The notes under the pieces are model-generated. The model worked only from the letters and a program-made list of their open reading frames with translations, did no database searches and was not told the origin of the DNA. A DNA stretch of 30,703 bases from a virus: the IMG/VR virus record IMGVR_UViG_3300042908_000349, positions 1 to 30,703 of that record; one strand, written 5' to 3'. Both the position numbers and the translations under genes were made by a program. Positions 1 to 30,703 of the stretch are shown here, one piece after another (positions within the stretch are counted from its first letter, which is position 1; each line of letters begins with the position of its first letter).

Positions 1-186
1 ATCGGTTAAAGTGTAAGTTCCAATTTCTAGTGGGTTTTTGTTTTCCCCATCAATTGAAAAAATTGGACTTCCAGCAGTAAAGCTATCAGCTTCCACTATC
101 GTGCCGTTGTCCAATGTCGCTTGTTCAAGGTTTACATTTCTTGAAAGCAAAGCATTGATTTTTTTTAAAATTTCTGTGTTTTTCAT
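1..186 (-). CDS. Scaffold-like protein, N-terminal fragment (cut by window edge)
   Basis: This is the first 62 codons of the same protein encoded in full at 29698-30243; it runs off the left edge. The start is the ATG at 184-186, following the same leader as in the complete copy. Only three bases differ from the complete copy. It is open at the window edge, so it is a truncated view of a gene and not a pseudogene. If the ends are joined in a circle it becomes the same gene as 29698-30243. Confidence 0.85.
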   Translation of the reverse strand, partial: MKNTEILKKINALLSRNVNLEQATLDNGTIVEADSFTAGSPIFSIDGENKNPLEIGTYTLTD

Positions 187-643
187 TTATATATAATTTG
201 ATTATCCGAAATAAGTGTCAAATTCTCTTTCTTTCTCTTTAAACATTTCCTCATAATTAGCAAAACTTTCTATTGCTTCAATATGATTTTGCCAATCTGG
301 GTAAACTTCTGTAACATCAACTCCCAGTTCTTCTGCCAAAACTTGTATTTCTTCTAGTCTTACTTTGTCCTCGGCAAAATCATCCGAAGTATAAAAACTT
401 TCTGAATTATTTTTGAATACATCGTTTAAAGTCATCCATGCAGTTCTAGCTATTTCAAATTGCTCGTCAAAATATTCATCTACAAAATAAGCCAATCTCG
501 ACATTTCATCTTCTACTGATGCATAGTCATAATTTAGCTCATCTACTTTGCCTAATTTAATTTTTTGTTTTTTAGCCAAAAGTGTATTTTTTGACTTTTG
601 GATTTCTGATACTTTATTTAATAAAGTAAAAATTTTAGATTGT
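1..643. repeat. Left terminal repeat, matches 30058-30703
   Basis: This segment aligns end to end with the last 646 bases of the window. The outer parts are nearly identical (3 differences in the first ~235 bases, 1 in the last ~100). The middle, which is the coding core of the small gene at 202-651, is strongly diverged. The gene context is identical on both sides (scaffold-like gene, then variable gene), so the simplest reading is that the two ends of a circular or terminally redundant genome overlap, with two alleles captured. A true tandem duplication is the alternative. Confidence 0.9.
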
Positions 644-651
644 GTTTCCAT
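202..651 (-). CDS. Variable acidic helical protein upstream of head genes, allele A
   Basis: 149-residue protein of unknown function, rich in Glu and Asp and probably alpha-helical throughout. The first ~35 residues (starting METQSK) and the last ~10 (ending EREFDTYFG) are almost identical to the copy at 30259-30703. The central ~100 residues have diverged, to roughly 60 percent identity by eye. It lies between the holin-like gene and the scaffold-like gene, so a role in head assembly is possible by context only. The start ATG at 649-651 is preceded by a TCGTTATATCAAT element resembling the motif before other structural genes. No signal peptide or membrane segment is seen. Confidence 0.85.
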   Translation of the reverse strand: METQSKIFTLLNKVSEIQKSKNTLLAKKQKIKLGKVDELNYDYASVEDEMSRLAYFVDEYFDEQFEIARTAWMTLNDVFKNNSESFYTSDDFAEDKVRLEEIQVLAEELGVDVTEVYPDWQNHIEAIESFANYEEMFKEKEREFDTYFG

Positions 652-664
652 ATTGATATAACGA
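652..664 (-). promoter_or_regulatory. Start-proximal CGTTATAT motif (variable gene)
   Basis: TCGTTATATCAAT directly before the start codon at 651. It resembles ACGTTATATAAT before the genes at 28079 and 11087 and ACGTTATAAGAT before 3546. It may be a phage late promoter or another expression signal; function is inferred from recurrence only. Confidence 0.4.
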
Positions 665-702
665 TTTTGATTAATTAATTTGCATTTTCGTAATTAAATT
701 AT

Positions 703-915
703 TTATATTATATTCTCATTCTGTTTCTGTGTGCGAAATAAACTAAATCCACCAGCGCACAAAAAACCTAAAAAAACAAATTCTTGAACATCAAATTTTT
801 TATCCACTAAAGGCATAAAAGCGTAAATAGTTGCTACGAAAAAAGAACTAAATGTCATCAATCGTTTTTGACTCCATTTTCCATTTGATGTTAAAGTGTC
901 TTTTAAGATTTTCAT
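703..915 (-). CDS. Small two-helix membrane protein, holin-like
   Basis: 70-residue protein. The N-terminus (MKILKDTLTSNGKWSQKR) is polar and basic. Two hydrophobic stretches follow at about residues 20-36 and 46-60, separated by a short charged turn. The size and two-helix layout fit a class II holin, which would permeabilise the inner membrane at the end of infection. It lies after the tail fibre gene and not beside the peptidase at 24707-25168, where another membrane protein also looks holin-like, so which one is the timer holin is unresolved. A phage membrane protein of another role cannot be excluded. Confidence 0.6.
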   Translation of the reverse strand: MKILKDTLTSNGKWSQKRLMTFSSFFVATIYAFMPLVDKKFDVQEFVFLGFLCAGGFSLFRTQKQNENII

Positions 916-924
916 TTATTTTTA

Positions 925-1086
925 TTATTCTATTTTATCGTAAAAAGTTTGTGTATTGAAATCGTAATATGGATTTTCCATGGGTGTGGTTAAAAGTAAA
1001 TCTACTGCCATTTCGTTTTCAAGTGTTGGCTCATCTTCTCGGCAATAAAGTACCTTGCCACTATATTTATCTATTATTGTTTTCAT
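925..1086 (-). CDS. Small protein following the tail fibre gene
   Basis: 53-residue ORF (MKTIIDKYSGKVLYCRED to FYDKIE). Its ATG overlaps the stop of the fibre gene as ATGA at 1083-1086, which supports translational coupling and the reality of the gene. It has no membrane segment. The ending NPYYDFNTQTFYDK is typical of small fibre-associated proteins that I recall from Bacteroidota phages, but I cannot verify this by search. A role with the tail fibre, for example as an accessory protein or chaperone, is inferred from position only. Confidence 0.75.
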   Translation of the reverse strand: MKTIIDKYSGKVLYCREDEPTLENEMAVDLLLTTPMENPYYDFNTQTFYDKIE

Positions 1087-2693
1087 AGATTTGTTACGTT
1101 TATAAAATTGCTAGTAATTGTGTCTCCTACATTTGTTAATTGAATTGTGGTAAATAAATATAAAATACTATTTGTATTATAAATATATGTTGTATTATTC
1201 GTGGTATTAGTACCTATGTCAGAGCCTACTGCTTGACCACTATCCCAACCAGTTATTGTACCAGCTATTAAATCAAAGTGTCTATAATAAAGCGAAGTTC
1301 TATTTGTCGTACTCATTGAACTGGTCGCTAATAATGTTGCACCAGCCAAAGTGTTTGTGGTATTCATTCTTAACCTTACTGACAACGTCCCCAAATTTGT
1401 GGTTTTTACTATTCTAAATATAACTTTCATTAAATCCATTGAATTAAAAGACCCAGCATTTATTACAATAGTATTCAAAATGCTTTCTGTTAGCGTTCCA
1501 CTCACGTTTATTCTAGTACAATCAATGTATTTATAAGGCTTAAATCCTAGTATTGTTTCAATAGATTTGTTTTTCCAAAGGTCAGTTGAAGTTTCGTAAG
1601 TTAAAACTTGATTATTTAGTGGTGTGCCTATAAACACATTGTGAAGTTCGTCAAGTTCCCATCCATTCATTATTTTGACGTAAATTTTACCATTGTTTGC
1701 ATGAGCATATTCAACGTAACCCAAAACAACAATATGTCCAGTTTCGCCAGTTGGTTTGATGTTTGTAATTGCACCAGCAGTAGTTGGAGATAAATAAAGT
1801 ACATCGCCATCAGACCAAGTTTCGCTTTGCAAATTTCCAGTTGTGTTTATACCCAATAGTTGCCCCATTGTTAAAATAAACCCTTCTTGATTTGTAGCAA
1901 TAGTTTCAGTTACTATTCCTAGAGTGTCAGCACTATTTAAATCATTATTGGCTTGTGCCAAATCAACTGCCAGTCTTTGACCTTGCGCTCCAGTAATTCT
2001 AACAACTTGATAATTTGCTTTTGTAAGTGTCGTATTTGGAACAACTTTATTTACAACCCTTGCCACTAAATCAACTCCATTTTTTAAAGTTACATTTCCA
2101 CCTTTTAAAAGTGTTTGTGAACTTCCTAAATCATTATTCCATTGTGTTGCACCGACTACAAAACCAGCTCCAGTTGGACTGACATTTAAAGAAATATGGT
2201 CTGCATTTAAGTTATTTGTTCCTAAATCTAAATCAGCAGTTGCTCCAGTATAAGGAACAAAATTTGAAGTATCTGGAATAATTGGTTTGTTTAAAATTTC
2301 AGCCACTCCACTTGTTGCATTCCAGTCACTATTGACTTGTGCTGATGGTATTGTTGGCTTATTTAGTATTTGAGCATCTCCAGAAATAGCATTCCAATCA
2401 GCGTTTACATTAACTTGTGCGCCAGTTTCTATTCCTTCAAGTTTTGTTTTTTCAGCTGGAGAAAATAAACCAGCATCGGTTGAAGTTGATAATGGAATTG
2501 TTGCGCTTGTACCATTATCGTTATCTATAACTCCATTTGCTGGGTCTGGTAAGTAAGATAAATTTGTTTGTCCACCACTACTTATTAATTGGGATACTTT
2601 TACTTTTTTTGTTGCCCCACCATTTACAATAGGCAATACATCGTTTCCATCTAGTTCTGTGACTAAATCTAATTGGCTTATTCTTTTATCCAT
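1083..2693 (-). CDS. Tail fibre / receptor-binding protein candidate
   Basis: 536 residues. The N-terminal part (MDKRISQL, then VLPIVNGGATKKVKVSQL) resembles the virion-attachment start of many phage fibres. At about residues 95-140 there are two copies of the fibre repeat DWNAxSGxAxILNKPxI, a common module of trimeric fibres. The C-terminal ~150 residues are Thr/Asn/Ser-rich and beta-like, as expected for a receptor-binding tip. It is the last large gene of the tail module, downstream of the prohead protease and a Cys-containing small protein. Host recognition is inferred from repeat type and position. Confidence 0.8.
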   Translation of the reverse strand: MDKRISQLDLVTELDGNDVLPIVNGGATKKVKVSQLISSGGQTNLSYLPDPANGVIDNDNGTSATIPLSTSTDAGLFSPAEKTKLEGIETGAQVNVNADWNAISGDAQILNKPTIPSAQVNSDWNATSGVAEILNKPIIPDTSNFVPYTGATADLDLGTNNLNADHISLNVSPTGAGFVVGATQWNNDLGSSQTLLKGGNVTLKNGVDLVARVVNKVVPNTTLTKANYQVVRITGAQGQRLAVDLAQANNDLNSADTLGIVTETIATNQEGFILTMGQLLGINTTGNLQSETWSDGDVLYLSPTTAGAITNIKPTGETGHIVVLGYVEYAHANNGKIYVKIMNGWELDELHNVFIGTPLNNQVLTYETSTDLWKNKSIETILGFKPYKYIDCTRINVSGTLTESILNTIVINAGSFNSMDLMKVIFRIVKTTNLGTLSVRLRMNTTNTLAGATLLATSSMSTTNRTSLYYRHFDLIAGTITGWDSGQAVGSDIGTNTTNNTTYIYNTNSILYLFTTIQLTNVGDTITSNFINVTNL

Positions 2694-2930
2694 TTAATTT
2701 ACTTTATTTTCGATTAATAATCGTGAGTCATTTTCTTGTAAAAGATAAAAGTCATCTTCTAACAATAGAAATTGATTTACTCGGTTTATAATTCCTATTC
2801 CTTGCGCATGTAATGTTCCATCGCAACAATCAGAATTGTAAGTGTTGTCTGGACATAGACATCCTCGCCTACTATTTTTTGGACTTGTACGACTTGGAGT
2901 TTTCCAGTCGCTTTTACGATTTACTCGCAT
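2694..2930 (-). CDS. Small Cys-containing virion-module protein
   Basis: 78 residues. A basic N-terminus (MRVNRKSDWKTPSRTSPKNSRR) is followed by GCLCPDNTY and DCCDG, four cysteines within about 15 residues, then HAQGIG and a hydrophobic C-terminal part containing LLLEDDFYLLQ. The cysteines could bind a metal. It overlaps the end of the protease gene by 17 bases and abuts the fibre gene, so the three are co-translated. I recall similar short proteins next to tail-fibre genes in flavobacterial phages; function is unknown. Confidence 0.75.
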   Translation of the reverse strand: MRVNRKSDWKTPSRTSPKNSRRGCLCPDNTYNSDCCDGTLHAQGIGIINRVNQFLLLEDDFYLLQENDSRLLIENKVN

Positions 2931-3546
2931 CGATTATTTGTTTGATTGATAGTAATTCTAGACCAGCAAATATTTCTTCTTCTATGTCTCCGACATTTGT
3001 GTCGGTTACATCAACTTTTGACAATGGTTGTATTTTGTCTGCAAAGTAACCCTCGATTGAAAATCCTTTTACTATTCCAGTTTTTACATAGTCATTCCAA
3101 ACTTCTTCATTTTCTACTTTGATGCTACCTACCCAAGTTCCTACTGGTAAATTTAATTCGTATAAGTTTGACTTATCTTTTTCAGTATCTTCAACAATCC
3201 AGCTTTCAACCATAGTAAGTCCAGAAATTCTGTTCATGTGTTCAAAAGTAGCGTTGTTCTGGTTTCCTTTTTTGAAAAACATTTCCATACATTTACGAAT
3301 GGTGTCTTTTGAAAACCAAATCATATATTCGCCACTTTCGTCTCGTCTGTAAATTTGTTTGTCTGGTACTAACAACGCACCCATGATGATACGTTTCTCG
3401 GTAGATACTTCTGCAAATTTAAATTCCTTTGGTTGTTCTTTTAAAGCAACCCATGTTTCATCTATGGCTGGAGACTCTACTAAACTATATGCGTCTATTC
3501 CAGAAAGCTCCATTGTTTCGTCAATAATTAGTTCTATTACTTTCAT
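2914..3546 (-). CDS. Prohead serine protease, XkdF-like
   Basis: 210 residues. The order of conserved segments fits the XkdF-like / S78-related prohead protease family: an N-terminal AYSLVESPAID segment, MGALLVPDKQIYR, NATFEHM with the likely catalytic His near residue 99, and VKGFSIEGYF with the likely catalytic Ser near residue 163. The protease would trim scaffold and capsid proteins in the procapsid. Unusually, it lies between the tape measure gene and the tail fibre, far from the capsid gene along the window. If the genome is circular it is about 4 kb upstream of the capsid gene. Confidence 0.8.
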   Translation of the reverse strand: MKVIELIIDETMELSGIDAYSLVESPAIDETWVALKEQPKEFKFAEVSTEKRIIMGALLVPDKQIYRRDESGEYMIWFSKDTIRKCMEMFFKKGNQNNATFEHMNRISGLTMVESWIVEDTEKDKSNLYELNLPVGTWVGSIKVENEEVWNDYVKTGIVKGFSIEGYFADKIQPLSKVDVTDTNVGDIEEEIFAGLELLSIKQIIDASKS

Positions 3547-3547
3547 A

Positions 3548-3559
3548 ATCTTATAACGT
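3548..3559 (-). promoter_or_regulatory. Start-proximal ACGTTATAAGAT motif (protease gene)
   Basis: ACGTTATAAGAT lies one base before the start codon of the protease gene, in the short gap after the tape measure gene. It is a close relative of the exact motif ACGTTATATAAT at 11099-11110 and 28081-28092. Possible late promoter; see findings. Confidence 0.4.
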
Positions 3560-3584
3560 ATTTTTTTTATTATTTTGTTTTTTT

Positions 3585-5477
3585 TTATCCTAAAGTTGCA
3601 TTTTGAACGATGGAACGATTAAGACCTTGTTGAGTACTTACGTCTTGACCCACAACGAATGCTTTTAAAGGTTGTGTATTTTTTCCAGCTATACTTTGAG
3701 CGATTTGATTTGCACCACTTTGACCTACTACATTAAAACTCGGTGCTGATGGTGTACCAGCTGAAATTGTGTTTCCACTTCCACCACCACCACCTTTTGG
3801 AACTTTTACCGACATGATGTTTTTAACGGCTTTAAAACCAGTTAAGGATGCCATAGCAACGGCTGGAATTGCTTGGGGATAACCTAGTTTGACCCCAGCT
3901 GATATACCTTGATAAGTATTCATTAAAGCCGATGCAAGTGCCAAAGTTTTTCCAACTCCAGTTTCCTTGCCTATAATGTCACTAGCTGATGACAAAGCTT
4001 CTGATGTTTTACCTAGCAATTCCATTTTTGCATTGTATTGTTCTTCATCTAATTTTTTAGACGCATCCTTACTTTCTTTTTCAATTCTTAATTTCTCACT
4101 TTCAGTTAAACTTTTGTCTTGTAATAACAATGCCTCTCGGTCTAGTATAAGTTGTTTTTTATCTTCAAAAGAAATTGTATCATCTTCTAGTTGTAGTTCT
4201 AGTTTTGCGATTTCTTCGTTTCTGTCTTCTTCATCTTTTTGAGCTTTTGCTTCTTTGTTTTGTAAATCAAAAGTTTCTCGCAATAATTTTCTAGCATTTT
4301 CCTTTTCAGTTTCAGTAGCGTTGATATTTGCTAAATCTACTTCCAGTTGCTTCATGGCTTTTTCTTGGCTTAAAGCTAGTTTTTGTTCTTCTGTTTGAGC
4401 TATTAAAGAAGCTTTGTCATCCTCTAATTTTTTCTGTAAAGCCAGAACTTTGTCAGCGTGTGCTTTGTCTAAATCTAATTGCTTTTGTCTGAAATCAGCT
4501 TCGATTAATTCTCTGGCTTTTGCTTTTTCTTTTGCAGTTAGTTTGATGGCATTAAGTTCATCAATGGCTCGTTGTTTTTGTCTGTCTAATTTTTGTTGCT
4601 CTGTTTTATCTTCTAAATTCTGTAAATCATCTCTATATTTTTTCTCTAGGTTTTTTAAAGCATCCAGTTGTTGCTGACGATTTGCTTTTGCTTTTTCTCC
4701 ATCAGCTTTCTTTTTTTCGTTTGCTTTCTCTGTGGCTTGTTTTTCAGCTTCCTTATCTTCTGTATAATAATCAGCTTCGGCTTTAATTTTTGCCCTAGCA
4801 TTTTTTTGTTTTAAATCTAATTGTTTGTCTAAATCAGCATCAAGTTTCGCAAACGCTTCTTTTCTAGCTTCTTCTGTTAAATCATCATTTTCTAAAGTCT
4901 TATAATGTAATTTCATTATAGCTTCAATCTGTTCTTCTATACGTTTTTTTTCTTCTGCTAAATATTCATTATTTCTTTTTCTTAATTGGTCTTTGCTTTC
5001 GCCATTTGCTTTTGCGTATTGCATGTTGATGTCGTTGAGAAATTTTGCACTTTCTGAATTTCTGTCAAACGCTTTGCTTTGTTCATCTAACGCTCTAGAT
5101 AAATCATTTACGGCTTGTTCACTTTTTTTCTCTGAACTGAACATATCAGCCATTATCGTAATCAATTCTCCCAAAGCTATAACCAGAAGTCCAACACCAG
5201 TACTCATGATTGCACCCTTCAATCCTTTCAATGATAAGTTTGTTAGGTCAATTCCTTTTACTGCACCAACAAAAGCATCAGACAATCCACCAGTCGCTTG
5301 ACTTAATTTAGATGTAAGTTGTCCAGAGTTTATAATTTGTTTTGCGTAATCGGTTGTTTTTTCATTTGTCTTTTTTACGTTACCATCAAGTTTGTTAAAG
5401 CTTTCTCCCAGCTTATCAATATTTGATGTGGCTTCGCTAGTTTGGACTTTTACCTTTACTTCTACTTCTTGTGCCAT
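3585..5477 (-). CDS. Tail tape measure protein
   Basis: 630 residues, with the usual layout of a tape measure protein. There is a short start (MAQEVEVKVKVQTSEATSNIDKL), a hydrophobic Gly-rich segment at about 85-112 (GVGLLVIALGELITIMADMF), and a very long charged coiled coil at about 130-490 rich in Lys, Glu, Ala and Gln. A second Ala/Gly segment near 500-545 is followed by PKGGGGGSG. It sets tail length and probably enters the cell envelope during DNA ejection. At about 1.5 angstrom per residue, 630 residues suggest a tail near 95 nm. It lies downstream of the baseplate-like genes. Confidence 0.88.
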   Translation of the reverse strand: MAQEVEVKVKVQTSEATSNIDKLGESFNKLDGNVKKTNEKTTDYAKQIINSGQLTSKLSQATGGLSDAFVGAVKGIDLTNLSLKGLKGAIMSTGVGLLVIALGELITIMADMFSSEKKSEQAVNDLSRALDEQSKAFDRNSESAKFLNDINMQYAKANGESKDQLRKRNNEYLAEEKKRIEEQIEAIMKLHYKTLENDDLTEEARKEAFAKLDADLDKQLDLKQKNARAKIKAEADYYTEDKEAEKQATEKANEKKKADGEKAKANRQQQLDALKNLEKKYRDDLQNLEDKTEQQKLDRQKQRAIDELNAIKLTAKEKAKARELIEADFRQKQLDLDKAHADKVLALQKKLEDDKASLIAQTEEQKLALSQEKAMKQLEVDLANINATETEKENARKLLRETFDLQNKEAKAQKDEEDRNEEIAKLELQLEDDTISFEDKKQLILDREALLLQDKSLTESEKLRIEKESKDASKKLDEEQYNAKMELLGKTSEALSSASDIIGKETGVGKTLALASALMNTYQGISAGVKLGYPQAIPAVAMASLTGFKAVKNIMSVKVPKGGGGGSGNTISAGTPSAPSFNVVGQSGANQIAQSIAGKNTQPLKAFVVGQDVSTQQGLNRSIVQNATLG

Positions 5478-5608
5478 TTCTTTTCTTTTAATGGTTTAAT
5501 CGCTTCTTTCAATGTTTCTGGAAGCTTATATTTTCCCTTTGCTATTGCAATCAATTCGCTATTGTGTTCGAAATCTAGTTTCAAACAATCTAAAATTTGT
5601 TTTATCAT
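5462..5608 (-). CDS. Small basic protein between tail hub gene and tape measure
   Basis: 48 residues (MIKQILDCLKLDFEHNSE to LKEKKWHKK), Lys-rich. Its ATG overlaps the stop of the 874-residue tail gene as TAATG at 5606-5610, and it overlaps the tape measure start by 16 bases, which supports a coupled gene. No domain is recognised. By position it could be a small tail assembly factor. Confidence 0.65.
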   Translation of the reverse strand: MIKQILDCLKLDFEHNSELIAIAKGKYKLPETLKEAIKPLKEKKWHKK

Positions 5609-8232
5609 TATCCAGTTTGTGTTACGATTAAATTTTCTTCATGTACTTCAACTCCATTTAAATAATATCCTATTGGAATAAACGAACTCCTATCTAACCC
5701 AGTTGTATTTTCTGGAATTGTCAATGTTAATATTGTATCATTTGTGTTATTGGTTGATGCAGTATAAACTAGAAAATCAATACTACCTTTTATTCCAAAA
5801 CTTTCATAGTCATTTAAATAAATTTCAATGTCCAAAATCAATTCAGCTTTGTCAGTTTCTATATTTTGAAAACTTGAAAATCTGTAACCAATAGTGCTTA
5901 CTGCGTTTACCCCTCTGTAATCTGTCAATAGTTCTAGGTCTGTTTCGCCAGTTGTTAAATCGCTGGTAAATGAATTTATTATATATCTTTTATTTCTTAT
6001 AACCAACCTATCGTTTAACGCAATTCCTAAAGGTGTTCCAAAAGCATTTGTGACACTACTTCCTAATAAACTGGCTGGTAGTAATGCCTTTGCTTTTATC
6101 ATTCTAGTTTTTATGTTGTATAGGTTTTCTATATAATTTCTATAATGTCTGAAATACAATCCCCTTGGTGCTAACTCGTTTAACCAACTAGATTGTTCGT
6201 TTCCAAAGTTCATGGTCATTAAACCAGAATGATTTGGGTCATTTGGTAAACTATCGTATTCGTTTGAAAATCTTTGATAGTTTGTCATTTGAATTGGTGA
6301 GCCACTAGATTGAGTAATATAAATTCTATCAGCACCAGTTAAATCCGTAGTTAATCGACCATTACAATAAATGAGCATCGGCTTCGGAATATATGGTTGA
6401 GAATTTTTGTCAATCAAAGTTGCCGTTTGAAATTTAGTTCCTTGCTTTGGAACTTCAAACAAAACATTCTCGAAAGGTAGTTTTATTTCATACGTTGCGC
6501 TTTCTGTTATTCTTTCAGAATTATAAATTAAATCGCCATAGTTTTGTTGGTATATACTTTTGTAAGCTTGGTTTAAAATATTATTACTTTCGGCATAACT
6601 AAAATTAATGCTTTTAAATAATTTTGGTTTACTTATAGTCATTTCATCTTCATAAACATATTCCGTTAAATCCAGAATTTTACCAGCGTTGTAATATAGT
6701 TCAAGTGGAATAAACTCATAAGTATTATTTGCTCTAGGAATTATCATTAAATTGAATGCCTTTATAATACCAGTAATAAAATCTACAATTTTAATATCTG
6801 GAATATAACGACCTATATCAATAACAGATGTTGGAGTTGTTGAATTAGAGTAAGCCATGGAATTACTAGGAAGCCATTGACCCCCACCACTTGTTCCAAA
6901 TTGAAACTGAAATCTTCGATAGTATAGTTCTGCCGTATATGTAAAAGTAATTGATGAAACTGCCAACGCAAAAGTATATGTATGATTTGGAGTTGGGTCT
7001 TCACTTATTCTAACTTCATCAATAAACAAAGATTGAGTTCCAGTATTTTCAATAGTCGAAAATAAAACCCCATCTTTATAACTATATAAAGTATAAGGAA
7101 TAGTTTGGGAAGCTGAATTTGGAACTATATTTACTCGAAGTACATAATATTTAGTTACTACTTCATTTGGGAATGAACTTCCGAAATTCCAATTTGTTGT
7201 GAGTATATCATTTGAAAAGTTTAGTTCTGGTATTGGCATCCAACCAGCACCAGTTCTTGTTGTTGCCCAATTTATTTGTTGTGGAACTGATGAATAAATC
7301 ATGTTTGTACTTTGTTTCAAATACAAATGAAGTTTTGTCCATTGGTCTAAATTAAAAAAACTTCCAATAAAATTTATTCCGTATCTAGCTTGTATTAATA
7401 AAAAGATTTTTTGTATTGGTATGGCTGGAAATAAGTCATTCCATTTGATTGCGCCAGTACTTAAAGTAATATCAGTTCCACCACCAAGCTGGTAAGCATA
7501 TTTAAAAGTATTTCCTATTAATGGATATTTAACGTCATAAGGTATGGATGTTTGTATTCTATTTATAATTTGCGAACTATTATATGTATGGTTAAATTGT
7601 GAATAGTCTAAAATTTGTAATTTTTCATCTTTAAATACATCTTTTAATTGAGTAAGATTTCCATAAAATGTAACTGAATAGCTTTCTATAAATCCATTTT
7701 TTTTGTCGGCTTTTTCTAACTGAATACTTCCATTTTTAAATCTTTGAGTATTGACTTCTATATAAGCATCATAACGCATTCTATGGTCGAAACCATTATC
7801 AACCGAACTTTCGTACCAATGCGATAATATTTCATTATTGTTTTTAGATGCTGGAATTGTAAAACTCTGACTAAAATCTGTATATAGCTTCCCTATGTCA
7901 TTTCCATTCCCAATTTGGGAAGTGACACTTATTTTTTCATCGTTGAATAAATCTAGTCTTTTATATTCGCTTTTGTATATTTCAAAATAATCTCCATTGA
8001 ATATTTGTATTCCAGTTTCTAAATCTATTTTAGTTGTGTCGTTTCCAGTTATCCAACTAACTAACCCAGCACTATCGCCAGAAGTAACCTTAATATAAAA
8101 ACCAATGTACTCATCAGCAACCATTGTCAAATCAGTAGACACTCCTAAAAATGGCGATGTATTATCATTCGTAAATCTACCACCAATAACTAGAGTGTTT
8201 TTCTTTATGTAAACTTCAACACTTAATTTCAT
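5608..8232 (-). CDS. Large tail / baseplate hub-like protein
   Basis: 874 residues, rich in Tyr, Asn, Ser and Thr with predicted beta structure throughout and no membrane segment. The early segment around residues 90-200 (DEKISVTSQIGN, DFSQSFTIPASKNN, YDAYIEVNTQRFKNGSIQLEKA) resembles the N-terminal part of tail-hub proteins that I recall from Bacteroidota siphophages. The length and the position before the tape measure gene fit a baseplate or tail-tip hub. It starts at ATG 8230-8232, overlapping the upstream stop as TAATG. The role is inferred from context. Confidence 0.7.
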   Translation of the reverse strand: MKLSVEVYIKKNTLVIGGRFTNDNTSPFLGVSTDLTMVADEYIGFYIKVTSGDSAGLVSWITGNDTTKIDLETGIQIFNGDYFEIYKSEYKRLDLFNDEKISVTSQIGNGNDIGKLYTDFSQSFTIPASKNNNEILSHWYESSVDNGFDHRMRYDAYIEVNTQRFKNGSIQLEKADKKNGFIESYSVTFYGNLTQLKDVFKDEKLQILDYSQFNHTYNSSQIINRIQTSIPYDVKYPLIGNTFKYAYQLGGGTDITLSTGAIKWNDLFPAIPIQKIFLLIQARYGINFIGSFFNLDQWTKLHLYLKQSTNMIYSSVPQQINWATTRTGAGWMPIPELNFSNDILTTNWNFGSSFPNEVVTKYYVLRVNIVPNSASQTIPYTLYSYKDGVLFSTIENTGTQSLFIDEVRISEDPTPNHTYTFALAVSSITFTYTAELYYRRFQFQFGTSGGGQWLPSNSMAYSNSTTPTSVIDIGRYIPDIKIVDFITGIIKAFNLMIIPRANNTYEFIPLELYYNAGKILDLTEYVYEDEMTISKPKLFKSINFSYAESNNILNQAYKSIYQQNYGDLIYNSERITESATYEIKLPFENVLFEVPKQGTKFQTATLIDKNSQPYIPKPMLIYCNGRLTTDLTGADRIYITQSSGSPIQMTNYQRFSNEYDSLPNDPNHSGLMTMNFGNEQSSWLNELAPRGLYFRHYRNYIENLYNIKTRMIKAKALLPASLLGSSVTNAFGTPLGIALNDRLVIRNKRYIINSFTSDLTTGETDLELLTDYRGVNAVSTIGYRFSSFQNIETDKAELILDIEIYLNDYESFGIKGSIDFLVYTASTNNTNDTILTLTIPENTTGLDRSSFIPIGYYLNGVEVHEENLIVTQTG

Positions 8233-9329
8233 TAGACGATGTTATTAATTAGTTTGTTTGCAAAATCAAACTCCAAAGTATAGTTTATATTCTTATCTGT
8301 TAAGTATGTTTTCTTTTGCATCGTGCTGGTTTTTATCGTTACTGGTATTTCGTCTGCCGAATATATAATTGTATCAGAAAGCATTATGTCTTGAATTAAC
8401 TCAAAATATACTTCTTCTATCCATCCAGTATTTACTTTTATACTTTGGTTACCATTTACGTTGAAAGATTTTCTTTGTCCTCTACGATAGTCGTAATCTA
8501 CATTTTTTTGCATTAAGGCATAATCACTATTTTTAACATCGATTGAATTATAACTTGCTTTAAAGAATGGTAAATAATTCCATCCACCATAATGGTTTAC
8601 AAAATATACCATTTCAACTGGATATAATGGCTCACATATTTCTTCGGTTTCAATTTTTGTAACCAATTCTCCATCAGTCCTATTTACTATTTCAAGTCTC
8701 ACACTTGCGCCATATACTAAAGGGATTGCGAAATTAAAATAATCATCTTCCCCATCATAAAAAATTACTGAATTTATAGTGTTTCCAGATTTGTTTATCC
8801 ATTGTGCTTCGTATTGTTTGTCTACATGTCTGACTATAAAATTATAAAAAGGAATTGGTGTATTGGTATTCCAGTAAACTTTTAATAATTCGTTTGCCAA
8901 AAATAAATAAGGTCTTAAATTTGTTATGTCATAGTTCATTCCTTGCTCTGGTGTCGAGAAACCATTTACCCCACAAAACTCCACAACATCTGTTTCAACC
9001 CATTCATCAGATAAATTTGTCTGATAATAAGTTATATATTCTCCTATACACCATTCCTTATTTCCAGCAAATATTACATTGTCTGCATTATATATTGGAT
9101 AATACTTATCAATATATTCTAAAATGAATGGCGAAATATTATAATTGGTTTCTGTTTGTGTTACAGAAGCAATACCCTCGCTCATGATATAAGTTGGGTT
9201 TGTTGGTTTTGTGTCTCCTTTATTCCACAATCTTAATTCTACTTTTGTAGCTATTTGTGTTGGCTCATTTATTATAACTTGATAAGGACTTCTAGCTAGA
9301 ATTACTTTAAAAGGTTTTGGTGGTGGCAT
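8232..9329 (-). CDS. Tail tip / baseplate-like structural protein
   Basis: 365 residues starting MPPPKPFKVILARSPYQV. It is rich in aromatic residues and beta-like, without membrane segments. It is translationally coupled to the 874-residue hub-like protein downstream and sits after the head-tail joining gene. I recall similar proteins with this Pro-rich start and SPYQV motif next to hub proteins in Bacteroidota phages. Distal tail or baseplate assembly is the likely role, but no enzymatic motif is visible. Confidence 0.65.
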   Translation of the reverse strand: MPPPKPFKVILARSPYQVIINEPTQIATKVELRLWNKGDTKPTNPTYIMSEGIASVTQTETNYNISPFILEYIDKYYPIYNADNVIFAGNKEWCIGEYITYYQTNLSDEWVETDVVEFCGVNGFSTPEQGMNYDITNLRPYLFLANELLKVYWNTNTPIPFYNFIVRHVDKQYEAQWINKSGNTINSVIFYDGEDDYFNFAIPLVYGASVRLEIVNRTDGELVTKIETEEICEPLYPVEMVYFVNHYGGWNYLPFFKASYNSIDVKNSDYALMQKNVDYDYRRGQRKSFNVNGNQSIKVNTGWIEEVYFELIQDIMLSDTIIYSADEIPVTIKTSTMQKKTYLTDKNINYTLEFDFANKLINNIV

Positions 9330-9330
9330 A

Positions 9331-9876
9331 TTATTTTTTCAGATTTGATTTGATTATAAAATTTATTGTGTTTTGTACATCCAGAGCAAAAGCTTCTTGT
9401 ATTAAAATTGGCAAACTATTTATATTCTTTTTAACTGCATCTGATAAAAATGGAGTTGGTGCAATACCTTGATGATATACACTTTCACGAACTGCATAAG
9501 GATTTAGTCCACGTTTAGAACTCCAGTCAATAAAATGTTTGACACTTGGCTTCACTCCTTCTTTGAAACTGAATGGACTATCCTTGCCATTTTGTTTCCA
9601 CATCTTACCTTTATTGTTGCTTCTGTTAAATTTGCTAGTCATTTTTCTAACTCCACCAGCACCACGAACTCCCTTTTCAACGAATGCTCCATAGTAACTC
9701 ATGGATAGTCCTAGCTCAATACTATTCTTATAAAAGATTGCTCCATTGTTTTTTACACTACTTTGAAGTTTTCCAGTATCAACTTTGCCACTAGCTGACA
9801 AATTAGCTTTGGCATCAGCAACAACTTTGTCTCCAAACCTATCAACTGCTGATTGTAATTCTTTAAGCTTTAGCAT
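9331..9876 (-). CDS. HK97 gp10-like tail completion / head-tail joining protein
   Basis: 181 residues. It has the gp10-like pattern: an N-terminal helix ending in VVADAKANLSASGKVDTGKLQSSV (the typical xxPxxTGxLxxSI-like region), then ELGLSMSYYGAFVEKGVRGAGG and a later segment with APTPFLSDAV. Such proteins complete the tail or join it to the head. It follows the tail chaperones and a probable tail terminator gene, which it overlaps by 7 bases. A long insert (about residues 75-125) between the YxxFVEKG motif and the C-terminal helix is unusual compared with short HK97 homologues. Confidence 0.78.
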   Translation of the reverse strand: MLKLKELQSAVDRFGDKVVADAKANLSASGKVDTGKLQSSVKNNGAIFYKNSIELGLSMSYYGAFVEKGVRGAGGVRKMTSKFNRSNNKGKMWKQNGKDSPFSFKEGVKPSVKHFIDWSSKRGLNPYAVRESVYHQGIAPTPFLSDAVKKNINSLPILIQEAFALDVQNTINFIIKSNLKK

Positions 9877-10346
9877 TTGTTTATGTCGTTAGGAACTGAA
9901 ATTGAAAGTGTGGTTGAAAATCCAGCCAACATGTTTTCCATTTCCTTATTTATAAAATCAGATGTAGGCGCACTCACTAACTCCCAACCATCGCTATAAA
10001 TAGTTGATTGATACATTCTTGAAATTAGTCTATTAATTACATAAAGCTGGTTTGTCCAGATGTAAACCATGTTGTCATTTCCATAGATTAGGTCTTGTGG
10101 AATATCTTTTGAAACATCCACAATGTCCAAATTCAAAATGGTTATATTAAAAGTCAAGGTGCTATCATTATGTACCACGTTGTCCAATTCAATATGCGCC
10201 AATGGAAATATAGTTAGCTTTTGCAAATCAACTTCGGTCAATGTACCTAGTGAAATTGTATTGCAAAATGGATTTGATTTCAACTCTGTTGTTAATGCTT
10301 CTATAATTCTGTAAATTGCTTCTACCCCTCTAGTGTTATCTGCCAT
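9870..10346 (-). CDS. Probable tail terminator / minor tail protein
   Basis: 158 residues with no strong signature. Its size, position just before the gp10-like gene, and mixed alpha/beta composition (an N-terminal helix with AIYRIIEALTTELKSNPF, then IFPLAHIELDNVVHNDSTLTFNITILNLDIVD) fit the tail terminator or tail completion fold. It overlaps the frameshift-derived chaperone ORF by 11 bases, so it belongs to the same operon. Function is inferred from context and general fold pattern. Confidence 0.55.
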   Translation of the reverse strand: MADNTRGVEAIYRIIEALTTELKSNPFCNTISLGTLTEVDLQKLTIFPLAHIELDNVVHNDSTLTFNITILNLDIVDVSKDIPQDLIYGNDNMVYIWTNQLYVINRLISRMYQSTIYSDGWELVSAPTSDFINKEMENMLAGFSTTLSISVPNDINKC

Positions 10347-10599
10347 TTCTTTGTATTCTTTTTAGTTCGTTTCGTTCCTTTTTATTTTTTGCAATCTTAT
10401 AGCATAAGTTGTAAAGGCATTTATGCATTGACATATTCTCTATTGCTTCATACTTTGTAAGGTCTGACCCAGCGAGTTCATCGATTGTTGCATACCAATT
10501 CCATTTTCGACTAAAGAAAGTTGCTTCTGAAAATTCATCGTAGTCGTCTGTTCCAAATGCTTCAGAATATATGTCGTGCAATCCAGACCTAAATTCCAA
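10336..10599 (-). CDS. Tail assembly chaperone, -1 frame extension (GT-type)
   Basis: 87 codons in the -1 frame relative to the chaperone at 10440-11087, overlapping it by 160 bases. The ORF has no ATG where the overlap begins: its first codon is the TTG formed directly by the run of nine T that ends the slippery site. A -1 shift at T TTT TTT joins residues 1-163 of the upstream protein to this sequence, giving a fusion of about 250 residues. The segment FSRKWNWYATIDELAG and the basic ending (KNKKERNELKRIQRNGR) match the second half of tail chaperone pairs that I recall from related phages. The product would recruit tape measure and tube subunits. Confidence 0.78.
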   Translation of the reverse strand: MEFRSGLHDIYSEAFGTDDYDEFSEATFFSRKWNWYATIDELAGSDLTKYEAIENMSMHKCLYNLCYKIAKNKKERNELKRIQRNGR

Positions 10600-11087
10600 A
10601 AAAAAACCATCGCACCGACTACGGCATCCATTGGCATCTCTTTCAGAGCATCGTGGTAGGTATCTCCTTTGTATTCCTCGACTAAATATTTGCCATTAAA
10701 TTCTTTTGTTATTGGTCGGTATAAAACACCCATTGAAATTATCATTGTCTCCCAGTCTGAAATGTTAGAATTTAAATCTAAAAATTCTGCATACTTCATA
10801 TCGTCTAATTTAGGTAACCAGCCAAATGTGATATCTCCTATTTTAAATTTTGTAACTAACTCTGGCTCACTTTTTATGATTTCATCTATTCGTTCACTTA
10901 TCGTACTTATGAATGAATACTCAATATTCAAAACTTCAATATGGGTAAGGTTGCAAAATATCTCAATCTTTCTTATTTCCAGATAGTTTGGGTCTGGATG
11001 CTTTTCGGCTTCTTTGATTGCTTTTAAATACTCTAGGTATTTTGACAATGTAATATCTCTCAACGATGATGGAACTGATACTTTCAT
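10440..11087 (-). CDS. Tail assembly chaperone (G-type)
   Basis: 215 residues. The family pattern I recognise is an N-terminal helical domain (SLRDITLSKYLEYLK), a central GWLPKLDDMKYAEFLDLNSNISDW segment, YRPITKEF, then the ending PMDAVVGAMVFFWNLG and GIGMQQSMNSLGQTLQ. The slippery T TTT TTT falls at codons 161-163, so a fraction of ribosomes should make a longer form using 10336-10599. The protein would coat the tape measure during tail assembly and be absent from mature virions. It is preceded by ACGTTATATAAT and a weak terminator after the terminase gene, so it probably opens the tail transcription unit. Confidence 0.82.
   Translation of the reverse strand: MKVSVPSSLRDITLSKYLEYLKAIKEAEKHPDPNYLEIRKIEIFCNLTHIEVLNIEYSFISTISERIDEIIKSEPELVTKFKIGDITFGWLPKLDDMKYAEFLDLNSNISDWETMIISMGVLYRPITKEFNGKYLVEEYKGDTYHDALKEMPMDAVVGAMVFFWNLGLDCTTYILKHLEQTTTMNFQKQLSLVENGIGMQQSMNSLGQTLQSMKQ
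10599..10605 (-). promoter_or_regulatory. Slippery heptamer T TTT TTT for -1 frameshift
   Basis: On the minus strand the upstream gene reads GTT TTT TTT TGG. The heptamer is T TTT TTT in the correct phase, inside a run of nine T (10598-10606). A shift by -1 gives TTG GAA TTT AGG and enters the open frame at 10336-10599. This is the arrangement known from the lambda G/GT pair. An alternative is a homopolymer length error, but both frames downstream look like genuine protein. Confidence 0.8.
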
Positions 11088-11098
11088 TTTATTTATTT

Positions 11099-11110
11099 AT
11101 TATATAACGT
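11099..11110 (-). promoter_or_regulatory. Start-proximal ACGTTATATAAT motif (tail module)
   Basis: ACGTTATATAAT lies 11 bases before the ATG of the tail chaperone gene, between a hairpin-plus-T-run after terminase and the first tail gene. It is identical over 12 bases to the motif at 28081-28092. The position after a terminator suits a promoter. It does not resemble the host TAnnTTTG element, so a phage-encoded sigma is a possible reader. Confidence 0.5.
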
Positions 11111-11145
11111 ATTATTTTTTTCTTTGTGAGCAATATATCCAAATT

Positions 11146-11169
11146 AAAAAAGAATGCTTTAAACATCCT
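11146..11169 (-). terminator. Weak intrinsic terminator after terminase large subunit
   Basis: On the minus strand AGGATG, loop TTTAAAG, CATTCT (six pairs including one G-U), followed by a T run. It lies right after the terminase stop codon and before the tail module. Confidence 0.5.
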
Positions 11170-11173
11170 AATT

Positions 11174-12355
11174 TTATCTTACTGCATATTTTCCATAGTT
11201 CGGTCTGGCTAACTTATCATATAAAGCATATCTGACCCCATCGATGGTATGATTGAACGCATCAACTGGGACATTTAGGGTATTTCCATTTTTATCTTCT
11301 GCCCATTTGTAGTTCTTAAATTCTTTAATCATGTTGAGACTATCTCTGGTTATGTTAATTCTGTATCGTTTCATCATGTCTATTCCGATGTTGATACTGC
11401 CTTGACCTTTTGTGGCTGGTTTAATATTCCAACCCATTCGATATAATTCCTCTATTGATTTTGGCTCGGCACTATCCCCATAAATTTCTTTTCTGCCAAT
11501 GTCAAATTGTTTTAAGTATGTATCAATGTCTCGGTTTGTCAATCCAGTTTTGTATAGGTATTCTTTTAAATATAAATCATCGCCTTTTTTCCAAACACCA
11601 ACCAAGGTCGTTGCATCATTCGAAAATCCAAAATCCATTCCGTATGCTAAAAATGTGGCATCTTCTGGAATATCAGCGCAATCATTAAATCTGAATATAA
11701 GTGATTTGCTACTTCCGATTTCCCCTAGTCCATAAATTTTCCAGTAATTCTCATCTATGTATTTCAGTCTTTCGATTTCTCTGATTGTATCATCATCCAG
11801 AAATGGATTGTCTAAATAGTTTGTAATGAAAAAATCGACATCGTCTCTGGGTTTGATTTTGTCATAAATGAAATGGAACTCATCTGATGGGTTGTAGTCG
11901 AGAATGACTCTACCAGTTGTACGGAAAATTAGTTGTTGCCAGTCTTCATAAAATATTTCGTTGGCTTCATTGATATAAAGTAGGTCTCTTTTTCTACCAC
12001 GCAATTTTTGTGGCTGGTCTAACGAAATAAATTCAACCAGATTTCCGTTGAGTAAATATTCCGAATTGGATTTGTTGTGAAGTTCGACATCGTATAAATC
12101 GTATGTCTTTAGTATTTCGAAAAAGTCTCGCATACAACTTGCCCTTAATGATGGGTAAGTTTTTCTGCATATCGTAATAGTAAGACCTACATTTTCTGTC
12201 GTGAATTTAAAGATTATCCACATCAGAATGTTGTAAGTCTTACCACTTCGAGTTCCACCTTGCTCGATTATAATTCTTTTATCACTTTCGATTAGGTGTT
12301 CAAAGACTACGTTAGTTTTTATCTTTTTCTTTTCTGCCAATGATTTCGATTTCAA
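11174..12355 (-). CDS. terL: Terminase large subunit
   Basis: 393 residues. This is the ATPase and nuclease motor that packages DNA into the prohead. The ATPase part has Walker A GGTRSGKT at residues 33-40 and Walker B LLYINEAN at 125-132. The coupling region RTTGRVILDYNPSDEFHFIY follows. The nuclease part shows the expected acidic residues in YGMDFGF (Asp 241), YGDSAEP (Asp 294) and NHTIDGVRYAL (Asp 372). The family is the PBSX-type terminase (Terminase_3). The length is normal. It overlaps the small subunit by 44 bases. It is separated from the portal gene by most of the genome, which is uncommon. Confidence 0.95.
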   Translation of the reverse strand: MKSKSLAEKKKIKTNVVFEHLIESDKRIIIEQGGTRSGKTYNILMWIIFKFTTENVGLTITICRKTYPSLRASCMRDFFEILKTYDLYDVELHNKSNSEYLLNGNLVEFISLDQPQKLRGRKRDLLYINEANEIFYEDWQQLIFRTTGRVILDYNPSDEFHFIYDKIKPRDDVDFFITNYLDNPFLDDDTIREIERLKYIDENYWKIYGLGEIGSSKSLIFRFNDCADIPEDATFLAYGMDFGFSNDATTLVGVWKKGDDLYLKEYLYKTGLTNRDIDTYLKQFDIGRKEIYGDSAEPKSIEELYRMGWNIKPATKGQGSINIGIDMMKRYRINITRDSLNMIKEFKNYKWAEDKNGNTLNVPVDAFNHTIDGVRYALYDKLARPNYGKYAVR

Positions 12356-12683
12356 ATTGTTTCATCTCATGCTTATTGTCGCTTTCAACAAACTGCATTG
12401 AAAGTTTCTTTCGTTCTTCGTCATCGCACAACACTTTAAACGCTGAAATTTGTAGCGTTGGATTTTCAGAGTCAATCCATTTATTAATCATGTAGCTGAC
12501 TGCCTTTGTCTTATTTAATGCAATCGCATCTTTTATGCTTTCTGATTTTTCCAATTCCAGATTATAGAATTGCGCTGATTTCAAATCTAGATAGTGAGAA
12601 AAGATATGCTGGATTTTCATTATCTTATGCTTTACTATTACATCTAGAATTTCGATTTCGTGTTGTTCTTTTGACTTACCCAT
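12312..12683 (-). CDS. Terminase small subunit (putative)
   Basis: 123 residues, mostly helical and charged. Position directly before and overlapping the large subunit, and its size, fit the DNA-recognition subunit of terminase. The segment ALNKTKAVSYMINKWIDSENPTLQISAFKVLCDDEERKKL resembles the C-terminal oligomerisation helices of small terminase proteins that I recall in Bacteroidota phages. A classical HTH is not obvious in the first 50 residues. The assignment rests mainly on synteny. Confidence 0.7.
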   Translation of the reverse strand: MGKSKEQHEIEILDVIVKHKIMKIQHIFSHYLDLKSAQFYNLELEKSESIKDAIALNKTKAVSYMINKWIDSENPTLQISAFKVLCDDEERKKLSMQFVESDNKHEMKQFEIEIIGRKEKDKN

Positions 12684-12684
12684 T

Positions 12685-13056
12685 TTATAAAATAGTGTTT
12701 ATGTATTCTCCAACTAGTTTAATCTTTTCATCATCCATTTGATTGATTGCTTTTATTAAAGCATACTTTGGAGATATTGTTGCTAGTATGTTGTCTTTAA
12801 TATATTCGAAGTGTGGCTTTCTCATCAATGCTTCCTTATACATTTTTTCAGAGTGCAATACACTTGCATGATGGTAGTCTTTTCCTTTGATGTTAAAACT
12901 ATCCCTTATCTCATATAACGTAAAATTAAGGTCGTTGCGTAAGATGTGACAATAAATACTTCTGGCATCTACAATGTCTTGAAATTTTCGTTTGTCGTAA
13001 ATATCAACATTCAATGCTTTTTTAATTTCCAATGCAATTAATTCTGGTTGTGTCAT
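12685..13056 (-). CDS. DnaA domain IV-like DNA-binding protein
   Basis: 123 residues from MTQPELIALEIKKAL. I chose the ATG at 13056 because it overlaps the exonuclease stop as ATGA; an upstream start at 13086 is possible. The middle part resembles domain IV of DnaA: ARSIYCHILRNDLNFTLYEI, then F-x(5)-DYHHASVLHSEKMY, matching the arrangement where DnaA reads R..a..l..l..sl.eIg..FgkrdHsTVlha. No ATPase domain is present. The protein may bind DnaA-box-like sites in the phage or host origin, or act near the packaging start given its place before terminase. Confidence 0.72.
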   Translation of the reverse strand: MTQPELIALEIKKALNVDIYDKRKFQDIVDARSIYCHILRNDLNFTLYEIRDSFNIKGKDYHHASVLHSEKMYKEALMRKPHFEYIKDNILATISPKYALIKAINQMDDEKIKLVGEYINTIL

Positions 13057-13763
13057 TCGGTTTTTAATTTTAATAATTGATAGCACTCTAAAAACTTTTC
13101 TCGTGCTTTGTTTTTGTATATTTTTTTAAATAGGGTAAATGTTACCTTTAAATAGGAATAGTCGCTTAAACAATCTTTAAATGCTTTTTTACAATACGCT
13201 TCCCCATATCCCTTACAATAGTTTACATTGTCTCCAGCGTCTCCAGTAATCATCTGGACATAAAAATTTCTTTTGGCTTCGGCTTCTGATATATTATAGA
13301 AGCATTGTTTCTTGTAATGATAATCGTAAATTATACATGGCAGTTGTTTGTAGTCTTTGTCTATACTTACGATTAAAACTTCATCTCTACCAAATTCATT
13401 TGTCAGTTGCTTCCAGTAGGTCGCCACTATGTCGTCTGTTTCTACCCCTTCCCCACGAATTGCATTATAACTTTCAATAACATAGTTTTGAAGGTCTTTT
13501 AAAATTGGTGGTCTGTCGCTTTCTTTTCTATTTGCTTTATAGGTTTTTGAAATTTGCTTTCTGAAATTTCCCCTAGCACCAGCAAAAGTTAAAACTTTGT
13601 CAAGTTCGTAAACTTCTTCAATCTTATTGATGATGGACATAAACACTTCATCGAATTTCAATTTCGCATCTTCTATGTCATTCCAAATATCATCTTCTGG
13701 AGTTTCCCTTTTCTTGTAACAACTACTCCAGACTAAACTATCAGCATCGACTAGAACTATCAT
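13053..13763 (-). CDS. 5'-3' exonuclease / flap endonuclease (PIN-like)
   Basis: 236 residues, similar in layout to the T5/T7-type 5' nucleases that remove primers and flaps or degrade DNA ends. Metal-binding acidic residues can be followed in order: VDADS (Asp 6, Asp 8), GVETDDIVA (Glu 108, Asp 110, Asp 111), SIDKDYKQL (Asp 135, Asp 137) and ITGDAGDNV (Asp 175, Asp 178). The basic helix around residues 67-80 (RKQISKTYKANRK) fits the helical arch. The C-terminal H3TH region is short. It starts in an ATGA overlap with the gene upstream. Confidence 0.9.
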   Translation of the reverse strand: MIVLVDADSLVWSSCYKKRETPEDDIWNDIEDAKLKFDEVFMSIINKIEEVYELDKVLTFAGARGNFRKQISKTYKANRKESDRPPILKDLQNYVIESYNAIRGEGVETDDIVATYWKQLTNEFGRDEVLIVSIDKDYKQLPCIIYDYHYKKQCFYNISEAEAKRNFYVQMITGDAGDNVNYCKGYGEAYCKKAFKDCLSDYSYLKVTFTLFKKIYKNKAREKFLECYQLLKLKTE

Positions 13764-14077
13764 GATATAAGTCTTGTTATTTCTTCGATTTGTTCTCTGA
13801 CTCTTTTGTCTGTTGCTTCCCTAGATTTGTAAACCAAATCCACAATATGTGGTAAGTCTAGAAATAATGTTTCAGCATTCCAGACAATTTGTCCAAAGTC
13901 TCCAGTCAAATAGATTTCTCCATCGCTTTCGCTTAAAGTTTGAGTTTCGTGGATATACATTTGTTTGGTTTGCCACTCTACTTCTTTGCCTTTGAAATAT
14001 TTTTTGATAGCTTTTTTAAATCCTACTGGTAAAATTCCAGTTTCATTTTCAATAAATTTAATTAGTTCGTTTTTCAT
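13760..14077 (-). CDS. Small protein of unknown function, first gene after promoter
   Basis: 105 residues, charged, no membrane segment or metal motif. It begins MKNELIKFIENETGILPVGFKKAIKKYFKGKEVEW. It is the first gene behind the host-type promoter at 14107-14137 and is coupled to the exonuclease by an ATGA overlap. The leader CACTAAAAACAAAAACA precedes the ATG. I do not recognise the family; a replication-related role is possible from the operon. Confidence 0.75.
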   Translation of the reverse strand: MKNELIKFIENETGILPVGFKKAIKKYFKGKEVEWQTKQMYIHETQTLSESDGEIYLTGDFGQIVWNAETLFLDLPHIVDLVYKSREATDKRVREQIEEITRLIS

Positions 14078-14106
14078 TGTTTTTGTTTTTAGTGTTTGAT
14101 GTTCTA

Positions 14107-14137
14107 CAAATATAATCTTTTTTCCTTTTATAACAAA
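14107..14137 (-). promoter_or_regulatory. Host-type promoter TTTG-N19-TATATTTG
   Basis: On the minus strand TTTG (14137-14134), 19 bases, then TATATTTG (14114-14107). This matches the Bacteroidota -33/-7 consensus TTTG / TAnnTTTG in both sequence and spacing. Transcription would start near 14102 and read the 105-residue gene, exonuclease, DnaA-like protein and terminase. It lies in the gap after the gene at 14141. Confidence 0.75.
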
Positions 14138-14140
14138 TTT

Positions 14141-14551
14141 TTAATATTTGTTTACTATACTGGCTTGACTTTCTGATAAAAAGTAAACATTTTTGTTTAT
14201 CATTGTTTCGACTTCAAATTTTTCTGTTTGCTTTGAAGTTATGACTGACATCTCTGGTAGCTCCAGCGTATCCAAATAATAAAGATAGTTCCCACGACAA
14301 TCGAAGACATAATAAAAATGGAGACCATTTTCAGCCATGAGCTTATCGTATTTATATTTTTCTAGAATTTTTGTCTGGTAGTATTTATGTCGTAACTTAA
14401 ATTCAATAACACAATCAAATCCTTTTGGTGTTTTGCCCTTGGCATCAAAGTGTTCTGTATTTTCTCCAGTCCATTCTAAATCCCAGCCATCTAAATTTAA
14501 TAAATGGATGATACCTTGCTCCCACTTGTGGTGTGATGTCTCGTTACTCAT
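14141..14551 (-). CDS. PD-(D/E)XK-like nuclease candidate
   Basis: 136 residues. The motif FDCVIEFKLRHKYYQTK at about residues 49-65 contains a D-x(3)-E-x-K pattern, with the preceding segment EHFDAKGKTP. This fits the active site of small restriction-like or Holliday-junction-type nucleases. The first part (HHKWEQGIIHLLNLDGWDLEWT) resembles the N-terminal helix of such folds. It sits in the early region between small genes and the promoter for the exonuclease operon. The fold assignment is by motif only; it could be a host-DNA-degrading or recombination enzyme. Confidence 0.6.
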   Translation of the reverse strand: MSNETSHHKWEQGIIHLLNLDGWDLEWTGENTEHFDAKGKTPKGFDCVIEFKLRHKYYQTKILEKYKYDKLMAENGLHFYYVFDCRGNYLYYLDTLELPEMSVITSKQTEKFEVETMINKNVYFLSESQASIVNKY

Positions 14552-14775
14552 TTTGATGTTTGATTTTTTATGTAAAATTCATTCAAATCATCGATGTAAG
14601 CTTGGATGTATTGAGAACAACATGTTCCAACATAAACAATATTATGCTCTAAAGTTCTAGCGTGAATTTCACAGATTGTTCTATACTCATCATTTGAAAT
14701 AAATCGTTTCTTGGTTTCTCTAAATTTTGCCCACCAGATAAAATCATCTGTGGACATTTTATAATCTTTTTTCAT
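14548..14775 (-). CDS. Small early protein, unknown
   Basis: 75 residues starting MKKDYKMSTDDFIWWAKFRETKKRFISNDEYRTIC. It contains three Cys (one in EICEIHAR-type context, two adjacent in GTCCSQYIQ). No membrane segment. It overlaps the nuclease-like gene downstream by 4 bases (ATGA) and the 45-residue gene upstream by 3. It is not recognised. Confidence 0.75.
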   Translation of the reverse strand: MKKDYKMSTDDFIWWAKFRETKKRFISNDEYRTICEIHARTLEHNIVYVGTCCSQYIQAYIDDLNEFYIKNQTSK

Positions 14776-14909
14776 TTTCTTTTTATTTCAAAGTTTAATT
14801 TTTCTTGCCTTTCATCGCATCCACAATCTGGATAAAATCTTTTTACTATTGCTTTTATTCCAGTTATCCGAAAGATAAAAGCGAGTGTATCTCCTAGTCT
14901 TATTTTCAT
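14772..14909 (-). CDS. Very small Cys-containing protein
   Basis: 45 residues: MKIRLGDTLAFIFRITGIKAIVKRF, then YPDCGCDERQEKLNFEIKRK. The ATGA overlap with the next gene (14772-14775) supports translation. The CGCxxRQEKLN ending matches a small phage protein family that I recall from many Bacteroidota phages, where a CGCxxRxxxLN motif closes the protein. Function is unknown. Confidence 0.75.
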   Translation of the reverse strand: MKIRLGDTLAFIFRITGIKAIVKRFYPDCGCDERQEKLNFEIKRK

Positions 14910-14910
14910 A

Positions 14911-15033
14911 TTAATCAATTATAAATATTGTTGCATAAGTTATTAAAGCGACAGATAGTATTGTCATTACAATTAATATTTTTTTTGCCACTCTCAAAGT
15001 GTCATCGATTTCTTTTTTTTCTTCTGGTGTCAT
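14911..15033 (-). CDS. Small single-pass membrane protein (MTPEEK type)
   Basis: 40 residues: MTPEEKKEIDDTLRVAKK, then a hydrophobic segment ILIVMTILSVALITYATIFI to the end. The ATG at 15033 overlaps the upstream stop as ATGA; another ATG two codons upstream is possible. It is the third of three consecutive genes beginning MTP-x-D/E-K. Likely a small inner membrane protein; function unknown. Confidence 0.65.
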   Translation of the reverse strand: MTPEEKKEIDDTLRVAKKILIVMTILSVALITYATIFIID

Positions 15034-15143
15034 AAACATTCTTTTACTATTATTAAAAACGTAATTATTATTGCAAAAAATATTATTACTTCCTTGATTG
15101 TATTTTTTAAAATCTCTAGTTCTTTTTTGTCTTTTGGTGTCAT
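15030..15143 (-). CDS. Small single-pass membrane protein (MTPKDK type)
   Basis: 37 residues: MTPKDKKELEILKNTIKE, then a hydrophobic segment VIIFFAIIITFLIIV and a short KECL tail. It starts in an ATGA overlap with the gene at 15140-15337 and ends in one with the next small gene. It shares its first six codons in type with both neighbours. Probably sits in the inner membrane; function unknown. Confidence 0.65.
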   Translation of the reverse strand: MTPKDKKELEILKNTIKEVIIFFAIIITFLIIVKECL

Positions 15144-15337
15144 AGTTTTTCTATTTCGTTTTTAACTTCAATCCACCATCTTTTTCTAATATTAGGAACT
15201 TCAAATTGTGTTTCGTAAATCAATTCATCAACTGCTATTAAAGCACATTGTTTGGCAAAACTCATTGGTATATATAAATGTTCTCCTAACTTATAATACT
15301 TTAAAGTTATTTCTTTTGCTTTGTCTTCTGGTGTCAT
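15140..15337 (-). CDS. Small conserved phage protein (MTPEDKAKE family)
   Basis: 65 residues. The pattern MTPEDKAKEIxxKY, then AKQCALIAVDELI and a C-terminal WWIEVKNEIEKL is a family that I recall as frequent in Bacteroidota phages and prophages. It is soluble and helical. It is coupled on both sides by ATGA overlaps. No biochemical role is known to me. Confidence 0.8.
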   Translation of the reverse strand: MTPEDKAKEITLKYYKLGEHLYIPMSFAKQCALIAVDELIYETQFEVPNIRKRWWIEVKNEIEKL

Positions 15338-15522
15338 ACTATTCGTTTTTTAATTTCGAGTGCTACTTCATTCCAGTAGTTCAATTCTTTTATATCTCCT
15401 CTGTTTTTAGCGTTTGTAATGAGTCCATTTATAACTTCTTTCAAATAAGGTAGAGAATACTTACTCATAAGAATATCGACTCTTAAATCGCTTGTAAATT
15501 GGTCGTCTAAATCAAATCTCAT
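15334..15522 (-). CDS. Small helical protein, unknown
   Basis: 62 residues (MRFDLDDQFTSDLRVDILM to EVALEIKKRIV). It overlaps the sigma-like gene by 11 bases and the next gene by 4. The ending ELNYWNEVALEIKKRI resembles the ending of its neighbour (WWIEVKNEIEKL), so the two may share a C-terminal helix. Function unknown. Confidence 0.72.
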   Translation of the reverse strand: MRFDLDDQFTSDLRVDILMSKYSLPYLKEVINGLITNAKNRGDIKELNYWNEVALEIKKRIV

Positions 15523-16048
15523 TTTTTATCTGTTGTTTAATTATCTGGATTGTATTTCGTAAGCTCCAGTAGGAAATTCCTACTTCGTTGCTCAAATCTG
15601 TAATTGACATATTTTCGATGAAGATTTTATCGTAAATGAATTTTATATAACATAAGTTAGCTTTGCTTCTGGTGTATGATTTAATGTTTTTGATTTCATT
15701 ATTTATATTCGTCTCCCAGCTTTTAACTTTTTGTAATTGGATATTAAATTCGTTTTCTGAATAATCTTCTTCTGGTATATCAATTTTTTCAATATCAACT
15801 AAAATAACTTTTGATTTCTTTCGGTTATTATCGTAGTACATATTTTTTAAAGTCACATAAATAAAAAAGTAATTGACTTCATTTTCATTGTACATCAAAT
15901 CGTTATCTTTTGTTTCGCTATAATTATAAATTTTTAGATACATTTCTTGTACATAGTCCTCGGCAATTTCTGGCTCACATCCAAAAGATATGACATATTT
16001 TAACCAGATTTTATGATTGTCTGAAAGTATATCTAAAATTGTTCTCAT
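15512..16048 (-). CDS. Sigma-70-like factor (ECF size)
   Basis: 178 residues. An N-terminal region 2-like part has GCEPEIAEDYVQEMYLKIYNY (residues ~23-43), typical of helix 2.1-2.2 in ECF sigma factors. An acidic linker around 90-100 (DIPEEDYSENEF) leads to a C-terminal region 4-like HTH (NMSITDLSNEVGISYWSLRNTIQIIKQQI). It would direct host RNA polymerase to phage promoters. It is coupled by ATGA to the ATPase gene upstream. The recurrent ACGTTATATAAT motif before structural genes is a candidate target; this link is inference. Confidence 0.78.
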   Translation of the reverse strand: MRTILDILSDNHKIWLKYVISFGCEPEIAEDYVQEMYLKIYNYSETKDNDLMYNENEVNYFFIYVTLKNMYYDNNRKKSKVILVDIEKIDIPEEDYSENEFNIQLQKVKSWETNINNEIKNIKSYTRSKANLCYIKFIYDKIFIENMSITDLSNEVGISYWSLRNTIQIIKQQIKNEI

Positions 16049-16956
16049 AGGAAATTGAGTTGGCTTTCTTTTATTGTTCTTAAAATTGATTTTCCATTGA
16101 TACTGAAACCAACATTGTTTTGCAAAGCCACAATTTCGATTGGGTTGTCAATGCTGGTAGGTCTGCCACCAGTTTCGATTTCTTTTATTTTTCTAACGTG
16201 TATCATCGTGGTGGTGTATAAATGTGGATGTAAAGTTAGTCTATGAATAACTAAAAAATCATCGGCTCTGTTTACAAACTTACCCCCACCTTCAACATCA
16301 GATGCCATCGGTGGAACTGGATGTCCAGCAAATTGGTGTTCGCTTCTGTAAACTATTCGAAGTGCGTTTGTGTTTGCGTGGGTGTTAAGCCAGATTGAAA
16401 CTTTGTTTTCTTTACAAAACATTCTTAACTCTGTGCAAACTTGGTAGTCGTACTCATGACCCCCCAGATTTTTCATAAGGTCGTTATCCTTTGCCAAAGC
16501 ATTGTAAGGGTCTAAAAGTATTCCATCGTATCTAAAGTCCTTTAAAACATCTTTAAACATTGAAATGGCAGTTTGATAGTCATACATTACATTGTTGTCT
16601 ACGAACTTAAAATGTTTGTTGATGAAATTAGTGTGAGTTTTAAAATTGCTTTCAGAAATTAAATTGATTGGAGTTTCATCTAGAAATTCTACCAGCTTTC
16701 GAATAAGGGAATAACTATCATTCTCGGTGGAACATATCAACCATTTTAAATCGTGCTTTAGCGAATAACATAACATCAAATATAAAATCGATGTGGTCTT
16801 ACCTACATTTGCATGACCCAGAACAATATTGAAATTGCTAGGTTTAAATCTTAAATACTCATCGATTTCTGGAATATCCAGTTTCAATCCTTCTTTGAGT
16901 TTTCCTTTTCTTATAGATTGAAGGATGTCTAATTGTTTGTTATAGTCTATTAACAT
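16045..16956 (-). CDS. RecA/DnaB-fold replicative ATPase / helicase
   Basis: 303 residues. Walker A GHANVGKT is at 47-54 in NIVLGHANVGKTTSILYL. Walker B-like RYDGILLDPYNAL has Asp 149. A sensor-like segment VSIWLNTHANTNAL follows near 190, as in RepA/DnaB-type ATPases. It lacks the N-terminal DnaB domain, so it may be a compact helicase or loader. It sits between the SSB-like gene and the sigma-like gene. A strong intrinsic terminator lies immediately upstream, so its expression probably depends on readthrough. Confidence 0.85.
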   Translation of the reverse strand: MLIDYNKQLDILQSIRKGKLKEGLKLDIPEIDEYLRFKPSNFNIVLGHANVGKTTSILYLMLCYSLKHDLKWLICSTENDSYSLIRKLVEFLDETPINLISESNFKTHTNFINKHFKFVDNNVMYDYQTAISMFKDVLKDFRYDGILLDPYNALAKDNDLMKNLGGHEYDYQVCTELRMFCKENKVSIWLNTHANTNALRIVYRSEHQFAGHPVPPMASDVEGGGKFVNRADDFLVIHRLTLHPHLYTTTMIHVRKIKEIETGGRPTSIDNPIEIVALQNNVGFSINGKSILRTIKESQLNFL

Positions 16957-16968
16957 TTTTAGTGATTT

Positions 16969-16995
16969 AAAAAAAGCTGGGTATTGCTACCCAGC
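16969..16995 (-). terminator. Strong intrinsic terminator inside the replication operon
   Basis: On the minus strand GCTGGGTA, loop GCAA, TACCCAGC forms eight perfect pairs with a GNRA tetraloop, followed directly by seven T. It starts just after the stop of the SSB-like gene. Only 12 bases separate the T run from the ATG of the ATPase gene, too little for a promoter. Confidence 0.92.
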
Positions 16996-17003
16996 CATAG
17001 TTA

Positions 17004-17375
17004 TTAAAATGGTAAGTCATCAGCTTGTACTTCTTCTGCATATTCCATCAAGTTGTTTATGGTTTGTCTGTCTAATTTTCTGTCTGGCATAAATTTGTCA
17101 GCGTTCAATTCGGCTTCCCCTTTATTTATTTTCCAACCTTGAATGTTTGCAAAATATTTACCCTTCCATTCAGTACCCCTTAAATTGATACCGATTTTTA
17201 CAATGTCTCCAATTTGGAAGTTGTCCAATAAAAAAACTTTGTCTTGTGTAAATTCTACTGGAATTGTCTGTGGATATTGCTCATCAGTTTTAACGACTGC
17301 AATTCTTTTTTTAAATCCCTTTGCTCCGATTGTTTCAGTCTCCCCTTTTACAATCAATTCTCCTTGTATTTCCAT
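17004..17375 (-). CDS. DUF3127-type single-stranded DNA-binding-like protein
   Basis: 123 residues. An OB-fold-like beta pattern (MEIQGELIVKGETETIG, FKKRIAVVKTDE, IPVEFTQDKVFLL, GDIVKIGINLRGTEWKGKYFANIQGWKI) matches the DUF3127 family, which replaces SSB in many Bacteroidota phages. The acidic C-terminus ends DDLPF, like the interaction tail of bacterial SSB. It would coat single-stranded DNA during replication and recombination, together with the ERF protein two genes upstream. A strong terminator follows. Confidence 0.88.
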   Translation of the reverse strand: MEIQGELIVKGETETIGAKGFKKRIAVVKTDEQYPQTIPVEFTQDKVFLLDNFQIGDIVKIGINLRGTEWKGKYFANIQGWKINKGEAELNADKFMPDRKLDRQTINNLMEYAEEVQADDLPF

Positions 17376-17380
17376 TTTTT

Positions 17381-18187
17381 TTAGTATCTTAAATTAACTT
17401 TATTTCGACTTTTATAATTGTATATTTCTTCAATTAGCAGTTTTTGTTGTTCGACATTAGCACAATCGATTAATGCTTTAGGTTGTAATCTAATTTTATG
17501 CATGAATTCGCTATAATCAAAAGCTGGGTTTTTAAATAAAGAAATCATAACTCTGACTAACACACTTCTATTGTAGCCATTATAATAAGGTTTTATTAAT
17601 CTTATTTTTTCTGCCCATTCTTGTGCTAGTTCGAAATCCTTACCCTTCCAAGTTCCATTGACAAAAATTTCTGATTGATTACCAATTTCGCCATTTTTTA
17701 ATGGTCTTGTGTCTCTTACCATTGGAGAAAAAGATTGATTTCCACATAAACTTACACAATCTTGAAAACTGAAATCTTCATTTTTTGCCACAAAACTTTG
17801 CAGTTTCAAATAAGACTCCAATCCCATGTTTGCATATCCATCCATGTAATCTTTTTTTGTCCAATTCTTTTGATTTAAATTCAAAGTGTGAACTTCATTT
17901 AAAGAATAATTTTTTAAGACAATAAAATAAATAAATGAACTACATTCTTTTGATGCTAACAAACGATGTTGTCCATCGATTACTTCCATATTTTGGTTTA
18001 CTAGAATAGGATTGCATAACATTCCGTTGTCAATAATAGACATTTTTAATCTTTTAATGTGTTGTGGATTTGGCACTCTGTTGCCCCCAATAACTTTAAA
18101 GATTGATAAGTCATTTGTTTTGTAAACTTTGTTTACTTCTGTTGCACTTGAGCCATTTGTCATTGGTGCTTTTAATGTTTGAAACAT
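17381..18187 (-). CDS. ParB/sulfiredoxin-fold protein
   Basis: 268 residues. An N-terminal ParB-like nuclease-type domain shows NRVPNPQHIKRLKMSIIDNG, PILVNQNMEVIDGQHRLLA with the signature DGQHR at 71-75. ParB-fold proteins bind nucleotides and often act as CTPases or nucleases. No clear ParB HTH is visible; the C-terminal half is of unknown type. Between the SSB-like and ERF genes, a role in phage replication or DNA handling is likelier than plasmid partition. Confidence 0.8.
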   Translation of the reverse strand: MFQTLKAPMTNGSSATEVNKVYKTNDLSIFKVIGGNRVPNPQHIKRLKMSIIDNGMLCNPILVNQNMEVIDGQHRLLASKECSSFIYFIVLKNYSLNEVHTLNLNQKNWTKKDYMDGYANMGLESYLKLQSFVAKNEDFSFQDCVSLCGNQSFSPMVRDTRPLKNGEIGNQSEIFVNGTWKGKDFELAQEWAEKIRLIKPYYNGYNRSVLVRVMISLFKNPAFDYSEFMHKIRLQPKALIDCANVEQQKLLIEEIYNYKSRNKVNLRY

Positions 18188-18234
18188 AATTTTTGTTTTT
18201 AAAATTTGCTTACTCTAGATAGTTTTCAGCTTCC

Positions 18235-18771
18235 CTATTTTTTTAATTTATCTTTAACTTCTTTGGTTAGTATGTATTTTTTTTCGATGGTAGTAATGTC
18301 TCCACCAGTAGCAACGTAATCTAGAGCTTTGTTAAATGCTTCTGTATTTTCTACTAACAAAGGTTTGGTTTGTTCCTTTTCATGTTTATTGGTAGCATCA
18401 GCATCAGCAGTATCGTCTATTAATAAAAGATTTCCGAGTGCGTACTTTTTACCATAACTTGATGAACTACCATATCTCTGTGGTGTTGCCATACCTTTTT
18501 GCTCTAGGTCAATTCCAACTACGGCTTGACAATCGATGCTATCTGGACTTTCACAATCCCAGATTGTAGCGACTGATGTCATGATTGGTGGATTTGCATT
18601 TACGAGTTGTTCGTTGATAGTGAAATAAACCTTATACTTTTCGTTAAAAGGTTTGAGTGCTTCTAGGATGCTTTCAGCACTTCTGAAATAATAATTGCCA
18701 AACTTATTGTAAGAAGTTTTTTTGGCTTTAAATTCGATTTGAATTTGCGATAGTTTTTCTTTTAAATTCAT
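18235..18771 (-). CDS. ERF family single-strand annealing protein
   Basis: 178 residues. The ERF signature QRYGSSSSYGKKYALGNLLLIDDTADADA lies at about 98-126; the N-terminal part has SYNKFGNYYFRSAESILEALKP and the strand pattern of the family. Such proteins anneal complementary single strands in phage recombination, usually with an SSB and an exonuclease, both of which are present here. The C-terminal ~50 residues form a separate helical tail (DYVATGGDITTIEKKYILTKEVKDKL). Confidence 0.92.
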   Translation of the reverse strand: MNLKEKLSQIQIEFKAKKTSYNKFGNYYFRSAESILEALKPFNEKYKVYFTINEQLVNANPPIMTSVATIWDCESPDSIDCQAVVGIDLEQKGMATPQRYGSSSSYGKKYALGNLLLIDDTADADATNKHEKEQTKPLLVENTEAFNKALDYVATGGDITTIEKKYILTKEVKDKLKK

Positions 18772-18803
18772 CTTTTGTTTTTTAAAGTTAAAATTGTTTT
18801 TTT

Positions 18804-18998
18804 CTAGTGATTAAAGGTATAAAAATAATTCAAATTTTGTCCATAACTTGAAACAATTTCTGCATCATGAACTTCGATATTATTTGTAAGTCTTTCGACT
18901 TCATCCATCAATCTGGCATTTTCAATTCTTAATGCTTCATTTGATTGACTTAAAAAATTTACCAGTTCTTTGGTACTCCAGCTTTCGTTTGTTTTCAT
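18804..18998 (-). CDS. Small coiled-coil protein, unknown
   Basis: 64 residues. A helix rich in Leu, Asn and Glu (NFLSQSNEALRIENARLMDEVERLTNNIEV) has heptad character and probably forms a coiled coil. It begins MKTNESWSTKELV after a leader containing CACTAAAA. Unknown role in the early region. Confidence 0.65.
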   Translation of the reverse strand: MKTNESWSTKELVNFLSQSNEALRIENARLMDEVERLTNNIEVHDAEIVSSYGQNLNYFYTFNH

Positions 18999-19016
18999 TT
19001 TTAATTGTTTTAGTGA

Positions 19017-19187
19017 TTAGTAATATTCTGAAAATTCGTAATATTCGTCATAAAAGATAGTGTAGTCCAGATGTGGGTACATTTCACTAAATTTTAATTT
19101 CGACCTTTTTGCTTCTTCTTCTGTAAGCAATAGAGTGTGTGGTTTGCCTTCTTCTAGCAATACCCAGCGTGTGTCATTTGTTTCCAT
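19017..19187 (-). CDS. Small acidic protein, unknown
   Basis: 56 residues from METNDTRWVLLEEGKPHTLLLTEEEAKR to the Tyr-rich end YYEFSEYY. I favour the ATG at 19187, which gives a 14-base overlap with the gene upstream; a start at 19205 (MLKHLR) is also open. No domain is recognised. Confidence 0.6.
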   Translation of the reverse strand: METNDTRWVLLEEGKPHTLLLTEEEAKRSKLKFSEMYPHLDYTIFYDEYYEFSEYY

Positions 19188-19338
19188 TCTTAAATGTTTT
19201 AACATTAATTTTTGCTACTTTTTTTTCGCTTACTACTGGTTTTATGTGAAACACAACTTCAATGTGAGTAAGTTCCTTATCCCTTTGAAATACGTTGTAC
19301 ATTTCTTCGTAAATCAATTTGAAATCTTCAAATCTCAT
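19174..19338 (-). CDS. Small early protein, unknown
   Basis: 54 residues (MRFEDFKLIYEEMYNVFQRD to KTFKNGNK). The ATG overlaps the upstream stop as ATGA at 19335-19338, a strong sign of coupled translation. The central HIEVVFHIKPVVSEKKVAKI looks like a beta-hairpin. Function unknown. Confidence 0.7.
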   Translation of the reverse strand: MRFEDFKLIYEEMYNVFQRDKELTHIEVVFHIKPVVSEKKVAKINVKTFKNGNK

Positions 19339-19562
19339 CTGTGTGAATTTAGAATGTAAACTTCAATAGTATCGATAAATTCATCAGTTAGAATGTCTAT
19401 TACATCCGTTTCGTTTAAAAAGATGTTTCGAATATCAACTTGCGCTGGAGTTCCATCGTAACCAGTTCCATCGCCATAATTCCAAACCATATCATCTCCA
19501 GAGTTATAGTTATACTCAATTTCAAAGATGATGTCTCCGTATTTATAACTAGCAAATTCCAT
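19335..19562 (-). CDS. Small acidic protein, unknown
   Basis: 75 residues from MEFASYKYGDIIFEIEYNY. I chose the ATG at 19562 because it overlaps the upstream stop as TAATG; an upstream start at 19589 would overlap the neighbour more. It is rich in Asp and Tyr (SGDDMVWNYGDGTGYDGTPA). Unknown role. Confidence 0.7.
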   Translation of the reverse strand: MEFASYKYGDIIFEIEYNYNSGDDMVWNYGDGTGYDGTPAQVDIRNIFLNETDVIDILTDEFIDTIEVYILNSHR

Positions 19563-19798
19563 TATTGTTTGTTTAAAGAAATTCGACATCCATCTTTTGT
19601 TAATTCAACCCAGTTTGGATTGTCAGCATAACAATAATCAAAAATTACAAATCCAGCTGATAGTAATTTGTTTTCTAAATCTTCTGAATAAAATCCTAGT
19701 AATGTGATTTCGTATTCGTTGATAGTAACGCTGAAAAAAGAATTGATGTCAATTCCTAGTCCGATAAAATTTCCTAATTGTGTACTTAATGTTTTCAT
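19562..19798 (-). CDS. Small early protein, unknown
   Basis: 78 residues starting MKTLSTQLGNFIGLGIDINS. A later segment contains FDYCYADNPNWVEL. Preceded by CACTAAAAACAA directly before the ATG. Coupled to the gene downstream by TAATG. Not recognised. Confidence 0.7.
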   Translation of the reverse strand: MKTLSTQLGNFIGLGIDINSFFSVTINEYEITLLGFYSEDLENKLLSAGFVIFDYCYADNPNWVELTKDGCRISLNKQ

Positions 19799-19818
19799 TT
19801 GTTTTTAGTGTTTAATGA

Positions 19819-19905
19819 TTAATAAAAAAATCTGGTTAAAAAATAGACTGCAATAATTCCGATTGCGTAAACTTGGTACTTCTGTTTGCTTAAAAATGTT
19901 TTCAT
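19819..19905 (-). CDS. Very small membrane peptide
   Basis: 28 residues: MKTFLSKQKYQ then VYAIGIIAVYFLTRFFY, a single hydrophobic segment with a basic N-terminus. Its start MKTF and leader (ACTAAAAACAATC) are like those of its neighbours MKTLST and MKTLNL, which argues for a translated gene in spite of its size. It would insert in the inner membrane. Function unknown. Confidence 0.5.
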   Translation of the reverse strand: MKTFLSKQKYQVYAIGIIAVYFLTRFFY

Positions 19906-19913
19906 GATTGTTT

Positions 19914-20096
19914 TTAGTTAATTAAATATGCAAGGCATATTGTTTCGTTATTTTTTATAATTCTTAAATAGCAATTTTCAGTTTCACATAAATTACTATA
20001 AGTATAATTAGCGTCAGTTTGTACAATTAGTCCAAATGATTTGCATAATGACTCAAATCTGTACCAATCTTTTTTTGTTAAATTTAATGTTTTCAT
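19914..20096 (-). CDS. Small early protein, unknown
   Basis: 60 residues, MKTLNLTKKDWYRFESLCKS, with three Cys in a mixed alpha/beta pattern (LCETENCYLRIIKNNETICLAYL). The leader is ACTAAAAACAAAAAACAA. Unknown function. Confidence 0.65.
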   Translation of the reverse strand: MKTLNLTKKDWYRFESLCKSFGLIVQTDANYTYSNLCETENCYLRIIKNNETICLAYLIN

Positions 20097-20113
20097 TTGT
20101 TTTTTGTTTTTAG

Positions 20114-20563
20114 TTATATAGTTTTTTTTCTTATTTCTCTACCAGAGCCGTAGCAGTCAAAACAAACACCACCACAATAATAATGAAATTGTGGAATTAT
20201 TCCTTTTCCGTTACAACGTGAACACTCGCAACTTTCAAAATAAGTAGCATTTATTTTTTCCTTAATGTTTTCTTTGTTTAATAAATCTCCGATTGCCTTT
20301 AAAATATCATTTGGAGCGATGTAGTTATGAACACGAACTCGTCTAGCAAAACCAAAAGCATCGACTCTCAAATTAAAATAAAATAAAGACCCATCTGATT
20401 TTAGAATTTTTGGATTTGAACTTAACATTCCTTCGTCTGCAATAGTCACTTTTACCATTCCATTTTCAATACAAGTGTTGATTGCTTTAGTCTGAAAATT
20501 TCTATTGTCATACTCATAACTCCTTTTGGCATTTTGCATGATTTCTTTTATATGATTTTTCAT
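20114..20563 (-). CDS. DnaJ-type zinc-finger-like early protein
   Basis: 149 residues. The first ~100 residues have no known match. The C-terminal part carries CECSRCNGKGIIPQFHYYC and CFDCYGSGRE, i.e. two CxxCxGxG-like repeats as in the zinc-binding domain of DnaJ. This module likely binds one zinc ion and might contact proteins or nucleic acid. It follows the first gene of the early operon. The leader is CACTAAAAACAAAAAA. Confidence 0.72.
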   Translation of the reverse strand: MKNHIKEIMQNAKRSYEYDNRNFQTKAINTCIENGMVKVTIADEGMLSSNPKILKSDGSLFYFNLRVDAFGFARRVRVHNYIAPNDILKAIGDLLNKENIKEKINATYFESCECSRCNGKGIIPQFHYYCGGVCFDCYGSGREIRKKTI

Positions 20564-20605
20564 TTTTTTGTTTTTAGTGATTGATTTTTACTTCTGTAAT
20601 TATAA

Positions 20606-20857
20606 TTAATATTCAAATTCTCCAATATACAATTTTCCATCTACGAATGATGGCTCGTATTCTTTATGGTCTTCCATCATATCCGTAGTTTCCATGAAAT
20701 CTGTATAGTCTGCTAATTCTAATTCGTGACATACGATTATAACTGGAAATTCATCTCCCCTAAAAGGATGTTCGTAAAATACAATTTCTTGACCTTTAGA
20801 GTTTATCATTCTGTCGTATTCTGTTGGATTGTTTTGCATTAATTTTTGATAGTTCAT
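20606..20857 (-). CDS. First gene of early operon, downstream of hammerhead ribozyme
   Basis: 83 residues, acidic, MNYQKLMQNNPTEYDRMINSKG to YIGEFEY. No domain is recognised; one Cys. Its start codon lies 75 bases downstream of the predicted hammerhead cleavage site at 20933/20932. After cleavage its mRNA would begin with a 5'-hydroxyl and the AAAGTTTG stem I sequence. It may be a host-takeover protein, given its first place in the early operon, but this is speculation. Confidence 0.72.
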   Translation of the reverse strand: MNYQKLMQNNPTEYDRMINSKGQEIVFYEHPFRGDEFPVIIVCHELELADYTDFMETTDMMEDHKEYEPSFVDGKLYIGEFEY

Positions 20858-20884
20858 AATTTCTATTTGTTTTAATTATTTGTT

Positions 20885-20940
20885 TTTGTGTTTCGCCAAT
20901 CTGTGGCTCATCAGAAAGTTCATTCAAACTTTGACACAAA
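20885..20940 (-). ncRNA. Type III hammerhead ribozyme
   Basis: All conserved parts are present and in order on the minus strand. Stem III 5' strand TTTGTGT (20940-20934); cleavage base C (20933), giving a GTC-type site after the U of GU; stem I AAAGTT (20932-20927), loop TGAATG, AACTTT (20920-20915); core CTGATGA (20914-20908); stem II GCCA (20907-20904), loop CAGAT, TGGC (20898-20895); core GAA (20894-20892); stem III 3' strand ACACAAA (20891-20885). Stems have 6, 4 and 7 perfect pairs and no core base deviates. Open stem III makes it type III. Self-cleavage is expected between 20933 and 20932. Confidence 0.95.
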
Positions 20941-21129
20941 CGACCTGTTACTATGTAGCTAAATAATTGCCTTTTTGTAAATGCCGTAGTTTCGGTTTTT
21001 AAGCCAGAGTAACTACACCCAATTTTTTAGTCTTTATTGACCTCGCCACTTATTCTCTGTGGTCTCGATATCTTTCACTAGGAAGAAAGAAGTCCGATTT
21101 AATGAGTGGTGTTCTCCACATTTGTTTAG
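20934..21129 (-). ncRNA. Structured leader ending at the hammerhead (candidate ncRNA)
   Basis: This gene-free stretch lies between a possible -7 element (TACATTTG, 21137-21130) and the ribozyme. It contains several potential helices: GTGG/CCAC near its 5' end, CCAC/GTGG around 21060-21044, and GTAGTT/AACTAC around 21015-20985. No ORF longer than about 23 codons is open. Cleavage by the ribozyme would give this RNA a defined 3' end with 2',3'-cyclic phosphate. Whether it is a functional RNA or only a leader is open. Confidence 0.4.
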
Positions 21130-21137
21130 CAAATGTA
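21130..21137 (-). promoter_or_regulatory. Candidate -7 element TACATTTG of early operon
   Basis: TACATTTG matches TAnnTTTG, lies 44 bases downstream of the terminator T run and 270 bases before the first early gene. No clear TTG is found 17-21 bases upstream, so the promoter is weak or uses phage help. Confidence 0.45.
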
Positions 21138-21180
21138 ATAACATTTTGTTAATATAAATGTTTTTAAGAAAATTTTAACA

Positions 21181-21210
21181 TAAAAAAAAATCCCTACCAA
21201 AAGGCAAGGA
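21181..21210 (-). terminator. Intrinsic terminator after ninG
   Basis: On the minus strand TCCTTGCC, loop TTTT, GGTAGGGA makes eight pairs including two G-U, followed by nine T. It ends the transcript that includes the NinG gene, about 70 bases after its stop, and separates it from the hammerhead region. Confidence 0.85.
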
Positions 21211-21279
21211 CTTTTCCGTTTCACTAAAAACGATTAAAAAACAAAAAGTATGAATTAATCAAACTTATAAGCAAATATA

Positions 21280-21822
21280 CTATTTTAATTCTTTTATCAG
21301 TATATCGTATTTGATTTTTTTGGCGATTAGTTCTTCTTTTGTGAATTTGTAATTTCTGGTTTCGTTTGCCATCATTTCTAGCTCATTTACATAATCATGT
21401 CCATATCGTTTTATTAAGCCATCTCGATAGTTCAATTCGTTACCACCCAGAAATCTGTTGCACTTGCGACATTGTTTGTGGCAATTCTTTTCGTTAAATA
21501 TAACTCCAGAGTAAATTTCGGCTTTCTTGAAATGTCCACCATCCCAGAGTTCTGTATTTTCAACACCACAACTGATACATGGTTGTTTCTCATCTCGCAT
21601 TCTAACCCACTTTTGAAAGGACTTCTTTGCTTCTGCCTCATATTGACCCAGCGTTTTAAGTTTTTCCTTTAAAACGGCTTTTTGTTGTTTCCAGTCTTTT
21701 TGTTCTTTTTGTTTTTTAAGATTTTTGGAATGCTCAATCGCACACTTATACCCACATACAATTTGCGCAAACTGAATTGGTGTGAATTTAACTTTACAGA
21801 TTTTACATTTCTTATCTTTCAT
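21280..21822 (-). CDS. ninG: NinG/Rap recombination nuclease
   Basis: 180 residues. The N-terminal CKICKVKF and CGYKC form a small zinc knuckle. A basic helix with Lys and Gln follows (about residues 33-60). The conserved core is SFQKWVRMRDEKQPCISCG, WDGGHFKKAEIYSGVIFNEKNCHKQCRKCNRFLGGNELNYRDGLI-type (about 69-137), which is the NinG signature with its HNH-like Cys and His residues. In lambda, NinG (Rap) is a Holliday-junction/branched-DNA endonuclease that acts in recombination. Together with the ERF and SSB-like proteins it completes a recombination set. A terminator follows. Confidence 0.93.
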   Translation of the reverse strand: MKDKKCKICKVKFTPIQFAQIVCGYKCAIEHSKNLKKQKEQKDWKQQKAVLKEKLKTLGQYEAEAKKSFQKWVRMRDEKQPCISCGVENTELWDGGHFKKAEIYSGVIFNEKNCHKQCRKCNRFLGGNELNYRDGLIKRYGHDYVNELEMMANETRNYKFTKEELIAKKIKYDILIKELK

Positions 21823-22329
21823 TTAAAAAAACAAATTTGATAGTTTATATTTTCTCCAGACATAGTAAGCTGGAATTAATAACAGAAACCAAAGCATCCA
21901 CCAGTAAGATTGTTTTCTGTCTATTTGTTTTATTTTAACTACTTTGTCGGTTTTAATAGTCTTTAAATCGCTTTTTTGAGTGTTATGCTGGACTTTTACA
22001 TCTTTCGAAACACTTATATTGTTTTTCTTTTTTGAACGCTTTATTTTAGCGTTTTTGTAAGTTATTCCATTCACAACCATTGGAATTGTATCAGATACTG
22101 GACAAATCTCAAATTCATCAGTTGTTGAAGTATCAAATATTTTAGTGTTGTCAGTTACTTTCGTTTCAGTTTCGAGAGTAATTTTTTCCGTTTTTTGTTC
22201 TTGTTCTTTGGTTACTGACTTGTTTACTTTTCTACTTCCACATGAAGTTAATACTATTGCAGTAATTAAACCTATTATAATAGCTATTAATAAAATATTA
22301 TTTCCGTTTTCGTTTTCGCTTGTTGTCAT
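21823..22329 (-). CDS. Lipoprotein with C-terminal membrane helix, u-spanin-like
   Basis: 168 residues. The N-terminal signal NILLIAIIIGLITAIVLTSC ends in a lipobox (LTSC; Cys about 30), so the mature protein would be lipidated. A polar linker rich in Lys and Thr follows. Near residues 142-160 there is one membrane helix (WWMLWFLLLIPAYYVW) and a basic C-terminus. A lipoprotein anchor at one end and an inner-membrane helix at the other is the architecture of unimolecular spanins such as T1 gp11, which fuse inner and outer membranes at lysis. The gene is about 2.4 kb from the peptidase gene, so this remains inference. Confidence 0.65.
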   Translation of the reverse strand: MTTSENENGNNILLIAIIIGLITAIVLTSCGSRKVNKSVTKEQEQKTEKITLETETKVTDNTKIFDTSTTDEFEICPVSDTIPMVVNGITYKNAKIKRSKKKNNISVSKDVKVQHNTQKSDLKTIKTDKVVKIKQIDRKQSYWWMLWFLLLIPAYYVWRKYKLSNLFF

Positions 22330-22481
22330 TCGTTATCTTCTATTATTTGGTTTATTAAATCTTCACTATAACCACAAAACATAAGCATGATTTTCAATTT
22401 AGGTATAAGTTCCCAGATTGTGTTTTGATTATCTAAATCTAAAACCAATGTTTCGCCATTTGTTTCTATTGTTATTTTCAT
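22326..22481 (-). CDS. Small acidic protein, unknown
   Basis: 51 residues (MKITIETNGETLVLDLDN to LINQIIEDNE). The stop overlaps the start of the lipoprotein gene as ATGA. It resembles a small phage protein that I recall with the ending MLMFCGYSEDLINQII, in which a variant of (L)GYxxxxVDEY is seen. No domain known. Confidence 0.72.
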   Translation of the reverse strand: MKITIETNGETLVLDLDNQNTIWELIPKLKIMLMFCGYSEDLINQIIEDNE

Positions 22482-22539
22482 TTTCGTCTCTAATTTAGTG
22501 TATATTTGGGACTAAAGTTATTACTTTTTATATCAATTA

Positions 22540-22560
22540 AAACCCTAAAAATTTAGGTTT
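22540..22560 (-). other. Hairpin in the gap before the 51-residue gene
   Basis: AAACC-TAAA / TTTA-GGGTTT forms about nine pairs with one bulged G. There is no T run after it, so it is not a convincing terminator; it may stabilise the 3' end or affect the leader of the next gene. Confidence 0.35.
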
Positions 22561-22575
22561 AACTTTAAACGATTA

Positions 22576-22591
22576 GTAACTTATAAGTTAC
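22576..22591. repeat. Perfect 16-bp palindrome
   Basis: GTAACTTATAAGTTAC reads the same on both strands and covers the stop codon of the Cys-rich gene (TAA at 22581-22583). It could be an operator or the stem of a hairpin in RNA; function unknown. Confidence 0.7.
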
Positions 22592-22808
22592 ATTGGATTT
22601 TACATGTTGGACAACTTAATTTGTGATTATTATTTTCTAAATTACAATATTTACATTTGCCATTCTCCCAAAACTTATCGCAATTATCAGCATCTTCTTC
22701 ACGATTGAAATTTTGATAATATTGATACATTCCAACTGGCGCAGTAAACCTATGACAATAGTCTTTTGATGGACATAGACTATCTTTACATTTTGAAATA
22801 TCACTCAT
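22581..22808 (-). CDS. Cys-rich small protein, likely metal-binding
   Basis: 75 residues with ten Cys, among them C-x(4)-C-x(5)-C at the start (KCKDSLCPSKDYCHRF), CDKFW in the middle and CKYCNLE, CPTCKIQC at the end. The last part looks like a zinc ribbon. The start MSDISKCxDxxCPSxxxCxRF matches a small protein family that I recall from Bacteroidota phages. It is the first gene after the structured region 22944-23101. Function unknown; zinc binding is likely. Confidence 0.78.
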   Translation of the reverse strand: MSDISKCKDSLCPSKDYCHRFTAPVGMYQYYQNFNREEDADNCDKFWENGKCKYCNLENNNHKLSCPTCKIQCNL

Positions 22809-22943
22809 ATATTATCTATTTTATAATTTATTAGGGTTGTATAGTTATTATATTATATATTATTTACTTTCTTTTGTTAGATTTTTGAGCTTAAAAGATA
22901 TAGTAAACCCAAGGGAAATAATCAAAAAAATGACTAAATCCAT

Positions 22944-23101
22944 TGGGTACTATTAACTTTCTTAAGTTGAGTTTCGTCACTTTGAAAGATGATAATTTTT
23001 ATCCAAGTTAAATTATCTCTCGAACTTTCAGCACTTGAATGCTGATGCCACCATTTCGATTTAGTCTGGTGCTTCCTTTCGCATAACCCGATGGTAACCC
23101 A
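22944..23101 (-). ncRNA. Multibranched structured RNA element (candidate)
   Basis: The ends pair as TGGGT(T)AC (23101-23094) with GTACCCA (22950-22944). Inside, at least three local hairpins follow in series: CACCA/TGGTG, TCAGCA/TGCTGA with loop TTCAAG, and GATAATTT/AAATTATC, the last flanked by GAAAG/CTTTC. A small AACTT/AAGTT hairpin precedes the closing strand. No ORF is open. It lies downstream of the small RNA terminator and 136 bases before the Cys-rich gene. It could be a separate ncRNA, a 5' UTR element or a ribozyme of unknown class. Function is unknown. Confidence 0.5.
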
Positions 23102-23142
23102 TCATTTTTTAGGAAGTTTAAAGGTTTTCCGAAAACGTGATT

Positions 23143-23193
23143 TCAGACAAAAACAAAAAACCCTATCAAGGGGTTGCAGTCTTGAAAGGGTTT
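23143..23193 (-). terminator. Strong intrinsic terminator (hairpin H3)
   Basis: The 13-pair stem AAACCCTTTCAAG / CTTGATAGGGTTT, one mismatch, is followed by TTTGTTTTTG. It ends the small RNA and may also stop readthrough from the phosphoesterase gene. Confidence 0.85.
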
Positions 23194-23238
23194 CTCAATT
23201 AGGTAAACCTAAATCAATAGGTGCAACCCAAATTGATG
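23145..23238 (-). ncRNA. Stand-alone terminated small RNA with complementary loops
   Basis: The RNA would start near 23238 and end in the T run near 23145, about 95 nt. It has three hairpins: H1 ATCAAT/ATTGAT (23237-23213) with a 13-nt loop; H2 TTAGG/CCTAA (23212-23199); H3 AAACCCTTTCAAG / CTTGATAGGGTTT (23193-23158) with one mismatch and loop ACTGCAACCC. The H1 loop contains GGGTTGCA (23229-23222), the exact complement of TGCAACCC (23178-23171) in the H3 loop, so the two can kiss. No ORF is present. The RNA may act on phage or host targets, or the kissing could regulate termination. Confidence 0.65.
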
Positions 23239-23241
23239 TTT

Positions 23242-23270
23242 CAAATATATGAAGTTAAATAATACGACAA
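23242..23270 (-). promoter_or_regulatory. Host-type promoter TTG-N18-TATATTTG
   Basis: TTG (23270-23268), 18 bases, TATATTTG (23249-23242) on the minus strand. This fits the flavobacterial consensus TTG-N17-23-TAnnTTTG. The first transcribed bases would form hairpin H1 of the small RNA. Confidence 0.7.
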
Positions 23271-23293
23271 TATAATACTTATTATCAAATTGT

Positions 23294-24130
23294 TTATAAC
23301 TCCATTGGTATGACTACTGGCAACGTACCCTTATTTAAAATTACTCCACAACCTATGGCTGGTTTTTTAAAATTTTTACCATATGCCATAGCATAGGATT
23401 TATAATTTACTCCACATCCAACTTGCATTCCAAAAATTCTAAAATTCTTACCAACGATATAATCAACATACAAATCAGAATGCAAATGACCTTGAACTTG
23501 ACTCTGGAGTTCTTTTTTCATTTTAATTCTGGCAGTTCCACCTTCCCCATGATTTATGTTTATATTGAAAAGGTCTAGACTTTCTACAAAGTTCCAATTT
23601 GGAGTTCCAAGGACATCTTTGTATTCTTTTATCCATCTTCTAGATACACCACCAGAATAAGCTTTTCGATGTACTAGTCTATCGTGGTTTCCAATTATGA
23701 CATCGGCAACTGGAAAAACTTTATAATATTTTTGCAGTTCGCAAATTGCAAAATCTAGTTCGTCTCCAGCACTCAAACCATCTGGGTCTGTTTCATGAAA
23801 ACTGGAAAAATGATTATCTACCAAATCGCCAATGAAGATTACTCGACCACACTTAAACTTTTTTTGTTGCTCTAGACAAAATTCCAGATATTTTGGTAAA
23901 TTGAATGGAGCGTGTAAGTCTCCGATGATTAAAATATTATTTGGATTGCCATTTAAATATGGCTCAATACATTCAGAATTTTGGTTTCTTATTTTAGCAA
24001 TATACTTTCTTAAATTTTCAATTTCATTATAATTTCCATCTGGAAGTATCTCTTTTGCAATCTCTGAATTATTAGAATTGAACTGAATTAATGGTAAAAT
24101 TTTACTATGTAAATGATGTAATTTAGACAT
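23294..24130 (-). CDS. Calcineurin-like metallophosphoesterase
   Basis: 278 residues. Metal-binding motifs appear in family order: GDLHAPF (Asp 71, His 73), GDLVDNH (101-107), GNHDR (147-150), NINHGEGG (His 194) and GHLHSD (214-217). The first ~60 residues form a separate helical part (SEIAKEILPDGNYNEIENLRKYI), possibly an HTH for DNA or partner binding. Such enzymes hydrolyse phosphodiesters; in phages they may process nucleic acids or nucleotide signals. A tandem 10-bp repeat lies 57-77 bases upstream of the start, and a promoter plus small RNA follow downstream. Confidence 0.9.
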   Translation of the reverse strand: MSKLHHLHSKILPLIQFNSNNSEIAKEILPDGNYNEIENLRKYIAKIRNQNSECIEPYLNGNPNNILIIGDLHAPFNLPKYLEFCLEQQKKFKCGRVIFIGDLVDNHFSSFHETDPDGLSAGDELDFAICELQKYYKVFPVADVIIGNHDRLVHRKAYSGGVSRRWIKEYKDVLGTPNWNFVESLDLFNININHGEGGTARIKMKKELQSQVQGHLHSDLYVDYIVGKNFRIFGMQVGCGVNYKSYAMAYGKNFKKPAIGCGVILNKGTLPVVIPMEL

Positions 24131-24186
24131 AATTTTAATTTAAGTTAATTTATGTAATCAAAACTCTAAAAACCCCTAAAAACGAT

Positions 24187-24207
24187 TTTAAGGCACATTT
24201 AAGGCAC
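24187..24207. repeat. Tandem repeat of TTTAAGGCAC, 11-bp period
   Basis: Two identical 10-bp units (24187-24196 and 24198-24207) separated by one base; on the transcribed strand GTGCCTTAAA twice. They lie in the gap upstream of the phosphoesterase gene. An 11-bp period places both on about the same helix face, as in an operator. An attachment-type core is another possibility, but no integrase is seen. Confidence 0.6.
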
Positions 24208-24260
24208 GATTTTATTAAAAACTTGTTAGTATCTTACTTTTTTGTAATCTTTCAATCATC

Positions 24261-24284
24261 AAAAAATACCTTATTTTATAGGGT
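24261..24284 (-). terminator. Weak terminator after the small membrane protein gene
   Basis: On the minus strand ACCCTA, loop TAAAA, TAAGGT (one mismatch), then A and TTTTTT. It lies after the 67-residue gene and before the phosphoesterase gene. Confidence 0.4.
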
Positions 24285-24316
24285 TTTACGTTGTGATAGT
24301 TTTCTTACTAAATTTA

Positions 24317-24520
24317 CTATTTAAATGTAGTCCAAATAAAATTAATGGAGAAAAAGAACACCAAAATTTGAATTGTATGTTCCGTTTCCCCATCAAATTC
24401 ATCATCATTATATAAAGCTCCAACCATCAATCCCTTAATAGCTGAAATGATAATTTCGCAATTTGTAAAATATATAACCCAAAAAATTATAGCTGATATT
24501 GTTGCTAGAGTTAAAATCAT
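24317..24520 (-). CDS. Small two-helix membrane protein
   Basis: 67 residues. The N-terminal helix (MILTLATISAIIFWVIYFTN), a charged loop (YNDDEFDGETEHTIQ) and a C-terminal hydrophobic part (ILVFFFSINFIWTTF) give two membrane segments. The start overlaps the upstream stop as TAATG. As it follows the peptidase gene it might be an accessory holin, antiholin or pinholin-like protein; only topology and context support this. Confidence 0.6.
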   Translation of the reverse strand: MILTLATISAIIFWVIYFTNCEIIISAIKGLMVGALYNDDEFDGETEHTIQILVFFFSINFIWTTFK

Positions 24521-24720
24521 TACTTACTCAATTTGTGTGCAAACATTTTAATGATTGTACTAGGTTTAAATAATTTACAAAGTAGTCTTAAAAAAAAACC
24601 AGCGTTTGTCGTGTACGGACTTTCAGCGTACGATTGAGCTGATTGGTCTAGCAAATCTTTTATTGGTTGTGGAATGCTATCCAAGTCAGATGGGTTTAAA
24701 TATTTACTAGATAATTTCAT
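24520..24720 (-). CDS. Small protein in lysis region, unknown
   Basis: 66 residues. It has an amphipathic C-terminal half (FFLRLLCKLFKPSTIIKMFAHKL) rich in Lys, Leu and Phe that could contact a membrane. It overlaps the peptidase gene by 14 bases and is coupled to the next membrane protein gene. Not recognised. Confidence 0.6.
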   Translation of the reverse strand: MKLSSKYLNPSDLDSIPQPIKDLLDQSAQSYAESPYTTNAGFFLRLLCKLFKPSTIIKMFAHKLSK

Positions 24721-25168
24721 ATTTTGTTTTTCCGTTAATTTTTTTGGCTTTTAAAATTTGCTTTCTGTTTTTGTCTGCCGTATAAGAAACATGTACCCAG
24801 TCTGGCTCTTTTGAATTTCCAAACTCCCAAATTAGCTGGTCGAAATCTAAATTTTGTTTTATATAGTTAAAAATATCTTTATTCGATATTCCTTCAACTC
24901 CAGACATGTCGATGTCCATAGCTTGTCCAGAACAATGTTGGCTTGTTATACTTCCTTTGATTGCTTGGTTTAAGTTAAAACTTCTAAAAACAGAAGTCAC
25001 TCTAATTGGCATGTCAAAATGTTCTCTAATTGGCTCAAATACTTTTTCAGCCAAAAGCTTCATATTTTCAATATGAGTTTTAGTCATATTGTTATTTGAA
25101 ATACCCATCTTTTCAGCCGTTGCTGAATAGGTGCATTCTTTAAATGAAAGGTGTTTACTTATTTGCAT
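24707..25168 (-). CDS. M15 family D,D-peptidase, endolysin candidate
   Basis: 153 residues. The zinc ligands of the M15 family are visible: SQHCSGQAMDID (His 78, Asp 85) and DWVHVSY (His 126). The N-terminal ISKHLSFKECTYSATAEK segment and VTSVFRSFNLNQAIKGS are usual for the M15_3 subgroup in Bacteroidota phages. It would cleave peptidoglycan stem peptides. No signal peptide is present, so a holin is needed; the adjacent 54-residue membrane protein fits. The length is normal. Confidence 0.9.
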   Translation of the reverse strand: MQISKHLSFKECTYSATAEKMGISNNNMTKTHIENMKLLAEKVFEPIREHFDMPIRVTSVFRSFNLNQAIKGSITSQHCSGQAMDIDMSGVEGISNKDIFNYIKQNLDFDQLIWEFGNSKEPDWVHVSYTADKNRKQILKAKKINGKTKYEII

Positions 25169-25319
25169 CTTTTTTAGTTAGTGTTTTATATATCATTATT
25201 CCAGTATATACGATTGACATAGCCAAAAGTAGTAGTTTCATAGTGTTTTCAATGCTAGTAAATGATAAGCCAAATATTGTTCCATTTACTGCATAAACTT
25301 TTATTTGCTCGGAAGTCAT
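25155..25319 (-). CDS. Putative holin (single membrane helix)
   Basis: 54 residues: MTSEQIKVYAVNGTIFGLSFTSIENT, then a hydrophobic helix MKLLLLAMSIVYTGIMIY and a basic end KTLTKKDANK. It overlaps the peptidase gene by 14 bases and the upstream gene by an ATGA. The basic C-terminus and the place directly before the endolysin support a class III-like holin. I recall similar short proteins next to M15 enzymes in Bacteroidota phages. Confidence 0.65.
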   Translation of the reverse strand: MTSEQIKVYAVNGTIFGLSFTSIENTMKLLLLAMSIVYTGIMIYKTLTKKDANK

Positions 25320-25441
25320 TTTTTATTCTGTTTTTTTAAAAAGCTTATCATCTTATTAATGTTTTCGAGCTTTATGTTGTATATTTCTTTTTTTACTCCT
25401 TTTTTTTGGTTGTAAGGGATTTTTTCTTCTTTCAAACTCAT
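25316..25441 (-). CDS. Very small basic protein before the holin
   Basis: 41 residues, MSLKEEKIPYNQKKGVKKEIYN to FLKKQNKK, with 13 Lys. ATGA overlap with the holin-like gene downstream. No membrane segment. Unknown role; the coupling suggests it sets holin translation. Confidence 0.6.
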   Translation of the reverse strand: MSLKEEKIPYNQKKGVKKEIYNIKLENINKMISFLKKQNKK

Positions 25442-25477
25442 TTCTATAATTTTAAAATAAAACTTGCTTAAATCGTC

Positions 25478-25981
25478 TTATAATACCCAATTACATGAGC
25501 TAGGTTTATTATCTGGAAACATATCAGCATTTTTATTCAACCAATACTCTGGGAATTTTTGGGATGCAAATATCCCCATATAGTCCACAAATCTCTGGCA
25601 ATAAAAATCAGCAAATCCACGATGCTTTTGTACCAGCAAATCCAATTCATCTTTTGTGGTGCTTTCTGAATTATCAGTACGATGTTTGAAGACTCCACCA
25701 TTTCTAATTTGATAGTTTGCAAATGGCAAATAATCTACCATGGCTGAATGTATGAGCATCGGCTGGATGTATTCTGTAACCAAATCTAAATAATCTCCAG
25801 TCAAAGTATTGGTTTGTATTTTTTCAGTAATTGAATTATACAACTGCGTTCCCAAATAATTCTGGATATACATTTGCTGGGAAATTTTTATGAAATTAAG
25901 AAACAAATTTTCATCTACATTTCCATTTAGAATTGTATTCTGTTTAAGGTCGTTCGGTGTTATGAATAATGTCGTTGCCAT
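25478..25981 (-). CDS. Head-tail connector / adaptor-like protein (DUF6712-like)
   Basis: 167 residues. The N-terminal FITPNDLKQNTILNGNVDENLF and QMYIQNYLGTQLYNSITEKI segments, followed by helical TEYIQPMLIHSAMVDYLPFANY, resemble the DUF6712 family found after portal genes in Bacteroidota phages. All-helical proteins of this type form the adaptor ring between portal and tail. The gene directly follows the portal gene with a 2-base gap. Confidence 0.75.
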   Translation of the reverse strand: MATTLFITPNDLKQNTILNGNVDENLFLNFIKISQQMYIQNYLGTQLYNSITEKIQTNTLTGDYLDLVTEYIQPMLIHSAMVDYLPFANYQIRNGGVFKHRTDNSESTTKDELDLLVQKHRGFADFYCQRFVDYMGIFASQKFPEYWLNKNADMFPDNKPSSCNWVL

Positions 25982-25983
25982 AT

Positions 25984-27726
25984 TTATTTATTGTATCTCC
26001 AGAAATCGTTATACTCACTCGCAATTTGTGCTACTTCTGGTGGGTTGGTTGGAAATTCAAATTCTTTTCGCATATTCGGTACAATCTCTTTTATAATTCT
26101 TCTAGCTTCATTTACTGAAATTTCTTGGTCGTTTATTTGCATATAGATTTTGCGCATCCACCAATGTTTGCAGTTGACCCCCCCCTTATATTTGAACAAA
26201 TTGTAGGAATTTCCACCATTTATTCCAAACCCAGCATTGTTGTCAAGGTCTTGGTCTAAATCTTCATATCGGTATAATAAACCAGCACTCATCATCTTTT
26301 GACAAAATTCTCGCTCTGGGTTTTGGTTGCCTACATATTCGTAACGTACTTTGAACAATAGATTGTCTTGTTCACTATCTTGATTTGCCGTACTCGGAAT
26401 AACACTAGCCAAACTTAATTTTTTAAGTTGTGAATTTAGTTGCTTATCATTTTCGTTTGATGGTCTAATATCAATTAGCATCCAATTATCTGGCTTTGTT
26501 TCTCCCTTTAAATTTGTGAGTATTTGTTTTCCCAATTCTGTGTCCAAGCTTGGAACTTCTTTTAAAGCACTTTGTATTGGATTTAAGACATTATTTTCTT
26601 GAACTGGTATATTTGTATATTCGTCAAATTGTAGTGGTTGTAATGACTTAAAATAAAGTGTTAATGTAATTTGATTAAAAGCTAGGATTTTGTCAAAGTA
26701 TTTAATTAGCAAATTTTGAAATGGTCTTATAACTTGATTGTCCATTAAAATAGATGCAGTTTTCAATTCGTCTGCATTGTTTCCAAAACCAGTATTGTCT
26801 TTAATACCCAAAAGCATCGGACTGATGACTCTGTGAGAAATCATTATTTTTCTCATGCTCTCATCAGCTAGGAACTGATATTGATTTGAAGCATCGCTTA
26901 ATTGAACTGGGTCTATTGTTGATGCGTAAGCGTTTGTATCGTTGAATGAAAGAATAAATTTACCAGCGTTTGATGTTCCAGAGAATTTAGCTTGGATGTC
27001 TCTCTCAATTTGTCTTTGTTCAGTTTCTGGTGGTGTTCCATTGTTGAAATTTAAAAGAAGACTTGGAGTCATGCCATTGATTACGTTGTTCAAATGGTAG
27101 TTTGAAATTTCTTCTTCTAGCTCACAATACTGCAACCCACCTTGATAATCTACTGGACTATAATAGTAAAAACCAGTTTTGTAAGGTTTTACATACAAAA
27201 TTTCTTCGCTTTGCTGACTAGTACCAAAAGCTGGTATTGGTGTCGGTAAGTTTTGATGATTTATTTCGTTCCAATCATCAGCGTAATAATAAAATTCAAC
27301 TTCGCCATCTTCATTACATTTTCCAGACCTTAATGTTTCAACTGGGAAATGGTTACATTCTACAATACGAGTTCTGTCAAGTGAGTACACAACTTGAATT
27401 GCGCATTGACCCATCGCTTTTAAATCGTAGCAAAGTCTTTCGGTTGTATCATCATCAAAAAGAAGCATGGCTTGGGCATAGTCTTCTGGCTTTAAAAGTT
27501 TTTCTGTTGCATCCAGACCTTTGCCATAAATCATTTGACTGATACCATTTACAATAGCATTATTGGTCGGACTTCCGTTAATTCTGTCTTGTAAGTAACC
27601 AAAATAGTCGTTGTCCTCGCCATACGCAACCCAGTCTTTGTTTTTTACTTCAACTATCTGTGGCGATGTATAGGTTGCTAGTTGTACCATACTTACGCTA
27701 CCTTTTTTTGCTGGTGCTTTTCTCAT
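25984..27726 (-). CDS. Portal protein
   Basis: 580 residues. It has the layout of a phage portal: an N-terminal arm (DWVAYGEDNDYFGYLQDRI), the wing region with SPTNNAIVNGISQMIYGKGL, a stem-type region with SYHLNN-like EEISNYHLNNVINGMTPSLLLNFNNG, and the clip/crown helices (ADESMRKIMISHRVISPMLLGI, GFGNNADELKTASILMDNQVIRPFQNLLI). The dodecameric ring is the DNA entry and exit channel of the head. The C-terminal ~130 residues are an extra acidic part. The gene is far from terminase and follows capsid and tail-tube genes, an unusual order. Confidence 0.88.
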   Translation of the reverse strand: MRKAPAKKGSVSMVQLATYTSPQIVEVKNKDWVAYGEDNDYFGYLQDRINGSPTNNAIVNGISQMIYGKGLDATEKLLKPEDYAQAMLLFDDDTTERLCYDLKAMGQCAIQVVYSLDRTRIVECNHFPVETLRSGKCNEDGEVEFYYYADDWNEINHQNLPTPIPAFGTSQQSEEILYVKPYKTGFYYYSPVDYQGGLQYCELEEEISNYHLNNVINGMTPSLLLNFNNGTPPETEQRQIERDIQAKFSGTSNAGKFILSFNDTNAYASTIDPVQLSDASNQYQFLADESMRKIMISHRVISPMLLGIKDNTGFGNNADELKTASILMDNQVIRPFQNLLIKYFDKILAFNQITLTLYFKSLQPLQFDEYTNIPVQENNVLNPIQSALKEVPSLDTELGKQILTNLKGETKPDNWMLIDIRPSNENDKQLNSQLKKLSLASVIPSTANQDSEQDNLLFKVRYEYVGNQNPEREFCQKMMSAGLLYRYEDLDQDLDNNAGFGINGGNSYNLFKYKGGVNCKHWWMRKIYMQINDQEISVNEARRIIKEIVPNMRKEFEFPTNPPEVAQIASEYNDFWRYNK

Positions 27727-28079
27727 ATTGTAATGTAGTTATTATTGTTTATATTCGGGAAGTTGTATTGGTTTTCGTTTATATTAAACGTGTCAATGTC
27801 TTGATTAGTGCAAAACATTCTGTCTTTGTAAATTGTTTCTTCTGTATCGTCAAAATAAACCTTCATGGTAAAAAAATTATTCTCGATAAAAAAATCAAAA
27901 TCATCAGCACCAATATAATATACATCTTTGATGTTTTCTCGATAGGTTATTAATCTGGTGTAAACTTCTTTTGTGGTTTCGTTGGTTATATCAACATATA
28001 TGTCATTTTCGTATTCGTCAAACTGGCGAATTGGTATGATTGAAAATGTTTTTTCTGGGTTTGTATCAACTATTGTCAT
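27723..28079 (-). CDS. Protein between tail tube and portal, unknown
   Basis: 118 residues from MTIVDTNPEKTFSIIPI. I chose the ATG at 28079, not the further upstream 28112, because the longer version would start within the terminator hairpin region. The protein is acidic, with many Tyr, Phe and Asp (DDFDFFIENNFFTMKVYFDD), and ends in an Asn-rich tail. It overlaps the portal gene by 4 bases (ATGA). It is preceded by ACGTTATATAAT. Possibly a tail or head completion protein. Confidence 0.72.
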   Translation of the reverse strand: MTIVDTNPEKTFSIIPIRQFDEYENDIYVDITNETTKEVYTRLITYRENIKDVYYIGADDFDFFIENNFFTMKVYFDDTEETIYKDRMFCTNQDIDTFNINENQYNFPNINNNNYITI

Positions 28080-28080
28080 A

Positions 28081-28092
28081 ATTATATAACGT
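28081..28092 (-). promoter_or_regulatory. Start-proximal ACGTTATATAAT motif (portal unit)
   Basis: The 12-base motif, identical to the one at 11099-11110, lies one base before the start codon at 28079 and 20 bases after the terminator T run. It may restart transcription of the portal unit. The very short distance to the ATG would make the mRNA nearly leaderless if this is a -10 type element. Confidence 0.45.
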
Positions 28093-28112
28093 AAAGTTTT
28101 TCGTTTTTGCAT

Positions 28113-28142
28113 AAAAAAAAAGGTATTGCCGAAACAATACCT
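28113..28142 (-). terminator. Intrinsic terminator after tail tube gene
   Basis: On the minus strand AGGTATTG, loop TTTCGG, CAATACCT forms eight perfect pairs followed by eight T. It lies 40 bases after the stop of the tail-tube-like gene and ends the capsid/tube transcript, as expected for highly expressed structural genes. Confidence 0.92.
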
Positions 28143-28181
28143 AATTTTGATTGAAATAAAATCAATCCCTCACCGAATGTC

Positions 28182-28727
28182 TTAAATTGGTGTAATTTGT
28201 GTTGGAACATTCGTTCCATCATCTTCAAGGATATTATTTGTTACCAATGATGCAGTAACAAATTGAGCCATTAAAGGTTCTTGCCCAGTTATGGTTAAGG
28301 TATAGCCATTTAGGTCGCCAAGTGCAATTCCACTCGAAATTGACCCAGTTGTCGTTGTGCCTCTAGTCATACCAACTGCTAAATAGTTTCCGTTATTATC
28401 TTCGATAAAAACATGTGGTCTACCAGTTATAACTTTTTGAAGTTCCACTTGTGTCAATGGGTCAAGTTTTGTTAAAACCAAAGTCAAAACTTGCTCAAAG
28501 AAAGTAGTTCCATTATCGTCACTAGAATTGATTGTTTGCTCTAGTCCAGAAGCACTTTTTACATCATATTGCAAAAGAGCATAGTTTCCAGAAAATGCAG
28601 TCACATAACCAGTATTACTTATTGTTGCAGTACCCAATGTACCATAGTCGGCTAGAAATACTCGGCGAATGCCACCGACTGCATCCTTACACGCTAATTT
28701 GCGCCCCGTTGTCATTAAACAAGCCAT
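28182..28727 (-). CDS. Major tail tube protein (putative)
   Basis: 181 residues. The start MACLMTTGRKLACKDAVGGIRRVFLADYG matches a protein I recall as the presumed tail tube of Bacteroidota siphophages, with a GGI-x(4)-Y/L-Y pattern. The rest is beta-rich (Thr, Gly, Leu), as expected of the tube fold. It follows the capsid gene by 23 bases and is followed by a strong terminator, so it is likely expressed as highly as the capsid protein. A head decoration protein is the alternative. Confidence 0.72.
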   Translation of the reverse strand: MACLMTTGRKLACKDAVGGIRRVFLADYGTLGTATISNTGYVTAFSGNYALLQYDVKSASGLEQTINSSDDNGTTFFEQVLTLVLTKLDPLTQVELQKVITGRPHVFIEDNNGNYLAVGMTRGTTTTGSISSGIALGDLNGYTLTITGQEPLMAQFVTASLVTNNILEDDGTNVPTQITPI

Positions 28728-28750
28728 AATTTAAATTTATAAGATTAATA

Positions 28751-29692
28751 CTACACGAATGTTCCGTAAACTACTGCATCAGCACCAAATCCAACTTGTA
28801 AACCTTGAGTCCAACGCATGATAAATCTTACATTTTTTGAGCCTTCGATTGAAGCCATGTCTATGGTCTGAACTAAATTCTGGTCTGAAAGTAAAGAAGT
28901 TCCGTAATATAAATTTGATGTTGTAGTCAATACCATTAAGTTACTATTTTGGTCTTTCATTCCGTTAGCAACGAAAACTGGAATACCATCGAAGCTCAAT
29001 GCTCCACCAGCAGTATACCAAGTCGTTCCTTGAGCATTTAAACCATTTGCTCCAATGTTAGTTGCATAACCCCCCAAACTGGCTACATATGCTTTAGCCA
29101 CTTTTTGCGAGACAAATAACTTTAGGTCTTCTTTTCCATAGATTGCATCTGGACAAGCCGTTACAACTTTACGCATTTCTGTGATTACATTTGTAGCATC
29201 GATTGAAGTACTCGCTACAACACTAGCACCATCGGCTTCTAATAAAAATGGAAATCCATCAGTAACATTCCAAAGATATTTCTCTGTTGCTAAAGCTACT
29301 TCATTTAACATTTTACCAATAAAGAAGTCAGAAAATGATGACGGAAGCACATCGTGGGCTGAATACCCCATTTGGATGCTATCCCAATCGGATTGAAATG
29401 GAGTCTTACACAAAGTCAAATTTATTTGCTTTTCTTCAACTTGTAAAACTCTGTCAGCTAAAGATACATCCCCTACATTATTGTAGTCACATGTTGCGTC
29501 TTGTATTAAATTGTCAGAAAATACTTGCTTTATTGTCTCCTTGAATTTCACATTTGGTCTTATAGTAATACCATTGTTTGCGATTGTGTTCGCTGATAAA
29601 ATTGCCGATGCAATATAATTTCCAGCAAATTCTCCAGCATAATTTGTAGTGATTGTTGGCTCACTTAAATTTGTTCTTCTTAAGTTTTTCAT
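28751..29692 (-). CDS. Major capsid protein (HK97 fold, putative)
   Basis: 313 residues. Length, composition and position after a scaffold-like gene fit a major capsid protein. Features include an N-terminal arm (NLSEPTITTNYAGEFAGNYIASAI), then IRPNVKFKETIKQVFSDNLIQDATCDY, the spine-helix-like DVLPSSFSDFFIGKMLNEVALATEKYLWN, and a C-terminal beta part ending RWTQGLQVGFGADAVVYGTFV. It is short for an HK97-type protein but within range. The protease at 2914-3546 may process its head-assembly partners. It forms the procapsid shell. Confidence 0.85.
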   Translation of the reverse strand: MKNLRRTNLSEPTITTNYAGEFAGNYIASAILSANTIANNGITIRPNVKFKETIKQVFSDNLIQDATCDYNNVGDVSLADRVLQVEEKQINLTLCKTPFQSDWDSIQMGYSAHDVLPSSFSDFFIGKMLNEVALATEKYLWNVTDGFPFLLEADGASVVASTSIDATNVITEMRKVVTACPDAIYGKEDLKLFVSQKVAKAYVASLGGYATNIGANGLNAQGTTWYTAGGALSFDGIPVFVANGMKDQNSNLMVLTTTSNLYYGTSLLSDQNLVQTIDMASIEGSKNVRFIMRWTQGLQVGFGADAVVYGTFV

Positions 29693-29697
29693 TTTTT

Positions 29698-30243
29698 TTA
29701 TCTATTTAGGTTTGCTAATCTTTCAAATATTAAAGATTGTGAGTCAAACGAATTGGTTTTTACTTCTTTTTTTAATTCTGTTGGTTTGTGTTTTGTTTTT
29801 GTTGCTGATGTTGATGAAAGTGTTGCTTTCATTTCAGTAGTTGCACCACTTAAAGCATCAATTTTAGCTTGTAATTCATCTAATTTTGGTTGCATCGCAT
29901 CTACAACGGCAGTCAAAATTTCTTCTAGAGTTGCTGGAACTTCTGCCATAGCAGTTTCTTTCTTTTTTCCAGCTTCAACTTCGCCCTCGCCACTTTCAGC
30001 ACTAGCCGTAGATACTTCGCCAATTACTCCAATTTCGTAAACTTCGATGATAGTGCCATCGGTTAAAGTGTAAGTTCCAATTTCTAGTGGGTTTTTGTTT
30101 TCCCCATCGATTGAAAAAATTGGACTTCCAGCAGTAAAGCTATCAGCTTCCACTATCGTGCCGTTGTCCAATGTCGCTTGTTCAAGATTTACACTTCTTG
30201 AAAGCAAAGCATTGATTTTTTTTAAAATTTCTGTGTTTTTCAT
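29698..30243 (-). CDS. Scaffold-like / head assembly protein
   Basis: 181 residues. The N-terminal half (MKNTEILKKINALLS, ATLDNGTIVEADSF, AGSPIFSIDGENKNPLEIGTYTLTDGTIIEVYE) is beta-like. A linker rich in Glu and Ala is followed by a coiled coil near 105-135 (EEILTAVVDAMQPKLDELQAKIDAL) and a basic C-terminus. The coiled coil plus basic end directly before the capsid gene is typical of scaffolds, and I recall this TLxDGTxxxxxxF/GxYxLxDG pattern in proteins before capsid genes in Bacteroidota phages. The first 62 codons reappear at 1-186. Confidence 0.75.
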   Translation of the reverse strand: MKNTEILKKINALLSRSVNLEQATLDNGTIVEADSFTAGSPIFSIDGENKNPLEIGTYTLTDGTIIEVYEIGVIGEVSTASAESGEGEVEAGKKKETAMAEVPATLEEILTAVVDAMQPKLDELQAKIDALSGATTEMKATLSSTSATKTKHKPTELKKEVKTNSFDSQSLIFERLANLNR

Positions 30244-30703
30244 TTATATATAATTTGATTATCCGAAATAAGTGTCAAATTCTCTTTCTTTTTCATCATA
30301 AAGCGCATCCAAAGTCATTCCTTGAACAATGATATTATAATGTTCTTCGAAGTCTGGATATACTTCTGATACATCAACTCCCAATTCATCAGCTAGAACT
30401 TGTATTTCTTCTAGTTTTAATTTGTCTCCAGCCAATTCATCCTCAAATCTCCAGAAGTTTTCTGAATTGTTTTTGAATACATCATTTAGCATTTGCCATG
30501 ACTCTACGGCTTTGGCAAAAAGTTCGTCAAATGCTTCTTCTACAAAATAAGATAATTTAGAATATTCTTCTTCAACAACTGAATATTCATAATCTAGCTC
30601 ATCCACTTTGCCTAATTTAATTTTTTGTTTTTTAGCCAAAAGTGTATTTTTTGACTTTTGGATTTCTGATACTTTATTTAATAAAGTAAAAATTTTAGAT
30701 TGT
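30058..30703. repeat. Right terminal repeat, matches 1-643
   Basis: Right-hand counterpart of the terminal repeat. It is 3 bases longer than the left copy, a one-codon indel within the variable gene. Its outer boundary coincides exactly with the window end and the left copy begins exactly at base 1, as expected for unresolved circular overlap in an assembly. Confidence 0.9.
30259..30703 (-). CDS. Variable acidic helical protein, allele B (cut by window edge)
   Basis: 147 codons of the second version of the gene at 202-651; only the first three codons (MET) lie beyond the edge. The N-terminal segment up to KIKLGKVDEL and the C-terminus EKEREFDTYFG equal those of allele A, while the core has many changes and one extra codon. 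Both versions keep an open frame, and many of the changes are conservative (E/D, Y/F, K/R), so both are likely functional. See the finding on the overlapping ends. Confidence 0.82.
   Translation of the reverse strand, partial: QSKIFTLLNKVSEIQKSKNTLLAKKQKIKLGKVDELDYEYSVVEEEYSKLSYFVEEAFDELFAKAVESWQMLNDVFKNNSENFWRFEDELAGDKLKLEEIQVLADELGVDVSEVYPDFEEHYNIIVQGMTLDALYDEKEREFDTYFG

Follow-up and report, generated by a model that had tools for sequence, protein, structure and literature searches.

We found a complete type III hammerhead ribozyme (HHR-III) between a structured leader RNA and the first gene of what appears to be the early operon of a bacteriophage. Comparison with its relatives indicates that self-cleavage probably separates the leader from the early mRNA, although cleavage is inferred and no RNA data are available. 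The window analysed is a 30,703-base IMG/VR virus record with all major genes on the minus strand. It encodes portal, capsid-region, tail and tape-measure-like proteins, terminase, endolysin and NinG, together with an Erf-like annealing protein, a ParB-like protein, a DUF3127 SSB-like protein, a helicase and a sigma-like protein. At the protein level, the named phages most similar to it are lillamy/morran of Flavobacterium (ParB-like, 65.7%) and P12024S of Nonlabens (portal, 38.3%), which makes a Bacteroidota host very probable for this siphovirus-like phage. Similar proteins with a common KKQKIKLGKVDEL..Y stretch are encoded at both ends of the record (202-651 and 30259-30639); should the genome be circularly permuted, these may be adjoining tandem paralogues.

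The hammerhead lies in a 422-base gap between the NinG gene, which ends at 21280, and a run of small genes beginning at 20857. Read along the minus strand, this gap contains a terminator-like hairpin, a TAnnTTTG element, the leader and the hammerhead. TAnnTTTG is the consensus of the Bacteroidota -7 promoter element. An earlier note, made from the sequence alone, had placed the ribozyme at the head of an early operon. The position is correct, and the term "early" is itself an inference from gene content (Erf, ParB-like, DUF3127 SSB-like, helicase and sigma-like genes). The features of the region are as follows, in 5' to 3' order.

About 21182..21217, minus strand: intrinsic-terminator-like hairpin behind the NinG gene, setting the upstream operon apart (15-pair stem and T run; 1 found vs 0.1 in shuffles).
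21130..21137, minus strand: TACATTTG, which fits the Bacteroidota -7 element TAnnTTTG and would place the start of transcription just downstream.
21046..21119, minus strand: leader module A, with hairpins at 21106-21119, 21071-21090 (loop UUCCUAGU) and 21046-21062 (alignment A5).
20986..21042, minus strand: leader module B, with hairpin GGTC..GACT, GGGU-(GUAGUU)-ACUC and the loop partner AACUAC (covariation, 15 leaders).
20941..20985, minus strand: 3' tail of the leader, from module B to the ribozyme (within 86.6% identity to contig L117 over 299 nt).
20940..20885, minus strand: complete HHR-III (RF00008, 45.5 bits; family model R1, 59.8 bits; family covariation).
20933..20940, minus strand: 5' strand of stem III plus C17, on the leader side after cleavage.
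20932..20933, minus strand: predicted cleavage site between C17 (20933) and the following A (20932), inferred from the type III core register without RNA data.
20915..20932, minus strand: stem-loop I, which would form the 5'-OH end of the mRNA (first pair changed from A-U to C-G, a compensatory change, in L117).
20908..20914, minus strand: core segment CTGATGA.
20895..20907, minus strand: stem-loop II, GCCA-CAGAT-TGGC.
20885..20894, minus strand: GAA and the 3' strand of stem III.
20606..20857, minus strand: first gene behind the ribozyme, 83 aa, unknown function (phrog_11770).

Several other sequence elements were observed in the window. An inverted repeat, CATTTGctaaaCAAATG (21119-21135), overlaps the putative -7 element and could be an operator or the start of the leader fold. 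An A-rich CACTAAAAACAAA stretch recurs right before start codons (for example at 20564-20605, 19799-19913 and 14078-14140), and the 3' strand of stem III continues into A-rich sequence of the same kind. A second gene-free stretch of 485 nt (22809-23293, minus strand) contains TAnnTTTG, a terminator-like hairpin and several other hairpins, and 117 nt of it are 78.6% identical to positions 804-919 of contig L014. An Rfam search of this second gap returned nothing credible, neither a second ribozyme nor a known RNA.

The earlier note had described a complete HHR-III at 20885-20940, and this was confirmed. On the minus strand, 20940..20885 reads TTTGTGTC^AAAGTTTGAATGAACTTT CTGATGA GCCACAGATTGGC GAAACACAAA, with a complete core (C3-U4-G5-A6-U7-G8-A9 / G12-A13-A14 / A15.1-U16.1-C17) and three paired stems. 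The lengths announced for stems I, II and III (6, 4 and 7 bp) were borne out, stem I having 5 bp and an 8-nt loop in the family register. The first positions of the three helices are paired (1.1-2.1 A-U, 10.1-11.1 G-C, 15.1-16.1 A-U). Stem III is open and loops close stems I and II, which corresponds to the type III permutation. The cleavage site predicted between 20933 and 20932 agrees with the core register, and its distance to the first gene, 75 nt before the ATG of 20857..20606, was as first given. RNAfold returned the three-stem fold; the folding energy was uninformative for both the hammerhead (z -0.37) and the leader (z -0.91). A tertiary contact between loop I (TTGAATGA) and loop II (CAGAT) is plausible, without contact data. 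The match had been judged very unlikely to arise by chance, and indeed a strict HHR-III scan of both strands gave one match in the window and none equal to it in 1500 dinucleotide-preserving shuffles. The outcome of the proposed Rfam type III check was divided. The alignment to RF00008 is full-length (45.5 bits; E 6.6e-9 for the 441 nt searched, 1.1e-10 for the whole record), but the score does not reach the cut-off of 48.5 bits, a curation threshold that is not part of the ribozyme's definition. There is consequently no match at the gathering threshold, and routine annotation would miss this hammerhead. The family model R1, built from 47 sequences with the window copy among them, gave it 59.8 bits. 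The likeness to RF00008 extends to the core, the open stem III, the closed stems I and II and cleavage after NUH; the difference is in the score, just under the cut-off for the window copy and also insufficient for most relatives with covarying stems. Taken alone, the window hammerhead is a new member of a known family.

Relatives were sought in IMG/VR with the pattern CTGATGAGNNNCAGANNNNCGAAAC. It constrains the core, the leading pair of stem II and some of loop II, and leaves stems I and III free. The pattern matched 62 viral contigs, and all 62 form a complete HHR-III with paired stems I and III, against a background of 0.15% for stems of 5 and 4 bp in shuffled flanks; many related contigs are partial. 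Among 47 distinct copies, the window included, 98.8% of pair cells hold standard pairs. Double-change cells numbered 209 vs 48 after shuffling, with a covariation score of 0.85 vs 0.20, and pairing fell to 25-33% when the partner strand was slid by one base. The same pattern produced five matches in 257 billion bases of genome contigs, and only that in L123 had the other stems. The four remaining matches (L124-L127), without stems I and III, were read as chance and gauge the background of the pattern. The L123 hammerhead (4298-4351), located in a bacterial assembly (a MAG named Firmicutes) and possibly within a prophage, precedes a start codon by 23 nt. In the closest relative, L117, loops I and II are identical to those of the window, stem I begins with C-G where the window has A-U, and stem III has 4 bp instead of 7. 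The conservation of CAGA in loop II results from the construction of the pattern and is hence not claimed; other loop II sequences occur in four independently found copies (L159, L164, L168 and L195). A joint Rfam scan of 16 HHR-III loci left a single one above the RF00008 cut-off. Standard Rfam thresholds thus miss nearly all of these ribozymes, which are consequently absent from many phage annotations.

Relatives of the window's first gene (L002-L004) also have a hammerhead, or a degraded one, at the head of the same operon. That of L003 is intact. In L002 (2615-2665) and L004 (2616-2666), which are the same contigs as L260 and L259, respectively, stems I and III are the same, the core reads CCGATGA (U4 to C) and the 10.1-11.1 pair is broken. 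These copies score 33.4 bits with R1; the leader is intact and the gene order is kept. Core or stem damage of this sort has served as grounds to reject a hammerhead (PMC3088659), and by that standard both look decayed. They may represent a natural loss of the hammerhead, useful as a control, and a damaged core in two close relatives suggests that some phages can do without the ribozyme or replace it.

The structured leader reported upstream of the ribozyme held up on comparison: as far as sequences alone can establish it, the 5' leader is a conserved, covarying RNA made of exchangeable modules and tied to the ribozyme. For module A, 91.3% of cells are paired in alignment A5 (seven sequences), with 23 double-change cells vs 7.5 after shuffling, and the hairpin with the loop UUCCUAnU has double changes in all six stem pairs. 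In module B, the loop (GUAGUU in the window) pairs with a downstream segment, and four core positions are paired in 60 of 60 cells over 15 leaders. The shuffled mean was 39.7, none of 20000 shuffles reached 60, and slid registers gave 13-29 of 60. Each of the loop types AGUU, GCAU, GUCU, AGCU, GGUC, GCAC and GUCC meets its complement, with one G-U pair in two copies. The GGGU/ACUC pair is invariant, and the loop pairing is nested or pseudoknotted depending on it. Other leaders carry a different module, C, which ends with CTAGGAAGA directly before stem III. TAnnTTTG occurred 69 times vs 17.9 expected in the 600 bases upstream of 58 hammerheads.

Scans with the leader motifs only retrieved 6 contigs for module B and 10 for module C, and a hammerhead came next after the leader in all 16 (14 intact cores, 2 decayed). 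The leader modules are common to the window's group and to an elemo-type group, which form separate shared-protein clusters. The window has every part of the unit, namely TAnnTTTG, a structured leader module, HHR-III and a same-strand start codon. No Rfam family was found for the leader at the gathering threshold in the window and 16 related loci; weak matches to MicC, wcaG and RAGATH-22 (E 1.4-9.4) were dismissed as chance. A blastn search for leader homologues in named phages returned none that was credible.

The position of the ribozyme relative to the coding sequence is also constrained. In 53 of 62 contigs a same-strand start codon lies 14-19 nt after GAAAC, vs 3.3% at random same-strand positions, and the first genes behind the HHR-III represent about 47 unrelated families of small proteins. 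This combination indicates that the ribozyme holds its place before a start codon even as the following gene varies. With 32 nt between GAAAC and the start codon, the window falls outside this range, so that the translation-unmasking step proposed below fits this copy less well. Outside the window's group, several type III and type I hammerheads were observed in L066, L067, L071, L104 and L122, of which L066 and L122 are G+C-rich. Placement before start codons is therefore not limited to one phage lineage.

Type I hammerheads (HHR-I) are present in the same operon in 30 of 66 HHR-III loci, a few of which are overlapping pieces of one contig. Most have the form GGTTAA-CTGAYGA-(stem II)-GAAA-(hairpin III)-H^TTAACC, and the pattern search matched at least 120 stretches. 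In 160 of 192 distinct copies the stop codon of the upstream ORF begins within -9..+7 of the HHR-I (null 8.3%), and in 159 the next start codon follows 12-22 nt downstream (null 8.1%); both placements are met in 131 (null 0.6%). Alignment A4 of these copies is 100% paired, with 78 double-change cells vs 18. Of 34 mixed arrays, 33 begin with a type III copy. Downstream of these ribozymes lie 276 genes in 187 families (median 75 aa), and six families occur behind both types. Cleavage leaves the ribozyme body on the downstream RNA in type III and on the upstream RNA in type I, and a first gene placed between the two would thus receive a hairpin at each end. No HHR-I copy was reported by Rfam at cut-off in the loci scanned. 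One copy is present in L117 and five in the L113 contig. Three to five HHR-I were observed between successive small genes in L160 (1258-2933), L165, L211, L241 and L113, most of which overlap a stop codon and precede a start codon. The window itself has no HHR-I, neither by R2 model match nor by strict scan, and so no second hammerhead in the operon. A retrozyme or circular-RNA element was rejected because the window lacks a second hammerhead and no reverse transcriptase was found there. The relatives, the leader modules and the downstream type I hammerheads all lie beyond the earlier account.

Our preferred interpretation is that the transcript would begin near 21125, the structured leader of about 190 nt folding first and the hammerhead next. 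The hammerhead would then cut itself after C20933, releasing the leader as a separate structured RNA with a 2',3'-cyclic phosphate end. The early mRNA would begin with a 5'-OH directly on stem-loop I, the ribozyme body remaining as a 5' hairpin cap, and opening of stem III would bare the A-rich stretch before the first start codon. The architecture of these phages would accordingly consist of a promoter, a modular leader RNA, HHR-III and the first gene, followed in many relatives by HHR-I between genes. The job first suggested for the ribozyme, either cutting off a 5' leader or freeing the RNA upstream, is favoured by the comparative data, since the leader is conserved, covarying and ribozyme-linked and the start-codon spacing is narrow despite the changing gene; the choice between the two is unresolved. 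Ribozyme identity, covariation, leader linkage and start-codon spacing are firm at the level of comparative genomics, whereas in vivo cleavage, leader release and effects on mRNA stability or decay or on translation are inferred. We hold evenly balanced the broader proposal that the leader represents a novel type of phage RNA, modular and exchangeable, which the hammerhead releases at the start of infection, and that in many relatives it heads a cassette array with hammerheads bounding every small early gene, the upstream stop overlapped and the next start bared.

The cut may instead serve the leader: the hammerhead would form the 3' end of a trans-acting phage non-coding RNA, with host RNA polymerase, the ribosomes or a defence system among its conceivable targets, and any mRNA effect would be secondary. 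We consider this a tentative possibility. It would account for the conservation and covariation of the leader, including the loop-to-downstream pairing in 60 of 60 cells, for the modules common to the window's group and elemo-type phages, for module C ending directly at stem III and for the hammerhead coming next in 16 of 16 leader-motif contigs. However, the HHR-I copies and the HHR-III of L122, L164 and L168 have no such leader and keep the start-codon spacing, which argues that the mRNA side matters too, and there are no expression data. It appears unlikely that the hammerhead is a regulated switch, the leader setting when or whether cutting occurs so that the operon answers a signal. The leader modules do abut stem III directly and resemble elaborate regulatory leaders with pseudoknot-like pairing, but near-identical hammerheads follow leaders of quite different architecture, the downstream HHR-I copies have no leader, and natural type III hammerheads are fast (PMC6155905). 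Less likely still is that the ribozymes are conserved seams at the DNA level for recombination of gene cassettes, cleavage being incidental: the cassette genes are indeed small and highly varied, and some families occur behind both types, but the compensatory changes in all three stems imply selection on RNA structure and leave less DNA identity for recombination to use. Chance resemblance, supported only by a score 3 bits under the Rfam cut-off, can be set aside with near certainty given the absence of equals in 1500 shuffles, the conserved position and the covarying stems of 62 further contigs, covariation already refuting it.

The role of hammerheads in bacteria and phages has been open since 2010-2011, and a review still describes it so (PMC6155905). 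Among known systems, the closest precedent with RNA evidence is, by analogy, that of haloviruses HF1/HF2, in which a hammerhead (HHphage) lies 13 nt before the first early ORF and a transcript 5' end was mapped within 3 nt of the cleavage site (PMC3088659). As in our proposal for the window, the hammerhead shortly precedes the first ORF of an early polycistronic transcript; HHphage differs in its archaeal host and in a two-nucleotide core insertion, whereas the window core is canonical, and no conserved structured leader is described for it in PMC3088659. Work published in 2011 described tandem hammerheads around prophage genes, demonstrated their cleavage and proposed that they cut long phage transcripts (PMC3088659). 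The window's relatives likewise have several hammerheads around small variable genes, the window having only one copy, but their III-then-I order and stop/start placement are much more regular than described there. The theta ribozymes of gut phages (PMC10879173) are also self-cleaving RNAs of Bacteroidota phages, with an HDV-like fold near tRNA genes rather than a hammerhead near early mRNAs. Neither the leader-ribozyme unit nor the stop/start placement was found described in the literature searched, which is weak evidence as it included few subscription journals. The conserved leader-hammerhead unit heading the early operon thus appears to be new, the hammerhead itself being of a known type.

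A blastn search with the hammerhead region matched 68 Flavobacterium elemo records, in which the spot is unannotated among the matches listed. In MT497017, the record of phage elemoA, the HHR-III at 19085-19137 scores 68.1 bits; 15 nt separate its end from the first CDS in a long series of small genes that lie opposite the tail genes. A model search also located one HHR-I 1.8 kb further on, at 17290-17347 (45.3 bits, E 1.9e-9). The annotated CDS elemo79Aphanotate_43 (MT497017 17275-17382; L128 5757-5864) overlaps this HHR-I on the opposite strand and is probably spurious. No hammerhead was found in the cultured relatives lillamy9-1 and P12024S, and blastn for type I cassettes in named phages gave only a chance-level match.

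The regular placement of these ribozymes allows a job to be proposed for them, and the leader RNA would be, as far as we could find, an uncatalogued partner. As cultured Flavobacterium phages (elemo group, host BAL314) carry the leader-hammerhead unit, cleavage, the fate of the leader and the effect on early genes are directly measurable.
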